Positions 1 through 64,000 of a DNA stretch of 64,000 nucleotides are shown here, in pieces. The DNA lies in assembly GCF_900142725.1 (NCBI RefSeq), contig NZ_FRBW01000001.1, positions 620,001-684,000 on the forward strand. Direction: 5' to 3'. The position numbers and the translations under genes are program-made. The number at the start of each line of letters is the position of its first letter. Within the stretch, counting starts at the first letter, position 1. The notes beneath the pieces were generated by a model. The model saw only the letters and a list, made by a program, of their open reading frames with translations, was not told the DNA's origin and did no database searches. This DNA is from Roseibium suaedae. GTDB lineage: Bacteria; Pseudomonadota; Alphaproteobacteria; Rhizobiales; Stappiaceae.

Positions 1-531
1 CGGCGGCGTGGAAAGGCCATTCTTGATGTCCCGGTGGCGCTGTCCGAGAACCTGCAGGTCAAGGGTGAGGCACAGGGCCGAGCAGTTGGCGTTGAGCGCG
101 CGCTGCATCAGGGATTCAGAGAAGCCCCGGTCGCGCATGACATAGAGCTGGAACCAGAACGGCTTGCTCGTGTGTTCGGCCACGTCCTCGATCGAACAGA
201 CCGACATGGTGGTGAGGGTATAGGGAACGCCGAATTTTTCCGCCGCCTGTGCTGCCAGTATCTCGCCGTCTGCGTGCTGCATGCCGGTGAGGCCCACCGG
301 GGACAGGGCGACCGGCATGGTCACCGGCTCACCGATCATTGTGGTGGCAAGGCTGCGGTTGTCGATGTTCACGGCAACGCGCTGGCGCAGCTTCTGGCGC
401 TGGAAGGCGGCCTCGTTGTCGCGATAGGTCTCCTGGGTCCAGGAACCGGTGTCTGCATAATCATAAAACATTTTCGGAACACGCCGCCGGGCGAGAGCCT
501 GCAGATCGGCGATGGAAGTGATCGGAGCCAT
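1..531 (-). CDS. lldD: FMN-dependent alpha-hydroxy-acid (L-lactate) dehydrogenase, N-terminal part, cut by window edge
   Basis: The reading frame is open to the left edge; 177 codons are visible. The protein starts MAPITSIADLQALARRR and continues with the FMN-dependent alpha-hydroxy-acid dehydrogenase pattern: a FYDYADTGS segment, the flavin-binding PVALSPVGLTGM loop, and an FQLYV strand. Members oxidise L-lactate (or glycolate/mandelate) to the 2-oxo acid and pass electrons to the quinone pool. The ATG at 531 is preceded by an AAAGGA ribosome site. It lies 36 bp downstream of a GntR-type regulator on the same strand, the classic lldR-lldD order, which favours L-lactate. The FMN-binding C-terminal half and the catalytic His lie outside the window, so the exact substrate cannot be judged. 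Confidence 0.85.
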   Translation of the reverse strand, partial: MAPITSIADLQALARRRVPKMFYDYADTGSWTQETYRDNEAAFQRQKLRQRVAVNIDNRSLATTMIGEPVTMPVALSPVGLTGMQHADGEILAAQAAEKFGVPYTLTTMSVCSIEDVAEHTSKPFWFQLYVMRDRGFSESLMQRALNANCSALCLTLDLQVLGQRHRDIKNGLSTPP

Positions 532-567
532 GGTGTGTCCTTTGAGGCTGAGAAGTCGAAATGAGGG

Positions 568-1374
568 TCAGGATGAGCCGCGTGCGCGGCGTTTCGGGCT
601 GGCGGGCGACGGCGAGGCTTCGCGCTGAATGCGGCGCAAATCCGCGAGCGACTGGCGGGATGCGTTCTGTTCCGCTGCTGCAAGGGCTGCCTGAACGTAA
701 TCGATATGTTTGCGGGAGGCCTCGCTGGCTCCGTCTGCATCGCCATCGAGAATGCAGCGGGCAATCTCCTTGTGCTGGGCGAGCAGATCGGTGCGGGCGC
801 CATCGGGATCATACAGCCGCTGGCGGTTTAGAATGACGCCATTGGCCAGCAGTCTGTAGCAGGAGCGCATGGCGTGAAGCAGGATCAGGTTGTGGGCGGC
901 TTCACTGACGGTCTGGTGAAACTCGATGTCGAGTTCGGCCTCCAGATCATGATCTCCGGCCTCATAGGCCGCATCCATGCGGGCAAGGATGCTTGAGAGG
1001 CTCGCCCGGTCAGCCTCTGTCGCCCGGTTGGCTGCGTGCCTGGCTGCGGTGGCCTCTATGTCCTTGCGGAATTCCAGATAATCGGCGGTGGCTGAAGGAT
1101 GGCGCTCGATCAGCCCGATCAGGGGTTCGGAGAAGATCGGGCCGATGACATCGGCAATGAATGTGCCGCCGCCCTGACGGCTGGCGATCAGGCCGCGGTC
1201 TTCCAGATCTTTCAGGGCATCGCGAAGAACGGGGCGCGAGACATCGAGGTCCAGGGCGAGATCCCGTTCGGCTGGCAGCCTGTCCCCGGGGCGCAGCACG
1301 CCGTTGAGCACCAGTTCTTCAAGCTGAAGCACCACTGCGTCTGCGGTCCTTTGATGATCGACTTTCCTGAACAT
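568..1374 (-). CDS. lldR: GntR-family (FCD) transcriptional regulator, LldR-like
   Basis: This 268-residue protein has an N-terminal winged helix-turn-helix (about residues 5-75, with PGDRLPAERDLALDLDVSRP) and an all-helical FCD ligand domain (about 90-240) that keeps the metal/ligand His positions in the EFHQTV and HKEIARCI stretches. FCD regulators respond to small organic acids. It is followed after 36 bp by the lldD-type gene, so the pair is probably one transcript and the regulator probably represses it until lactate or a related hydroxyacid binds. A candidate operator lies at 1444-1468. The C-terminal tail after residue 245 is short, basic and Ser/Pro-rich. Confidence 0.85.
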   Translation of the reverse strand: MFRKVDHQRTADAVVLQLEELVLNGVLRPGDRLPAERDLALDLDVSRPVLRDALKDLEDRGLIASRQGGGTFIADVIGPIFSEPLIGLIERHPSATADYLEFRKDIEATAARHAANRATEADRASLSSILARMDAAYEAGDHDLEAELDIEFHQTVSEAAHNLILLHAMRSCYRLLANGVILNRQRLYDPDGARTDLLAQHKEIARCILDGDADGASEASRKHIDYVQAALAAAEQNASRQSLADLRRIQREASPSPASPKRRARGSS

Positions 1375-1443
1375 GATCTCTGAGCTGTGTTTCCGGCCAC
1401 TTTGATTGGCCGTCTTCGCGAGTGACTAAACAGGAGCTTGCAA

Positions 1444-1468
1444 AATTGGTCAATAAATTTGTCCAATT
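1444..1468. promoter_or_regulatory. Candidate operator of the GntR regulator
   Basis: Arms AATTGG (1444-1449) and CCAATT (1463-1468) form an inverted repeat 70-95 bp upstream of the GntR start. FCD-type GntR proteins usually bind short palindromes near their own promoter, so autoregulation is plausible. Assignment is from symmetry and position only. The rest of 1375-1617 shows no gene. Confidence 0.4.
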
Positions 1469-1617
1469 CTCAGTGATTGAGATTCCCGGTCAAAATGCCG
1501 CAAACCGCCCGTAAAGTTCGTGATGACAAGCGGTTCCTCCTATGCGCAGGCTTACGTTACGGACGGTAAGGCTCACACGACAGGCTCAAGCCTGCGAAAT
1601 TGCATTGAGGGGGTTGC

Positions 1618-2928
1618 ATGGGGCTGGGGGAGCGAAGCTCGGGAGACCATTTTCCGGCGTTTGACTGCCATGACTTGCGGGAGGCCGCGCTTGGCGAAGT
1701 GCATGCGCGGCCATTCCGGCCGATCAAGGGAGCCAGCACGGTTCTCCACTATGCCTTCATCACCAATTCGGATGAGGCCTCCGAGGATCATGCCTGGTTT
1801 TCTGATTTCTGTTCTGCCCAGGGGGCGCCCGGACCAGGGGCGTCTGCGCGCTATCACACGCTGTCCATGAGCAGCGGATTGCTCAGTTGGGAGAGGCATA
1901 CGGAATTCGTCACCTACACTTGGGAAGGGCCGGCGGGAAAGGAGCCCTTTGCAGCTCTGCCGGTGTCGCATCCCTTCGGTGCGGCGTTCCGGGCTCCGGG
2001 CGCCATGCTGGTGGCAACACGGCTTGATCTGTTTCCATCCGAGGCAGGTGGCGACTGGCGGCGGCACTACGATCCGGCCAGCCTGACAGTTTTTCACGTT
2101 GAAGGCCGTAGCGCTCTGGCTGCAACAGACTTCCGCCCGGATGGAAACGGCATGACCCGGATCCTGGTGCTTACCGAAGGCATGAATGCGGTACAGGCCG
2201 GGGCGGCGGTTCAGCGCCTTCTGGAAGTCGAGACCTACCGGATGCTGGCCATGCTGGGCCTCTTCGAGGCGAACCGCCAGCAGCCGGAGGTCAGCCGGAT
2301 CGAGCGTGAACTGGTTCAGCTGACCAACCGGATGCGCGACAGTGCCGGTCTGGACGACAACAAGTCCCTGCTGGATCAGCTCTCGCGGCTGGCAAGCTCT
2401 CTGGAAGCGGGGGCAGCTGAAAGTGCCTATCGCTTTGGCGCAAGCCGGGCCTATTATGACATCGTCCTGGCCCGTCTGACGGCCCTGGATGAGGAGCCTG
2501 TGCCCGGCGATCTCAGCATGTCCGCCTTCCTCAGCCGGCGGCTGGCGCCAGCCATGCGCACCTGCCATTCGGTCGAGGACCGGCAGGCGAATCTCTCGCG
2601 CAAGCTTGCCCGTGCCTCCACATTGCTGCGGACCCGTGTGGATGTGGATCTGGAGCAGCAGAACCGGAGCTTGCTGGAATCGATGAACCGGAGGGCACGT
2701 CTGCAATTGCGTCTGCAGCAGACGGTCGAGGGCCTGTCCGTGGCCGCCGTCAGCTATTACGTGGTCGGCCTGATCTCCTATCTGATCAAGGCGGCCAAGG
2801 AGGCGGGGCTGCACATGCCCAATCCCGCCGTGGCAACGGGCCTGGCCGTTCCGGCCGTCGTTCTCCTGATGTGGTACACGGTCCGGCGCATCCGCAAGCA
2901 TCATGCCGAAGAGGATGAGGCAGGCTGA
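1618..2928 (+). CDS. DUF3422 family membrane-anchored protein
   Basis: A 436-residue protein whose start (AEVHARPFRPI-like segment near residue 25, then VLHYAFITN) and overall build match the DUF3422 family, common in proteobacteria and of unknown function. The first 200 residues are soluble, with mixed beta strands; residues 215-360 are rich in long helices and probably coiled; the C-terminus has two hydrophobic segments (about 375-392 and 403-420) followed by the basic tail RRIRKHH, suggesting attachment to the inner membrane. It stands alone, between the lactate operon promoter and a cytochrome c gene with which it shares a terminator. No enzymatic motif was seen. Confidence 0.8.
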   Translation: MGLGERSSGDHFPAFDCHDLREAALGEVHARPFRPIKGASTVLHYAFITNSDEASEDHAWFSDFCSAQGAPGPGASARYHTLSMSSGLLSWERHTEFVTYTWEGPAGKEPFAALPVSHPFGAAFRAPGAMLVATRLDLFPSEAGGDWRRHYDPASLTVFHVEGRSALAATDFRPDGNGMTRILVLTEGMNAVQAGAAVQRLLEVETYRMLAMLGLFEANRQQPEVSRIERELVQLTNRMRDSAGLDDNKSLLDQLSRLASSLEAGAAESAYRFGASRAYYDIVLARLTALDEEPVPGDLSMSAFLSRRLAPAMRTCHSVEDRQANLSRKLARASTLLRTRVDVDLEQQNRSLLESMNRRARLQLRLQQTVEGLSVAAVSYYVVGLISYLIKAAKEAGLHMPNPAVATGLAVPAVVLLMWYTVRRIRKHHAEEDEAG

Positions 2929-2933
2929 CAAGA

Positions 2934-2966
2934 ACAAAAAAGGCCCGCCTTTTTGGCGGGCCTTTG
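2934..2966. terminator. Bidirectional intrinsic terminator
   Basis: A 10-bp stem, AAGGCCCGCC (2940-2949) with GGCGGGCCTT (2955-2964), loop of five T, is flanked by A-run and T-run. It serves the convergent DUF3422 and cytochrome c genes. Confidence 0.85.
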
Positions 2967-2997
2967 TATGTCTCGAACCCGGCTTGCGCCGCTGTTC

Positions 2998-3393
2998 TTA
3001 CTGCGCCTTGCCGTCGGCGCCGAAGGTCTTGAGGTAGGCGATCACGTCCGCGCGCTCGTCTTCCTTCTTCAGACCTGCAAAGGCCATCTTGGTCTTGGGG
3101 ACCATGCCCTTAGGGTTGGCAAGATAGGTGTCCAGCTCTTCAGCGGTCCAGACGTGGCCTTCGTCTCCCTTTTCCTTCATGGCAGGGGAGTACTTGTAGT
3201 CGGCAACGGAAGCTGTGGTGCGGCCAACGATGCCGTTCAGCTCGGGACCGACCTTGTTCTTCGCGCCTTCGCCAACTGCATGGCAAGCGGCACACTTCTT
3301 GAAGACCTTTTCGCCTTTGGCCGCGTCGCCATCAGCAAAGGCGTGCGTGGTCAGGGCCAGAACGGCACCAGCGACCATCATCATTCGCTTCAT
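2998..3393 (-). CDS. Class I cytochrome c (c2 type), periplasmic
   Basis: A 131-residue protein with a cleavable signal peptide (residues 1-20, ending THAFA), the haem-attachment motif CAACH (about 35-39), and a likely axial Met in PKTKMAFAG near the C-terminus. This is the layout of mobile class I cytochrome c2 / c552 proteins that carry electrons from the bc1 complex to oxidases. Length is normal. It is a single-gene unit ending at the shared terminator. Its place beside hydroxyacid dehydrogenase genes may be chance, because those enzymes feed quinone rather than this cytochrome. Confidence 0.9.
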   Translation of the reverse strand: MKRMMMVAGAVLALTTHAFADGDAAKGEKVFKKCAACHAVGEGAKNKVGPELNGIVGRTTASVADYKYSPAMKEKGDEGHVWTAEELDTYLANPKGMVPKTKMAFAGLKKEDERADVIAYLKTFGADGKAQ

Positions 3394-3482
3394 GTAATTC
3401 TCCCTCGTGTCTCGTCCGGGGACCAGATCAGCCGATCCATGCCCCGTCAGAATGCTATTGAGTAGCAGGTCGTTGCCTCTGA

Positions 3483-4472
3483 CTAAACAGGAACCTTTGT
3501 CGCAGTTTCAAGAGGCGCGGGACCGGAGGCTGGTGCGTTTTCCGTTTCGGCGGGCTGGAGCCATTGCGTCAGACCCTGATCCCAGGAGGGGGAGGGGCCA
3601 TAAAGCTGGGCAAGGTAATCGATGAAGACGCGGACCTTGGCCGGCAGGAACCTGCGGCTTGGATAAACAGCATGAAGTCCGACATCCTTGGAGGCCCGGT
3701 AGGCGGGAAGCACGATGCGCAGCTTGCCTTCACGAAGCTCCGGCCCGATGTCCCATGTGGACCTGAGGGCAATGCCGACGCCCGCCAGCAGGCACTCTCG
3801 CACCACCTCCGACGAGTTGGTGCGGATGGGGGAATTGGTCCTTACGGTCTCCAGCCCATCCGGCCCGGCCAGCCGCCAGGGGTCCTGATTGTGCGCGGCA
3901 AGGCATATGTGGTTTGCGGCCAGATCCTCGATGCTCGCCGGTTCGCCATGGCGCTCCAGATAGGAAGGCGCAGCGCAGAGCAGCCGGTGGATCGGGGCAA
4001 GCTTGCGGGCAACCAGACTTGAGTCGGACAGTTCCGCGATCCGGATCGCCACATCATAGCCTTCCGCTACGATGTCCACGAAGCCGTCATCCAGATCCAG
4101 ATTGAGGGAAAGGTCCGGGTTCACTTCCAGGAACTTGCCCAGATGCGGTGCGATATGCAGCCGGCCGAAGGAGGTTGGTGCCGCAACCTTCAGCGTGCCG
4201 CGTGCCTGTGCCGAGCCGCGCGAGACGAAAGCTTCCGCTTCCTCCACGGAGGCGAGGATCGCAATCACCCGCTCATAGAACCCTTGACCTGATTCCGTCA
4301 GGGCGATCTGCCTCGTGGTCCGCTGCAGCAGCCGTGTGCCGAGTTTGTCCTCCAGCCGCCGGATGCGTTTGGAGACGACGGCGGGTGAGAGATTCATCTC
4401 CCGGCCGGCTGCGGACATGCTGCCGGCGCTGACCACGCGGGCGAAGATTTCCATGTCAGTGAGGTTGCTCAT
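3483..4472 (-). CDS. LysR-family transcriptional regulator
   Basis: A 329-residue LysR-type regulator starting MSNLTDMEIF at 4472; an in-frame extension to 4601 would add a segment unlike the family and was rejected. The helix-turn-helix is at about 15-65 (GSMSAAGREMNLSPAVVSKRI), followed by the linker helix and an effector domain from about 90 (TLKVAAPTSFGR) with the subgroup signature VRTNSSEVVRECLLAGVGIAL. This is the DsdC/CrgA-like branch often misnamed transcriptional activator of aldehyde genes. It is divergent from glcD over 157 bp, so glcDE is the likely target. The last 30 residues, rich in Pro/Ala/Glu, extend past the usual end. Confidence 0.88.
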   Translation of the reverse strand: MSNLTDMEIFARVVSAGSMSAAGREMNLSPAVVSKRIRRLEDKLGTRLLQRTTRQIALTESGQGFYERVIAILASVEEAEAFVSRGSAQARGTLKVAAPTSFGRLHIAPHLGKFLEVNPDLSLNLDLDDGFVDIVAEGYDVAIRIAELSDSSLVARKLAPIHRLLCAAPSYLERHGEPASIEDLAANHICLAAHNQDPWRLAGPDGLETVRTNSPIRTNSSEVVRECLLAGVGIALRSTWDIGPELREGKLRIVLPAYRASKDVGLHAVYPSRRFLPAKVRVFIDYLAQLYGPSPSWDQGLTQWLQPAETENAPASGPAPLETATKVPV

Positions 4473-4531
4473 TTTCAACCATCCGGAAAACGATCTATGG
4501 CGGGAGTGGCATATCGCAGCCCGCTGTTTTT

Positions 4532-4544
4532 TGTCAGAATGACA
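4532..4544. promoter_or_regulatory. Candidate LysR operator between regulator and glcD
   Basis: A perfect TGTCA-GAA-TGACA palindrome lies in the 157-bp divergent space, 60 bp from the regulator start and 85 bp from glcD. LysR proteins bind interrupted dyads in this position, but this assignment rests on symmetry alone. Confidence 0.35.
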
Positions 4545-4629
4545 TTCAGGCCAAATCAGCGTCAGGTTGATTTGCGCCATTCCGGCAAGAATGCAACACA
4601 TTTATGCCGTGGAGGAAAGGGAGAGAGGA

Positions 4630-6126
4630 ATGGTCGCCATCGCGATGCCAAAGCCGGACAGGTCGGTGATGGACCGCAGGGAGGAGATCGTCGCGGCCTT
4701 GCAGGCCATCGTGCCCGGTGAAGGCGTGATCAGCGACGATACCGAAATGCGCCCCTATGAGACGGACGCCTTGACGGCCTATCGGCAAATGCCCCTGATC
4801 GTGGTGCTGCCGGAAACCGTGGATCAGGTCTCCCGTGTGCTTCGCTATTGCCATGAGAACGGGGTGAAGGTTGTCCCGCGTGGGGCTGGCACATCGCTCT
4901 CCGGCGGGGCTTTGCCGCTGGCCGATGGCGTGCTCATGTCCATGATGAAGTTCAACCGGGTGCTGGATATCGACTTCCCGAACCGGGCTGTCGTGGTCCA
5001 GCCCGGCGTCACCAATCTCGGCATCACCCGGGCCGTGGAGCATGAAGGCTTCTATTATGCGCCGGACCCGTCCTCCCAGATTGCCTGCTCGATCGGCGGC
5101 AACATTGCGGAGAACTCCGGCGGTGTTCACAGCCTCAAATATGGCCTGACGACAAACAACGTTCTCGGCCTCGAAATGGTGCTGATCACCGGAGAGGTGA
5201 TCCGGCTGGGGGGCAAGCATCTCGACAGCGAAGGCTATGATCTTCTCGGTCTCATGACCGGTTCGGAAGGGCTGCTGGCCGTCGTCACCGAGGTCACGGT
5301 TCGGATCCTGCAAAAGCCGGAGACCGCCCGTGCCCTGCTCGTCGGATTTCCGAGCAGTGAGGATGGTGGCCGCTGCGTTGCGGAGATCATCGCGAAGGGC
5401 ATCATTCCGGGGGGGCTGGAAATGATGGACAAGCCCGCGATCCACGCGGCCGAAGCCTTCGTCAACGCCGGGTATCCGCTGGATGTCGAGGCACTCCTGA
5501 TTGTCGAGCTGGACGGCCCGGAAGCGGAGGTGGACTATCTGATCGAACGGGTGGAAAGCATCGCCAGGGAGAACAACGCCAGCGATCTGCGCATCTCCAC
5601 CAGCGAGGAAGAGCGCATGACTTTCTGGGCGGGACGCAAGGCGGCCTTTCCGGCGGTCGGACGTATCTCTCCCGACTATCTCTGCATGGATGGCACAATC
5701 CCGCGCAAGGAACTACCGAAGGTTCTCGCCCGCATGCGGGAACTCTCCGAAAAGCATGGCCTGGGCGTCGCCAACGTATTCCACGCAGGCGACGGCAATC
5801 TCCATCCACTGATCCTCTATGATGCCAACAAGCCGGGAGAGCTGGAGGCCGCTGAGGCCTTTGGTGCGGATATCCTGCGGCTCTGCGTTGAAGTGGGCGG
5901 TGTCTTGACCGGGGAGCATGGTGTCGGCATCGAAAAGCGCGATCTGATGACGGACATGTTCACGGAAGACGACCTGAAGCAGCAGCAGCGGGTCAAATGC
6001 GCCTTTGACGAAAAGCACCTGCTCAATCCGGGCAAGGTCTTTCCCGTTCTCCACCGCTGCGCCGAACTTGGCCGCATGCATGTGCACAAGGGCAAACTGC
6101 CCTTTCCGGATATTCCGCGCTTCTAG
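4630..6126 (+). CDS. glcD: Glycolate oxidase subunit GlcD (FAD-linked)
   Basis: A 498-residue FAD-dependent oxidase of the VAO/PCMH fold, the same length as E. coli GlcD. The FAD pyrophosphate loop is VPRGAGTSLSGGALPL (about 78-95); a second contact is SIGGNIAENSGGVHSLKYG; the C-terminal cap has NVFHAGDGNLHP and the terminal GEHGVGIEKR motif. With GlcE and GlcF it oxidises glycolate (also D-lactate) to glyoxylate and reduces quinone at the inner membrane. The start at 4630 was chosen because GAGAGGA precedes it; the longer frame from 4567 lacks this. glcE follows after 8 bp. Confidence 0.93.
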   Translation: MVAIAMPKPDRSVMDRREEIVAALQAIVPGEGVISDDTEMRPYETDALTAYRQMPLIVVLPETVDQVSRVLRYCHENGVKVVPRGAGTSLSGGALPLADGVLMSMMKFNRVLDIDFPNRAVVVQPGVTNLGITRAVEHEGFYYAPDPSSQIACSIGGNIAENSGGVHSLKYGLTTNNVLGLEMVLITGEVIRLGGKHLDSEGYDLLGLMTGSEGLLAVVTEVTVRILQKPETARALLVGFPSSEDGGRCVAEIIAKGIIPGGLEMMDKPAIHAAEAFVNAGYPLDVEALLIVELDGPEAEVDYLIERVESIARENNASDLRISTSEEERMTFWAGRKAAFPAVGRISPDYLCMDGTIPRKELPKVLARMRELSEKHGLGVANVFHAGDGNLHPLILYDANKPGELEAAEAFGADILRLCVEVGGVLTGEHGVGIEKRDLMTDMFTEDDLKQQQRVKCAFDEKHLLNPGKVFPVLHRCAELGRMHVHKGKLPFPDIPRF

Positions 6127-6134
6127 GGTTTCAG

Positions 6135-7325
6135 ATGGACGCTACATTCAAGCCGCGCGACTCGCGCGAAACCTGCGACGTCTTGCGCTGGGCCGCAGCA
6201 GAAGAGCAGCCGCTGGAGATCCTGGGCTCGGGATCGAAGCGGGCGCTGGGCCGGCCGGTCCAGACCGCCCATGTGCTGGATCTCTCCGAACTCTCCAGCA
6301 TCGTCAATTACGAGCCGGAGGAATTGATCCTCACCGTTCAGGCCGGAACACCCGTTGCCGATGTCGAGGCAATTGTCTCGGCGTCGGGTCAGGAACTGGC
6401 GTTTGAACCGATGGACTACGGTCCGCTGCTTGGCCACAAGGCCGGGGCGGGGACCATCGGCGGCATGCTGGCGGCCAATTTGTCTGGTCCCCGGCGGATC
6501 AAGGCAGGGGCTGCCCGCGATCAGGTGCTGGGACTGGAAGCCATCTCCGGCCGGGGGGAACTGTTCAACTCCGGTGGCAAGGTGGTGAAGAACGTCACCG
6601 GCTACGATCTTCCCCGTGCCCTGTGCGGGTCCTGGGGCACCCTGTCGGTTGCGACCACGGTCACGCTCAAGGTGACACCGGCTGCCGAGACGTCGACATC
6701 TCTCGTGCTATCCGGTCTGACGGAAGAGCGGGCTGTGGAAGCCATGTGCCTCGCCATGGGGTCCTCTGCCGAAGTGTCCGGTGCAGCTCACCTTCCACGC
6801 GGGTTCAATGGTGAGGGGGCTGAGACGGTTCTGCGGCTCGAAGGCTTCCAGGCCTCTGTCGATTATCGGTTTGAGGCGCTGGCCAGATTGCTCAAGGGAT
6901 TTGGGGGCGTTCATCGCCTCAGTCCCGAGACCTCCCGCCACCTCTGGGTTTCTGTTCGCGATTGTCTGCCGCTGGCAGATGGTGCCGAGCCCGTCTGGCG
7001 GATTTCGGTTGCCCCGGCGTCTGGGGCAGCTCTTCTGGCCAACCTGCGGCACCTGTTCGACCTGGACGCTTATCTGGACTGGAGCGGCGGGCTTGTCTGG
7101 CTGAAGCCGCTCGACGGCTTGCCGCATGATGTGGAGATCCGCAATGCGATCGCCGACTGCGGCGGCGGCCATGCGACCCTCGTCCGGGCCGATGCCTCAA
7201 CCCGCGCGGCCGTTCCGGTGTTTCAGCCCCAGCCAGATGCCCTGGCCGCGCTTGCCCGCCGGCTCAAGGCCCAGTTCGACCCGCATGGAATTCTCAATCC
7301 GGGCCGGATGGTGCCTGCCGTCTGA
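6135..7325 (+). CDS. glcE: Glycolate oxidase FAD-binding subunit GlcE
   Basis: A 396-residue FAD-binding partner of GlcD, somewhat longer than the 350 residues of E. coli GlcE. The FAD contact region is GPLLGHKAGAGTIGGMLAANLSG (about 95-117), written here only to mark it, followed by GGKVVKNVTGYDLPR. The C-terminus ends with FDPHGILNPGRM, typical for the family. It is translationally close to glcD (8 bp) and is followed by a terminator, so glcDE form a transcript that does not include glcF. Confidence 0.92.
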   Translation: MDATFKPRDSRETCDVLRWAAAEEQPLEILGSGSKRALGRPVQTAHVLDLSELSSIVNYEPEELILTVQAGTPVADVEAIVSASGQELAFEPMDYGPLLGHKAGAGTIGGMLAANLSGPRRIKAGAARDQVLGLEAISGRGELFNSGGKVVKNVTGYDLPRALCGSWGTLSVATTVTLKVTPAAETSTSLVLSGLTEERAVEAMCLAMGSSAEVSGAAHLPRGFNGEGAETVLRLEGFQASVDYRFEALARLLKGFGGVHRLSPETSRHLWVSVRDCLPLADGAEPVWRISVAPASGAALLANLRHLFDLDAYLDWSGGLVWLKPLDGLPHDVEIRNAIADCGGGHATLVRADASTRAAVPVFQPQPDALAALARRLKAQFDPHGILNPGRMVPAV

Positions 7326-7349
7326 GGTCACGACGGCCGTCAGCCAATT

Positions 7350-7386
7350 GAAAAGGCCCCGGCATGTACCGGGGCATTTTGTCTCT
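7350..7386 (+). terminator. Intrinsic terminator of glcDE
   Basis: Stem GCCCCGG (7356-7362) with CCGGGGC (7369-7375), six-base loop, preceded by AAAA and followed by ATTTTGTCTCTTTT. It also faces the end of the opposite-strand gene at 7410. Confidence 0.8.
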
Positions 7387-7409
7387 TTTCGGCCTGTGAT
7401 GCGCATCAG

Positions 7410-8045
7410 TCACGGAGCTTTCTTCAGGGTGGAGTTGCACTTCACCGGGATGGTGAAAGGCGCGCCGGAGCGCTGGCTGGTGGTGTTCTTGAGAGTGATC
7501 TTGCCGCTTTCCGCATCCTTTTTCCGGGCTGCGACTGCGTCCAGCTCGAAATAGGCGGCGGCATCCATGCTCCAGCTCTTCGCCAGGACTTCCGACTTGT
7601 GCAGACCCTTCTTCATCTGGTTTTCAAGGTTCTTCTGGCACAGCTGAACCGGATTGACGTACCAGTTTATCTTGGTCGTTGGGACATTGATGGTCTTGTC
7701 GAGGTTCACGGTTGCCTTTGAGCCTGAACCGGTATCGCGGCCTTCGTAGTCCTGGTGCCATAGGTCACCGGCATATTCGAAGTAATAAACCCCCTTGTAG
7801 GACCCAAGCCGCATGGCAGCGATGCGCTTGCCCTTTTTCGCGGTGGCGTGGAGGGAAAAGTTGATGGACGTCTGCTGCGTCTTGATCGCGGTATAGCCGT
7901 TGCTGCTGGCGGTAACCTCGACCGGTGCCGGTTTAATGATGCCCTGGCTCAGCTTGACTGAGTCTATCCAGTCTGCTGCCTGCACGGAGGTTGCGGAAAT
8001 GCCGATCAGGGCGACGGCTGCAGTCAATTTGATTGCCTTAAACAT
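7410..8045 (-). CDS. Secreted protein of unknown function lying between glcE and glcF
   Basis: A 211-residue protein with a clear signal peptide (MFKAIKLTAAVALIGISA, cleavage probably after SVQA at 23). The mature part has many aromatic and Lys residues, two Cys (in VQLCQKN and PVKCNST) that could form a disulfide, and no motif I recognise. It runs opposite to the glc genes and splits glcDE from glcF. The convergent terminator at 7350-7386 could stop it too. Composition is a little richer in Lys/Thr than its neighbours, which together with the position is a weak hint of insertion. Confidence 0.75.
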   Translation of the reverse strand: MFKAIKLTAAVALIGISATSVQAADWIDSVKLSQGIIKPAPVEVTASSNGYTAIKTQQTSINFSLHATAKKGKRIAAMRLGSYKGVYYFEYAGDLWHQDYEGRDTGSGSKATVNLDKTINVPTTKINWYVNPVQLCQKNLENQMKKGLHKSEVLAKSWSMDAAAYFELDAVAARKKDAESGKITLKNTTSQRSGAPFTIPVKCNSTLKKAP

Positions 8046-8326
8046 TGTTCAATTCCTATTGCCTTTATGAAACCCACTGACGCAACGTTAGGCGAGGCCG
8101 GTTGAACCGGTTCTGAGCTGCCTGTTCAGGTGGCATTCATTTGGCGGGAAAGGACTTCTCGAGAAGGCGCACGGCATTTGCGCCATTTCGGCAAAACCGT
8201 TGTAACCGGAAGTCGGCTTGTTTCACCCGGTGTCTGCAAATAGTGTTCTGTCATCGTGACCGGCTGAGGAGCCGGGTCAGGATGTCATGGGGGGAGGGCC
8301 GGTTACGGCCAAAGGGTGCGGGACGC

Positions 8327-9661
8327 ATGCAGACCAATTTTACCGCTGAGCAGCTCAAGGATCACGCCGTCGCTGAGTCCGAAAAGATCCTGCGCAAATG
8401 CGTTCACTGCGGCTTCTGCACGGCCACATGCCCCACCTTCACGCTTCTGGGGGACGAACTCGACAGCCCGCGCGGGCGGATCTATCTGATCAAGGATATG
8501 CTGGAAAACAACCGGCCTGCGGATGCGCGGGTGGTCAAGCACATCGACCGCTGCCTGTCCTGTCTCTCCTGCATGACCACCTGTCCCTCCGGCGTGCATT
8601 ACATGCATCTGGTCGATCATGCGCGCGCGCATATCGAAAAGACCTACAAGCGCCCGCTGTCCGACCGCTTCCTGCGGGCCGTACTCTCCGCCATTCTGCC
8701 GCATCCGGGCCGGTTCCGTCTGGCGCTGGCCGGAGCCTTTTTTGCACGCCCGCTCGCCGGAGCGTTCAAGGCCGCAGGCGGTCCCTTTGCCAAGCTCGGG
8801 GCGATGCTTTCACTCGCACCGTCCAGGATGCCGGGACGCTCTTCGCTGGAAGGCCCCGGCACGTTCCCGTCCGCTCAACCTGTTCGCAAGGGCCGCGTGG
8901 CGTTGCTGTCCGGCTGCGCCCAGCCGGTTCTGAAGCCTTCCATCAACGAGGCAACCATCCGTCTGCTTCAGCGCAGCGGCTACGAGATTGTTCTGCCGAA
9001 GGGCGAAGGCTGCTGTGGTGCGCTGGTCCATCACATGGGCAAGGAAGACGCTGTCCTGGAAAATGCCCGCCGCAATGTCGATGTCTGGACGCGGGAAGCA
9101 GATGCCGGTGGGCTCGACGCCATTTTGATCACCGCGTCCGGCTGTGGCACGACGATCAAGGACTACGGCTTCATGCTGAAGGACGATCCGGCCTATGCGG
9201 ACAAGGCGGCGCGGGTATCGGCCCTTGCCAAGGACATTACGGAGTTTCTGGTTGGCGCGGACCTTGGCAAGCCTGTGGTCAAGCCCGACCTGCGCGTGGC
9301 CTATCACTCGGCTTGCTCCATGCAGCATGGCCAGAAGATCACCCGCCAGCCGAAGGATCTGCTGAAGGCCGCCGGGTTCGAAGTCAAGGATGTGCCGGAA
9401 GGGCATCTGTGCTGCGGCTCTGCCGGAACCTACAATATTCTCCAGCCGGAAATCGCCGGGCGGCTGCGTGACCGGAAGATCGTCAATATCCGCAAGACCA
9501 GCCCGGATCTGGTCGCGACCGGCAACATCGGCTGTATGACCCAGATCGGCAGCGGCACGGAAATTCCGGTCATTCACACGGCCGAGCTTCTGGATTGGGT
9601 CTATGGCGGGCCGGTGCCCGATGGTCTCGATACGGTTCTGTCCCGCTCTGCGGCGGAGTGA
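8327..9661 (+). CDS. glcF: Glycolate oxidase iron-sulfur subunit GlcF
   Basis: A 444-residue protein with two ferredoxin-type clusters, CVHCGFCTATCP (about 24-35) and CLSCLSCMTTCP (about 75-86), followed by two CCG domains (EGCCGALVHH and HLCCGSAGTYN), the standard GlcF/LutA-like layout. It takes electrons from GlcD/GlcE to quinone. The start MQTNFTAEQL at 8327 matches the family; the longer frame from 8141 would add a basic, unrelated stretch. It is 1 kb from glcE with an opposite-strand gene between, so it needs its own promoter in 8046-8326. No clear -35/-10 pair was picked out there. Confidence 0.93.
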   Translation: MQTNFTAEQLKDHAVAESEKILRKCVHCGFCTATCPTFTLLGDELDSPRGRIYLIKDMLENNRPADARVVKHIDRCLSCLSCMTTCPSGVHYMHLVDHARAHIEKTYKRPLSDRFLRAVLSAILPHPGRFRLALAGAFFARPLAGAFKAAGGPFAKLGAMLSLAPSRMPGRSSLEGPGTFPSAQPVRKGRVALLSGCAQPVLKPSINEATIRLLQRSGYEIVLPKGEGCCGALVHHMGKEDAVLENARRNVDVWTREADAGGLDAILITASGCGTTIKDYGFMLKDDPAYADKAARVSALAKDITEFLVGADLGKPVVKPDLRVAYHSACSMQHGQKITRQPKDLLKAAGFEVKDVPEGHLCCGSAGTYNILQPEIAGRLRDRKIVNIRKTSPDLVATGNIGCMTQIGSGTEIPVIHTAELLDWVYGGPVPDGLDTVLSRSAAE

Positions 9662-9797
9662 CCAGCTCTCACGGGCGCTCGTTGGCAAGCAAGGTGTTGG
9701 AAAATACAGTCGGCCACCCCATAGTTTGTCTGGGCTGATGTCCCTTGCCGGAGGCCCGGCGGGGGCTGCCTGCCAACCGCTCACCTTGCGATGAGAT

Positions 9798-10478
9798 ATG
9801 TCCGCCGGAAGTCCAAACACCGCTATCGTCAGTCTCGGCATGTCTTGCCAGAGTGCCCGCCAGATCCGCACCAGTCTGGAGATCCTTTCAGAATCTCTGG
9901 GGGAAACGCTGGAACCGGAGCGGCATTTCTTCGATGGACTGATTTCGCCCGTTGCCGGTATGGCGCAACTCTTCGAGGACGGATTTCCGATCTTCCGGCG
10001 CGAAGACATTGCCGATGGGCCGGGCCATCCGACCTGGCAGCCTTACGGCCTTCGCTTTCTTCACCATTTCCGTGAGGAAGGGCAGGAGGCGGACATAGAC
10101 GCCCATTTCACCGAGGATCTGTCGCGCTTTAGCTATCTGCGCGGCAAGTTCAAGGCCCTGGCGGAGCGGCGGAGGGTGGTTTTCATCATCTCGAACAGTC
10201 AGAACAATCTGTCTGAAGTGGCTGAAGAAACCGGCATCGAGGACCTGACCTTTGATGAGGGCGAGCTGCTGCGTCTCCAGCGGGCAGTCGATCTCTGGCT
10301 CGGCCGTCCTTGCGAGTACCTGATCGTCAGCCACCCGGAGCGTCATGGCGGCATCAGCCTTCCGGAGCTGACCATTCTTGAGCCGGATGACAGCGAGTGG
10401 ACAGGCGACAAACGGCAATGGAGATCCCTGTTCCGGGAATATCTCTCCCGCCCGAGCCTCATGCCCTTTGCCATCTAG
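9798..10478 (+). CDS. DUF1796-like protein (putative papain-like cysteine peptidase fold)
   Basis: A 226-residue cytosolic protein. Its start, IVSLGMSCQSARQIRTS, then FFDGLISP about 30 residues on, resembles the opening SLG-x-x-C ... FDW of the DUF1796 family, often labelled putative papain-like cysteine peptidase. Cys17 would be the nucleophile position. The centre has a strand-turn unit VVFIISNSQNN and a later EYLIVSHPERHGG, giving a possible His. Many DUF1796 proteins sit in polysaccharide loci, whereas this one is a single gene between glcF and an L,D-transpeptidase. The start ATG at 9798 lacks a strong ribosome site. Family assignment is from memory of the pattern and is moderate. Confidence 0.6.
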   Translation: MSAGSPNTAIVSLGMSCQSARQIRTSLEILSESLGETLEPERHFFDGLISPVAGMAQLFEDGFPIFRREDIADGPGHPTWQPYGLRFLHHFREEGQEADIDAHFTEDLSRFSYLRGKFKALAERRRVVFIISNSQNNLSEVAEETGIEDLTFDEGELLRLQRAVDLWLGRPCEYLIVSHPERHGGISLPELTILEPDDSEWTGDKRQWRSLFREYLSRPSLMPFAI

Positions 10479-10487
10479 GCACAAAGG

Positions 10488-10528
10488 AAAACGGCGCCCC
10501 GGAGACCGGGACGCCGTTGATTTTCATC
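10488..10528. terminator. Bidirectional intrinsic terminator
   Basis: A 13-bp stem with one mismatch (10492-10504 with 10508-10520, loop AGA), A-rich before and GATTTT after. It separates the convergent genes ending at 10478 and 10544. Confidence 0.8.
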
Positions 10529-10543
10529 GGGAACCGAAAGACG

Positions 10544-11287
10544 TCAGATCACGTGGACCGTGGTGCCAATCGGCACGCGTTCATAGAGATCCGTCACGTC
10601 TTCGTTGCGCATACGGATACAGCCGGAAGACACGGCATGGCCGATGGTCCAGGGCTGGTTGGAGCCGTGAATGCGGTAGAGGGTCGATCCCAGATAGAGA
10701 GCGCGGGCGCCTAGTGGGTTTTCCGGGCCACCGGCCATGAACACCGGCAGGTCCGGGCGGCGCTGGCGCATTTCAGCCGGCGGGCGCCAATCCGGCCATT
10801 CCGCCTTGCGGCTGATCTTCTGGGTTCCGGACCACTCGAACCCTTCCTTGCCGACACCAACGCCATAGCGGCGGGCGGTGCCGTCACGCTGTACCAGATA
10901 GAGGTACTTCGCATTGGTATCGATCACGATGGTTCCGGCCTTGTAAGGACCATCGTAATTGACGATCGTCGGCAGGAATTCCGGTGAGATCTGGCGCGGT
11001 TGACGGGCCGTTGCAGGGCGGGGCGCATGAACGGCGGCGGTCCGGGTGCGGTTGTCCGGTTCATAGATCCGCTGTGGAGCGGCCTGGCGGCTGCCAAATC
11101 CGAAGAAGGAGAAGCCGCTACGCTGCGGCGGCGGGGCAACGCGCTTGAGCTGCAGCATCCAGGGTTCTGTCAGGTTCGGGCTGAGAACCAACGGCGGCGG
11201 AGAAACACGCCCGGAAGTTCCAGCCGTGGCCAAAGCCGCAGGCAAGACCAGCGCGGCGGCCAGCGTCAGCATGGCAAATGGTTTCAT
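10544..11287 (-). CDS. L,D-transpeptidase (YkuD domain), exported
   Basis: A 247-residue protein with a signal peptide (MKPFAMLTLAAALVLPAALA) chosen from the ATG at 11287; the frame extends to 11344 but that addition breaks the signal. After a Pro/Arg-rich linker (about 30-105) comes a YkuD domain with IVIDTNAKYLYLV, then the catalytic segment HGSNQP ... HAVSSGCIRM with the nucleophile Cys near residue 226. Such enzymes make 3-3 peptidoglycan crosslinks or attach outer-membrane proteins to the wall. Alphaproteobacteria carry many copies. Single gene with its own promoter region 11288-11528. Confidence 0.9.
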   Translation of the reverse strand: MKPFAMLTLAAALVLPAALATAGTSGRVSPPPLVLSPNLTEPWMLQLKRVAPPPQRSGFSFFGFGSRQAAPQRIYEPDNRTRTAAVHAPRPATARQPRQISPEFLPTIVNYDGPYKAGTIVIDTNAKYLYLVQRDGTARRYGVGVGKEGFEWSGTQKISRKAEWPDWRPPAEMRQRRPDLPVFMAGGPENPLGARALYLGSTLYRIHGSNQPWTIGHAVSSGCIRMRNEDVTDLYERVPIGTTVHVI

Positions 11288-11386
11288 CGATCTACTCACT
11301 ACACTTGATCGCTCCGGGCAGGGAAAACAGACCCGGTTGAACAAGAAGGTAGGGCACAGACCTGAAGGGTTTGGTGAATCGAACCG

Positions 11387-11417
11387 TAACCATGATTGTA
11401 ATTTGTATCTATGGTTA
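11387..11417. repeat. Short inverted repeat upstream of the L,D-transpeptidase
   Basis: Arms TAACCAT (11387-11393) and ATGGTTA (11411-11417) in the AT-rich 241-bp gap 11288-11528. It may be an operator. Nothing else was recognised in the gap. Confidence 0.35.
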
Positions 11418-11528
11418 GCGTTTGGTTGTGCTTTTTGGTTACCGCCGCATTAACCCATTGTGCAACGGAGCCAAGGCCGTTTTTCAAGCCTTTGATAAAA
11501 TTAATCTAAAAATGAAAATCCAACGCAG

Positions 11529-12242
11529 TTACCGTGCACGGCTGCGCGCGTCGATGGCGATCTGGGGCAAGAGCGTCTCCAGCTGCTTCAGGGACATCCC
11601 TGGCTCGATCCTGGGATCATAGAGCATGTTGAGCAGGATCTGATCAAAGACCGTAAACCGGCTGTGCCGGGATTCGTCGTTGAAAACGGAATGGACAAGG
11701 CTGTCGTCGTCGTTCATGGGGCCGAGCCCCTGAAGGATTTCCTCGACCATACAGCGGCGGAACAGGAATTCACCTTCGTCTGACACGATGACCGCAGCGG
11801 ATCTCTTGATGCCGCGCCGCCCGGAAATGACGCGCACCAGACACCGGCCGGGGGCAATCTTCTCGCCCTTGTCGAAAATGTCCTTGAGCACGACTTGCTG
11901 ATATTGCGCCCGGTCGACCACATAGACCTGGAAATTGGCTGTGTCCGGCGCTGCCGCTATCTCGACCTTCAGCCCGCTGATTTTCACGTCCATGTCCCGA
12001 ATGAACTGATGCACCATGTGGGTGCGGTCCTGCTTGGCAAGATTATGGACATAGATGCGGACGGGAACGCTGTATTTCTTGACGAGGTAAGGCCGCCAGC
12101 TCCAGGACCGGTATTCCAGTCCGAAGACCGTTTTCTTGAAGGCATCCGTCAGCTCGGGAATGCTGAACGGGCTCGCTGTCGCTGCGGGCACCGGCGAAAG
12201 GATGAGAAAAGCCAAAAGAAGTGCGGGCAGGAGCCGGAACAT
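11529..12242 (-). CDS. DUF2927 family exported protein
   Basis: A 237-residue protein starting MFRLLPALLLAFLILSP at 12242, a good signal peptide ending about ATA at 24. The rest matches DUF2927: an early WRPYLVKKYSVPVRIYVHN strand pair, a central CLVRV and the signature RRCMVEEILQGLGPMNDDD, ending with a helix MSLKQLETLLP. The family is seen mainly in alphaproteobacteria and looks like a peptidase fold in which the zinc HExxH is replaced by EEILQ. Function is unknown. A longer frame to 12347 exists but hides the signal peptide. It is divergent from the first CheZ-like gene across 216 bp. Confidence 0.78.
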   Translation of the reverse strand: MFRLLPALLLAFLILSPVPAATASPFSIPELTDAFKKTVFGLEYRSWSWRPYLVKKYSVPVRIYVHNLAKQDRTHMVHQFIRDMDVKISGLKVEIAAAPDTANFQVYVVDRAQYQQVVLKDIFDKGEKIAPGRCLVRVISGRRGIKRSAAVIVSDEGEFLFRRCMVEEILQGLGPMNDDDSLVHSVFNDESRHSRFTVFDQILLNMLYDPRIEPGMSLKQLETLLPQIAIDARSRAR

Positions 12243-12458
12243 GACAGACTTGCTTGATCCAAAAAAGGCAAAGCCCGGAGCCGTGCCTGCCATTAACCCA
12301 AAAAACATAGACAATGCGGTGCGGAATAGAAACCGGAAATCTATCAATCCAATAGGCGGCCTTTAACGCAGGGGCAAAATAATTCTTTAAAGACTTCCGG
12401 TTATAAGCGGTGAAGTTGCGGCCGGAATGAAGCGGCCGGGGTAACCGACGGAGAAGTT

Positions 12459-13208
12459 ATGGCTGCGGTGAAGAGGTCCTTTCGCGCGGAAAGCTTGATG
12501 CGGCTCAGCGCAAGTGCGAATGACGATCCGGCTTTGGTTGAAGAAAGGCGCCACCGGCAGTTGCTTGAGGAGATTGCCTCCGTCAAGTCCATGCTGGCGC
12601 GTGGCCAGAATGCGGCCAATGCCCTTGATCCCGAAGCCATGAGCGAGAAGTTCATGCAGGAGTTCCGCAAGGAACTCTCGGAGGCCGCCAAGCTCAAGGT
12701 CGAGCTGGATTCGATCTACGAAGCCATTGCCCAGACCAAGCGTGAAATTGCAACTCTGCACCACACGACAGGCGCAGAGAGCGAGGACATGGCCCGCGTA
12801 ACCAACGAACTGGACGCAGTCGTGTCCGGAACGGAAGGCGCGACGGAAAGCATCCTGTCGGCAGCCGAATATATTGATGAGACCGCCAACACCCTGTCTG
12901 CCCGCCTCAAGGGCCATGACGCGGAAATGGCGAATGACATCCAGGAACGGGTCATTCAGATCTTCGAAGCCTGTAACTTCCAGGATTTGACCGGTCAGCG
13001 CATCACCAAGGTGGTGGGCACCCTGCGCTTCATTGAAGATAAAATCATCCGGATGATGGATATCTGGGGCGGCATCGAGTCCTTCAAGGAAATCGAAGTC
13101 GAGCAGCGCAAGGCCAAGGTTGGCGACGCAGCGCTCCTCAATGGGCCGTCTCTGGAAACCGATGTGGACGTGGCGACACAGGACGACATCGACGCCCTCT
13201 TCGCCTGA
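12459..13208 (+). CDS. CheZ-like chemotaxis phosphatase, first copy (orphan)
   Basis: A 249-residue, almost wholly helical protein. The CheZ active-site signature is ACNFQDLTGQRI, with the catalytic Gln at 175, inside a long helical hairpin (about 70-215). The C-terminal DDIDALFA (242-249) is like the acidic-hydrophobic peptide by which CheZ docks on CheY. CheZ speeds loss of phosphate from CheY-P. No CheY or che gene is adjacent; a related protein next to a CheY gene is at 51762-52436. Compared with that copy it has a longer basic N-terminus (1-40) and a tail segment rich in Lys/Glu. It ends at a terminator at 13234-13262. Confidence 0.8.
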   Translation: MAAVKRSFRAESLMRLSASANDDPALVEERRHRQLLEEIASVKSMLARGQNAANALDPEAMSEKFMQEFRKELSEAAKLKVELDSIYEAIAQTKREIATLHHTTGAESEDMARVTNELDAVVSGTEGATESILSAAEYIDETANTLSARLKGHDAEMANDIQERVIQIFEACNFQDLTGQRITKVVGTLRFIEDKIIRMMDIWGGIESFKEIEVEQRKAKVGDAALLNGPSLETDVDVATQDDIDALFA

Positions 13209-13229
13209 CAGGCCGCGTCATTGCAAGTC

Positions 13230-13263
13230 TATCAAAGGCCCGGCCCTGCGCCGGGCCTTTTGC
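13230..13263 (+). terminator. Intrinsic terminator after the first CheZ-like gene
   Basis: A 10-bp stem, AAAGGCCCGG (13234-13243) with CCGGGCCTTT (13251-13260), seven-base loop and a short T-run. Confidence 0.8.
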
Positions 13264-13324
13264 TGTTGCCTTGCCGGGGCTTGCCAGCTATGCAGAACAA
13301 AGCATGAATATTGCGGAGACCGGC

Positions 13325-13969
13325 ATGGCTGAGCGCGACGAGATCACAGGGCTTCTGACGGGCGAGGACGGGTTTGACCGGTGCTGGTGGCACGGCAACC
13401 TGGAGGACTATCAGCGCTATCATGACCAGGAATGGGGACAGCCGGTCGACAATGATATCCGCCTGTTCGAGAAAATCTGTCTGGAGGGGTTCCAGTCGGG
13501 CCTGTCCTGGCTGACCATCCTGCGCAAGCGCGAAGGCTTCCGGAATGCCTTTGCCGGTTTTGACTTCGAGAAGGTCGCAAGGTTCACCGACGAGGATGTC
13601 GAGCGCTGCGTTGCGGATGCCGCAATTGTCCGTCACCGGGGCAAGATCCGCTCGACCATCAATAATGCCCAGCGGGCCATTGAGCTGCGCGAGGAGTTCG
13701 GAACCCTGGCCGCCTATTTCTGGCGCTTCGAGCCAAGGCCTGAAAATCGTCCGCAGAAATTGGATCTCGCCGTCGCCCGAACGCTTGGCAGCACGCCCGA
13801 GAGCACGGCCCTTTCCAAGGACCTCAAAAAGCGCGGTTGGAGTTTTGTCGGGCCGACCACGGTCTATGCCTTCATGCAGTCCATGGGCATGGTCAATGAC
13901 CATCTGGATGGATGCTGCTGCCGGGCGCAGGTCGAAGCAGCAAGGGCTGCTTTCAAAAGACCTGTCTGA
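13325..13969 (+). CDS. tag: DNA-3-methyladenine glycosylase I
   Basis: A 214-residue member of the Tag family, which excises 3-methyladenine from alkylated DNA. Visible hallmarks: the zinc-site CWW and later DHLDGCCCR (Cys plus His near both ends), the substrate pocket segment LFEKICLEGFQSGLSW (with the Glu and Trp of Tag), and GWSFVGPTTVYAFMQSMGMVNDH. The start at 13325 is preceded by GGAGAC; an ATG at 13304 is in frame but has no ribosome site. The gene follows the CheZ-like gene's terminator by 60 bp. Confidence 0.92.
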   Translation: MAERDEITGLLTGEDGFDRCWWHGNLEDYQRYHDQEWGQPVDNDIRLFEKICLEGFQSGLSWLTILRKREGFRNAFAGFDFEKVARFTDEDVERCVADAAIVRHRGKIRSTINNAQRAIELREEFGTLAAYFWRFEPRPENRPQKLDLAVARTLGSTPESTALSKDLKKRGWSFVGPTTVYAFMQSMGMVNDHLDGCCCRAQVEAARAAFKRPV

Positions 13970-14111
13970 AATTCGTGCCGGAGACTGATCCGGTGGTCAG
14001 CATGCTGCGTATGGTGAGGAAAGACGGTCCCGTCCGATAAGCCGTCCAGTTCCCGGGCCACAGATTGCCCTGGAAGCCACGCAGCACCTACCCCCCTAAG
14101 ACTGCTGCAAA

Positions 14112-14154
14112 GCTTGGGGACCACCTTAAAAAGGTGGTCCCCTTTGTTTTTCTG
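14112..14154 (+). terminator. Strong intrinsic terminator of tag
   Basis: A perfect 12-bp stem, GGGGACCACCTT (14116-14127) with AAGGTGGTCCCC (14131-14142), loop AAA, then TTTGTTTTTCT. The rest of 13970-14164 has no gene. Confidence 0.9.
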
Positions 14155-14164
14155 AGGCTCTAGC

Positions 14165-15133
14165 TCAGGCGGCTGTCACCTTGACGGCCAGCGGGGCAAA
14201 AAGCGGGTTCTCGTCGCCGAAAACATAGTCCAGGGTTTCAACGGTCACCCGGGATGCGCCAAGGGCAATCAGCTTGCGGGCGCAAGCTGCAACGCCTGCC
14301 TTCGGGCAGAGCAGGGTGAGGACCTCGCCGGCAACGCCTTCGAAGAGCTCGCTGACGCCTTCTTCCGCAGCCGCTTCAAGCGCGGCCTTGCGGTCAGGCA
14401 CCTTGGCGCGGACCAGCTTGTGGATGCGGGCCGCTTCTTCAGCCGCGACCTGGTCCAGGATGGCGCGGGCACCGGCAAGGGCCGTCTCGCTCCAATCGGC
14501 GCTGAGCGAGGCGACCAGATGGGCCTGGCTGCGCAGCATCACGCCATCGGACAGGATCTTCAGGTTGTTGGCATGCAACGTCGAACCGGTCGAGGTGATG
14601 TCGACGATCAGCTCCGCCGTGCCGGCAGCCGGTGCGCCTTCCGTTGCCCCGGCGCTCTCGACAATGCGATAATCCGCGATGCCGTAAGCGGCAAAGAACG
14701 AGCGGGTCAGGTTGACGTATTTCGTTGCAACCCGCAGGCGGCGGCCATGGCGGTTGCGGAAGTCGGAAGCCACATCGCCGAGGTCGGCCATGCTTTCCAC
14801 ATCGATCCAGGCTTTCGGAACGGCGGTGACCACGTCGGCGCCGCCGAAGCCGAGCGGCGTCACGATGTGGACGCTGCCTGCCGGATCGGCGATGGATTCG
14901 TGCACCAGATCGAGCCCGGTGATGCCGAAATGCACGGTGCCTGCGGCCAGCTCGCGGGCAATTTCAGAGGCCGAGAGAAACGCGATCTCCACGTCCTTCA
15001 TGCCCTTGATCGCACCGCGGTAATTGCGCGCGCCGCCGGGCTGGGTGACCTGCAGGCCTGCCCGGGCGAAGAAGTCGTGGGTGTTTTCCTGAAGCCGGCC
15101 CTTGGAGGGAATGGCGATGATGAGCTTGCTCAT
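14165..15133 (-). CDS. hisG: ATP phosphoribosyltransferase HisG
   Basis: A 322-residue HisG that performs the first step of histidine synthesis, joining ATP and PRPP. It starts [18 protein letters not shown] at 15133 (ATGA overlap with hisZ, 4 bp) and has the FGITGLDLV segment and the PRPP loop [16 protein letters not shown]. The catalytic part ends around residue 215; about 100 further residues follow. This is intermediate between the short form (about 210-230 residues, which needs HisZ) and the long form (about 300, with an ACT-like regulatory domain), yet hisZ is adjacent. Similar lengths are known in Bradyrhizobium-like species. Last gene of hisS-hisZ-hisG. Confidence 0.92.
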
Positions 15134-16299
15134 GCGCTGGCTCCCGAAGTCTGCTGGCTTGAGGGCAGGGCGGCAATGCGGTCGAGCCACAGCGAGAAGC
15201 CGATGGCCGGAACGTCCGTGTCCGCGCCCAGAAGCTTGACCAGACGGTCATAGCGTCCGCCGCCGACGAGCTGTCCGCCGGACTGGGCGGATGCGGAATG
15301 AATTTCAAAGACGAAGCCGGAGTAATAGTCGAGGCGGCGTCCGAAATCGGCGGCAAAGGTCATGTCCGCAACCTTGAGGCCACGCTCGGCCATGGCTGCA
15401 AGACGGGCCTTGAAGCTGGCAATCGGCTGGGCAAGATCGAGACCGGCTTCCCTTGCAAAGGCCTCCAGTGCGTCGACGGCTTCGGAAGCCGGGCCTTCGA
15501 TGGCGAGATACTTGCGCAAGGTCTCCGCTGCCTTCGGGTCCGCGCCCGTGCCGCTGGCAAGGGCAGCCTGTTCCAGGAAGCGGTCGGCAATTTCCGAGGG
15601 CGTTCTGCCGCCGACGGCGGAGATGCCGGCGATGGACAGAAGATCCTCGACCACGGCATGGGCGGCCTTCGGGTCGGCGCCTTCCAGTGCGGAGAGGAAG
15701 CCCAGGCGAACATCGCGGCTGTCGTCGCTGGCGGCATCCGTTCCGGCCATGCGGCGGATGGCCGATGCCAGCTTGTCGGTTTCGCCGAATAGATCACGCA
15801 GGCGGCGCTGCCAGACGGTTGGCAGGTTCAGACCGGCGAGCACGGCGACAAACAGGGTCTCGTCGCCAATCCGGATGTCCAGCTTGGTCACGCCGAACGC
15901 ACCGAGTGCCTTGACGGACAGGTCCAGCATGTCCGCGTCGGCTGCTTCCAGATCGGTGCGGCCGAGGCTTTCAGCACCGATCTGCGGGATTTCACCCAGA
16001 CCTTCCACCCGCTGGCGGAAGACCGGACCATGGTAGGAATAGGCAGCTAGACGTCCTGCAGGCCCGGTTTCCAGGTGCTGACGGCAGACCGGAATGGTGA
16101 AGTCCGGACGCAAGCAAAGGTCTGCGCCGTCCGAGCCGTTGGTCAGGAACAGGCGGCGGCGGATGTCTTCGCCGATGAGGTCCAGAAACACGTCCGCCGG
16201 CTGCAGGATCGGCGGCGTGATCCCGGTGTGACCGGCTGCGCTGAGGACGGCGAGCGCGGCCTCGATCTGCTTTGCCCCGGGGCTTTTCACGCTGGTCAT
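15130..16299 (-). CDS. hisZ: ATP phosphoribosyltransferase regulatory subunit HisZ
   Basis: A 389-residue paralogue of histidyl-tRNA synthetase without the anticodon domain. It keeps the class II fold: motif 2 region [13 protein letters not shown] and motif 3-like GGGRYDRL (about 353-360), with GFSLWLDRI at the end. HisZ pairs with HisG in octamers to give feedback-regulated activity. It starts 3 bp after hisS stops and overlaps hisG by 4 bp, so hisS, hisZ and hisG are probably translated together. The start [16 protein letters not shown] suits the family. Confidence 0.9.
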
Positions 16300-16301
16300 G
16301 A

Positions 16302-17816
16302 TCAGTTGTCCCCGTTCTGGCGGCGGGTATCCTCGGCCTGCTGGTCCAGAAGCTGGCGCACTGTCGCCACCAGTTCGGCTTCCTTGACACTGTGCTGAGC
16401 CGGGCGGCTTTCGCGCCAGGTAACGTTGTCGGTAATCTCGCCGGACAGACGCTTGCCCTCGATCAGGTCCTTGATCTGGATTTCACCGGCAGCCCGTTCG
16501 TCCGAGCCCTGGATGATCGCCAGAGGGCAATTGCGGCGGTCGGCGTATTTCAGCTGGTTGCCGAATTTCTTCCAGTTGCCCTGGTACATTTCGGCGCGGA
16601 TTCCCGCAGCGCGAAGGGTCTGCGTCATCTTCTGATAGCGGCCGAGGGCTTCGATGTCGCCGTCCATGACGGTGACCAGAACCGGTTCCTGAACTTCGCT
16701 GCTGCTGGAGAGCTTGCCGAGGTTCTTGAGAGCCGTCATCAGGCGGGAGACACCGATGGAGAAGCCGGTCGCCGGAACGTCGCGGCCCGTGAAGCGCTTG
16801 ATCAGGCCATCATACCGCCCGCCGCCACCGACAGAGCCGAAGACAACCTTCTCGCCCTTTTCGTTGGTCACGTCGAAAGTCAGCTCGGCCTCATAGACCG
16901 GGCCAGTGTAATATTCGAGGCCGCGCACGACAGACGGATCGATCTTGATGCGGTCTTCGCCGTACCCGGCGCTTTCCACCAGAGCGCGGATGTCGTTCAG
17001 TTCCGCGACACCGGATCGTCCGTTTTCAGATCCAGCCACCAGTTCGGCCAGCGCTTCGGCACTCTCGGCATAGCTGGTGATGCTGACGAAGAACAGAACC
17101 TTCTCGATCTGGTCGGCATTCAGGCCCGCACCCTTGGTGAAGTCGCCGCTTTCGTCCTTGCGGCCTTCTCCCAGAAGCAGTTTGACGCCTTCCGTGCCGA
17201 ACTTGTCCAGCTTGTCGATGGCGCGCAGAACCGTCAGCCGGGTCTCGGCGTTCTCATCGCCGCCAAGGCCGATGGCTTCCATCACCCCGTCCAGAACCTT
17301 GCGGTTGTTGACGCGGATGATGTACTGACCCTTCAGACCCAGCGCATCCAGCGTGTCGGCGAACATCATGCACATCTCGGCATCCGCCTGAACGCCCGGT
17401 GCGCCGATGCTGTCGGCGTCGAACTGCATGAACTGGCGGAAACGGCCCGGCCCCGGCTTTTCATTGCGGAACACATAGCCCGCCCGGTAGGTGCGGTAGG
17501 GAAGCTGGATCTCGTTGATGTTCTCGGCCACGTGACGGGCCAGCGGCGCCGTCAGGTCGTAGCGCAGGCTCATCCACTGCTCGTCATCATCCTGCACGGA
17601 GAAGACGCCCGCATTCGGCCGGTCCGTGTCCGGCAGGAACTTGCCGAGGCAGTCGGTGTACTCGAACAGCGGCGTTTCGACCGGATCGAAGCCATAATGC
17701 TCATAGACTTCCCGGATCTTGCCGATCATCTCGTCCGTTGCACGGATATCGGCAGCGGAGCGGTCGACGAAGCCACGCGGCAGGCGGGCTTTCAGCTTGT
17801 TGGGTGTCTTGGCCAT
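16302..17816 (-). CDS. hisS: Histidyl-tRNA synthetase
   Basis: A 504-residue class IIa synthetase. Motif 1 lies near [15 protein letters not shown], motif 2 is [20 protein letters not shown] (about 115-134) and motif 3 / the histidine-A region is [13 protein letters not shown] plus [13 protein letters not shown]. The C-terminal anticodon-binding domain starts near 400 (PVLVTVMD). It belongs to the longer alphaproteobacterial form. The start [15 protein letters not shown] at 17816 was preferred over in-frame 17861, which adds 15 unrelated residues. The tail after about 480 is Arg/Gln-rich. Confidence 0.95.
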
Positions 17817-18134
17817 ATGTCTGTCTGGTCCTGGCGAGGTCATGAGAGGACCGGTTGGCATCCGCCCTGGCAGGAGGCCGGAAAACGCGCCGGTTTTTCC
17901 CGGCTGTCCTAGACGAAACGGGTCACGAGGGCAAGGCGCAGGCAGGCGGGCGGGGGCTGGTCATACGGAAAAGTAATGAGTTTCTGCCATGGGTGTGGCA
18001 ACGGAAACACCGGAGGACTGGGCTCTGGCGCATCGCGTCTTGCAATATGACGCGGCGTGGCTATGGTCCGCGCACTTCGGACCCGCCTTTTTGCAGGCGG
18101 GGCAGACGACAGAAAGACCTTCGGGACAGTGAAC

Positions 18135-19298
18135 ATGACGGACAGCGCGCAGATTGATAGGGCCTCCTCCGGCAATGCCGGGGCCGGTGGCCGGGAAGAG
18201 ATTGTGCGGGCCGCCGAGCTCAGCATTGTCCTGCCGACCTTCAACGAAGCGGAAAATGTGCCGATCCTCGTGGGTCTGCTCAAGGACACGCTCAAGGGTA
18301 TCGATTGGGAAGTGATCGTCGTTGACGACAATTCTCCCGATGGCACCAGCGACGTTTCCCGCCGGATTGCAGCGATTGATCCCCGTGTCCGGGTGATCCG
18401 CCGCATTGGCCGCCGGGGCCTGTCAGGCGCTTGCATCGAAGGCATTCTCTCCAGCTCCGCCCAATATGTCGCGGTGATGGACGCCGATCTCCAGCATGAT
18501 GAAAGCCTGCTGCCGAAGATGCTTGCCGAATTGAAGGGCGGAGAGGCCGATCTGGTTGTCGCCAGCCGCAAGGTTGCAGGCGGCACCATCGGCGAGGGTC
18601 TGTCCTCGGTTCGCGCCTGGGGATCCAACATTGCCAATTCCCTGGCCCAGAAACTGCTGAAGGTTAGCCTGTCTGATCCCATGAGCGGCTTCTTCATGAT
18701 CCGCCGGGAAAAGGCGGAAGCCGTTGCGCCGAAACTGTCGGCCCAGGGCTTCAAGATCCTGCTCGATATCGTTTCGTCCTCGGATGGTGCGCTGCGCATC
18801 AAGGAATTGCCCTTCACCTTCCGCGAGCGCCAGCACGGCGAAAGCAAGCTCGATACGCTGGTGACCCTCGACTATTTCGGCCTGCTGCTGGCCAAGTATT
18901 TCGGCGATGCGATCTCTGTCCGCTTCCTGATGTTCGGTCTGGTCGGCGCAAGCGGTCTTGTTGTCCACCTCGTCGCGCTCAGAATGCTCATGGTCCTTGA
19001 AGGGTTCGAGTTCAATCTCGCCCAGACCGTCGCGTCCTTCGTGGCAATGACCTCGAACTTCTTCCTGAACAACCAGCTCACCTACCGCGATCGCCGTCTG
19101 CATGGCATCCGGATGATCGTCGGTCTTCTGACCTTCTATGCGGTCTGCAGCGTGGGCGTTCTGGCCAATGTGGGCGTTGCCAACCTCATCTATGTGAACG
19201 ACGCCTACTGGTGGTTCATCGCCGGCACGGCCGGGGCTGTCATGGGCGCGGTCTGGAACTACGCGGCAAGCTCCGCCCTAACCTGGCGCAAGGGCTGA
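18135..19298 (+). CDS. GT2 glycosyltransferase fused to a GtrA-like membrane domain
   Basis: A 387-residue fusion. Residues about 30-245 are a GT-A fold of the dolichyl-phosphate mannose synthase type (LSIVLPTFNEAENVP, VVDDNSPDGTSD, MDADLQHDES, KVSLSDPMSGFFMIRR, QHGESKLD). Residues 260-385 are a four-helix GtrA domain (RFLMFGLVGASGLVVHL ... TSNFFLNNQLTYRDR). This pair makes and probably flips polyprenyl-phosphate sugars. The start at 18135 was chosen for MTDSAQ; the frame runs back to 18057. The next gene, a membrane sugar transferase, follows by 3 bp, so the donor lipid made here likely feeds it. The 318-bp gap before it (17817-18134) has a CCCGCC/GGCGGG hairpin at about 18079-18100 and no gene. 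Confidence 0.88.
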   Translation: MTDSAQIDRASSGNAGAGGREEIVRAAELSIVLPTFNEAENVPILVGLLKDTLKGIDWEVIVVDDNSPDGTSDVSRRIAAIDPRVRVIRRIGRRGLSGACIEGILSSSAQYVAVMDADLQHDESLLPKMLAELKGGEADLVVASRKVAGGTIGEGLSSVRAWGSNIANSLAQKLLKVSLSDPMSGFFMIRREKAEAVAPKLSAQGFKILLDIVSSSDGALRIKELPFTFRERQHGESKLDTLVTLDYFGLLLAKYFGDAISVRFLMFGLVGASGLVVHLVALRMLMVLEGFEFNLAQTVASFVAMTSNFFLNNQLTYRDRRLHGIRMIVGLLTFYAVCSVGVLANVGVANLIYVNDAYWWFIAGTAGAVMGAVWNYAASSALTWRKG

Positions 19299-19301
19299 AC
19301 C

Positions 19302-20816
19302 ATGGAAGGCCGCATGCAGGCGGAAGAGGTGCCGGTCTGGCTCAGGCCATCCGGTCTGACGGTTCTCGTGCTTGCCCTGACTGCTCTGCGGCTCTGGTCC
19401 GGCGCCAATGCGCATTTCGTGGAGGACGAGGCCTATTACAGGCTCTGGGGTCTTGGCCCCTCCTGGGGCTATTACGATCATCCGCCGATGATCGGCTGGT
19501 GGATTGCCGCAGGCCAATGGGTGCTTGGCGACACGGTTCTGGCCGTCCGCCTGCTGGTGATCCTGGCCTCTGCGCTTGGCTCCCTGTTCCTCTGGCGCAC
19601 AGCGGATATCCTGTTCGGACGGCTGGCTGCCGGATGGTCGGTCCTCTTTTTCAATGCCAGCATTCTGGTCGGGGTTGGCGGCATTCTGGCGACGCCGGAT
19701 GCCCCATCCGTCTTTTTCTGGGGTCTGGCGCTTTGGGCGCTTGCCGAACTTCATGTCTCGCAGAAAGGCGGCTGGTGGCTGGCCGCCGGGCTTTTCGCGG
19801 GCCTGGGCCTGACCTCCAAATACTCGGTGCTCTTCCTGGGCGCCGGCATCGTTCTCTGGCTTCTTCTGGTTCCGTCCGCGCGCAAGTGGCTCGCAAGCTG
19901 GCAGCTTTGGGCCGGAGGCGTTGTGGCCATCGCGTGTTTCGCACCGGTCCTGTGGTGGAATGCCGGACATGACTGGGTCAGCTTCTACAAGCAGTTCGGC
20001 CGCGCCGGGCGGGGAGAGCTGACCTCCAAATATGTCTTCGAGTTCCTGGGCGCCGTTCTGGGCCTGCTCAATCCGCTGATTGCCATTCCGGCTCTCGCCG
20101 GGGCCGGGCTGCTCGTGCGCCGCACATTGAAGGGCGATGGGGCTGCAGGTCTGATCGTCCTGACCGTGCTGCCGTTCCTCGTCTATCTGCTGATCCATTC
20201 GCTTCATGCCAGGGTGCAGGGCAACTGGCCTGCGCCCCTTTTCCCGGCCTTCGCCATCATGGCCGGGGTCTTCGTGAGCAGGGTCGAGACCGGCAGCCGG
20301 TTCTGGGGGTATTTCTCCCGGGGCGCGGTGCTTCTCGGACTGGTGGTCGCCGTTGTGGTCCAGATCCATGCGGTTCACGCGCTGACCGGGCGCTTTGCCC
20401 GCAAGGACCCGACCTTCCAGTTGCGTGGCTGGCCGGAAATCGGACAAGAGGTCAAGGATCTCGCCCTGAAGACCAACGCCACCTATATCGCGACGAGCGG
20501 TTATGGCCTTAACGGTCAGCTTGCCTTCCTGATGAAGGACAACTCCTTGCCGGTGGTCCAGCTTGATGAGCGGATCCGCTATGTGATGCTGCCGGCACCC
20601 GATCAGGTGCTGTTCCATGGCACGGGTCTCTATATCAGCGAGGAGCGCCGCAACGCTGCCGACAGGCTGCTGCGTCCGAAATTCGGCAAGGTCGAGCAGA
20701 TTGCCCTGCTGCCGCGAAAGGTCGATGGCACGGTGCTGGAGAACCTGGTCGTCTATCAGGTCAGTGAGCCGGTCGGGGATCCTCTCGATCCAGTCAGCAC
20801 CAAGGTCGATCCGTGA
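19302..20816 (+). CDS. ArnT/PMT-like integral membrane glycosyltransferase (GT83/GT39 type)
   Basis: A 504-residue membrane protein with about ten or more hydrophobic segments, a first periplasmic loop with the acidic pair VEDEAYYRLWG and WGYYDHPPMIGWWIA (the D-E and D-H-P-P pattern of PMT_2 enzymes) and a C-terminal periplasmic domain from about 390. Such enzymes move a sugar from a polyprenyl-phosphate donor to lipid A, glycan or protein. It is 3 bp behind the GT2-GtrA gene and followed at 99 bp by the degenerate ChbG-like gene, making a three-gene sugar-lipid cluster. The acceptor cannot be read from sequence. Confidence 0.85.
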   Translation: MEGRMQAEEVPVWLRPSGLTVLVLALTALRLWSGANAHFVEDEAYYRLWGLGPSWGYYDHPPMIGWWIAAGQWVLGDTVLAVRLLVILASALGSLFLWRTADILFGRLAAGWSVLFFNASILVGVGGILATPDAPSVFFWGLALWALAELHVSQKGGWWLAAGLFAGLGLTSKYSVLFLGAGIVLWLLLVPSARKWLASWQLWAGGVVAIACFAPVLWWNAGHDWVSFYKQFGRAGRGELTSKYVFEFLGAVLGLLNPLIAIPALAGAGLLVRRTLKGDGAAGLIVLTVLPFLVYLLIHSLHARVQGNWPAPLFPAFAIMAGVFVSRVETGSRFWGYFSRGAVLLGLVVAVVVQIHAVHALTGRFARKDPTFQLRGWPEIGQEVKDLALKTNATYIATSGYGLNGQLAFLMKDNSLPVVQLDERIRYVMLPAPDQVLFHGTGLYISEERRNAADRLLRPKFGKVEQIALLPRKVDGTVLENLVVYQVSEPVGDPLDPVSTKVDP

Positions 20817-20914
20817 CGGCAAGGGCTGCCTTGCACCAACCTTGTTGAAATTGCGGCAATAATGCCCCAAGGATAGGTTCAGTTGTTCTGTAGTTCCTCA
20901 GGGTCCGCCATTTC

Positions 20915-21712
20915 ATGAAGCGTATTGTACTCGGGTCCCTCGACTATGGTTTGTCGTTCAGTGTTGACCGGACACTGCGCCAGTTGCTTGAAATGGGCCA
21001 TTTGAGCGCAGTCGGTTGCCTTGTCGCGACCGACCTCTGGTCACGGGACTACAAGCCGCTGCTGGATCTCAGTCCTGGCCTGGTCAACCGCGCGATGATC
21101 GGCCTGACCATTGCCCTATCCGGCGACCGGGTCGCTCCCATGAGCCGCCGCATGCAGGACCTCAAACAGGGGGTCATGCCAAGCCGGGGCTGGCTTGCCC
21201 GCCGCGCCATCTTCCGGTTGATGCCGGACGAAATTCTGGTCGGGGAAATGGTCAAGCAGATCCAGGCCTTTGTCAGCCGGATGGAGGCTGAGCCGGAGTT
21301 CATCGCCCTGCGCGACGGGTTGATGGAATATCGCGAAGTTGCCCGGCTGGTTCTTGCCGCAGTCGAGGAAGCCGGTCTTGTCACTCGCCCGCTGCTGGTG
21401 GCTGCTGATCATGAAGGGCGGCACTACAAGCGCCTGAAGAAAGATGTTGCTGCGAAAGGCTACAATCTGCTGCCCCGTGGTCCTGCCTTGCCGGAAGTGG
21501 CCGACACGGAAGAGCTGCACCGGCTCTTGCGCGGGCATTTTGACGGGCTTTCGGACATGACCTTCATTCCCTGCATACCGGGCGAGGCAGATGACCGTCT
21601 GCGCCGGGATGAGCCGAAGCCGAAGCTGGCGGTGCGGGAATGTCAGCGCCTGGTTCTGGCCAGCCGGCGCTTTTTCCAGACGCTGGACCAGAAAGATGTC
21701 TTCCTGAACTAG
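20915..21712 (+). CDS. ChbG/HpnK (YdjC)-like protein lacking most metal ligands
   Basis: A 265-residue protein whose opening, MKRIVLGSLDYGLSFSVDRTLRQLLEMGHLSAVGCLVAT (about 1-39), follows the ChbG/HpnK deacetylase plan. In active members the first motif is DDFG, here LDYG (residues 9-12); the second is GLHL, here GLTI; and the HxH ligand pair near the middle, expected close to EFIALRDGLMEYREV, is absent. If alignment is right, the base and two zinc His are gone. The neighbours make and transfer lipid-linked sugars, so the ancestral role was probably sugar deacetylation. The assignment is by pattern only and the start ATG is well placed. Terminator at 21734-21772. Confidence 0.55.
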   Translation: MKRIVLGSLDYGLSFSVDRTLRQLLEMGHLSAVGCLVATDLWSRDYKPLLDLSPGLVNRAMIGLTIALSGDRVAPMSRRMQDLKQGVMPSRGWLARRAIFRLMPDEILVGEMVKQIQAFVSRMEAEPEFIALRDGLMEYREVARLVLAAVEEAGLVTRPLLVAADHEGRHYKRLKKDVAAKGYNLLPRGPALPEVADTEELHRLLRGHFDGLSDMTFIPCIPGEADDRLRRDEPKPKLAVRECQRLVLASRRFFQTLDQKDVFLN

Positions 21713-21732
21713 ACCAATCGACGGTTGGAAAC

Positions 21733-21774
21733 GAAAAAACGGCTCCGGCGGGGAACACGGAACCGTTTTTCGGA
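21733..21774 (+). terminator. Intrinsic terminator of the sugar-lipid cluster
   Basis: Stem 21735-21747 (AAAAACGGCTCCG) with 21758-21770 (CGGAACCGTTTTT), one mismatch, ten-base loop and T-run. Confidence 0.8.
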
Positions 21775-21838
21775 AAGGAAGCGTTGGAGGTCTGCGGCTT
21801 CCATGCGTAAATATGTAGGGCTGATTTTCGAATTTGCA

Positions 21839-21854
21839 CGTGATGTGGGTCACA
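21839..21854. promoter_or_regulatory. Crp-like binding site
   Basis: The 16 bp C-GTGA-N6-TCAC-A match the Crp consensus except the first base. It lies 78 bp before the start of a Crp/Fnr gene, so autoregulation or control by a cAMP-Crp protein is plausible. Confidence 0.5.
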
Positions 21855-21931
21855 CAATAGCGCGAATGCAGTATTAAACGCGGGCTTGCGCTTCGGGTTC
21901 AGCACAAGTTTTGAGAAACGGGAGCAGGGCC

Positions 21932-22621
21932 GTGTCCGAAGTTCAGCATTTTTTGCGCAACAGCTTTTCGCTAGAAGGTCTCTCGGCGGATCTGGCCGAG
22001 CAGCTTGCAAGTCTTGCCCGCCCCATGAAGATCCCGGCCGGGACGATCCTGTTCGAGAACGGCGATCCGGGCAATGGCTGCTATGCGGTGCTGGAAGGCT
22101 CGCTCAAGGTGTCGATCCTGTCAGTCGAAGGCGATGAACAGCTGCTTGCGGTTCTCGGCCCCGGCGATCTTGTCGGCGAACTGGCGCTGCTGGACGGCCG
22201 TCCGCGCTCGGCAACCGTCAGCGCCTTGAAGGAAGCCCGTCTGGCTTTCATCGACAAGGCGGCCTTCGAGCGCTTTGCCGACGAGAACCCGGCTGTGTAC
22301 CGGCACATGCTGGCCATCGTGTCCAAGCGCCTGCGCCATTCAAACGATGTTCTGGCCGCCCGCTCCTTCCTCCCCCTGCCGGGCCGTGTCGCCCAGACCC
22401 TGCTGCAATTGTCCGAAACCTTCGGCAAGACCCTGGATGATGGGCGGGTGCTGATCCACTACAAACTCAGCCAGGCGGATATCGCCAACATGTCGGGAGC
22501 TGCCCGCGAGAATGTCAGCCGGGTGCTGAACGATTGGCGCCGCTGTGGCACGATCTCCCGGATTTCGGGCTATTACTGCCTCGAAAAACCGGATCTCCTG
22601 CGCGACGCCGCGACGCTCTGA
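21932..22621 (+). CDS. Crp/Fnr-family transcriptional regulator
   Basis: A 229-residue regulator with a cyclic-nucleotide-binding-like barrel (about 25-120; GDLVGELALLDGRPRSATVSA matches the phosphate cassette) and a Crp-type helix-turn-helix (about 165-222; LSQADIANMSGAARENVSRVLN). Only one Cys is present in the N-terminal half, so there is no FNR iron-sulfur cluster; effector could be a cyclic nucleotide. The start GTG at 21932 is preceded by GGGAG at 7-bp spacing; an upstream TTG at 21911 is also possible. A group III truncated globin gene begins 70 bp later, which would fit control of respiration or nitrosative stress. Confidence 0.9.
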   Translation: MSEVQHFLRNSFSLEGLSADLAEQLASLARPMKIPAGTILFENGDPGNGCYAVLEGSLKVSILSVEGDEQLLAVLGPGDLVGELALLDGRPRSATVSALKEARLAFIDKAAFERFADENPAVYRHMLAIVSKRLRHSNDVLAARSFLPLPGRVAQTLLQLSETFGKTLDDGRVLIHYKLSQADIANMSGAARENVSRVLNDWRRCGTISRISGYYCLEKPDLLRDAATL

Positions 22622-22691
22622 CACGGTTCAAAAGGCTGCGGCGAGGGTGGATTGCGCCTAGAATGGGCTCGTCATGAAAGAGGCAGATCCC

Positions 22692-23180
22692 ATGTCAGAC
22701 AGGCCTGCGAGACGGCAGGGCGAACCGCTCCCCGACATTCGTCCGGCGATCGCGCGCGAGCCGGTGCACCCTTCGATCACCGAGGAGCAGATCACCCGGC
22801 TGGTCTCGGAATTCTATGATCGTATCCGGCTCGATGCCCGGCTCGGCCCGATCTTCGAGGAAAAACTGGCCGGCCGCTGGCCCGAACATCTCGCCAAGAT
22901 GGAAACCTTCTGGCAATCCGTGTTGCTGAAGACCGGTGCCTACAAGGGCAAGCCTGTTCCGGCGCATATGCAGCTTCAGGGGCTCCAGGTGTCGGACTAT
23001 CCCGACTGGCTTCAGATCTTCCGGCCGGTGGCGCTCGAGATCTTCGGCGAAGAAGCAGGCCTTGCCGTCATTGAAGTCGCCGAGCGCATCGCCCAAAGCC
23101 TCTGGTTCGCCTCTTTCGGCACCGCAGGCTGCCCGCTGCCTGAGGGGATGACCGGGACAAAGGGTCAGGTCTCCGCCTGA
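22692..23180 (+). CDS. Group III truncated haemoglobin
   Basis: A 162-residue protein with the group III (trHbP/CtrHb) pattern: FYDRIRLDARLGPIF (A-B helices, B10 Tyr at the FYDRIR segment), then WPEHLAKMETFWQSVLL, the F-helix region AHMQLQGLQVSDYPDW with the proximal His, and a final IAQSLWFASFG helix. The 22692 start has AGAGG at good spacing; an ATG at 22674 is in frame but lacks one. The first 35 residues are a Pro/Arg-rich extension. Such globins bind oxygen or NO; their exact role is unsettled. It follows the Crp/Fnr gene. Confidence 0.85.
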   Translation: MSDRPARRQGEPLPDIRPAIAREPVHPSITEEQITRLVSEFYDRIRLDARLGPIFEEKLAGRWPEHLAKMETFWQSVLLKTGAYKGKPVPAHMQLQGLQVSDYPDWLQIFRPVALEIFGEEAGLAVIEVAERIAQSLWFASFGTAGCPLPEGMTGTKGQVSA

Positions 23181-23266
23181 AACACCACCGTTGAAATGAT
23201 TGGGGCTTTCGGGTCAATTCTCCGCTAGGTTTGTGGAAACGCAGGCGCAAGAGGGGAGATTCGAAC

Positions 23267-23689
23267 TTGGCTGCAGATCAGAGCGCACCCAGCGAAGAGG
23301 AAAAGCCGCAGGGCGAATTGACCCTTCGCACCATGGCCATGCCGGCAGACACCAACGCGGCAGGCGACATTTTCGGTGGCTGGGTCTTGTCCCAGATGGA
23401 CCTGGCAGGCGGTATCGCCGCCGGTCAGCGGGCAGAAGGCCGTGTCGTGACCATCGCCGTCGACAAGATGAAATTCATCCGTCCGGTGCATGTGGGCGAT
23501 GTTCTGTGTATCTACAGCAGCGTTGGCCGTATCGGCCGCTCGTCCATGGAGATCCTGCTGGAAGCCTGGGCGCTGCGCCACCGCTATGGCACGCGTGAAA
23601 AGGTCACCCAGGCCATGTTCACCATGGTGGCGGTGGATGAGGACGGACGCCCGCGGCCTGTTCCCAACCGGGGTGAGACTGCGGACTGA
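23267..23689 (+). CDS. Acyl-CoA thioesterase, hotdog fold (YciA-like)
   Basis: About 140 residues with the YciA/BFIT hotdog features: the active-site strand GDIFGGWVLSQMDLAGGIAA (about 33-52, with catalytic Asp-like position), VTIAVDKMKFIRPVHVGDVLCIYSSV, and the terminal VAVDEDGRPRPVP. It hydrolyses acyl-CoAs, usually broad. I placed the start at TTG 23267, preceded by GAGGGGA; an alternative frame from 23231 adds 12 basic residues. It is the same strand as the globin gene with a 86-bp gap; operon status unclear. Confidence 0.85.
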   Translation: MAADQSAPSEEEKPQGELTLRTMAMPADTNAAGDIFGGWVLSQMDLAGGIAAGQRAEGRVVTIAVDKMKFIRPVHVGDVLCIYSSVGRIGRSSMEILLEAWALRHRYGTREKVTQAMFTMVAVDEDGRPRPVPNRGETAD

Positions 23690-23719
23690 TCCATCCGGCA
23701 ACGTGCCGGTGGCCGTGCG

Positions 23720-24010
23720 TCAGGCGCGGCGCCGGCGGTTTGCGACATCCGCGAAAAGCTGTTCGTCGATGACAAAGGGGCAGCCATTTGCCCAATAGGA
23801 GAGGAGAGCCTTCAGGCGGCTCAACCGTTCCTCTTCGCTCATTTCCCTTTTCTGCAGGGGTAGGCCGCCGAAGATCCGAAGCGTCTTGAGCCGCGTCAGG
23901 ACGCAGGTTTCAGCAGCATGGATGAAGCTTGTGTCATCCGCGCTGGACAGGGCTTCGCGCGAAATCCGGGACAGGCTGTCGGCCTGTGGCAGAAAGGGGT
24001 GCTGAGACAA
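23720..24010 (-). CDS. Small protein of unknown function
   Basis: A 96-residue protein starting at TTG 24010, preceded by GAAGGAGGA at five-base spacing, the best ribosome site on this stretch. It has no signal or membrane segment; the centre has KREMSEEERLSRLKALLSYW (helical, charged) and the end is RRRRA. No family recognised. The ribosome site lies inside a hairpin with a T-run (24011-24044) that looks like a terminator. Convergent with the thioesterase gene. Start with TTG is chosen because of the ribosome site. Confidence 0.6.
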   Translation of the reverse strand: MSQHPFLPQADSLSRISREALSSADDTSFIHAAETCVLTRLKTLRIFGGLPLQKREMSEEERLSRLKALLSYWANGCPFVIDEQLFADVANRRRRA

Positions 24011-24044
24011 AAAAATCCTCCTTCGGTTCCCCGAGGAGGACTGG
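24011..24044 (-). terminator. Terminator-like hairpin overlapping the ribosome site of the small gene
   Basis: On the minus strand, TCCTCCTCGG pairs with CCGAAGGAGGA around a GGAA loop and is followed by seven T, ending at the TTG start of the small gene. It may end transcripts from the gene at 24280 or act as an attenuator. A second hairpin (ATCAGGA/TCCTGAT, at 24072-24089) sits upstream. Confidence 0.6.
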
Positions 24045-24071
24045 CGCAGGAATTCAGAAAGCCGCTTGGTT

Positions 24072-24089
24072 ATCAGGAACCATCCTGAT
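24072..24089. repeat. Hairpin in the leader between 24011 and 24279
   Basis: A perfect 7-bp stem ATCAGGA/TCCTGAT with loop ACCA. The 269-bp gap 24011-24279 holds this, the terminator-like hairpin and no gene. No known riboswitch class was recognised. Confidence 0.5.
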
Positions 24090-24279
24090 CACATCCCTTG
24101 CGGGGACCACCTTGCCCGGTCGGCAGGTTGGCGAGGGCGCCAGCCCTTCTCTTGATGATGCGGGTCTTATCTCACGGCTTGGACCTGCATTCAAGAGAGT
24201 GTCTTCCTGCCCTGTGACAAAACATTGGCGGCGGAAGGGGAGGCTGACCGCCGATGCTGGCCAGCCTCACGGGTTCCTG

Positions 24280-25173
24280 TCACATCCTGCGAAGCTTGAG
24301 CAATTCGGCACCATTGCGGGCTCGCAGGGTCACGATCCGGCCATCCCGCTGGACCGTGCGGGCTTCGGTCAGGATCTGGGAAATCCGGTTTTCCACCAGG
24401 GACTGGCCACGAATGACGCAACCCATCTTCGTGCTCATCGGCTGGCTGCGGGTCTGGAACCGGCCGTTCTCGACCGCAATCCGGGCGGAGATGCTGTTGC
24501 AGCCGGCCGTCGCGCTCAAGTTGCCGCGTCCTTCGATGGACATGCGGGCACGGCCTGCGAGCTCCCGCCCAAGGGGGACGAGAAAACCATTGTCCGCAGT
24601 CACATGGGTAATGCGGTAATTGCCAATCAAGCTGCTCAGATCCGGGCCTTGGCCAGCGTTGTGGTTGCCATTGCCGTTGCCTTGACCAGGACGCGGACGG
24701 TCCTGGTGCCCGCCCGCGTTGCGGACATCGACCAATCGGAAGGTTTCCCAGTCACGAGCCCGCTCGGAGACGGCTGCCAGATGGGAGCCCCGACCGACGC
24801 CTGCCCGGACATAGAGGCCATTCTGACTGGAGCGAAGCGCAACTTCCCCTCTGCCAGTCCGGTCCAGCTCGAAGGTTTCCCAACTTCTGATGTGCGGGCT
24901 GCCTGTGGCCAGCATCGTCCCCTGGCCGACACCGGCCCGGACATAGGTGCCGCTGCGCACATCCCGGAAGGCGATCTTGTTGCCTTCCAGACGGACCGTG
25001 TCGAGCTTGACCGCTTGCCGGGCATCCTGTGCTGAGGCCGCCAGAGTGCCATTGACGACGGTGACATAAAGGCCGGACTTGGCCGACTGGAGAAGCACTT
25101 CGTCAGCCTTGGCCGCAGCGCCTGCGGCAAGGACGAGGGTGAGGGCGAGAAGGTTCCGGACTGTACGTTTCAT
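24280..25173 (-). CDS. Secreted two-module protein: internal repeats plus META/HslJ-like domain
   Basis: A 297-residue protein with a signal peptide (MKRTVRNLLALTLVLAAG, cleaved about AKA at 23). Residues about 25-145 contain three related repeats (LYVTVVNGTLAAS, TYVRAGVGQGTMLATGS, LYVRAGVGRGSHLAAVS with SWETFEL and DWETFRL ends), like beta-trefoil/fascin strands. A Gly/Asn/Gln linker (about 150-175) leads to a META domain (NYRITHVTADNG ... SATAGCNSISA ... STKMGC) whose two Cys probably pair. META/HslJ domains are associated with heat-shock or motility proteins; a surface or adhesion role is only a guess. The start was set at 25173, where the signal begins. Confidence 0.7.
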   Translation of the reverse strand: MKRTVRNLLALTLVLAAGAAAKADEVLLQSAKSGLYVTVVNGTLAASAQDARQAVKLDTVRLEGNKIAFRDVRSGTYVRAGVGQGTMLATGSPHIRSWETFELDRTGRGEVALRSSQNGLYVRAGVGRGSHLAAVSERARDWETFRLVDVRNAGGHQDRPRPGQGNGNGNHNAGQGPDLSSLIGNYRITHVTADNGFLVPLGRELAGRARMSIEGRGNLSATAGCNSISARIAVENGRFQTRSQPMSTKMGCVIRGQSLVENRISQILTEARTVQRDGRIVTLRARNGAELLKLRRM

Positions 25174-25447
25174 GGGTTTATCCCCCTGGGTCACAAACTG
25201 AATGCAAAAACCCTAGCAATCAGCGTCTGAGCCGCGGTTGAATGCGGGGTTCAGGTTGTATTCAGCTTCACGGGAGCCGGTGAGGCGGCTTCCTTGCACA
25301 TCTGGCCGGAAGCGCTGACGTCTCCTGGGTTACTGCTATATGGGATCTGGCGACGGGCAAACGTGATCACAGTCACAGCCCGTCAACAGCGCTGTGACCT
25401 GCGGAATTTATGGTTAGCGAAACGTAAATTTCTGACAGCTCGCCTGG

Positions 25448-26356
25448 CTAGGGCTGCATTGACGGCCTGCTGGCCTCTTCAAGGCTATGCGATACAAGCT
25501 TTGCAGCCGCTGCACTCAGGTGCCGCTCCTTGTGGCCAAGCAGGGAGAAAGTACGGGAGGGGAGGGCGAAGTCAACGCAGGTCAGCACGCCTTCAGCAAT
25601 CGAGGCAGCAGCGGCAGCCTTGGATATGACGCCCGCCGATTGGCTGAAGCGCACGGCGGAGAGAATGGCCTCGTTGGAGGGGAACTCCAGGATGATCTTC
25701 AGGTCGGACGGGGTCTCGCCAAAATGGATAAGGGCACTTTCAAATTCGGATCGGGTGCCCGATCCCTTCTCCCGAAGGACCCAGGTCGTCTCCGTGATCA
25801 GGGCCTTGGCATTGGCGGGCGCCCTGCTGGCAAAAGGATGGTCTGGGCTGGTGACGATTGTCAGCGCATCCTCGATCAAGTGCTGGCGGCGCAGCAGCGG
25901 ATTATCAAGCGCGCCTTCGATGTAGCCAACATCAGCGATCCCCTGCGTGATGGCAGCTGCAACGCCTGCCGTATTGCTGATGGTGAGAGAAAGATCGATC
26001 CCGGGATAAGCGGCGTGAAAGCGCATGAGCACCGGAGGCAGCCAATAGCTGGCGATGGTCTGGCTGGCATAGATGCTGATAGCACCCCGCTGTAGATTTC
26101 CAAGATCCGCCAGAACCCGCTCTGCGGTCTGTGCGCGTGCAAGCGTTGCGCGCGCTTCTTCCAGGAAGGTCTTGCCCGTATTGGTCAGGCAAAGGCCGCG
26201 GCCCACCCGATCGAACAAGGCAACGCCATAGGTCGCCTCAAGCTTCTTGAGCGCGGAGCTGACGGCCGAAGGCGTGAGATGAAGATGGTCGGCAGCGCGG
26301 GTCAGATGCTCCCGTTCTGCGACGGCAATGAAGATGGCGAGCTGTTCGAGAGTCAT
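25448..26356 (-). CDS. LysR-family regulator (YeiE/CysB-like)
   Basis: A 302-residue LysR protein: helix-turn-helix 15-65 (EHLTRAADHLHLTPSAVSSALKKLE), effector domain with GAISIYASQTIASYWLPPVLMRFHAAYPGIDL and WVLREKGSGTRSEFE, the segment that marks the YeiE/CbbR/CysB-type branch. It is divergent from a YeiH-like exporter gene, with two dyads between, so it most likely controls that gene. In E. coli YeiE senses sulfite and controls yeiH. Confidence 0.9.
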   Translation of the reverse strand: MTLEQLAIFIAVAEREHLTRAADHLHLTPSAVSSALKKLEATYGVALFDRVGRGLCLTNTGKTFLEEARATLARAQTAERVLADLGNLQRGAISIYASQTIASYWLPPVLMRFHAAYPGIDLSLTISNTAGVAAAITQGIADVGYIEGALDNPLLRRQHLIEDALTIVTSPDHPFASRAPANAKALITETTWVLREKGSGTRSEFESALIHFGETPSDLKIILEFPSNEAILSAVRFSQSAGVISKAAAAASIAEGVLTCVDFALPSRTFSLLGHKERHLSAAAAKLVSHSLEEASRPSMQP

Positions 26357-26370
26357 CGTGAATTGAGAAA

Positions 26371-26415
26371 ATCATTCTATCTGATCGAATGATACATAAA
26401 ATAATATTCGATAGA
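26371..26415. promoter_or_regulatory. Candidate LysR operator between regulator and YeiH-like gene
   Basis: Two dyads, ATCATTC-N9-GAATGAT (26371-26393) and TTC-GATA-GAA (26406-26415), lie in the AT-rich divergent gap and fit the recognition plus activation sites of LysR proteins. Confidence 0.55.
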
Positions 26416-26463
26416 AATGCATAAACGCGCATGTCAGCTTCCACTCGTGAGAGTGAGGCAGAC

Positions 26464-27516
26464 ATGATCCGTGCAAATGCGTTCAGTTTTGGTGGGGTGC
26501 AGAGACTGCGGACGATGGGGGACCTCGCGCCGGGGCTGCTGCTGACCAGTGCAATCGCTCTGGCGGCTTATGCTGCGGAGTGGCTGGAAGTGCATCTGAT
26601 GAATGATGCCGTTCTTGAGAACCTGGTGCTGGCCATTCTGCTCGGAATGATCTTTCGCTCGACTTTCAGACTGCCGGAACATTTCGAACCCGGAATCCGG
26701 TTTGCTGCCAAGGCGCTTCTTGAGGCTGCGATCGTGCTGCTTGGCGCGTCGATCAGTTTGCAGGCTCTCGAGGCGGTCGGCGTGCTGACCATCCTGGGCA
26801 TCACGTGTATCGTCGGATTGTCGATCTTTTTCAGCTATTTCATCGGGAGAGCGCTGGGCCTGCATAACAAGCTGGCCCTGCTCGTCGCCTGCGGAAACTC
26901 GATCTGTGGCAATTCGGCGATTGTTGCGGCTGCTCCGGTCATTCGTGCGAAAGCTTCGGATGTTGCAGCCTCGATCGCCTTCACGGCGATCCTTGGCATC
27001 GCAATCGTTTTGGGGCTGCCGTTTCTGATGGGGGCTTTCTCGCTGAATGCTGCCCGCTACGGCACGCTGGCTGGATTGACAGTCTACGCGGTACCGCAAG
27101 TTCTGGCTGCAGCCCAGCCTGGTGGATTGATCGCTGTTCAGACCGGCGCTCTGGTGAAGCTGGTGAGGGTCATGCTTCTGGGCCCCGTTCTGATCCTGCT
27201 CGGTGTTCTGAGTGCGCGGGGAAACACGGAAAAGGAAGGCGCCAGGATTGCCTGGAAGGCAGTCGTTCCCTGGTTCATCATCGGCTTTGGGCTGATGATA
27301 ACCTTGCGCTCTGCGGAGGTAATCCCGCTGCAAATGGTTGAGACGATCAACCGGGTCTCGGGCTTCCTGACCGTCTTGTCGATGGCAGGGCTGGGGCTCG
27401 CTGTGGACATTCGCAAGCTGGCTCATGCCAGCAGCAAGGTGATAGTGGCTGCTCTTCTCTCGGTTCTGGTTCTGACGGCGATGAGCCTGGCCTTCGTGAC
27501 CTTGATCAGTCTTTGA
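26464..27516 (+). CDS. yeiH: YeiH-family (UPF0324) putative anion exporter
   Basis: A 350-residue membrane protein with about ten hydrophobic segments and the YeiH/UPF0324 signatures KALLEAAIVLLGASISL, ACGNSICGNSAIVAAAPVI and VKLVRVMLLGPVLILLG. The E. coli member is linked to sulfite tolerance. Start at 26464 is preceded by GTGAGG; the frame also permits 26431. It is transcribed away from its LysR gene and ends 16 bp before slyX on the other strand. Confidence 0.85.
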   Translation: MIRANAFSFGGVQRLRTMGDLAPGLLLTSAIALAAYAAEWLEVHLMNDAVLENLVLAILLGMIFRSTFRLPEHFEPGIRFAAKALLEAAIVLLGASISLQALEAVGVLTILGITCIVGLSIFFSYFIGRALGLHNKLALLVACGNSICGNSAIVAAAPVIRAKASDVAASIAFTAILGIAIVLGLPFLMGAFSLNAARYGTLAGLTVYAVPQVLAAAQPGGLIAVQTGALVKLVRVMLLGPVLILLGVLSARGNTEKEGARIAWKAVVPWFIIGFGLMITLRSAEVIPLQMVETINRVSGFLTVLSMAGLGLAVDIRKLAHASSKVIVAALLSVLVLTAMSLAFVTLISL

Positions 27517-27532
27517 ACCCGGCGGCCGTCGT

Positions 27533-27739
27533 TCAGTAGTGAGGCGGCTTGTCGATCTGGTGGCCAGGAAGGGCGTTTTCGATCAGCTCTTCCATCTGGT
27601 CCGTCATGGCCATGAGCTTGCGGGTCAGACGGTCGATCTGCTTGCCCTGCTCGAACACGACGGAATTCAGCTCGTCGATCGTGTGATTGGCATGTGCCAG
27701 GTCGATCTCGAGTTTTTCGATCCGTGTCTCGTGGTCCAT
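27533..27739 (-). CDS. slyX: SlyX family small coiled-coil protein
   Basis: A 68-residue protein that is all helix: RIEKLEIDLAHANHTIDELNSVVFEQGKQIDRLTRKLMAM with a heptad pattern, then a Pro-His-Tyr end (PPHY) typical of SlyX. Its function is unknown; in enterobacteria it is beside slyD. Length and ends match the family. It lies behind the membrane protein at 27871-28215 on the same strand, with a hairpin between. Confidence 0.85.
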   Translation of the reverse strand: MDHETRIEKLEIDLAHANHTIDELNSVVFEQGKQIDRLTRKLMAMTDQMEELIENALPGHQIDKPPHY

Positions 27740-27830
27740 GGCGTGTCCCGTCCTTTTGGCTGAGCTGCACTCTTAGCCGCAATCATCCGCGAAGGCGAGG
27801 AAAAGCCATTGGCGCCCATCTTGCGGCAGG

Positions 27831-27866
27831 AAACCGGACCGGGCCGCTTGCTCCCGGTCCGGTACG
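27831..27866 (-). terminator. Probable intrinsic terminator of the membrane protein gene
   Basis: A perfect 11-bp stem ACCGGACCGGG (27833-27843) with CCCGGTCCGGT (27853-27863), followed on the minus strand by TTTCC. The T-run is weak. Confidence 0.5.
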
Positions 27867-27870
27867 GACG

Positions 27871-28215
27871 TCAGCCCGTGATCATGTGGACGATGCCGAA
27901 TACGAAAAATGCAATGGCAATCAAGACCAGAAGATAGAACCAGTAGCGGACCTTGATGAAGAACAGGCTGTCCCCACGCACCAGGAGGATTTCCTGACCG
28001 GTCTTCTTGTCGATGACAGCGCGGCCCTTGTCGGTGCCTTCCAGAAGGCGGACGACGCCGTAGGCACCCAGGCACGCGCCGATGGCGACGACGGCTGGCA
28101 TCATGTCAGAAACTGCTGTGGTCACCAGCAAGGAGGCGGCCAGCATGCCCATGAGAGCACCAAAGCCAGCGCCGAGTGGAAGCAAAAGACCCCAGCCTCT
28201 CCAGATCAAGAACAT
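27871..28215 (-). CDS. Small inner-membrane protein of unknown function
   Basis: A 114-residue protein with three hydrophobic segments (about 8-31, 38-57, 92-112) and a cytosolic loop GTDKGRAVIDKKTGQEILLVRGDSLFFIKVRYW between the second and third. Start 28215 has AAAGGAAA just upstream. I do not recognise the family; a similar loop is seen in small alphaproteobacterial membrane proteins annotated as hypothetical. It is divergent from the GST gene. Confidence 0.7.
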   Translation of the reverse strand: MFLIWRGWGLLLPLGAGFGALMGMLAASLLVTTAVSDMMPAVVAIGACLGAYGVVRLLEGTDKGRAVIDKKTGQEILLVRGDSLFFIKVRYWFYLLVLIAIAFFVFGIVHMITG

Positions 28216-28386
28216 CGAATTTTCCTTTATTTGATTTCGCCAGTATGATTTGACCTCATCCGCAAAATGGCTGAGGGAATCTTGCTTGTTACCCGGGTCA
28301 GATAGCAGACCCGGACAAGGACAAGAAACCTGAACCAGGTAAAATCCACCGCGGAATGCCGGAAGTTCCGGAGCAAGGCGAGACAA

Positions 28387-29091
28387 ATGACCGATTTGAG
28401 TATGTTTCCGATCACTGGAAAGTGGCCTGCCAAAAACCCCGAGGTGATCCAGCTTTATTCGCTGCCGACGCCCAATGGCATCAAGGTCAGCGCCATGCTG
28501 GAAGAAAGCGGCCTGGCCTATGAGCCTCATCTGGTTGATTTCGGCTCCAACGATCAGATGAGCCCGGAGTTTCTGTCGCTCAACCCGAACAACAAGATCC
28601 CGGCAATCCTCGATCCGAATGGCCCCGGCGGGAAGCCGCTCGGTCTTTGGGAGTCCGGCGCGATCCTGATTTACTTGGCAGAAAAGAGCGGCAAGTTCCT
28701 CTCCCAGGATCCGGCCGATAAATACGAAACCATTCAGTGGCTCATGTGGCAGATGGGCGGCTTTGGCCCCATGTCCGGTCAGCTGGGCTTCTTCCATAAG
28801 TTCGCAGGCCGCGAATTTGAGGACCGCCGTCCCTTCGAACGCTACCGGGACGAGGTCAAGCGCCTGCTCGGCGTGCTGGATCAGCGCCTTGAAGGCCGTG
28901 CCTTCATCATGGGGGATGAGTATACGATCGCCGACATGGCGTCCTGGCCCTGGGTCCGGACAATCTCGGGCTTCTATGAGGCCGGCGAGCATGTCGATCT
29001 GGCAAGTCGCAAGAACGTGGTTCGCTGGTTCGAGACCTGTCTGGCCCGTCCGGCCAGTGAAAAGGCCACAAACATTCCTGCGCGCGGCTAA
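28387..29091 (+). CDS. Glutathione S-transferase family protein (YghU/Ure2-like)
   Basis: A 234-residue GST. N-terminal thioredoxin-like domain (about 18-105): IQLYSLPTPNGIKVSAMLEE, LNPNNKIPAILDP (cis-Pro) and WESGAILIYLAEK (Glu-Ser gamma-glutamyl contact). C-terminal helical domain ends ASWPWVRTISGF. The TPNGIKVS turn places it in the nu/Ure2-like class, such as YfcG and YghU, which bind two glutathiones and can act as disulfide reductases. It begins at 28387 and ends before a strong terminator. Confidence 0.9.
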   Translation: MTDLSMFPITGKWPAKNPEVIQLYSLPTPNGIKVSAMLEESGLAYEPHLVDFGSNDQMSPEFLSLNPNNKIPAILDPNGPGGKPLGLWESGAILIYLAEKSGKFLSQDPADKYETIQWLMWQMGGFGPMSGQLGFFHKFAGREFEDRRPFERYRDEVKRLLGVLDQRLEGRAFIMGDEYTIADMASWPWVRTISGFYEAGEHVDLASRKNVVRWFETCLARPASEKATNIPARG

Positions 29092-29105
29092 CACGCCTTT
29101 CAAAA

Positions 29106-29151
29106 GCAAGACCCCGTCAAGGTGAACCTTGACGGGGTCATTTTTGTTTTA
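29106..29151 (+). terminator. Strong intrinsic terminator
   Basis: A 13-bp stem GACCCCGTCAAGG (29110-29122) with CCTTGACGGGGTC (29127-29139), four-base loop and T-run. It serves the GST gene and faces the RND pump end at 29149. Confidence 0.9.
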
Positions 29152-32100
29152 CTCACCTGGAGCCGGATTATCGAGCTTGGCTCCGGCTATTTCCTTATAG
29201 AGCCGCGCCTCTTCTTCCGCCTTAGGCTTGATGAAGCGTCCCAGGATCAGATAGGCGACTGGTGTCAGGAACAGGGTGGACAGCGTCGCCAGGCCAAGAC
29301 CACCGACGATGATCCAGCCCAGAGCCACACGGGCCTCTGCGCCAGCGCCGCTGGCCAGGATCAGCGGCACGCCGCCGACGATGGTACAGATCATAGTCAT
29401 CATCACCGGGCGCAGGCGGATGTTCGAGGCATTCTCGACCGCCTCCCGCACGCTTTGCCCCTGATCGCGCAACTGATTGGCGAATTCGACGATCAGAATG
29501 CCGTTCTTCGCCATGATCCCGACCAGGAGCACCAGCCCGATCTGACTGTAGACATTGAGTGTCGTCCCGGTCAGCACCATGGCAATCACCGCGCAGGCAA
29601 GGCCAAGGGGAACGGTCGCCATGATGATCACGGCGCTGATGAAGCTCTCGAACTGAGCGGCGAGCACCAGCAGGATGATCAGGATGGCAAAGCCGAAGGT
29701 GCGCAGCATGCTGGAGGACTGTTCGCCAAGAGTGGCGGCCTCTGCCAGCGGAATGATGCGGGTGCCTGGCGGCAGCAGGGGCTCAGCCACCTGCAGGGCG
29801 GTTGCATAGGCCTCTCCCAGGGCGAAGTCCGGGGTGAGGGCGGCGGTGATGGCAACCGAGCGCATCTGCTGTTCGCGGGTCAGCGAGGGCGGCACGGCCT
29901 TTTCAACCAGGCTTGCGATGGTCGAGACCGGCACGAACCGGCCATCACGGGTCTTGATGAAGATGTTTTCCAGATCGGTCGGGTCGTTGATCGGGTTGGT
30001 GGTCGAGACGAATTTCACGTCATAGGCCCGGTCGCCAATGAAGACCTGCCCGACCTTTCGTCCGTCCAGCATCGCCTGCATGGCCGTGCCGAGGCCGTTG
30101 ATGTCGATGCCGAGATCCGAGGCGCGTTCCCGGTCGACCGAGATCGAAAGCTGGGGCTGTGTCGCTTCGGTGGACAGCCGGACCTGACGGAAGCGCTGGT
30201 CCTTTTCCAGTTCGGAGATGATCTTGTCTGCAGTGGTGCCGAGCTGTTCATAATTGCTGCCGGCAACGGCGAACTGAAGGCCCGAGCCTGCGCCACGGAT
30301 ACCAAGGCTGTTGGGCTGATAGGCAAAGGCCCGCACGCCCGGAACATTCTGAACGAGCCTGCTGACTTCGCCGAGAATTTCCTGCTGGGACCGGGTGCGC
30401 TCTTCCCACGGAGCAAGACGGACCACGATGAAGCCGCTGTTGGCGGTGCCGCCGGATCCTGCAATCGAGAAGGTGCTGAGGATCTCGCCGCTTTCGCGAA
30501 GTGGCTGCAGCAATTCCTCGATCCCGCGCATTTCCTGCGAGAGATAGTCAAGGCTCACGCCCTGTGGGGCTGAAATCCGCAGGAAACCCATGGACCGGTC
30601 TTCGGTCGGCGTCAGTTCGGACTTGATCGAGCCGAACAACAGGCCAGCCGTGCCTGCAAAGAGCAGAGAAACCACGATGACAACCAGCGGCGCGTCCAGG
30701 CAGGCTTTCAGCGCGCGGCTGTAGCCATTGCCAAGCAGACGTCCCAGGCTGCCGGTCACTCCACTGTGTTCCTTGTGATCATTGCCGGCCTTCAGGATGC
30801 GCGAGGCAAGCATGGGGCACAGGGTCAGGGCCACGATGGAGGACAGGAAGACCGCGATTGCCAGAACGAAGCCGAATTCCCGGAAGAGACCGCCGGTCTG
30901 GCCGGGCAGGAAGGAGAGGGGCACGAAAACCGCCACCAGGGTGGCCGTTGTGGCGATGACGGCGAAAAACACCTCGTCTGTGCCAAGAACGGCCGCCGCA
31001 CGCGGGCCAGTTCCCTGGTTTCTGCGCCGGACGATGTTCTCCAGCACCACGATGGCATCGTCCACCACGAGGCCCGTTGCCAGCACGAGCGCCAGCAGGG
31101 TCAGGATGTTGACCGAGAAGCCCGCAAGATAGATCGCGGCAAGCGTGCCGATGAGCGCCACGGGCATGGAGACGCCCGGGATGATCGTCGCCCGCCAGTC
31201 CCACAGGAACAGATAGATGATCAGGAGAACGACGCTGACGGAAATGACCAGCGCGATTTCAACTTCATGAATAGCGCCGGTGATGAAGGCCGCGTCATCG
31301 CTGGTGATCTCGATCTTCATGCCGGCGGGCAGGTTTTCCTGAATGCGTTCTGCCGCAGCACGCACGCCCTCGGAAATTTCGAGCGTGTTGGACTGGGCTG
31401 CGCGGACGATGCCCAGACCAATGCCGTTCTGCCCGTTCACCCGCAACTCGGATTGACCGAGATCGGGGCCGAGGGTGACAATCGCGAAGTCGCCAAGACG
31501 AGCCCGGCGGTTGATGATCATCCGCTCGAAGGCTTCCGGCGTGTTGACCGAAGCCGTTGCCCGGACGATGAGATCCTGATTGCGGCTGGTCAGGGACCCG
31601 GCAGGCCGGTCGAACGCCATCGAGGACAGGGCATTGGCAACGTCGGCAACCGTGAGATTGAGACTTGCCATCTTGGCCTGATCGATGTCGATCCGGAAGA
31701 TCTTCTCCCGGTCGCCATAGGTCTGCACGTCGGCAACACCGGGCACTGCGGCCAGAATGTCCGAAATCTCGTCCTCGACAAGTACAGTCATGTCCTCGAC
31801 CGGAACCGTGTCGGAGGTCAGACCCAGACGGACAACAGGCTGGGAGTTGGCGTCCGCCTTGATAATGCGCGAGGCATCCGCATCTTCCGGCAGGTCGTTG
31901 ACGATCCGCCCCAGAGCGTCGCGCATGTCGGAGGCGGCCGTGTCGAGATTGACGTCGCTGGAGAATTCGACAGTCACCCGGCTTTCGCCATAGGATGAGG
32001 CGGAAGAGATGGACTTGACGCCCGAGACGCGGGAAATCGCGCCTTCGATGACGCCGGTTACCTCCCGGTCGATGGTCTCTGCTGCTGCGGAATCGTAGCT

Positions 32101-32271
32101 CGTCCGAACTGTGATCACCGGCCTGTCGACATCAGGCAGCTCGCGGATTTCGACGCCGAAAAAGGCTGCGACACCTGCCACGACAATCAGCGTGTTGATG
32201 ACGAACGCCAGAACGGGACGGCGGACGAAAAGTGCCGTCAGGCCGAAGGCATGGTTATGCTGTGTGCTCAT
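29149..32271 (-). CDS. RND-family efflux pump permease (HAE1 type)
   Basis: A 1040-residue inner-membrane pump subunit with the usual two copies of a membrane bundle plus large periplasmic loops. Seen: the N-terminal helix LTALFVRRPVLAFVINTLIV, TM4 with GLVVDDAIVVLENI (the proton-relay Asp pair), motif with PSALTLCPMLA-like ALTLCPMLAS, and the C-terminal repeat GIMAKNGILIVEFANQLR. Start at 32271 (ATG), with an in-frame GTG three bases upstream. The adaptor gene lies 18 bp upstream in the same operon, and no outer-membrane channel gene is adjacent. Substrate unknown; drugs or fatty acids are typical. Confidence 0.93.
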   Translation of the reverse strand: MSTQHNHAFGLTALFVRRPVLAFVINTLIVVAGVAAFFGVEIRELPDVDRPVITVRTSYDSAAAETIDREVTGVIEGAISRVSGVKSISSASSYGESRVTVEFSSDVNLDTAASDMRDALGRIVNDLPEDADASRIIKADANSQPVVRLGLTSDTVPVEDMTVLVEDEISDILAAVPGVADVQTYGDREKIFRIDIDQAKMASLNLTVADVANALSSMAFDRPAGSLTSRNQDLIVRATASVNTPEAFERMIINRRARLGDFAIVTLGPDLGQSELRVNGQNGIGLGIVRAAQSNTLEISEGVRAAAERIQENLPAGMKIEITSDDAAFITGAIHEVEIALVISVSVVLLIIYLFLWDWRATIIPGVSMPVALIGTLAAIYLAGFSVNILTLLALVLATGLVVDDAIVVLENIVRRRNQGTGPRAAAVLGTDEVFFAVIATTATLVAVFVPLSFLPGQTGGLFREFGFVLAIAVFLSSIVALTLCPMLASRILKAGNDHKEHSGVTGSLGRLLGNGYSRALKACLDAPLVVIVVSLLFAGTAGLLFGSIKSELTPTEDRSMGFLRISAPQGVSLDYLSQEMRGIEELLQPLRESGEILSTFSIAGSGGTANSGFIVVRLAPWEERTRSQQEILGEVSRLVQNVPGVRAFAYQPNSLGIRGAGSGLQFAVAGSNYEQLGTTADKIISELEKDQRFRQVRLSTEATQPQLSISVDRERASDLGIDINGLGTAMQAMLDGRKVGQVFIGDRAYDVKFVSTTNPINDPTDLENIFIKTRDGRFVPVSTIASLVEKAVPPSLTREQQMRSVAITAALTPDFALGEAYATALQVAEPLLPPGTRIIPLAEAATLGEQSSSMLRTFGFAILIILLVLAAQFESFISAVIIMATVPLGLACAVIAMVLTGTTLNVYSQIGLVLLVGIMAKNGILIVEFANQLRDQGQSVREAVENASNIRLRPVMMTMICTIVGGVPLILASGAGAEARVALGWIIVGGLGLATLSTLFLTPVAYLILGRFIKPKAEEEARLYKEIAGAKLDNPAPGE

Positions 32272-32289
32272 CACTTAGCCTCGCGGCGT

Positions 32290-33474
32290 TCAGGAGCTGC
32301 TGTTTGCGGACGACAGTTTCTGGTCGCGCGATGATTCAGGCTTTTTCTGGCGGTCCAGAATGTTCAGCTTCGCGCCCTGGCGTGCCAGGTGGAGCCCCTC
32401 GGTGACGATCTCTTCGCCCGGGGTCAGCTCGGCCTTGACCAGAACGCTGTCCGTATTGCGCTGAATGATGTCGACGAGAACGCGCTGCGCAGTACCGTCA
32501 CGCACGGCCCAGACATAGGCGCCATCCGAGCCCCATTGCACGGCAAGCGGATTGACCGCCGGGAAGGTGTCGCCCTGGAACTTCATGGAGACCTGGAAGG
32601 ACATGCCGGCACGGAGCTTGTCTTCGCCGTTCTGGATACGGGCCTGAACCTGAAGCGTCCGGCTGTCCGTTGCGATGCGGTTGTCGATGGCGCTGACAAC
32701 CCCGTCGAAAACGTCACCGGGGCGTGCGACCGATGTCGCTGTCAGGGCAGCGCCAACCTTGATGGCGGAGGCAAAGCGTTCGGGCACCCAGAAATCGATC
32801 AGGATCTCGGACCGGTCATCGACGGTCGCGATCACGGTCTGGGAGGTGATGTAGTTGCCCGCGGTAATGGGCAGAATGCCGACGACGCCGCTGATCGGGG
32901 ATTCAACCGAGCGCCGGGACAGATTGAGCTGAGCTTCGCGCAGCTGGAGCTTCGCATTGTCCACGGTCAGTTCGGCGTCGGTGACCTGGACGGTCGTGGC
33001 GGTGTTGGACTTGAGCAGCAGCTTCATGCGTTCAAGGCGTGCTTCCGCATCCTTGAGAGCCAGGGCAGCACGTTCGGCTGCGATTTCCTCTGCATCGGAA
33101 TCCAGCTTTGCAATCACGTCGCCAGGCTTGACGGTCTCGCCAGAGTTGACGAGGAACTGGGTCATGCGGCCGCTGGTGAAAGGCGTCACTTCCACAGAGC
33201 GCACTGCACGGCCGGTTCCGATGGCCGAGAGGCGGTCATTGATGGTCTCTTCGATCACCGGAGCCGTCACGACGCTGCCTTGCGGTGCCCTGCGGCCACC
33301 ACCTTGCTCTCTGCCAGAATTTCCTTCCTGCTGCTTTGAGGCCGTTTCGAATGGCAGGCCGGTCACGCCCCAGCGCGCGAGCTGGTCGCCAGCGCCAGGA
33401 TAAAACTTGGCCCATAGGACAGCTGCGGTCAGAACCACGAGCAACGTCAGAGTTATCTGCTTCCAGATCGCCAT
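32290..33474 (-). CDS. RND efflux periplasmic adaptor (membrane fusion protein)
   Basis: A 394-residue protein with one N-terminal membrane anchor (ITLTLLVVLTAAVLWAKF), the lipoyl half-motif GRMTQFLVNSGETVKPGDVIAKLD, a long helical hairpin (about 125-185), the second lipoyl strand (SPISGVVGILPI) and a beta-barrel. It links the permease at 29149 to an outer-membrane channel. First gene of the operon; its promoter is in 33475-33740, with a direct repeat TTGTAA at 33577 and 33587. Arg/Gln-rich linker at 50-70. Confidence 0.9.
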   Translation of the reverse strand: MAIWKQITLTLLVVLTAAVLWAKFYPGAGDQLARWGVTGLPFETASKQQEGNSGREQGGGRRAPQGSVVTAPVIEETINDRLSAIGTGRAVRSVEVTPFTSGRMTQFLVNSGETVKPGDVIAKLDSDAEEIAAERAALALKDAEARLERMKLLLKSNTATTVQVTDAELTVDNAKLQLREAQLNLSRRSVESPISGVVGILPITAGNYITSQTVIATVDDRSEILIDFWVPERFASAIKVGAALTATSVARPGDVFDGVVSAIDNRIATDSRTLQVQARIQNGEDKLRAGMSFQVSMKFQGDTFPAVNPLAVQWGSDGAYVWAVRDGTAQRVLVDIIQRNTDSVLVKAELTPGEEIVTEGLHLARQGAKLNILDRQKKPESSRDQKLSSANSSS

Positions 33475-33576
33475 TCAAACACCCAAAAAATGCGCAACAA
33501 AAGCTCAAGCTTAGAAAGACATGCGCATGACTACGTAGGACTGACAAGTTCCAAAACGGAGCCTGATCCGAAGAAA

Positions 33577-33592
33577 TTGTAACACTTTGTAA
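33577..33592. promoter_or_regulatory. Direct repeat upstream of the RND operon
   Basis: TTGTAA occurs twice (33577-33582, 33587-33592), exactly one helical turn apart, about 105 bp before the adaptor start. OmpR-like response regulators bind such direct repeats. The remaining gap 33475-33740 shows no gene. Confidence 0.35.
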
Positions 33593-33740
33593 TCTGTGCG
33601 GGTGCGGGGAACTTTTGTTACGCAAGCCCTTTTTATGAAGGTAAACTCATCAGTGCATCTGATTGTTTCCTTGCGGGCAGGGTTCTCTCCGGAAGGGGGT
33701 ATGTGAAACGGAAACGTTCCGGAAGATCATGCCAAGTCCG

Positions 33741-33775
33741 GAAAACAAAAAGGGCGGCCAATGGCCGCCCTTTCC
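33741..33775 (-). terminator. Intrinsic terminator of groESL
   Basis: Stem GGGCGGCC (33752-33759) with GGCCGCCC (33763-33770); on the minus strand it is followed by TTTTTGTTTT. Confidence 0.85.
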
Positions 33776-33796
33776 GTAAGCTTTGAGCTTTGGCTC

Positions 33797-35531
<1,735 letters not shown>

Positions 35532-35574
35532 TCACTTCTTGATTGGAATATCGGGAAATCAGGACAGTCGCGGA

Positions 35575-35862
35575 TTAAGCGAGAACGCCCATGATGTCGG
35601 ATTCCTTCATGATCAGCAGGTCTTCGCCGTTGATCTTGACTTCGGTGCCGGACCACTTGCCGAACAGAACGCGATCACCAGCCTTGACGTCGAGCGGGAT
35701 CAGGTCTCCGTTGTCCTTGCGGGCACCAGCGCCGACGGCGACGATCTCGCCTTCCTGCGGCTTTTCCTTAGCGGTGTCCGGAATGATGATGCCACCAGCG
35801 GTCTTCTCTTCAGATTCTACGCGGCGGACAACGACACGGTCGTGCAGCGGACGAAATGTCAT
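35575..35862 (-). CDS. groES: Co-chaperonin GroES
   Basis: A 95-residue co-chaperonin starting [16 protein letters not shown] and carrying the mobile loop ([18 protein letters not shown]) and [14 protein letters not shown]. It caps GroEL rings. First gene of groESL, preceded by a CIRCE element and a sigma-70-like promoter. Confidence 0.97.
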
Positions 35863-35965
35863 TTTGGCTCTTTCCTCTCATGGTGCACGCCCCCACCTTC
35901 AGGCAGCGTGCGGGCATGATGAACTCGGGTCGAAAGATACCCGGAGTTAAATACTCCGAGGCGTG

Positions 35966-35992
35966 TTAGCACTCCTTTTAAGCGAGTGCTAA
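35966..35992. promoter_or_regulatory. CIRCE element (HrcA operator)
   Basis: Perfect TTAGCACTC (35966-35974), nine-base spacer, GAGTGCTAA (35984-35992). HrcA binds this to repress groESL in the absence of heat stress. Confidence 0.95.
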
Positions 35993-36003
35993 CAGCGCTT
36001 CCG

Positions 36004-36031
36004 ATGTAGGAGCGGGCCTGTTTCTTGTCAA
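36004..36031 (-). promoter_or_regulatory. groESL promoter (sigma-70-like)
   Basis: On the minus strand TTGACA (36026-36031) and CTACAT (36004-36009) are 16 bp apart, placing the transcript start a few bases before the CIRCE element, so that HrcA would block it. Confidence 0.7.
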
Positions 36032-36195
36032 TGGCGCTGGGGAAGAAAAAGACTCGGGTTTGAGTCATTTTTCAGGTCATCCGGCGGATTGTCGCGCTGC
36101 AGATGACCTGTCGTCATTTTGTCTTCCGGAAGGCGCCGGATCTGATCTCCGCCACCTTCCTGCCTGTCCCTTTCCCGAGGGTGCTCAGGGAGAGC

Positions 36196-36765
36196 TTATT
36201 TCGCTGCCTTGATCTCGAACGGCAGCGTGATGATGCCCTGCTTGCCGCTGGCCGCATCCGTGAAAGTCGTCTCGAGGCTGTAGGCGCCTTCCGGAAGGCC
36301 TTCGAACGTGAAGGTCATCGAGGTGAAGGCCTGGCGGTCTTCACTGCGGGAAGTGCCCTGGATCGAGGCAAACTTGTCTTCCGCAGCCAGAACCTGGCCG
36401 GAAGGCATGATCAGGCGGTAGCTGGCCTGAATGTCGTAGGAAAGCCCCGCGTCCGAGCTGGTGAAGCCATAGCCGACCGGCTGGACATAGACCGTCATGG
36501 TTTCGCCGGGGGCAAAGACGGCAGAGCCGCGAGGCTGATATTTGCCAAAGCCACGGGCAGGTGCCTGGGCGAAGTCTGCGGCAGTAAAGGCAAGCGGAGC
36601 GCTGGCCCATGCTGCGTCAAGCTGGCTGAAGCTTTCCACGAGGGCGGGAGCGGGTGCCGGCACGGTTGGAGCCGCAGGGTCTGCAGCCGCCCAATGCGGG
36701 AAAACCGCGCACATTGCCAAAACCGAACCCGCGGCCACGCGCCGCCGGATGAAACCTGCCGTCAT
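36196..36765 (-). CDS. Exported protein of unknown function
   Basis: A 189-residue protein with an RR-containing signal (MTAGFIRRRVAAGSVLAMCAVF, cleaved near AAADPA at 30). After a Pro/Ala linker, the body is beta-rich, with the repeated theme GETMTVYVQPVGYGF, YDIQASYRLIMPSGQ and EGLPEGAYSLETTFTD, suggesting an Ig-like fold. No Cys in the mature part. The twin Arg is not a perfect Tat motif. Start 36765 is preceded by CAGGGGG. No family recognised. Faces the sigma-54 activator gene's end at 36881. Confidence 0.7.
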   Translation of the reverse strand: MTAGFIRRRVAAGSVLAMCAVFPHWAAADPAAPTVPAPAPALVESFSQLDAAWASAPLAFTAADFAQAPARGFGKYQPRGSAVFAPGETMTVYVQPVGYGFTSSDAGLSYDIQASYRLIMPSGQVLAAEDKFASIQGTSRSEDRQAFTSMTFTFEGLPEGAYSLETTFTDAASGKQGIITLPFEIKAAK

Positions 36766-36880
36766 CAATGCCCCCTGCAAAAGCCCAAGCGTGTTGTTTT
36801 TTCAACTTGTTTTCAGTCGATATAGACCGACTTCAGGCCACGCACAAGAAAATGACAGAGATGCGGTAAATGCCGTCCGG

Positions 36881-38362
36881 CTAACCACTGCGCTCCTGCC
36901 ACGACTGGCGCTTGCGGTAGATGGTCGAGGGACTGATTTCCAGGGCGGCTGCGGCCATGGCGATGTTGCCGTCGAAGGCATCCAGTGCGTCTTCGATGAT
37001 CCGCTTTTCCTGGGCCCAGAGAGGCTCGATGGTGGAGAAGGCACGGGCAGGGGCTGCTGCGCGGGCACGCTCGCGGGACAGGTCGACAATCGTGCCGCTG
37101 CGGCCCGACGGATCGCGGATCAGCATGGGCAGCATGTCGAAGGTGACGGCGAGCCCGTCGTTCATCACCACGATCTGGCGGATGGTGTTTTCCAGCTGAC
37201 GCACGTTGCCCGGCCAGTTGTAGGCCGTCAGGCGTGCCTCGGCATCCGCGTCGAAGCCACGGAACCCGCGGCGTTCTTCTGCGGCGAACCGGTCCAGGAA
37301 GGTCTGGGCCAGGGTCAGGATATCGTCCCGGCGCTCGCGCAGGGGCGGAAGCTGGATCGGCAGCACATGCAGCCGGTAGTAAAGGTCTTCCCGGAACCGG
37401 CCTGCCGCGACTTCCGACAGCGGATTGCGGTTGGTTGCGCAGATGATGCGGGCATCCACCTTGCGGGTGGCGGTGTCGCCAAGGCGCTGGAACGTGCCGG
37501 TCTGCAGGAAACGGAGCAGCTTGCTCTGAAGGAGCAGGTCCATTTCGCCGATTTCGTCCAGGAACAGCGTGCCGCCGTCTGCCTGTTCGGCTGCGCCTGC
37601 ACGGCTGTCCGTCGCGCCGGTGAAGGCACCCCGGACATGGCCGAAGATTTCGCTTTCGATCAGGTCTCGCGGGATGGCCGCGCAGTTGATCGTGACGAGA
37701 CGCTCGGACTTGCGTTCGGAAAGGGAATGAAGGGCGTTGGCGCACAGTTCCTTGCCGGTGCCGGACTCGCCCGTGATGAAGACGGGAGCCTGTGACGGCG
37801 CCATGCGCTTGATCTGGTCATAGACCACGGTCATGGCAGACGAGCGGCCGATCAGCTTTTCTAGGCCGCTCGCGGCCGGGCTTCGCGGAAGACGGATAGC
37901 GGTGTCCGACTGATCCTGCAGAAGCTGCTCCGGCGTGACGCCTGCCGCCTGAATGGCGATCGGCATCGGCTTGCGCTGATCCAGCTGGAAGGAGATCTTG
38001 GAGGCCAGCATGTCCAGCGAGAAGGGCTTGGTCAGGAAGTCATGCGCCCCGGCCCGCATGGCGCTCACCGCCCGGGAAACGGATCCCTTGGCGGAAACCG
38101 CGATGATGACCGATGATGGGCAGCGGACCGCGAAGGCTTCCAGAGCCTCGTCTCCGCCAATGGTCTCAAGATCCAGCACCAGAACATCCGTGTTGTTCTT
38201 GGCAAGATCGTCTAGGCAGGATGCCGGGTCCGAATAAAGGACGGGATCTGAACAGCGCACCTTCAGCTTGGCGGTCACGGCTGCGGACCGGGCGGCTTCT
38301 GAAGCGGACATGTCTAGAACGCGAACTGTTACGGGCCTTGTGAAGGCCTGATTACTCCCCAT
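36881..38362 (-). CDS. Sigma-54-dependent response regulator (NtrC/LuxO type)
   Basis: A 493-residue protein: receiver (10-125) with the phospho-acceptor Asp64 (LVLDLE) and Lys112 (TKPF) but without the usual acidic pair near residue 16 (reads RVLDMSAS); AAA+ core with Walker A GESGTGKE (198-205), the sigma-54 contact loop GAFTGA (245-250), Walker B GGTLFLDE (263-270), and a Fis-type helix-turn-helix at the end ([10 protein letters not shown]). It activates sigma-54 promoters. No kinase gene is adjacent. It is divergent from the EAL gene at 38707, so that gene is a candidate target. Start 38362 chosen; the frame runs on to 38485. Confidence 0.88.
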
Positions 38363-38706
38363 TGCTGGGCTTCCCCCGTCGCTCGTGGCTACGCGTTTAC
38401 TGCTTGGCCAAGGATTGACCTTGAAAGAATAATTCCCTGAACAGGGTAAACAAAGGGTTGTCAGTCTTGCGAAAAGAAAAACCAATCTGAGGCGGGCGGA
38501 TTTCTGCCGTTCCGAAGTTGGCGGAAGGCAGGCTCCCTGCGATAGACCTGAACGAAGTCTTTAAAATGCTGGGTTCTGTGGCCGTTAGTGGGGGACAACC
38601 GGTTCTATCCCCAGATGCATGGACCTCAAGGATTCGGAGGGGGACGTTTCTTAAGGCATGATTAACGTCAGTTTTGTGATTCGAGTATGAGAGCTTTCGG
38701 GGATAA

Positions 38707-40245
38707 ATGGGGCGCATCGCGACCATCTTTATCGTGATCTGCATGGCGGTGATCGCCATGTCGGTCTCCGCTGTGCTGGTGTTCCAGTTTGGCCGCCCGT
38801 TCGGGGAGGCCGTGTCGCTGTCCCTGGCGCTCATGTGCACGATGATCCTGCTGCATCTTCTGCTCAGCCGCTCCCGCGAGCGCAGCTCCGTCACAGAGGC
38901 GGTGGAGCGACTCGAAGACCGGATGAACGAGATCGATGAGGATGTCGGCAATCTCGAAGGCCGCCTGACGGGCGTCGAACACACGATCCCACGCCGCACC
39001 CGCGAGGAAATCGATCCGCTGTTTGCCGAGGTCGAGGTTCTGGGCACCCTGGTCAAGCAGATGGCAGAAGCCATGTCCGATCTGGAAACCCGCTTCGAGG
39101 ATCAACAGCAGCTTCCCCCGCCGCCGCAGATGCAGGAACTGCCGCATTATGGGCAGCGGAGCAGCTACGACAACGGGCCGCTGCCGCATCTGCAGAACCA
39201 GCAGGGCAATCCCTATGTCCCGCAGTCCGCTTCTGCCGCGCCGTCGCCGGACAGGGCCGGAGGCTATGTGCCGCAGCAGCCTGCGCGCGATTATGGAAAT
39301 CACGCCCCGTCCAATCAGGGCTATGCGGCGCCGCCGGTGATGCCGCAGTCGCCGATGTCGCGTCCTGCGGCTCAGGCCGCGCCGCAGGTTTCCACCTCAG
39401 GGCCGGACGACTACGCCCGAGCACCTGCGCCCGCGCCCCGGCCGTCAGCTCCGGCTGCCTCTGATCCGGGCATGCGGGAACTGATCCTGTCGGCCCTCAA
39501 CGCCAATCGCGTTGAACTGCATCTTCAGCCGATCGTGACGCTGCCGCAGCGCCAGGTGAAGTACTATGAGGCCTTCACACGCCTCAGGGATTCCCAGGGT
39601 GAGTTGATCGACGCCGCGACCTTCCTGCCGGAAGCGGTCCGCTCCGGCCTGATCGCCCGTATCGACAATCTGCAGCTTTTCCGCTCCGTGCAGGTCATCC
39701 GGCGTCTGACAGCCCGCAACCGCAACGCAGCGCTGTTCTGCAATGTCTCGTCCCTGTCGCTGGTGGATGAAACCTTCTTCCCCGGCTTCCTGGAGTTCGT
39801 GCGCTCGAACAAGAGCTTCGCGGACGTGATCGTCTTCGAGTTCTCCCAGGAAGACGTGGCCCAGATGGGCGTGATGGAGATGGAAAGCCTCAGCGCGCTT
39901 GCCGAGATCGGCTTCCACTTCTCGGTCGACCGCATCACCGACATGAAGATGGACTTCAAGACCCTGGCACAGCGCGGCTTCAAATATGCCAAGCTGCATG
40001 CGGACTATCTGATCGGCCGCCGGGCCGCCGATCACGGGCACATCCATCCGTCCGACTTCGGCGATCTTCTGCATCGCTACGGCATCGAGCTGATCCCGGA
40101 TCATGTCGAGACCGAGTCTCAGGTGCTGGAACTGCTGGACTACGAGGTCAAGCTCGCTCAGGGCAACCTCTTCTCGCCGCCCCGTCCGGTTCGTGCCGAA
40201 GTCCTCCAGGGCGCCCCGGCTCCTGCGGCCCGCAAGCGGGCCTGA
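38707..40245 (+). CDS. TipF-like membrane protein with degenerate EAL domain
   Basis: A 512-residue protein: two N-terminal membrane helices (5-28, 34-53), coiled coil (58-130), Pro/Gln-rich linker (134-250) and an EAL domain (255-495). The architecture matches Caulobacter TipF, a c-di-GMP-binding flagellar pole factor. Catalytic pattern is degraded: EAF (288-290) replaces EAL; ITE is FSQ (379-381); DD is VD (407-408); EGVET is DHVET (465-469). It probably binds rather than cuts c-di-GMP. The 344-bp gap 38363-38706 holds its promoter and shows no gene; I saw no sigma-54 box in it. Confidence 0.75.
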   Translation: MGRIATIFIVICMAVIAMSVSAVLVFQFGRPFGEAVSLSLALMCTMILLHLLLSRSRERSSVTEAVERLEDRMNEIDEDVGNLEGRLTGVEHTIPRRTREEIDPLFAEVEVLGTLVKQMAEAMSDLETRFEDQQQLPPPPQMQELPHYGQRSSYDNGPLPHLQNQQGNPYVPQSASAAPSPDRAGGYVPQQPARDYGNHAPSNQGYAAPPVMPQSPMSRPAAQAAPQVSTSGPDDYARAPAPAPRPSAPAASDPGMRELILSALNANRVELHLQPIVTLPQRQVKYYEAFTRLRDSQGELIDAATFLPEAVRSGLIARIDNLQLFRSVQVIRRLTARNRNAALFCNVSSLSLVDETFFPGFLEFVRSNKSFADVIVFEFSQEDVAQMGVMEMESLSALAEIGFHFSVDRITDMKMDFKTLAQRGFKYAKLHADYLIGRRAADHGHIHPSDFGDLLHRYGIELIPDHVETESQVLELLDYEVKLAQGNLFSPPRPVRAEVLQGAPAPAARKRA

Positions 40246-40349
40246 TCGCTCTTACCGCGAGGCAAGGCAAGTATCTTTCCGACCGGTGTTCTTCCTTTGG
40301 GAAGATCGGTCATCTGAGTCTTCCCGGACATTCTGGATTTTCACCGTTC

Positions 40350-40485
40350 GATCGTCATCCCGGCCAAGCTGAGCGCGAGCCGGGACCGGTGAACCAAAAG
40401 ACTATCGGTTTCAAATCGTTGATGACCGGTACGCCTCGGCTCGCCGATCCCGGATCTCCGCTTCACTGCGTCCGGGATGACGAAC
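40350..40485. repeat. Palindromic intergenic repeat, first unit
   Basis: A unit that begins GTCATCCCGGCC and ends CCGGGATGAC, with further inverse matches inside (CCGGGACCGG, CCGATCCCGG). GTCATCCC-type units are common in intergenic DNA of rhizobia and relatives. No gene between 40246 and 40749. Confidence 0.6.
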
Positions 40486-40546
40486 TGAGAGGTTGATGGC
40501 AAAGAGTCAATCACTTCTGAATGCGTCAAGTCACGAAGAGCTGGAT

Positions 40547-40665
40547 GTCATCCCTGCGAAGGCAGGGATCCAGTAACCATCTGAGGTAACTGACTTTTTC
40601 AAGATTCCCCTCTACGGGATACTGGATCCCGGTCTTGGTGCATCGCACCAAACCGGGATGACCAA
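40547..40665. repeat. Palindromic intergenic repeat, second unit
   Basis: Begins TGTCATCCCTGC, ends CCGGGATGACC, with internal GATCCAGTA and TACTGGATC arms. It shares GTCATCCC/GGGATGAC ends with the first unit but is otherwise different. Confidence 0.6.
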
Positions 40666-40691
40666 CAAACTTGGCTGCTTTGTCATCAAAG

Positions 40692-40730
40692 TAAAAAGGG
40701 CCGGGAAGCAATTCCCGGCCCTTTGCTTTT
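40692..40730 (-). terminator. Intrinsic terminator of the M16 pair
   Basis: Stem 40695-40706 (AAAGGGCCGGGA) with 40713-40724 (TCCCGGCCCTTT), loop of six, T-run on the minus strand. Confidence 0.85.
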
Positions 40731-40749
40731 CGGTCTCATTTGCTCGCGG

Positions 40750-42087
40750 TCAGTTGGCCTTGATGTCCGGACCAACCGTGGAGATGGAAGGCTCCTTGGC
40801 ATCGAGAAGGCGCTTTGCGACGCGCTGGACGTCCGCCAGGGTCACGGCTTCGATCTCCGCATTGCGGCGGTCAAAGTAGTCGATGCCGAGTTTGGCGTTC
40901 TGGATCGCGACAAGCTGCAGGGCGATCTTGCCGGAGGAATCGAAGCGCAAGGGGTAGGAGCCGGTGATGAAGCGCTTGGCGCTGTCCAGCTCTTCCTGGG
41001 TCGGGCCGTCGGTTGCCATACGGGTCAGCTGGTCACGCATGACCTGAATGGTCTCGTTGGCCCGGTCGGCGCGGGTGGCAGCCGAGGCAAACAGGATGCC
41101 TGTGTGATCATACGGGGCCATCTGGGTATAGGCGCCATAGCTCAGGCCGCGCTTCTCGCGCACTTCCTCATACATCCAGGAGGTGAAGGTGCCACCGCCG
41201 AGAATGTGGTTCATCACGAAGGCCGCCTGATAGTCCGGGTCATCGCGCTTCAGGCCAGGCAGGGCGAAGAGGATGGAAGTCTGCTGCACATCCATGGTGC
41301 TGTTGACGATCTTGCCTGTTTCAGCCGTCACTTCCGGCACCGTGGTCAGCTCGCCCTTTTCCGGCAGACCGGCAAAGACCTCGTCGAGAAGCGGGGCAAG
41401 CGTCTTGGCATCGATGGCACCAACCACGCCGATCTTCAGGCCGTCGCGGGTCAGAAGACGGGTCTTCATCGCCTTCAGGTCTTCCGCTGTCAGTGCGGCA
41501 AGGGTTTCTTCCGTGCCGTCATTGGGGCGTGCGTAAGGATGGTCGCCGACTATTGCCTTCATCAGGTCCCGGCTGGCCACCGTATCGGCGTCCTGGGACG
41601 CCCGGCGGATGCCGGAGGCGATCTGGGTCTTCATCCGGTTGATCGCCACCTCGTCAAAGCGCGGGTCGTTCACAGCCAGACGCAGCATGTCGAAAGCTTC
41701 GCTCTGGGTGGTCGTCAGGGTGCGGAGGGAGCCGTAGAAATTGTCCTTGTCCGCATTGAAGCTGACGCTGACGGCCAGGTCTTCAAGCTTGGCCTGATAC
41801 TCCTCGGAGGGCATGTCGCCAGCGCCCTCGTCCAGGGTCGCAGCGAGAAGACGGGTCACGCCTTCCTTGCCATCCGGATCCTGAGCCGTTCCGCCGGCGA
41901 AGGAAAAGTTCAGGGCGATGACGGGAATGGTCTCGTCGTGCACCAGCCAGGCTTCGATGCCCTTGGGGCTGGTGACGCGCTCGATCTCGACAGCAGCCGA
42001 GGGAGCTGCGGAAAAGGCCAGGAGACCGAGAGCGGTGAGGGGGGCTGCAACCTTTCGCGGCAGGGCAGCGGAAATGAACTGGAACAT
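40750..42087 (-). CDS. M16 family peptidase-like protein, non-catalytic partner
   Basis: A 445-residue exported protein with a signal (FQFISAALPRKVAAPLTALGLLAFSAAPSAAVE region, about 1-35). It has the M16 fold (two homologous halves, NFSFAGGTAQDPDGKEGVTRLLAATLDEGA) but no HxxEH zinc motif. The R/Y pair near the end that M16 partners keep is present as TSWMYEEVREKRGLSYGAY. It pairs with the active M16 gene upstream (stop and start 4 bp apart). Start at 42087, four bases after that stop. Confidence 0.85.
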   Translation of the reverse strand: MFQFISAALPRKVAAPLTALGLLAFSAAPSAAVEIERVTSPKGIEAWLVHDETIPVIALNFSFAGGTAQDPDGKEGVTRLLAATLDEGAGDMPSEEYQAKLEDLAVSVSFNADKDNFYGSLRTLTTTQSEAFDMLRLAVNDPRFDEVAINRMKTQIASGIRRASQDADTVASRDLMKAIVGDHPYARPNDGTEETLAALTAEDLKAMKTRLLTRDGLKIGVVGAIDAKTLAPLLDEVFAGLPEKGELTTVPEVTAETGKIVNSTMDVQQTSILFALPGLKRDDPDYQAAFVMNHILGGGTFTSWMYEEVREKRGLSYGAYTQMAPYDHTGILFASAATRADRANETIQVMRDQLTRMATDGPTQEELDSAKRFITGSYPLRFDSSGKIALQLVAIQNAKLGIDYFDRRNAEIEAVTLADVQRVAKRLLDAKEPSISTVGPDIKAN

Positions 42088-42091
42088 GCGA

Positions 42092-43534
42092 TCAGCCCTT
42101 CGGAGTTGCGTTGGTTGCATTGGCTTCTGGTGCCTCGGCCGGCTTGGGCATTTTCAACTCGCCAATGACCGGGTCGCCGGCAAGATAGGTGCGGGCAGCA
42201 TTCTGCACCTCTTCCGCCGTGACGGACTGAATGCGGGAGGGCCAGTTCTGCACCTGGTCGATAGATTGTCCGGAGGCCAATGCGGCGCCAAAGATGCGGG
42301 CAAGGGTCTGCTGGCTGTCCTGCGCATAGATGGCGTCGGCCACCATGGAGTTCTTGGCGCGGGCCAGTTCCTCTTCTGTCACGCCGCCCGAGACGAGCTT
42401 TGTCAGCTCCTCGTGGATCACCGCTTCCATTTCGTCCAGCGTGTGGCCGGGGACCGGCGTTGCATAGAAGCCGAAGCGGCCATCATCCAGGGCGTCCCCG
42501 GAGTAGTAGCTGCCGGCACTGATCGCGATCTTGCGGTTCAGCACGGCTTCCTTGTGCAGGCGGCTCGTTGCCCCTCCGCCCATGATGTAGGACAGAACAT
42601 CCAAAGCCTCGGAGGTGTTGCCTTCTCCGGTGTGCTGGCTCGGCACGATCCAGCTCATGGTGATGGATTCCTGCCGGACACGGTCATCGGTCACTGCGAT
42701 CCGGCGTTCGCCGGAGAGCGGCGGTTCTGCGGGGCGAACGCGCGGACCCGGCTCGGCGCGCCGGGCCACCTTGCCATAGGTCTCTTCCGCAAGCTTCTTG
42801 ACCGCATCGGCTTCCACATCACCGGCGATCACCACAATGGCGTTGTTCGGCGTGTAGAAACGGTCATAGAAGGCGATGGCCTTTTCCTTGTCGAGCGCTT
42901 CGATCTCGCTCTTCCAGCCGATCACGGGCGAACCATAGGGATGGTTCACGAAGGTGATGGCTGTCAGGGCTTCGCTGAGGCGGGAGCCGGGCTCGTTTTC
43001 AACGCGCATGCGGCGTTCTTCCAGCACCACGTCCCGTTCCGGATTGACCACTTCGTCACTGAGGATGAGGTTCTGCATCCGGTCAGCTTCCATCTCCATC
43101 ATCTTGGCCAGATGGTCCTTGGAGACGCGCTGGAAATAGGCGGTGTAGTCATAGCTGGTGAAGGCATTCTCCTGCCCGCCGATCTCGGCAACCAGGGTTG
43201 AGAAGGCGCCGTCCGGATGATCCTTGGTGCCCTTGAACATCAGGTGCTCGAGGAAATGGGCGACACCGGATTCTCCCTCCGGTTCATCGGCAGAGCCGAC
43301 CTTGTACCAGATCATGTGCGTGACAACCGGTGCGCGGTGATCCGGGATCACGACCACTTCCAGGCCATTGGAGAGGGTGAAATGGCTGAGGTTCGGTGCG
43401 ATCTGAACCGTCTCCGCCGGCTTGTCCTGCGCCCAGGCAGAAGCGGGCAAGCTGACTGGTGCGGTCAGGGAAAGGGCGATGACGGCAAGTGCGCCGCCGC
43501 TTCTCAGGAGTTTCCGATGGCGGGAAATGAGCAA
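42092..43534 (-). CDS. M16 family zinc metallopeptidase, catalytic partner
   Basis: A 480-residue exported peptidase. The zinc motif HFLEHLMFKGT (about 81-91) is HxxEH; the second Glu is in the helix MMEMEADRM. The signal peptide (SGGALAVIALSLTAPVSLPASAWA) ends about residue 35. The start was placed at TTG 43534 because GGAGA lies six bases upstream; the frame runs to 43597. It likely works with the inactive M16 protein as a heterodimer in the periplasm, degrading peptides. Ends with an Ala/Asn-rich tail. Confidence 0.88.
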   Translation of the reverse strand: MLISRHRKLLRSGGALAVIALSLTAPVSLPASAWAQDKPAETVQIAPNLSHFTLSNGLEVVVIPDHRAPVVTHMIWYKVGSADEPEGESGVAHFLEHLMFKGTKDHPDGAFSTLVAEIGGQENAFTSYDYTAYFQRVSKDHLAKMMEMEADRMQNLILSDEVVNPERDVVLEERRMRVENEPGSRLSEALTAITFVNHPYGSPVIGWKSEIEALDKEKAIAFYDRFYTPNNAIVVIAGDVEADAVKKLAEETYGKVARRAEPGPRVRPAEPPLSGERRIAVTDDRVRQESITMSWIVPSQHTGEGNTSEALDVLSYIMGGGATSRLHKEAVLNRKIAISAGSYYSGDALDDGRFGFYATPVPGHTLDEMEAVIHEELTKLVSGGVTEEELARAKNSMVADAIYAQDSQQTLARIFGAALASGQSIDQVQNWPSRIQSVTAEEVQNAARTYLAGDPVIGELKMPKPAEAPEANATNATPKG

Positions 43535-43760
43535 CTTGGTCTCCGTTGATCGAAACGTGGAACATTCCGGCCCATGCGCGGTCCCGCGCAAAGGCACATC
43601 GTTTCAAAGTGATATAGGCGGACCGTCCGAAAAGGTCGCCTTAAAGTTTGGTCATGTTTGCGTGAAGCAGGCATGGCCGCCGCTGTCCGTCAGAGCTTTG
43701 GCAATGAGCTTTCCTAAAACGCTCTGCCAGAAGGATAGGGGGCTGAGAAAGCATGGCAAT

Positions 43761-43800
43761 AAAAAGGCCGCCGGGAAATCAATCCGGGCGGCCCCCATTT
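43761..43800 (-). terminator. Intrinsic terminator of the BamF-like gene
   Basis: Stem GGCCGCC (43766-43772) with GGCGGCC (43787-43793), followed on the minus strand by TTTTTATT. The gap 43535-43818 has no gene. Confidence 0.75.
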
Positions 43801-43818
43801 CTCTTCATTTACGCCGGT

Positions 43819-44511
43819 TCAGTTCTGGCCGCGCTGGCAAGATCCGCCGGTCTCTTCCAGACAGCGCATGTCCAGAGGACGGCTGTCATAGGGATCGTAA
43901 TTGGTCGCTTGGGTCTTTTCCTTCACCTCGGGCAGCGCCGCTCCATCGGAGGACTGGCTGTACTTGGTGGGCGGATCGGTCAGATAGCGGCGCTTGATCC
44001 CGGCTTCATTGCCGGTTCCGGCGGCTTCACGGCTGAGCGAGTTCGCCGAGGAATTCTGAGCGCGCAGTTCCGCAGGGCTCAGCTTGTCACCTGAGATGAC
44101 CTGCTGATCGCGGCTCTCGGCCAGACGGTCGATGTTCGCGTCATTGCGGATGTTGATGCCGCGCATCTGCTCGGAGCGCAGAACGCCGGAGTGCATCCGG
44201 CCGGTGCCCTTGTAGACTTCCTGGATCTCGGCGAGATCCTTGTTCTGCTGAGACTGCGGCCAGGATGCGGAGCCCTTGCCAGCGACCCGGGTTTCGGGCT
44301 GGGGCAGGTTGTCCATGTTGGACGGCATGGCCAGAGGCGCGCGCGGTGCATATTCGATCGGCTTGGCATGCGGATCAACCGCGCCAAGGCCGGACATGAG
44401 GCCGGCTACCAAAGCCGTGTCGGGAGCCTGAGTGGTGCCATCTGGGGCTTCACACGCAGCAAGACCCGCGGCCGCAATCAAAACCAACAGCGGTCGGGAG
44501 AATGTCTTCAT
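43819..44511 (-). CDS. Lipoprotein, DUF3035 / BamF-like
   Basis: A 230-residue lipoprotein. The signal MKTFSRPLLVLIAAAGLAAC has the lipobox LAAC, acylated Cys about residue 20. The rest is mostly extended and polar, with ELRAQNSSANSLS and a short Cys pair (MRCLEETGGSCQRG) at the end. The composition fits the DUF3035 family, called BamF, a small lipoprotein of the alphaproteobacterial outer-membrane assembly complex. Neighbours lspA (signal peptidase II, which would process it) and ileS support a conserved envelope block. Family call is moderate. GTG at 44526 is an alternative start. Confidence 0.65.
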   Translation of the reverse strand: MKTFSRPLLVLIAAAGLAACEAPDGTTQAPDTALVAGLMSGLGAVDPHAKPIEYAPRAPLAMPSNMDNLPQPETRVAGKGSASWPQSQQNKDLAEIQEVYKGTGRMHSGVLRSEQMRGINIRNDANIDRLAESRDQQVISGDKLSPAELRAQNSSANSLSREAAGTGNEAGIKRRYLTDPPTKYSQSSDGAALPEVKEKTQATNYDPYDSRPLDMRCLEETGGSCQRGQN

Positions 44512-44631
44512 TATCGTCCGCAGCACCCCGGACTCCTTGTTCCTGCCTGAACCAGAGCACGGGAAAATCCCGCGCGAGAATTTTTGCGAGTCTCGACCCC
44601 TCAGGGACTTAACCTGCTGTTTGCGGCTGAA

Positions 44632-45144
44632 TTAGGACCGCCCTCGCAGACCGTCATACAGGAGACCTGCCACTCCGGCAACGATCCAGACGTCCGCTAG
44701 GTTGAACACGTACCAGGAAAAGCTGCCTACGTGGAAGTGCACGAAGTCCACAACCGCGCCGAGGGCGAGGCGGTCGATGCCGTTGCCAATCGCGCCGCCG
44801 ATGATCAGGGCCAGCGCCAGGGCGACAAACCGGTTCTGCGCCCGCACGGACCAGACCCACAGGCCGATGGTTGCAGCGACGGTGAAAAGCGCCAGGATCC
44901 AGCGGCCAAGGTCGCCATCCTGTTGAAACAGGCCGTAGGAAATGCCCCGGTTCCAGACGAGGACAATGTCGAGCACCGGCAGCAGCCGGACCGGTCCATT
45001 GACCGCAAGGTCGAAGCCGTGGACCAGCCACAGCTTCGTTCCCTGGTCGAGGATCAGTCCAACAAGCGCGATGAGCGCAACGAACCCACTGAAATGCCCC
45101 CAGAACCACTGGTTCCTGAAGGACGGCCGATCCGTTGTGGTCAT
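44632..45144 (-). CDS. lspA: Lipoprotein signal peptidase (signal peptidase II)
   Basis: A 170-residue membrane peptidase with four hydrophobic helices and the two catalytic Asp motifs, GNGIDR (about 115-120) and NLADVWI (about 144-150). It cleaves prolipoproteins. AGGAG at six-base spacing supports the start at 45144 over 45159. Follows ileS by 21 bp. Confidence 0.95.
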   Translation of the reverse strand: MTTTDRPSFRNQWFWGHFSGFVALIALVGLILDQGTKLWLVHGFDLAVNGPVRLLPVLDIVLVWNRGISYGLFQQDGDLGRWILALFTVAATIGLWVWSVRAQNRFVALALALIIGGAIGNGIDRLALGAVVDFVHFHVGSFSWYVFNLADVWIVAGVAGLLYDGLRGRS

Positions 45145-45165
45145 TGCTTCTCCTGTCATCTGGGC

Positions 45166-48126
45166 TTAACCGGCGTGAGCCGCGTCCCATTCCCGCAGGG
45201 CCTCCGCATCGCGGAGCGTCACATCGGGATAGTCCTTGTCGCTGCCAACTTCCGGAAGGATCTTCCAGGAGCGGGCGCATTTGGTGCCTTCTGCAAGGCC
45301 CGGAACCACGGCAACACCCGGGGTGTCGTCCAGCGTGAAGGCGCCCTCGGGGGCGGCATCCGCGCTGAGCGTCAGCTGGCTGGTGATGGCGATGTCCGCC
45401 ATGTCGCGGCCATCGAGTGCAGCCATCAGGTTCGCATCGGTGACATAGACAACCGGATGGGCCTCCAGCGAGGAGCCGATCCGCTTTTCACGGCGTTCGA
45501 TTTCAAGAGCGCCGGTGATAACGCGGCGGACCGTGCGGATCTTTTCCCACTTCTCGGCGAGTTCCGGTTTCTTCCATTCGCGGGGGACCTTCGGGAACTG
45601 CTCGAGGTGAACCGATTTGTCTTCGCCGAAGCGGGACGTCCAGCTTTCTTCCATGGTGAAGGGCAGCATCGGAGCCATCCAGGTCACCAGGCAGTTGAAC
45701 AGCTTGTCGATCACATAAAGCGCGGCCTTGCGGCGCACCGATGACTGGGCGTCACAGTAGAGCGCGTCCTTGCGGATGTCGAAGTAGAAGGCCGACAGGT
45801 CCACTGTCATGAACGTGAACAGATGGTGGAACACGCGCTTGTAGTCGAAGTCCCAGTAGGCCTCGCTAACCAGCTTATCCAGTTCTGCCAGACGGTGCAG
45901 CATCAGCTGCTCCAGTTCCGGCATGTCGGCGAGCGCCACTTCCTCACCAGTCGCATGAGCCAGGGAGCCCAGCATCCAGCGCAGGGTGTTGCGCAGCTTG
46001 CGGTAGCTGTCGACCGAAGTCTTCAGGATTTCCGGCCCGATGCGCTGGTCTTCCGAATAGTCGCCAGAGGCCACCCAGAGACGCAGGATATCAGCGCCAT
46101 ACTGCTTGATGACGTCCTGGGGGAACACCTGGTTGCCCAGGGACTTGGACATCTTGCGTCCGTCCTCGGCCATGGTGAAGCCGTGGGTCAGAACCGCATC
46201 ATAGGGCGCGTGGCCACGGGTGCCGCAGCTTTCCAGCAGCGAGGAGTGGAACCAGCCGCGGTGCTGGTCGGAACCCTCGAGATAAAGCACATAGTCCTTG
46301 CCGCCGGTGCCCTGGCGGTTCGGCATCAGGTCTTCGCGCTTTTCCAGGCAGAAGGCATGGGTCGAGCCACTGTCGAACCACACATCCAGGATGTCCTTGA
46401 CCATGAGCCAGTCGTTGACGTCATTGACCTGACCGTCGAGGAACCGCTCCTTGGCACCGTCCACATACCAGGCATCCGCACCTTCCGTGGTGAAGGCGTC
46501 AAAGATGCGCTGGTTGACGGTTTCGTTCTTCAGGACTTCGGAGGTGTCCTTGTGGATGAAGACGGTGATCGGCACGCCCCAGGCACGCTGGCGGGACAGA
46601 ACCCAGTCGGGACGGTTCTCGATCATCGACCGCAGGCGGTTCTGACCGGAGGCCGGAGCAAAGCGGGTGTTGTCGATCGCGTTCAGGGCGCGGGCACGCA
46701 GGGTGTCGCCTTCGCCGCCGATATTGCGGTCCATATAGACGAACCACTGCGGCGTGTTGCGGAAGATGATCGGCTTCTTCGAGCGCCAGGAATGCGGATA
46801 CTGGTGCTTGATCCGGCCAAGACCGATCAGCGCGCCTGCTTCCTTCAGCTTCTCGATGTTCGCCTTGTTGGCGGTGCCCTTTTCTCCCTTGTGGGTGATC
46901 ACCTGATGGCCTTCAAAGCCCGGCGCGTCCTTGGTGTAGAAGCCGTCATCGGCGACCGTGAAGGGGATCGCACTGTCGATGCCGCGGGCTTCCAGCTCAC
47001 GGGAGCTGGACATCCAGATCTCAAAGTCGTCCACGCCGTGGCTCGGGGCCGTATGCACGAAGCCCGTACCGGCATCATCCGTCACATGGTCGCCGTTGAG
47101 CAGCGGCACATCGAATTCATAGCCGCCGAGCTCCAGGTCCCGGTAGGGATGGGCCAGGGTCGCCGCGCCCAGTTCATCTGCGGAGACCGTGCGCACGCGC
47201 TTGAACTCGGTGATGCGGGCGTTCTTGAAAACGTCGCCGGCCAGCTTGTCGGCCAGCACCAGAAGATCGCCCTTCTGGACCCAGTTTTCTTCCGGCAGAC
47301 CTTCCTGCGTCACCTCATAGAGGCCGTAGTCGATGCGCGAAGAGTAGGAAACCGCCCGGTTGCCCGGGATGGTCCAGGGGGTGGTGGTCCAGATGACGAC
47401 GGAGGCGTCCAGCAGCTGTTCGGCAGCAGCTTCGTCGGTGCTGCCCGCTTCCACGACCGGGAACTTCACCCAGATCGCATCGGACTGATAGTCGTGATAC
47501 TCGATTTCGGCTTCGGCCAGAGCGGTCTTTTCGACCACTGACCACATCACGGGCTTGGAACCGCGATAGAGCTGGCCGGACATGGCGAATTTCATCAGCT
47601 CGTTGGCGATGACGGCTTCGCTTTCAAAGCGCATGGTCAGGTAAGGATTGTCCCAGTCGCCCTCGATGCCGAGGCGCTTGAACTCTTCCTTCTGGACGCC
47701 GACCCAGTGATTGGCGAAGTCACGGCATTCCTGGCGGAACTCGTTGACCGGAACCTCGTCCTTGTTCTTGCCCTTGGCGCGGTACTGTTCCTCGATCTTC
47801 CACTCGATCGGCAGGCCGTGGCAGTCCCATCCCGGAACATAGTTGCTGTCCCAGCCGGTCATCTGCATGGAGCGGGTGACCATATCCTTCAGCGTCTTGT
47901 TCAGCGCATGGCCGATATGGATGTTGCCGTTTGCATAGGGAGGGCCATCATGCAGGACGAACTTGTTCCGGCCTTGTCCGGCTTCCCGCAGTTTCTTGTA
48001 AAGCCCGAGCTTTTGCCACTGCGCGATGATTTCCGGCTCCTTCTTGGGCAGGCCGGCGCGCATCGGAAATTCGGTCGTGGGAAGGTTCAGCGTCTCGGAA
48101 TAGTCGCGAGTCTTGGTATCGGTCAT
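45166..48126 (-). CDS. ileS: Isoleucyl-tRNA synthetase
   Basis: A 986-residue class I synthetase with HIGH ([11 protein letters not shown], about 68-78), the editing CP1 domain ([28 protein letters not shown]), KMSKS ([11 protein letters not shown], about 640-650) and anticodon-binding helices. The C-terminal zinc-binding domain of the E. coli enzyme is not present: the final 60 residues have a single Cys (KCARSWK). Length is normal for alphaproteobacteria. Start of the ileS-lspA block. Confidence 0.97.
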
Positions 48127-48417
48127 CGTTCGGTAGGATCCGGTCAGAGCGCCTGCTGCCTCAACTGGGCATGCGCCATCGGTCTAAAAATGTCGGCGGC
48201 CGGAAGGGGCCGCTTGCGCAAGGGGATAATCCCGGTCCTGCGGCGCCGCGTGGATCGCGTCAGCCGAAGGCCGGGCCGGTAATTCGGCCGGATATCCGGG
48301 GAGACCAGCTCGGGAACTGGCTCGCGATGAGGTCAAAACGAGCATTCATGGCGCAAGGACATAGCAGCAGTTGGTCAGGTAATAAAGCAATTCCATCAGG
48401 ATTGCTGCCGATATTGG
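48127..48417. other. Intergenic space between ileS and the DMT exporter, no feature seen
   Basis: 291 bp with no convincing ORF, hairpin or repeat. It presumably holds the ileS promoter. Confidence 0.5.
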
Positions 48418-49335
48418 TCAAGCCGGTTTCTTGATCCGCTCGCGGTGAGCGATGTAGAGCCCGCCGCCGACGATCAGGGCGATCCCGGCCCATGTCATGC
48501 CATCGGGGAAATCGCCGAAGACCAGATAGCCCAGCAGCGTTGCACCGATGATCTCGATGTAGTTGAGCGGGGCAAGCATCGAAGCCTCACCCTTCTGGAA
48601 GGCCTGCACCACAAGGGCGTGGCCAAGGAAGGAGATGCCGCCGATCATCGCCAGAAGCGGCATTTCTCCGACATTGGGCATGACAAAGGCATAGTCTGTC
48701 TGGCCGGACAGGGTCGTAACGGTCATGACGATACCCATGATGATGGTGCCGGCAAGTCCCGTGCTGAACTGGATTGCATAGAGGCTTTCTTGTCCGGCAA
48801 ACCGGCGGTTCAGCATCAGATAGCAGGCAAAGAGCGTCGCCGTGCAGAGCGGCAGAAGCGCAGCAAGACCAGCATCGGCAAAGCTCGGGCGCAGGATGAG
48901 CATGGCACCAGCGAGGCCCACCAGGATCCCCGCGATGCGGCGGACGCCGATCTTTTCCTTCAGGAACAGCACCGCCAGAATGGTCAGGATCATCGGCTCG
49001 ACAAAGAAGATCGCCATGGCGGTTGCCACCGGCATGAACTTCAGGGCCGTGAAGAAGCAAAGCGACGAGAAGGTCAGCATCGACCCGCGCAGCAGATTAA
49101 TGCCGAGCCGGCGGCTCTTCAGGCGGCGCAGGTTGCCCGTGAGTGCCGCCGCCAGAACACAGATCAGCAGCTGGAAGAAGAACCGCGCGAAGGTGATTTC
49201 CAGCGGCGGGATCCGGACAGACAGATATTTCGCGATCGTGTCCATGACCGGCAGAACGAACATCGCCAGTGTCATCATGCCGATGGCGACCATGTTTTCA
49301 CGCTGGTCGGCATCGGAAGTGTTGGGAGCGGTCAT
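48418..49335 (-). CDS. DMT-family (EamA) transporter
   Basis: A 305-residue protein with ten hydrophobic helices in two EamA halves (LEITFARFFFQLLICVLAAAL; LNYIEIIGATLLGYLVFGDFP). The first EamA motif ARFFFQ and EPMILTILAVLFLKE match the drug/metabolite exporters. Substrate unknown. Stands 8 bp after ribF, so probably cotranscribed with it. Confidence 0.88.
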   Translation of the reverse strand: MTAPNTSDADQRENMVAIGMMTLAMFVLPVMDTIAKYLSVRIPPLEITFARFFFQLLICVLAAALTGNLRRLKSRRLGINLLRGSMLTFSSLCFFTALKFMPVATAMAIFFVEPMILTILAVLFLKEKIGVRRIAGILVGLAGAMLILRPSFADAGLAALLPLCTATLFACYLMLNRRFAGQESLYAIQFSTGLAGTIIMGIVMTVTTLSGQTDYAFVMPNVGEMPLLAMIGGISFLGHALVVQAFQKGEASMLAPLNYIEIIGATLLGYLVFGDFPDGMTWAGIALIVGGGLYIAHRERIKKPA

Positions 49336-49343
49336 TTTAAAGG

Positions 49344-50339
49344 TTACTCACCCAGAAGAAGGCTGAAGTCGAGACCGGACAGAGGTTCGATCGCGGCGAT
49401 GGCGGCACGGGCTTCCTCGCTGTCGCGGTCCATCTGAGCGATCAGCGCCTCGACGCTGTCGAACTTTTCCTCACCGCGCAGGTAGGAAATCAGGTGAACC
49501 CGAAGCTTCTTGCCGTAAAGGTCGCCGGAAAAATCAAACAGGAAGACCTCGAACAACGGCGCACCATTGTCGAAGGTCGGGCGGCGGCCATAGCTTGCAA
49601 CGCCATCATATTTTTCATCGCCAACGCGCACCTTCACGGCATAGATGCCATGCTTGAGAGGACAATTGTCTCCAAGGCTGAGGTTGGCAGTGGGATAACC
49701 GAGATCGCGGCCGCGCTTGTCACCATGCTGGACGCTGGAGTCGAAAAACCAGCGGTAGCCTAGCAGGCCATTCGCGAGTGCAATGTCACCTTCGGTCAGG
49801 GCAGTGCGGATGCGCGAGGAGGAGATCACCTCTGCCCCTTCGTCCTTTTCAGGCGAGACGATGGTGACGCCGAAACCCAGTTCGCTTCCCGCCTGGCACA
49901 GGTAGTCGGGCGTTCCCTTGCGGGCCTTGCCGAAGTGGAAGTCGTACCCGGTCACGGCGTGGGAGATGCCAAGCTGCCCGATCAGGATGTCCTTGACGAA
50001 GGCATCAGCCTCCATCCCGGCAAAGTCCTTGTTGAAGGGCATGACCAGAACGCCGCTCAGGTCGCAGGCCTTCAGAATGTCGACCTTCTGATCAGCTGGC
50101 GTCAGGCGGAATACAGGGCTGGCCGGATTGAACACCGTGCGCGGATGCGGCTCGAAGGTCATCGCGAAAACCGGTTCGCCCAGAGCTGCGCCCTGTTCGT
50201 GGGCAACATCAAGCACGGCACGATGACCCCGGTGGACGCCATCGAAATTGCCGATTGCGACGACGCCGCCTTTCAGGCTTTCCGAAAAGTCTTTCGGGTC
50301 ACTGACGACAGCAAAAGCTGCGGACCGGGATGCAGGCAT
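49344..50339 (-). CDS. ribF: Bifunctional riboflavin kinase / FAD synthetase
   Basis: A 331-residue enzyme: N-terminal adenylyltransferase (about 10-185) with AIGNFDGVHRGHRAV and a later ISSSRIRTALTEGD; C-terminal flavokinase (about 195-320) with GYPTANLSL and FDFSGDLYGKKLRV. It makes FMN then FAD, which the FMN/FAD-dependent enzymes at 1-9.7 kb use. Start 50339. Confidence 0.95.
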   Translation of the reverse strand: MPASRSAAFAVVSDPKDFSESLKGGVVAIGNFDGVHRGHRAVLDVAHEQGAALGEPVFAMTFEPHPRTVFNPASPVFRLTPADQKVDILKACDLSGVLVMPFNKDFAGMEADAFVKDILIGQLGISHAVTGYDFHFGKARKGTPDYLCQAGSELGFGVTIVSPEKDEGAEVISSSRIRTALTEGDIALANGLLGYRWFFDSSVQHGDKRGRDLGYPTANLSLGDNCPLKHGIYAVKVRVGDEKYDGVASYGRRPTFDNGAPLFEVFLFDFSGDLYGKKLRVHLISYLRGEEKFDSVEALIAQMDRDSEEARAAIAAIEPLSGLDFSLLLGE

Positions 50340-50516
50340 GCGAACTACCCTGAAGGCTCTGACGTCAGGGCGTCAGGACGAACGACTGGACAGACTGCCA
50401 GCGCGTCGTGCGTGACAGGTCAGGTGTAACCACTGAGCTGGAACCTGACGGCTTGCGTCTCAAAGGTCAAGCAAGGCAAGTGCCTGATCCGGGCGCTTTC
50501 CGCAACCGTTCTTTTC

Positions 50517-50954
50517 TCAAAGATCCTCTGACCGGGAAGGAACCTTCACGAGCGCTTCGCCTTCCAGCACCACGGTATCTCCGACACTGCAGACACAGGA
50601 CAGGCGTGCCCGGTTGCCCCGTTCCAGCAATTCTTCGACCCGGACCGTCACGAGCACGTCATCCCCGATCCGCACAGGCGCCTTGAAGTTGAGGGTTTGC
50701 GACAGATAGATCGCGCCGGGTCCGGGCAGCCGGGTGCCAAGAACGGCTGAGATGAGGCTCGCGGTATAAAGTCCGTGGGCGATCCGGGTCTTGAACGGGG
50801 TCCGTGCGGCAAAATGTTCTGACAGATGGATCGGATTGCGGTCTCCGGAGACCTCCGCGAACCCCACCACATCGGAAGAACTGACATGCTTTTCCAGCGT
50901 CTCTTCCATGCCGACCGACAGGTCTTCGAAGTAAAGTGTCTGCAATTCCAGCAT
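50517..50954 (-). CDS. MaoC-like dehydratase (hotdog fold)
   Basis: A 145-residue protein with the R-hydratase motif: VVGFAEVSGDRNPIHLSEHFA (Asp-x-Asn-x-x-His) near residue 30-50 and RIAHGLYTASLIS. It adds water to crotonyl-type acyl-CoA or acts on related thioesters. Start MLELQTLYFEDL at 50954; in-frame 50996 is possible. Between ribF and the CheY gene, transcribed away from CheY. Confidence 0.88.
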   Translation of the reverse strand: MLELQTLYFEDLSVGMEETLEKHVSSSDVVGFAEVSGDRNPIHLSEHFAARTPFKTRIAHGLYTASLISAVLGTRLPGPGAIYLSQTLNFKAPVRIGDDVLVTVRVEELLERGNRARLSCVCSVGDTVVLEGEALVKVPSRSEDL

Positions 50955-51199
50955 CGCGCCATCCCGTTCAAGGCTTGAAAAAACCAAGCTTTGCATACGT
51001 TAGGCAGCCCGATCCGAAGGGGCAATTGGGCTTTGGATGCATAAAGTCAGGCGCATTAACGGAGTTTTCAGGGGCTTAGATTAGTTTCCCTAGAGTGTGG
51101 GGAGGCGAGGACACGTTTTGTGTCTCTCTCCTTTGACGTCATGTCGCGTTTCCCGGCCCATGGCCACGGGCCGCGTAGTTTGACAGTATGGAGTATACG

Positions 51200-51583
51200 A
51201 TGGCCCTTGATCTTCAGATGCCGGTCCTCGTGGTCGATGACTACAAGACGATGATCCGTATTATCCGGAACCTGCTTAAGCAGCTTGGTTTTGAAAACAT
51301 CGATGACGCAGCAGATGGCACCGAAGCGCTCGAGAAGATGAAACAGCGCCGCTATGGCCTGGTCATTTCTGACTGGAACATGGAACCTATGACCGGATAC
51401 GAACTGCTGAAGCAGGTTCGTGCGGATGGAAGTCTGAGCAAGACCCCATTCATCATGGTCACTGCAGAATCCAAGACGGAAAACGTGATCGCGGCCAAGA
51501 AGGCCGGCGTGAACAACTACATCGTGAAGCCGTTCAATGCGCAGACGTTGAAGGGCAAGATCGAGGCAGTGTTCTCCGACTAA
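51200..51583 (+). CDS. cheY: CheY-like response regulator
   Basis: A 127-residue single receiver domain: Asp13-Asp14, phospho-acceptor Asp58 (VISDWNM), Thr88, Lys110 (VKPF). Close to CheY of flagellar chemotaxis, with NMEPMTGYELL typical of it. GGAG six bases before the ATG at 51200 favours this start over 51188. A CheZ-like phosphatase follows after 178 bp of hairpin-rich sequence (51584-51761). CheY-P would control the flagellar motor, and the partner would end the signal. Confidence 0.88.
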   Translation: MALDLQMPVLVVDDYKTMIRIIRNLLKQLGFENIDDAADGTEALEKMKQRRYGLVISDWNMEPMTGYELLKQVRADGSLSKTPFIMVTAESKTENVIAAKKAGVNNYIVKPFNAQTLKGKIEAVFSD

Positions 51584-51649
51584 GATTTGAGCGCAAAGCA
51601 GGCGGTGCAGAACGTTGCGCCGCCAGATGCCGCTCACAGGATAAAAGGG

Positions 51650-51669
51650 CCCATGCTGGGGAGCATGGG
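51650..51669. repeat. Hairpin between cheY and cheZ
   Basis: Stem CCCATGCT (51650-51657) with AGCATGGG (51662-51669), loop GGGG. No T-run, so it may stabilise the cheY message or lower cheZ translation. A longer weak stem covers 51690-51740. Confidence 0.45.
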
Positions 51670-51761
51670 ACCGGGACCAATTCAAACTGCTTCGAGTGTT
51701 GTCCCCCGTGGGGTGGGGTCCGGAGCAGTTGGCCCCTTCTCTTTAAAGAAAGGCTAGTCCA

Positions 51762-52436
51762 ATGGCCGCAATGACGCAGGAAAGCGTGTCGAAAGTCATC
51801 GACTTTCTTCAAGAAAACAAGAATCGCGGCGGGGATGTTTCTCTGACGGACGTGATGCAGCTTGCTGAAGTCATGTCCGGATCGATGCAGGAAGTTGTGG
51901 CAGCCGTTCAGCCGGCGGTCACGGGGGAGCTGACTGCGATCGCCCGGGAAATCACCCGGATGAAGTCGGAAATCGCAGCGCTGCGCGCAAACGACATGAA
52001 GACCAGCAAGATCCCGAGTGCGGGACGCGAACTGGATGCGATTGTCGAGGCGACCGAAAAGGCAACCCATTCGATCATGACAGCGGCAGAAGAAATCATG
52101 TCTGCTGACACGAGTGACGTTGACGCTTACCAGCAGATGGTCAGCGACAAGATGATCGAGATTTTCGAGGCCTGCACCTTCCAGGATATCACTGGACAGC
52201 GGATTTCGAAGGTTGTCTCGACTTTGAACTATATCGATCAGCGTGTGAGCGCTTTTGTCGATCAGCTTCGGATTCCCGAGGGCTTTGAAGCCCCGTCGGA
52301 GGAAACCGACGAAGACCGGCGCAAGCGCGAGCTCATTCTTCATGGGCCGCAGCACGATGGCGAGGGTGTTTCCCAGAACGACATCGACGAAATGCTCAAT
52401 GACCCGCAGGCCGATATCGACAAGCTGTTCGGTTGA
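51762..52436 (+). CDS. cheZ: CheZ-like chemotaxis phosphatase, CheY-linked copy
   Basis: A 224-residue helical protein with the CheZ signature ACTFQDITGQRISK, catalytic Gln141, and a C-terminal DDEMLN/ADIDKLFG docking motif with hydrophobic and acidic residues. It dephosphorylates CheY-P. It lies 178 bp after the CheY gene on the same strand and ends before a terminator. It shares the active-site segment and C-terminal tail with the protein at 12459-13208, but differs in the N-terminal 80 residues. Confidence 0.85.
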   Translation: MAAMTQESVSKVIDFLQENKNRGGDVSLTDVMQLAEVMSGSMQEVVAAVQPAVTGELTAIAREITRMKSEIAALRANDMKTSKIPSAGRELDAIVEATEKATHSIMTAAEEIMSADTSDVDAYQQMVSDKMIEIFEACTFQDITGQRISKVVSTLNYIDQRVSAFVDQLRIPEGFEAPSEETDEDRRKRELILHGPQHDGEGVSQNDIDEMLNDPQADIDKLFG

Positions 52437-52455
52437 CGGAAAGCATTTGAATGAA

Positions 52456-52494
52456 TTGAAAAAGGCCGCCTCGTTCTGGGCGGCCTTTTTTACA
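52456..52494 (+). terminator. Intrinsic terminator of cheY-cheZ
   Basis: Stem AAAGGCCGCC (52461-52470) with GGCGGCCTTT (52479-52488), eight-base loop, T-run. Confidence 0.9.
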
Positions 52495-52518
52495 TTTTAA
52501 GCTTCTCTGGAACGTCTC

Positions 52519-53394
52519 TTACCAGACGAGCCGGGGAACTGCGGCGCGGGCCCGCAGGCCTTCTTCCGCAAGACGGCGGCGCACGAGCGCTTCATCCGGC
52601 TCAAGGGTCGGACCGAAGTCGGAGGCGTGAATGCCGCCGGTGATGAAGAGCACATCCAGATCCTGAGACACGGCGCCGCGAATGTCAGTCGGCAGGCCAT
52701 CGCCCACGCAAAGGATCTTCTGGCGGTCGACGGGCGCGCCGCGCAGGGCTTCCAGGCGCTGGCAGGCTGCATCATAGATCGGGGCATGGGGCTTGCCGAG
52801 AATGGCAACCGTGCCGCCGAAATCCTCAAACAGCCGGGCGAGGGCGCCTGCACACCAGATCAGCCGGTCGCCGCGTTCCACGACGATGTCCGGATTGGCG
52901 CAGATCATGGTCAGGCCGCGCTTGGCCAGACGCTCCAGCTGGTCACGGTAATCGTCCGGGGTTTCCTGCTCGTCGTTGAAGAGGCCGGTGCAGCTGACGA
53001 GCGTTGCCTCTTCCTCGGATTCCGTGAGGGTCAGGTCCAGATCTTCATACAGCGACAGATGCATTTCCGGGCCGATATGCAGAACCTTTGCACCCGGGTG
53101 TGCGGCGATATATTCACGGGTCACATCACCGGACGTCACGATGTCATCATAGACCTCCGGGCCGATGCCGAGGGCGAGAAGCTGCTCGCGGATCGGGGCG
53201 TTGCGGCGCGGTGCATTGGTGATCAGGACAACCGCACCACCAGCCTTCTGGCGGAAATCGGTGAGGGCTTCCGCAGCGCCCGCGAACCTGGAAACGCCAT
53301 TGTGCAGCACGCCCCAGACGTCACACAGGACGGCTGAGTACTCCGGTGCAATGTCCTGAAGGCCGGAGACAAGAAGCGGTGCAGAAGCGTTCAT
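52519..53394 (-). CDS. HAD-superfamily hydrolase, NagD-like (TIGR01459 type)
   Basis: A 291-residue phosphatase: motif I DVWGVLHNG (Asp25-x-Trp replaces the second Asp that many HAD enzymes have), motif II VLITNAPR, and the terminal motifs GKPHAPIYDAA and CVGDGLPTDIRGA. Cap type IIA. The TIGR01459 group is typical of alphaproteobacteria and lies near ribF in many of them. Substrate unknown; likely a phosphosugar or nucleotide. Confidence 0.88.
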   Translation of the reverse strand: MNASAPLLVSGLQDIAPEYSAVLCDVWGVLHNGVSRFAGAAEALTDFRQKAGGAVVLITNAPRRNAPIREQLLALGIGPEVYDDIVTSGDVTREYIAAHPGAKVLHIGPEMHLSLYEDLDLTLTESEEEATLVSCTGLFNDEQETPDDYRDQLERLAKRGLTMICANPDIVVERGDRLIWCAGALARLFEDFGGTVAILGKPHAPIYDAACQRLEALRGAPVDRQKILCVGDGLPTDIRGAVSQDLDVLFITGGIHASDFGPTLEPDEALVRRRLAEEGLRARAAVPRLVW

Positions 53395-53506
53395 GGCGGG
53401 TCACTCGGAAGCTGGGGGATCTGATAAGGTAGGCCGGAATCGGCCGGGAAGCCGCGCGGACCTTACAGGATGCGTGTGACAGACGGAACCACGGAAAGGA
53501 ATTTGG

Positions 53507-55387
53507 ATGCAGGTTCGCCAGCTCAGTGAAGAGGTCATCAACCGGATTGCCGCCGGGGAAGTGATCGAGCGGCCGGCGAGTGTCATCAAGGAACTCGTGG
53601 AAAATGCCGTCGATGCGGGAGCAACCTCCGTCGACATTGTGACGGCTGCGGGTGGCAAGACCTTGATGCGGGTGTCTGATGATGGCATCGGCATGACCCA
53701 GGACGATCTGGAACTGGCGATCCGGCGTCACTGCACATCGAAGCTGCGCGAAGATGACCTGTTCGATATCCGGACACTCGGCTTCCGGGGCGAAGCTCTG
53801 CCTTCCATCGGGTCCATCGCCCGCCTGTCCATCCAGACCCGCCATGCGCAGGAAGACCATGCCTGGCAGATCGCTGTCGAAGGGGGACGAGAGACTTCCG
53901 CCATGCCGGCAGCCCGGCACAAGGGCACTCAGGTCGAGGTCCGGGATCTGTTCTTTGCAACGCCTGCCCGCTTGAAGTTCCTGAAGTCAGACCGCGCGGA
54001 AGCATCTGCCATAACGGAAGTGATCCGCCGCATCGCACTTGCCTATCCGCATGTCGGCTTCTCGCTTTCCGGCGCGGATCGTCAGCCCCAGACCTGGCCC
54101 GCAGCGCGGGGCGAGGATCCGCGTCTGGCCCGAATTGCCCAGGTGCTCGGGCAGGATTTCGTCGACAATGCGATGGAAATTGACGCGGAGCGGGAAGGGG
54201 TGCGTCTCACCGGGTTTGCCGGTCTGCCGACACACCACCGGGGAACGGCGCAGTTCCAGTTCTTCTTCGTAAATGGCCGTCCGGTCAAGGACAAGCTGCT
54301 TCTGTCCGGTCTGCGCGGCGCCTACGCTGATGTTCTGGCGCGGGACCGGCATCCGGTTGTCGTGCTGTTCCTGGATCTCGAGCCCCAGCTCGTGGACGTC
54401 AACGTGCATCCTGCCAAGGCCGATGTGCGGTTCCGGGACGGGCAACTCGTCCGTGGCCTGCTGGTCGGCTCCATCAAGCAGGCATTGCTTCAGGCAGGTC
54501 ACAGGTCCTCGACGTCCAACGCGGCCGTGGCGATGGACGCCATCCGGGCAACCGGTTTCGGAGCCCCGCGCCAGGCGCCTGTTTGGCAGCCTCAGCCCGC
54601 ACGGTCATGGTCCGCCGATGTCTTCCGTCCGGCAGGTTCGGAGACATCTTCATCTTCGATGACGGGCATGTCTTTCGGGGCCGAGGGTGCTTTTGCGGAA
54701 CCGGCGTCCGCTTACGTGGCCGAGCATCAGGAAAGCCTGTCCTCGCTGGTCATGCCTTCGGCAGATGCGCGGGCCAATGACATTCCAGCAGATGAACAGC
54801 ATATGGCGCTGCCGCTGGGGGCCGCGCGAGCCCAGGTGCACGGCACCTACATTATCTCCCAGACTGAGGATGGCATTGTCATTGTGGACCAGCACGCCGC
54901 CCACGAACGTTTGGTCTATGAACGCCTGAAGGAAGCTCTGGCGAAGAAATCCGTCGCCCGGCAGATGCTGCTCATCCCCGAAATCGTGGAACTTCCGGAA
55001 GAGGATGTCGCCCGGCTCACGGAGCATTCCGATGCCCTGGAAGCCGTCGGGCTCTCCCTGGAGGCCTTCGGGCCAGGAGCGATTGCCGTGCGTGAAACGC
55101 CGGCCATGCTGGGGGACATGAACATTCGCGGCATGGTCATGGATCTGGTGGATGAACTGGCCGAATGGGACACCGCATCCGGCCTGCGGGAGCGGCTTGA
55201 TCATGTGGCCGCGACCATGGCCTGCCACGGATCCATTCGCGCCGGAAGGCGCATGCGGGCGCCAGAGATGGATGCGCTCCTGCGGGATATGGAGGCAACG
55301 CCGCTGTCGGGTCAGTGCAATCACGGCCGCCCGACATGGGTGGAACTCAAGCTTTCCGACATCGAGAAGCTGTTCGGCCGCAAATAA
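53507..55387 (+). CDS. mutL: DNA mismatch repair protein MutL (endonuclease type)
   Basis: A 626-residue MutL. ATPase motifs in the N-terminal 330 residues ([32 protein letters not shown]). C-terminal domain has [12 protein letters not shown] from residue 461, which is the DQHA(x)2E(x)4E nicking motif, plus ACHGSIRAG and QCNHGRPT. So the protein can nick the new strand itself, as expected for a species without MutH. A Pro/Ser/Ala-rich linker spans 340-430. The stop codon's last base is the first base of the inverted-repeat element at 55387-55513. Confidence 0.95.
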
Positions 55388-55513
55388 TACCAACCTCAAG
55401 AAATAGCGGCCTCCGGTGGCCACTTCCGGCTCCCCGGCATCGGGCAAGCAGCGCGCCTAGCTGGGAACCTGGCTGAGGCCATCAAATAGGTCGCTATTTC
55501 TTGAGGTTGGTAT
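55387..55513. mobile_element. MITE-like element, 127 bp with 22-bp terminal inverted repeats
   Basis: Left arm 55387-55408, right arm 55492-55513, perfect inverse complements (starting ATACCAACCTCAAGAAAT). The 83-bp core has short stems, no ORF. No target-site duplication was clear. The element fills the gap between mutL and the fusion gene and could work as a terminator for both, which converge here. Confidence 0.75.
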
Positions 55514-55518
55514 AAGCC

Positions 55519-58500
55519 TTAGCCGGCGGCCGCCTTCTGCGGCAATGGTTCGCGGTAGACCACTTGCGGTGTGCCGATTGTGCCGAGGCTCAACAGAGCC
55601 TCATGCACAAGCGGCGGCAGGTTCCGCTGCAGGTTTGCCAGCGGCTTTGGGCGGCCGATCAGGAACCCCTGGATCTCGTCGCAACCGCTGTTGGCCAGGA
55701 ACAGAAGCTTGTCCATTTCTTCTACGCCCTCTGCCACAATGCTCATGTTGAGCGCCTTGCCGAGGCGGACCACCGTCTCCACGATGGCCTGGGCTGGGGC
55801 ATTGACGCCTGCTTCCTGAACAAAGGAACGGTCGATCTTGATCGTGTCGAAGGGGAAGCGGCTGAGATAGCCCAGTGAGGAATAGCCGACCCCGAAGTCA
55901 TCGAGCGCGATCTTGAAGCCCATATCCTTGAGGCTCTTCAGGATTGCGAGGGCACGTTCGTCGTCCTCGATCAGCAGGTTTTCTGTGATCTCGAACTCCA
56001 GACGGCTGGCGTCGATGCCGTGGTGGACAAGAGACTGGCGCACGTTCTCCAGGAAGTCGGCATCCCGGAACTGAACGGGGCTGACATTCACACTGATCCG
56101 GGCATCAAGGATGCTGGACTTTGCGGCAGAAAGCGCCGCGTCGATGACCCACTGGCCGATCGGAATGATCTGGCCGGAGTTCTCGGCAACCGGAATGAAA
56201 TCGGCCGGGCTTACCTGACCACGGGTCGGATGGTTCCAGCGGATGAGCGCTTCATAGGAGGCAATCTTCAGGGTCTTCAGGTCGAGTCTTGGCTGGTAAT
56301 GCAGCTCGAACTGGCCGGACTGGATGGCGTCGTGCAGATCCTCCTCCAGAAGCCGCCGTTCACGCATCTCGTCGCCCATGCCAGGCTGATAGATCTTGTA
56401 GGTGCGGCGGCCCAGATCCTTGGCATTGTAGAGGGCGATGTCGGCGTTCGAGATGGTCACCTCGGCGTTTTCCGTCTCCCGGTTGATCAGCGCGACGCCG
56501 ATGCTGGCGCTTGGGCGTAGAACCAGCCCGTTGCCGCAATCGATCGGCTCGGCGAGGAGATGCACCAGCCGGTGGGCAAGGTCAGCCGCTTGATTGGAAA
56601 ACTCGATCCCGCGCAGGATAACCGCGAACTCGTCGCCGCCAAGGCGGGCGATGGTGTCAGCAGGGCGGGTATGCTCGCGCAAGCGGTCGGCAGTGACCCG
56701 TATGACCTTGTCGCCGACCGGATGACCGTGAAGGTCGTTGATATCCTTGAACCGGTCCAGATCCAGCAACAGCAGGGCGGCGGAATTGCCTGTGGTCTTG
56801 CAGTAGCCGATGACGTGATTGATCTCGGAATTGAACACGGCCCGGTTTGGCAGGTCGGTCAGCGTGTCATGCTGGGCAAGATGCAGGATCTTTGCCTCTG
56901 CGGCCTTGCGCTGGCGAAGGTCAACCAGGGCGGAGACGCGGGTCGGAGTGCCCCGGTAGGCAATGACGCGTGTGCGGATTTCGACCGGGATCGGTTCCCC
57001 GCTGCGGTTGACCAGTTCCATTTCGCGTGGCTGCAGTTCGGCCTTGGCCAGATGGCTCTCCAGGGTGCCGGCCAGCTCGGACTGCACGAACTCATAGAGG
57101 CCACGCATCTTCAGTTCTTCGATCTTGTAGCCAAGCAGATCCTCAAGGGCGGCGTTGCCGTCCAGGATACGGCCGTCGACCGAGATCACGATGGCGTCGA
57201 AGGTTGCGTTGGCAAGAGCTGACATGCGCTCGCCTTCTTCCCGCGAACGCTTGGCATCCGCAGCCTTGCCCTGGGCCACTTCCACGTTCTGGATCGTGTC
57301 CATGAGGGCATTGAACATGCGCGTCAGGCGCTCTGAATCATCGCCGCGGGAGACCGCGAGGCGCATGTTCAAATCGGCCTTGCCGGCGATGACCTTTTCC
57401 AGCGCATCTTCCACATGGCCGATGCCGAGGCGGGTGCCATGTTCGCTTTCGTTCATGCCAATGTCTTCGGACGCGGCATCGATGCGCAGTGGCATCACCA
57501 GCGAAAGGGTGCGGAGGAAGACGTAGCCTGCGCCAAAACACCAGACGAAGTTGAGGGCGACACCTTCAAGCTGGATCAGGAACTGGGCGCCACGGTCGCC
57601 AAGGGGCAGGTGGCTTTCCGGTGCAAGCAGAGCCAGGCCGAGGGTGCCGACGACACCTGCGAACCCGTGAACGCCAATGGCCCCGACCGCATCGTCGACC
57701 TTCAGGTGGCGTTCGAGAAGGGTGGTTGAATAGACCGCAACGAGGCCTCCGACCGCACCAATGACAATGCTGCCCGCTGGCGTCAGGACATGACATCCGG
57801 CGGTGATTGCGACGAGACCGCCCAGAAGGCCGGACAGGGACTTTTCAGGCAGGATGACCCGGTCCTGCGACCAGCCAAGGAAATAGCCCGCAGCGGCGCC
57901 CATGGCCGCGGCCAGAACGGTGTTGACGATGATCGGCGCAACGTCGGCAGAGGCCTTGAGCGTCGATCCGCCGTTAAAGCCGATCCAGCCGACAAAAAGC
58001 AGCAGGGCGCCAGCCGTTGCCAGAACTGAACTGTGCCCCTGGATGCGCATGGGCAGGCCATTGTGATCGTAGCGGCCCTGCCGCGGGCCGATCAGAAGGC
58101 AGGCGGCGAGAGCAATCCAGCCGCCGGTGCCATGAACCACCGTAGAGCCGGCAAAATCGACGAAGCCATTTTGGGCAAGGAACGCGGTGGAGTTTTCGAC
58201 CAGGGCATTGCCCCAGGCCCAGTGGGTGAAGACAGGATAGATGATGGCGGCGGTGAACAGCGAGCACCAGACATAGGCGGCGAGCTTCATCCGTTCGGCA
58301 ACAGCGCCGGAGATGATGGTGGCGGCCGTGCCGCAGAACATCACCTGGAAGGCAAAGAAGGCATAGCCCCAGGTGTCCAGATTGCCGAGGAGGAACAGGT
58401 TCTGGTCCAGCCCGACCCAGAAGCCGTTCGATGCACCAAAGGCGAACATGAAGCCGACACTGGCGAAGGCGATCACACTGAAAGCAAAGTCCAGAAGGTT

Positions 58501-58755
58501 CTTCTGGGCAACGTTGATCGAGTTCTTGGAGCGGACAAGTCCAGCTTCCAGCAGCATGAAGCCGACCTGCATCATCAGCACAAGGGCAGCGGCAACCATC
58601 ACCCAGATGAGGTCGAGGCTCTGGCGCAAGCTTTCATGGGCTTGCTGCAGCACAACACCATTATCTGTGGCCCAAGCCGTGTTTGCCATGAGCAGCAAGA
58701 CAGCCGAGCACGCCGCATTCCCCAAGCCCCAGCGGACCAGCAACTTCTTCGCCAT
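55519..58755 (-). CDS. Ammonium transporter-PAS-GGDEF-EAL fusion
   Basis: A 1078-residue membrane enzyme. Residues 45-425: Amt/MEP channel with eleven helices and the twin His pair at 208 (VVHGTGGW) and 363 (GVHGFAGVVGT). Residues 440-500: HAMP-like helical linker. 512-620: PAS. 625-790: GGDEF (706-710) intact, with I-site RPAD (697-700) five residues upstream. 800-1050: EAL (835-837), EITEN, DDFG and KIDRSF intact. So ammonium binding is coupled to making and breaking c-di-GMP. Signal or first helix at 1-31; start 58755 (GTG at 58779 possible). Its stop is 5 bp from the MITE-like element. Confidence 0.93.
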   Translation of the reverse strand: MAKKLLVRWGLGNAACSAVLLLMANTAWATDNGVVLQQAHESLRQSLDLIWVMVAAALVLMMQVGFMLLEAGLVRSKNSINVAQKNLLDFAFSVIAFASVGFMFAFGASNGFWVGLDQNLFLLGNLDTWGYAFFAFQVMFCGTAATIISGAVAERMKLAAYVWCSLFTAAIIYPVFTHWAWGNALVENSTAFLAQNGFVDFAGSTVVHGTGGWIALAACLLIGPRQGRYDHNGLPMRIQGHSSVLATAGALLLFVGWIGFNGGSTLKASADVAPIIVNTVLAAAMGAAAGYFLGWSQDRVILPEKSLSGLLGGLVAITAGCHVLTPAGSIVIGAVGGLVAVYSTTLLERHLKVDDAVGAIGVHGFAGVVGTLGLALLAPESHLPLGDRGAQFLIQLEGVALNFVWCFGAGYVFLRTLSLVMPLRIDAASEDIGMNESEHGTRLGIGHVEDALEKVIAGKADLNMRLAVSRGDDSERLTRMFNALMDTIQNVEVAQGKAADAKRSREEGERMSALANATFDAIVISVDGRILDGNAALEDLLGYKIEELKMRGLYEFVQSELAGTLESHLAKAELQPREMELVNRSGEPIPVEIRTRVIAYRGTPTRVSALVDLRQRKAAEAKILHLAQHDTLTDLPNRAVFNSEINHVIGYCKTTGNSAALLLLDLDRFKDINDLHGHPVGDKVIRVTADRLREHTRPADTIARLGGDEFAVILRGIEFSNQAADLAHRLVHLLAEPIDCGNGLVLRPSASIGVALINRETENAEVTISNADIALYNAKDLGRRTYKIYQPGMGDEMRERRLLEEDLHDAIQSGQFELHYQPRLDLKTLKIASYEALIRWNHPTRGQVSPADFIPVAENSGQIIPIGQWVIDAALSAAKSSILDARISVNVSPVQFRDADFLENVRQSLVHHGIDASRLEFEITENLLIEDDERALAILKSLKDMGFKIALDDFGVGYSSLGYLSRFPFDTIKIDRSFVQEAGVNAPAQAIVETVVRLGKALNMSIVAEGVEEMDKLLFLANSGCDEIQGFLIGRPKPLANLQRNLPPLVHEALLSLGTIGTPQVVYREPLPQKAAAG

Positions 58756-58936
58756 CACAAGCCCCAAACCACTCAACACACTCGAGAATTTAGGGAAAGT
58801 ATTAAACAGAGGTTTTCATAAGCATAAAAAATGTGAAGGAAATCGGATCGGGATTATTTACAGGGTCGAAGAGTGGCCAAGCCACTGTTTCCGCTGCGGT
58901 ATATTTGTGCGGTGCGAAATGGCCGCCATCAAGATT

Positions 58937-59443
58937 TTAAAGGTCTGTGTCCTGGATGCGACGGCTTTTGAAGAACGTTTTCAATAGCAAAGCTGCAGGA
59001 CGTTCAGAAATACCCGAATAGACATCCGGTGCATGGTGGCAAGTCGGCTGGCAGAAAAAGCGTGTCCCGTGTTCGACCGCACCGCCTTTTTCATCTCCTG
59101 CCCCAAAGTAAAGGCGCCGGATACGGGCAAAGGAGATCGCGCCCGCACACATGGGGCATGGCTCCAGCGTGACATAGAGGTCGCAGTCCGGAAGCCGCTG
59201 GGAGCCGAGTTTCTTGCAGGCTGCCCGGATCACAAGAACTTCTGCATGGGCCGTGGGATCATGAAGTTCCAGAGTCCGGTTGCCATCGGCCGCCAGGATG
59301 CGCCCTTCGTGTACGAGCACGGCTCCGACCGGCACCTCTGCGCGCGCGCCTGCCAGCTCGGCCTGCCTCAGGGCTTCCTCCATGAAGAGGTTGCCAGCTG
59401 GCTCGGAAGGCTTGGGAGAGGGATTGGGCGTGCCGTCCGGCAT
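58937..59443 (-). CDS. tadA: tRNA-specific adenosine deaminase TadA
   Basis: A 168-residue cytidine-deaminase-fold enzyme: zinc motif HAE (DPTAHAEVLVIR) and PCPMCAGAI, typical of TadA, which turns A34 of tRNA-Arg into inosine. The N-terminal 20 residues (Pro/Ser-rich) are extra; an internal ATG at 59383 could be the real start. Divergent from the pseudouridine synthase gene by 181 bp. Confidence 0.93.
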   Translation of the reverse strand: MPDGTPNPSPKPSEPAGNLFMEEALRQAELAGARAEVPVGAVLVHEGRILAADGNRTLELHDPTAHAEVLVIRAACKKLGSQRLPDCDLYVTLEPCPMCAGAISFARIRRLYFGAGDEKGGAVEHGTRFFCQPTCHHAPDVYSGISERPAALLLKTFFKSRRIQDTDL

Positions 59444-59624
59444 TGGCAGCAGGGTCCAGTCTGATTGCAGGAATGGCTGGTTGTAGCCTTTGAGCCATTT
59501 TCTGTCAGCCCTTATTGAAAACAGAGCTGGAATGGTAACGCTATGCCTTCAAAGCCGGGCTGTTCTGCGAAAAAGCATGCACTTGCTGATTCCCGAAATC
59601 CTCCGGCTCTGCTATGACGCGCGC

Positions 59625-61463
59625 ATGACGACAGAACAGCCCCCAAAGAACCGCCGCGGATCCCGTCCGGCTGGCGGATCAAAGTCCCGTTTTTCCGGCG
59701 GCAAGCCCGGGGATCGGGATTCGCGCCCTCGCGGCAACCGGTTTTCCTCCGCTTCTGGTGACGGCTTTGAAGGCCGCCGCGAAGATCGCGATGGCGCGCG
59801 TCCGCAGCGCCCGTCCGGCAAGCCCGGTTTCGGCCCGAAGAAGTCCTTCGGGCGTGACGGTGGCGGCAAGCGTGACGGCGGCGGCAAGCGCCAGGACGGT
59901 GGCAAATGGGGTGGCGGCGCAGGCCGTGGCGCTCCTGAAGGGCGCCGGTCCGGTCCCCGTCCGGACAAGCGGTCCGAGCGTCCGGCAAGAGAGCGCGATG
60001 CCGAGGTCGAGAGCTTCGATCTGGAAAAGGGCGAGCGCATCGCCAAGGTGATGGCCCGTGCCGGTCTGTGTTCCCGCCGGGATGCGGAAGCCTGGATCGC
60101 GGAAGGCCGCGTCGAAGTCAACGGCACCCAGCTTGAGACGCCGGCCGTAACCGTTACGGCAAAGGACAAGGTCGTCGTGGATGGTGAGCCCTTGCCGATG
60201 CGCGAGCGGACCCGTCTGTGGCTCTATCACAAGCCGCGCGGTCTGGTGACGACCAACAAGGATCCGGAAGGCCGGACGACCGTCTTTGAACGCCTGCCGC
60301 GGGACCTGCCGCGCGTGATTGCCGTTGGCCGTCTCGACATCAACACCGAAGGCCTGCTGCTGCTGACCAATGACGGCGGTCTGGCCCGCGTGCTCGAGCT
60401 GCCGGCAACTGGCTGGCTGCGCCGCTACCGCGTTCGCGCCTTCGGTTCCGTGACCCAGGAGCAGCTGAATTCCCTGGCTGATGGCGTTGCGATTGACGGC
60501 GTGCTCTACGGAGCCATCGAAGCAACCCTCGACAAGCAGCAGGGTGACAACTGCTGGCTGACCGTTGGTCTGCGGGAAGGCAAGAACCGCGAAGTAAAGC
60601 GCGTGCTTGAGCATCTCGGCCTGTCGGTCAACCGGCTGATCCGTCTGTCCTTCGGTCCGTTCCAGCTCATGGAACTGGACGAAGGCGAAGTGCGGGAAAT
60701 CCGTGGCCGCGTTCTGCGTGACCAGCTTGGCGAAAGCCTTGCCGAAGAAGCCGGCGCCGACTTTGATGCGCCGCTCTATCATCAGCCTCAGCCTGAGGAA
60801 GCCAAACCGCAACGGCCAGCTGGCCGCGGTGGTGAGCGTGGCGGCGATCGCGGCGGCAAGCCGGCTGCCAAGGGCTCCTGGATGACCCAGCGCGAAGGCG
60901 AAAGCGCGACCAGATCCGGTGGCCGTGGCGGCAACCGGGAAGAGGGCCGCAAGGAAGGCGGACGTCCTTCCGGTGGCCAGAACCGGCGCAAGAATGCAGG
61001 CGAGCGTCAGATGAAGGTGTCGCCGCGCAGCCGGTTCCGGCTGACCAGCGAGCCGAAGTCGCGTCCGGAACGCGAAGAGTTCTCCCGGCCAGCACGTCCT
61101 CCGCGCCGCATCTGGAGCGAAGAGGGCATCGTCGAGGACAAGCGCCAGGAAGACCGGACGGGCCGTGACAAGAAGCGCCCAGACCGTGAAGGCGGCTTTG
61201 AGCGCAGCGGTGGTTTTGATCGCGGTGGCCGGTCCGACCGTCCTGACCGTGGCCCGCGCGGCGATCGTCCGGGTGGCCGCGGCGGTGAAGGCGGCGGTGA
61301 ACGCAGTGGCGGTTTTGATCGCGGCGGCCGGTCTGACCGTCCTGACCGCGGTTCGCGCGGTGATCGTCCGGGTGGCCGCGGTGGTGACCGCGGCGGCGAA
61401 CGCGGCGGACACCGTGGTGGCGATCGGGGCGGACGTCCGCCTCATCGTGGAGGGCGGTCTTGA
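59625..61463 (+). CDS. rluB: 23S rRNA pseudouridine synthase (RluB type) with long Arg/Gly-rich tails
   Basis: A 612-residue protein. The S4-like RNA-binding domain (about 135-185, RIAKVMARAGLCSRRDAEAWIAEGRVEVNG) and the RsuA/RluB catalytic domain (about 200-370, with the catalytic Asp in VGRLDINTEGLLLLTNDGG and GLREGKNREVKRVLEHLG) are standard, making pseudouridine 2605 in 23S rRNA. Both ends are disordered: 1-130 is Arg/Gly/Lys/Pro-rich, and 385-612 has tandem RGG-type repeats, including two near-identical 33-residue copies. E. coli RluB has 291 residues, so this is twice the size. The start 59625 was chosen as MTTEQPP. Confidence 0.9.
   Translation: MTTEQPPKNRRGSRPAGGSKSRFSGGKPGDRDSRPRGNRFSSASGDGFEGRREDRDGARPQRPSGKPGFGPKKSFGRDGGGKRDGGGKRQDGGKWGGGAGRGAPEGRRSGPRPDKRSERPARERDAEVESFDLEKGERIAKVMARAGLCSRRDAEAWIAEGRVEVNGTQLETPAVTVTAKDKVVVDGEPLPMRERTRLWLYHKPRGLVTTNKDPEGRTTVFERLPRDLPRVIAVGRLDINTEGLLLLTNDGGLARVLELPATGWLRRYRVRAFGSVTQEQLNSLADGVAIDGVLYGAIEATLDKQQGDNCWLTVGLREGKNREVKRVLEHLGLSVNRLIRLSFGPFQLMELDEGEVREIRGRVLRDQLGESLAEEAGADFDAPLYHQPQPEEAKPQRPAGRGGERGGDRGGKPAAKGSWMTQREGESATRSGGRGGNREEGRKEGGRPSGGQNRRKNAGERQMKVSPRSRFRLTSEPKSRPEREEFSRPARPPRRIWSEEGIVEDKRQEDRTGRDKKRPDREGGFERSGGFDRGGRSDRPDRGPRGDRPGGRGGEGGGERSGGFDRGGRSDRPDRGSRGDRPGGRGGDRGGERGGHRGGDRGGRPPHRGGRS
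61203..61400 (+). repeat. Tandem 99-bp repeat in rluB tail
   Basis: Two copies (61203-61301 and 61302-61400) encode RSGGFDRGGRSDRPDRG-type units of 33 residues. They differ by a few synonymous changes. Confidence 0.8.
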
Positions 61464-62017
61464 GGATCGTCGCAGGCAAGTTCAAGGGAGCGGCTCTCGC
61501 CGCTCCCAAGACCCAGGCCACGCGGCCCACGAGCGACCGGTTGCGGGAAACCATCTTCAACATTCTGGCCCATGGCATTCAGCTTGATCTCGATGGTGCC
61601 CGGGTTCTGGATCTCTTCGCAGGCACGGGCGCTCTCGGTTTCGAGGCCATCAGCCGGGGCGCACGGCATTGCACCTTTATTGAGGAAGGTGCCGAAGCGC
61701 GGGGCGTGATCCGCCAGAACATGGAAACGCTGGGCCTGAACGGTGCGGCCAAGATCTTCCGCCGGGATGCAACGCAGTTGGGTGCCTCCGGAACCATTGA
61801 TCCGTTTGATCTCGTGTTTGCCGATCCGCCCTATGACAAGGGACTGGGGGAACAGGCACTTGCCTCTGCTCTCGCTGGCGGCTGGGTGAAGCCCGGAACA
61901 ATCTGTGTTCTGGAAGAGCGGGCGTCTGCGACGATTGCCATTCCTGCCGGCTTTGAGGAACTGGACCGCCGCAGCGCGGGTGACAGTCAGATCGTATTCC
62001 TGCGCGTGAACGACTGA
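61460..62017 (+). CDS. rsmD: 16S rRNA (guanine966-N2)-methyltransferase RsmD
   Basis: A 185-residue SAM-dependent methyltransferase: MRIVAGKFKG start, LDLFAGTGALGFEAISRGA (SAM site) and DPPY catalytic motif (VFADPPYDKG). The start is TTG at 61460, overlapping rluB stop by 4 bp (TTGA), indicating translational coupling. Normal length. Confidence 0.95.
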   Translation: MRIVAGKFKGAALAAPKTQATRPTSDRLRETIFNILAHGIQLDLDGARVLDLFAGTGALGFEAISRGARHCTFIEEGAEARGVIRQNMETLGLNGAAKIFRRDATQLGASGTIDPFDLVFADPPYDKGLGEQALASALAGGWVKPGTICVLEERASATIAIPAGFEELDRRSAGDSQIVFLRVND

Positions 62018-62034
62018 CCGGGCTGAGGTTGGTA

Positions 62035-62856
62035 CTACGACTTCGGCAGCATGATGTGAACGGTGCGCTGGGCCGGAAGATTGGTCCGGCTCACCACATG
62101 CTCTGAATCCGTGTCCATGCTGATCTGATAACCATCGCTGGCGGCCCGCGCGGCGAAGGCCTGCAGGGCTCCCGGGAAATGGAAGTGCATCGGGATCACC
62201 ATCGCGGGCCGGATGTCGTTCAGGACCTTCATCATGCTTTCCATGCGCAAGGTGGTCGAATTGTCGATGGCGGCAAAGACCACATCGATCTGACCGAGCC
62301 GGAGCAGGTCTTCTTCCGTCAGCTGATGGTGCAGATGTCCGAGATGGGCAATGCAAAGATCCCCCACTTCGAAAACAAAGATCGAGTTCCCGAGCCTCCG
62401 GCTGTCTCCCTCCCAGCCGCGGATGTTGGTCTGGATGTTGCGGATCCGCACATCGCCGACGGTCAGATCATAGTCCACGGGCGAGCCATCCGGGTTCCAG
62501 CCGGGCAGAAGATGCTGAATGTCCGGATCAGGTGCCAGGCTGTAGTGGGTGCTGTGTGCGCCGTTCATTGTCGCGACAGTTGGCGGCAGGGGCGGTCGGA
62601 TCTGGTCGTTGTAGTCGGTCGCAATGCGGATGCCGCCGGGCGTTTCGATCTCGAAGGTGGAATGCCCGATATACTGGATCCGGACCGACCCGGTCTCGAC
62701 GGCAGCCTTGTAGATCCGCGCAGGGCCAAAGGCCCCGTCCGCGATTACCTGACAGATGGCAAAAGCCGGAGCTGAGACGATCAGGCCCGCAATAAAGGCG
62801 CCCAGCCCTGCGAGCATCCGGCTGTGTCTTCGTCTGGAAACCGCATTCCGACCCAT
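62035..62856 (-). CDS. Exported metallo-beta-lactamase-fold protein (UlaG-like)
   Basis: A 273-residue protein with a signal peptide (RRRHSRMLAGLGAFIAGLIVSAPAFA, 1-33). The MBL fold is shown by YIGHSTFEIETPGGIRIATDY, then HLGHLHHQL and a late MHFHF, but the first motif HxHxDH is replaced by MNGAHSTHYS, so the zinc site is partly different. UlaG-like lactonases or phosphodiesterases share this. Convergent with rsmD, 17 bp apart. Confidence 0.75.
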   Translation of the reverse strand: MGRNAVSRRRHSRMLAGLGAFIAGLIVSAPAFAICQVIADGAFGPARIYKAAVETGSVRIQYIGHSTFEIETPGGIRIATDYNDQIRPPLPPTVATMNGAHSTHYSLAPDPDIQHLLPGWNPDGSPVDYDLTVGDVRIRNIQTNIRGWEGDSRRLGNSIFVFEVGDLCIAHLGHLHHQLTEEDLLRLGQIDVVFAAIDNSTTLRMESMMKVLNDIRPAMVIPMHFHFPGALQAFAARAASDGYQISMDTDSEHVVSRTNLPAQRTVHIMLPKS

Positions 62857-62960
62857 GCTTGCCTCCTTGTGTCAGGGAACCTGACGCATGGGAAAGGGTA
62901 GGCACTGGCGAAAGGAATGCAAGCGCAAATGAACGGCAGGGCTGAGGAGGGGGAGAAGAA

Positions 62961-63004
62961 GGCAACCGTTCCGAAGGGAGACAAATTGATTTGGAACGGT
63001 TGCC
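62961..63004. repeat. Perfect 12-bp inverted repeat
   Basis: GGCAACCGTTCC (62961-62972) and GGAACGGTTGCC (62993-63004), 20-bp loop. On the minus strand it is followed by TTCTTCTCC, so it may end the gene at 63050. The rest of 62857-63049 has no gene. Confidence 0.5.
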
Positions 63005-63049
63005 AGGTGGAGACAGTTGGGAGGAGGGCCTGTCTCGGAATGGAAGGTG

Positions 63050-63427
63050 TCAGCAGCTGTGCAGGCTGATCGGACGTTTGCCTGCACGTGGTGAAAGGTA
63101 GCGGTCGCCTGAAAGGGTTGCTTCCATGTTCAGGGCCTGAAAGTGGATGAGCTCGCCTGCATAGCCGCTTTCCTCCACGAGGGAGCGTTTCGAGCAGCCG
63201 GCGGCGATGGCAAGGCCAAGCCGTCTGAGATGCGCCCGGCGGTAGCAATAGACGGCCAGCCGGCTGCGCTGGGTTTCGGGCAAGGCCTGAGCAAGCGCCA
63301 TGGCCGTCTCAAGCGGTGCGGAGACCATTTGAGAGAAGAGGGCTTCCGGAACGGGACAGTCGTCCGTGCTGTGGGGGTCGGTGATGTTGGTCATGGCAGA
63401 ATGCTCGGTTAATGTATATTTGAGCAT
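63050..63427 (-). CDS. Small protein of unknown function
   Basis: A 125-residue, mostly helical cytosolic protein. Start unclear: ATG 63427 is used here, but ATG 63394 (MTNITDPHSTDD) is as good and neither has a strong ribosome site. Middle part AMALAQALPETQRSRLAVYCYRRAHLRRLGLAIAAGC is helical and basic, with a HLRRLGLAIAA segment that might bind nucleic acid. No family recognised. Upstream is an AT-rich stretch (63428-63530). Confidence 0.55.
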   Translation of the reverse strand: MLKYTLTEHSAMTNITDPHSTDDCPVPEALFSQMVSAPLETAMALAQALPETQRSRLAVYCYRRAHLRRLGLAIAAGCSKRSLVEESGYAGELIHFQALNMEATLSGDRYLSPRAGKRPISLHSC

Positions 63428-63530
63428 TGTTTTAAATGGTTAACGAGAAGTTAATTTTGCCCTGATGTGAAATAAACTTCACTTGATCTGCAGGAACTAC
63501 CTATGGGAACGGGAGGATATACTCGGAAAT

Positions 63531-64000
63531 CTACATAGCCTCGATTGCCGCGGTCAGCAGGCTGCGGGTCTGGGCGCGCAAGGGTTCCGCACTGTCGAGA
63601 ATCTGTCTGGACTTCAGGAAGTCGAGGACCCGGACATTGTCGTGTTCCGGCTGGATCAGGATGCCGGGAGCACGTGACTTGAGTTTCTCGGTCGTAATCG
63701 TCTGCATCAGGATCTGGGTCGTGCCGAAAATGGCATCTACGGAACCCGGCAGATGCCGGCCGGGTCTGGGGACTGGAACGCCGACAACATCGACGGCAAC
63801 AATGAGGTCCAGATCCTCCGGCAACACATCGAAGGGCAACGGATTGGTCACACCGCCATCGACCAGCACCACGTCCTCATGCCGGACCGGCTTGAAGATT
63901 GCCGGAATGGCAATCGATGCGGCAATGGCAGGCAGGAGAGGCCCCTCGCAGAAGCGGTATTCCCGGCAGCCGTAAAAGTCCGTGGCCAGCACCTGCAGCG
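63531..64000 (-). CDS. Patatin-like phospholipase, C-terminal part, cut by window edge
   Basis: About 156 residues of the C-terminal half. The catalytic dyad's Asp is in LVDGGVTNPLP (D-G motif); the GxSxG half is outside the window. AASIAIPAIFKPVR and the flexible C-terminal helices match RssA/bacterial patatin proteins, which cut fatty acids from lipids. Frame is open to the right edge. Confidence 0.85.
   Translation of the reverse strand, partial: LQVLATDFYGCREYRFCEGPLLPAIAASIAIPAIFKPVRHEDVVLVDGGVTNPLPFDVLPEDLDLIVAVDVVGVPVPRPGRHLPGSVDAIFGTTQILMQTITTEKLKSRAPGILIQPEHDNVRVLDFLKSRQILDSAEPLRAQTRSLLTAAIEAM

Follow-up and report, generated by a model that had tools for sequence, protein, structure and literature searches.

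There is still no agreement on how bacteria perceive ammonium outside the cell. Most Amt proteins are transporters, and Amts fused to signaling domains are the clearest candidates for receptors. To our knowledge, all known Amts are trimers. In Ks-Amt5 from Kuenenia stuttgartiensis (PDB 6eu6), a sensor Amt with a histidine kinase output, two ammonium ions are held inside the membrane by Q24, E31, N47, D50, T51, T109 and T112; the kinase is NH4+-dependent, and NH4+ is bound but not efficiently moved (PMC5764959). Sd-Amt1 from Shewanella denitrificans (PDB 8qj3, OFF; 8qj4, ON; 8qpf) carries a GGDEF domain after the Amt; its receptor ON and OFF states are known here from the PDB entry titles. AmtE from Azoarcus olearius, an Amt with GGDEF/EAL, was described as a likely "transceptor", and its mRNA is 36-fold up in nitrogen fixation (PMC8467165).

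Here we analyze a protein of this kind, encoded in a 64,000-nucleotide stretch of the Roseibium suaedae genome (the window). Members of the marine genus Roseibium are often associated with algae and corals. The fused protein would give the genus a direct route from ammonium to c-di-GMP, the messenger governing biofilm and motility.

Gene structure and genomic context

The gene occupies window positions 55519-58755 on the minus strand, as do all of its parts described below. It reads as 1078 stop-free codons plus a stop and, from translation, Pfam and homologues, has the architecture Amt-HAMP-PAS-GGDEF-EAL; the plus strand across the same interval is interrupted by stops. Translation begins at an ATG at 58755, with an alternative in-frame GTG at 58779. 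The preliminary description had proposed a single 1078-residue protein and left its strand unstated; the single protein is confirmed. The AlphaFold2 model, calculated as a monomer with 29 aligned proteins as input, has a mean pLDDT of 84. Residues 1-40 (58636-58755) form an N-terminal extension, delimited by sequence and by low model confidence, which by comparison with other Gram-negative Amt proteins is probably a cleaved signal peptide.

An undetected frame break between Amt and PAS, raised earlier as a possible flaw, is excluded by 28 homologues (36-90% identity) that read through the junction with no stop, and by the codon changes relative to the R. litorale copy. These are mostly synonymous in each domain (synonymous/nonsynonymous: HAMP 26/1, PAS 39/1, GGDEF 70/9, EAL 83/25, Amt 164/35). 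That separate genes were joined by a sequencing or assembly error is thus vanishingly improbable: dozens of genomes carry the same fusion, codon-level purifying selection extends across the junction, and the homologues refute such a join.

Upstream on the same strand lies a gene that we take from its translation to be tadA-like, and a presumably mutL-like gene, likewise named from its translation, is convergent with the fused gene. No nitrogen gene was found among the immediate neighbours. The sole sigma-54-type promoter candidate near the start (58739-58754, two mismatches) falls inside the coding start and was rejected, and such sites are not more frequent across the window than expected by chance. 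Elsewhere in the genome, on another contig, two unfused Amts stand in tandem directly downstream of a PII gene. The genome contains 29 GGDEF stretches.

The Amt domain and its predicted receptor site

The Amt domain spans residues 51-441 (57433-58605; Pfam Ammonium_transp, E = 1e-103) and scores 347.5 bits against the PF00909 profile (cut-off 23.2) and 361.8 bits against TIGR00836 (cut-off 343.3). Both twin histidines noted in the preliminary description were recovered as H208 and H363, together with the Phe gate F140/F260, the recruitment residues W181/S264, and D200. We further characterized the relatedness of this domain by scores, structural superimposition and phylogeny. It scores 311 bits with Ks-Amt5 and 298 with Sd-Amt1, compared to 151 with E. 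coli AmtB. The best structure matches of the model are 6eu6, entitled "Sensor Amt Protein" (1.5 Å, Z 64.5), and 8qj4/8qj3, "Receptor Sd-Amt1" ON/OFF (Z 63), compared to a best Z of 58.8 for AmtB structures. In a phylogenetic tree, a single clade (SH-aLRT 93) gathers the fused Amts across DGC-PDE, MCP, HK and DGC outputs and leaves out only the degenerate L038. The alphaproteobacterial Amt-PAS-GGDEF-EAL proteins make up a branch of their own inside this clade, next to the Amt-MCP proteins; the tree comes from a quick search and has long branches (L038, L193, L192, L188), and we do not rely on the exact order within the clade. Across the order, Amt matches above 270 bits fall exclusively in long (fused) frames, apart from one contig-cut copy, and those below 206 bits almost always in short frames. 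On these sequence comparisons, the Amt part sorts with the receptor Amts and apart from assimilatory channels.

Alignment to Ks-Amt5 places a predicted NH4+ site in two parts, Q63 and E70 in helix 1 with N86 and D89 in helix 2 (58489-58569), and T146 and S149 in helix 4 (58309-58320). The equivalents of the seven Ks-Amt5 ligands are Q63, E70, N86, D89, F90, T146 and S149. The change of T112 to S149 is conservative, and the T51 position, F90 here, is F in Sd-Amt1 as well. These site residues and the channel residues of the Amt part are invariant across the 29 aligned proteins. Among the Amt sequences collected, a sample drawn mostly from Pseudomonadota with near relatives included, 67 of 70 fused Amts (counting one contig-truncated copy, L129, as fused) carry the five-residue set QENDT, vs 3 of the 79 that are unfused. 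Other sets occur in the unfused proteins, mainly of the A-E-N-L-S, H-E-I-D-A or T-Y types; since these sets can hold E or D, E or D alone is no mark of a receptor.

It is an even call whether the signal-fused Amts are one old, non-assimilatory clade of ammonium receptors that shares the Ks-Amt5 site QENDT and has exchanged its output several times: a kinase, a chemoreceptor, a cyclase or a cyclase-hydrolase, or a separate partner of about 215 residues where the Amt is unfused. As the signature follows one clade, it may mark descent and not function. If the receptor interpretation is true, the fused protein acts as a dedicated receptor, and QENDT offers a test of receptor or transporter applicable to any Amt sequence.

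Three unfused QENDT Amts each lie directly 5' of a gene of about 215 codons (L189:5468-6121, plus; L191:5411-6052, plus; L190:2418-3032, minus). The three products belong to one uncharacterised family (29-31% identity), a Pfam scan of two of them gave no match, and the predicted structure is all-helical (pLDDT 78.5). This protein is a candidate for a separate partner of an ammonium receptor. One fused Amt, L192:249-2432 (minus), has a changed receptor site (RESDI) and pore (LWDHCAH), and its C-terminal part gave no Pfam match and is kinase-like by eye. L038 and L039 belong to the same family as the R. suaedae protein and have lost the receptor site, with damaged twin histidines and PAS-GGDEF-EAL kept; the L039 Amt is no longer detected by Pfam.

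Does the Amt domain transport ammonium? The preliminary description had held that a closed pseudochannel would overturn its interpretation. The Ks-Amt5 plug F27/Y30/F34 corresponds to F66/L69/L73, so that one of three plug residues is kept and a full plug is missing, and the channel residues are intact. A closed pore, if present, would indicate a receptor instead of refuting a signaling role. The plug positions of Sd-Amt1 (F/F/N) are incomplete as well, implying that the plug belongs to Ks-Amt5 and not to the clade. With F90 for T51, S149 for T112 and most of the plug absent, transport could persist. A true transceptor, in which flux through a working transporter and not binding drives the c-di-GMP enzymes, would fit the retention of all conserved channel residues and the absence of two plug residues; the clade and the site nevertheless resemble those of Ks-Amt5, not an efficient NH4+ translocator, and the genome has unfused Amts next to a PII gene at another locus. 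We regard this mechanism as rather unlikely. Given those two unfused Amts, transport by the fused protein is possible but probably not its main role. The link from ammonium to c-di-GMP proposed in the preliminary description stands as the most likely role, but its wording as an ammonium channel acting by flux is not supported by the scores, the tree and the kept Ks-Amt5 site.

A HAMP-like linker between Amt and PAS

The AlphaFold2 model contains two helices between Amt and PAS, residues 446-456 (AS1) and 475-507 (AS2), within a HAMP-like transducer at residues 446-507 (57235-57420). The preliminary list of Amt, PAS, GGDEF and EAL was correct but missed this coupling element. The fused protein itself has no match to HAMP (PF00672) at E<=10, and 11 of the 29 aligned homologues have HAMP matches of some kind (best 2.6e-4). 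In the Amt-MCP relative L034, the aligned linker exceeds the Pfam HAMP cut-off (31.4 vs 25 bits). N482 of the linker is invariant in the aligned family. Because the fused protein falls below the Pfam threshold, we term its linker HAMP-like only. Alignment to the Amt-MCP proteins extends to residue 491-502, such that about 60 residues past the Amt are common to both. Since the same Amt and linker are joined to MCP in these sister proteins, the linker is a reusable transducer.

Proteins with an Amt fused to methyl-accepting chemotaxis domains (L034-L037, L044, L069, L186) were found in Hyphomicrobiales and, outside the class, in a single genome. They are candidate ammonium chemoreceptors, and we found no paper on Amt-MCP fusions. 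A Roseibium protein with Amt-HAMP-MCP-PilZ architecture (L066:1390-4059) would let a single chain sense ammonium, bind c-di-GMP and serve chemotaxis.

The Amt could also be a scaffold or an evolutionary leftover, with PAS as the real input and c-di-GMP output untied from ammonium. The strongest constraint relative to the R. litorale copy indeed lies in HAMP (1 amino-acid change in 27 changed codons) and PAS (1 in 40), and the sister proteins L038 and L039 keep PAS-GGDEF-EAL with a degenerate Amt. However, the invariance of site and channel residues across 29 proteins is unexpected for a leftover, and the same Amt recurs with a range of outputs, which makes this a distinctly improbable alternative to an ammonium receptor.

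PAS, GGDEF and EAL domains

The PAS domain covers residues 510-612 (56920-57228) in the model, with a Pfam PAS_9 match at 520-612 (E = 8e-08). It is followed by a GGDEF domain at residues 627-784 (56404-56877; Pfam E = 3e-42) with the motif G706-F710 and the metal-binding Asp D665 of PF00990. The I-site R697xxD700, reported earlier as RxxD, and the GGDEF motif 706-710 lie at 56626-56667. The EAL domain spans residues 805-1036 (55648-56343; Pfam E = 3e-71) and has the complete PF00563 set of E835, N890, E922, D952, D953, K973, E1009 and Q1029, invariant in 29 of 29 proteins. Pfam and residue alignment thus bear out the earlier statement that all three domains are present with intact catalytic motifs, and across the aligned proteins one F710Y is the only departure from the catalytic residues of GGDEF and EAL. 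Only 15 of the 29 retain a complete I-site (R and D), and product inhibition is therefore not general to the family.

PAS-GGDEF-EAL relatives are often mainly phosphodiesterases, and this is how the nearest tandem proteins (PA0861/RbdA-like, DibA) are chiefly known, but the GGDEF domain here has a complete active site. Net enzyme activity is not readable from sequence; either enzyme may dominate, and the response may run in either direction.

Taken together, the domain composition and conserved residues make it likely that the fused protein is a membrane ammonium receptor controlling c-di-GMP turnover through HAMP and PAS. NH4+ would enter the Amt module, presumably a trimer, via the S264/W181 recruitment site and the Phe gate, and would bind at the intramembrane acidic site formed by Q63, E70, N86, D89, T146 and S149, homologous to that of Ks-Amt5. 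Binding would shift the last, C-terminal Amt helix, and this shift would pass through the HAMP-like linker to PAS, a putative second input, and on to GGDEF and EAL. Each of these two has an intact active site, and the balance of c-di-GMP synthesis and hydrolysis would be altered. This would have a trimeric Amt driving a GGDEF dimer. Feeding a dimeric cyclase from a trimeric receptor is an unsolved problem common to all fusions of this type, one to which the Sd-Amt1 structures are relevant.

Distribution of the fusion

A contig scan found copies in three Roseibium relatives, R. litorale (90% identity), R. polysiphoniae (74%) and R. aggregatum (72%), and one weak GGDEF match. Of 397 genomes sampled from the order, 36, in ten families, carry the full architecture, defined by at least 50% identity over about 1000 residues; the full-length queries scored two candidates per genome, and these counts are therefore lower bounds. 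An eleventh family has one contig-cut copy, and three further copies in the order have a degenerate Amt. 10 of the 13 sampled members of Roseibium carry the fusion, one of them twice. In one Roseibium genome (G1096, contig C2), two Amt-fusion copies lie about 7 kb apart, at 4429007 and 4436394. Outside the order, we found one copy (L050) in 385 genomes of the class and, at 37-39% identity, five versions in 398 genomes of the phylum; these counts too are lower bounds. Gammaproteobacterial-type genomes carry similar proteins, and longer forms have several PAS domains (L179-L181). The architecture had been called less common, which does not agree with these counts, with the gammaproteobacterial-type versions or with the published Azoarcus AmtE (PMC8467165). 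NCBIfam has no family dedicated to the fusion among the best 25 matches, the main text of an alphaproteobacterial c-di-GMP survey makes no mention of Amt, and among the papers searched we found none on ammonium and c-di-GMP in Roseibium.

Comparison with known systems

Ks-Amt5 and Sd-Amt1, of the Amt-histidine kinase and Amt-GGDEF kinds cited earlier for comparison, fall in the same clade as the R. suaedae protein. Ks-Amt5 resembles it as a sensor Amt with an intramembrane NH4+ site (42% identity, 1.5 Å to the model), but has a histidine kinase output, the bulky plug and no HAMP (PMC5764959); the coupling in the fused protein thus probably differs in detail. Sd-Amt1 shares the receptor-type Amt, the QENDT site and the GGDEF domain that follows (41% identity over the Amt), but is only 644-661 residues long with GGDEF as its sole output, leaving PAS and EAL unmatched. 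AmtE likewise combines an N-terminal Amt with GGDEF/EAL, but comes from Azoarcus and not from Hyphomicrobiales, and its likeness is by published description. PA0861 (5xgb; 27% identity over about 550 columns) and DibA (NCBIfam NF045675; 400 bits over residues 495-1043 vs a family cut-off of 980) have the same cytoplasmic domain order, without an Amt input. Thus, the kind of protein is already known from AmtE, Sd-Amt1 and Ks-Amt5, to which the present analysis adds the HAMP-like transducer, a broad occurrence in Hyphomicrobiales and a residue signature held across different outputs.
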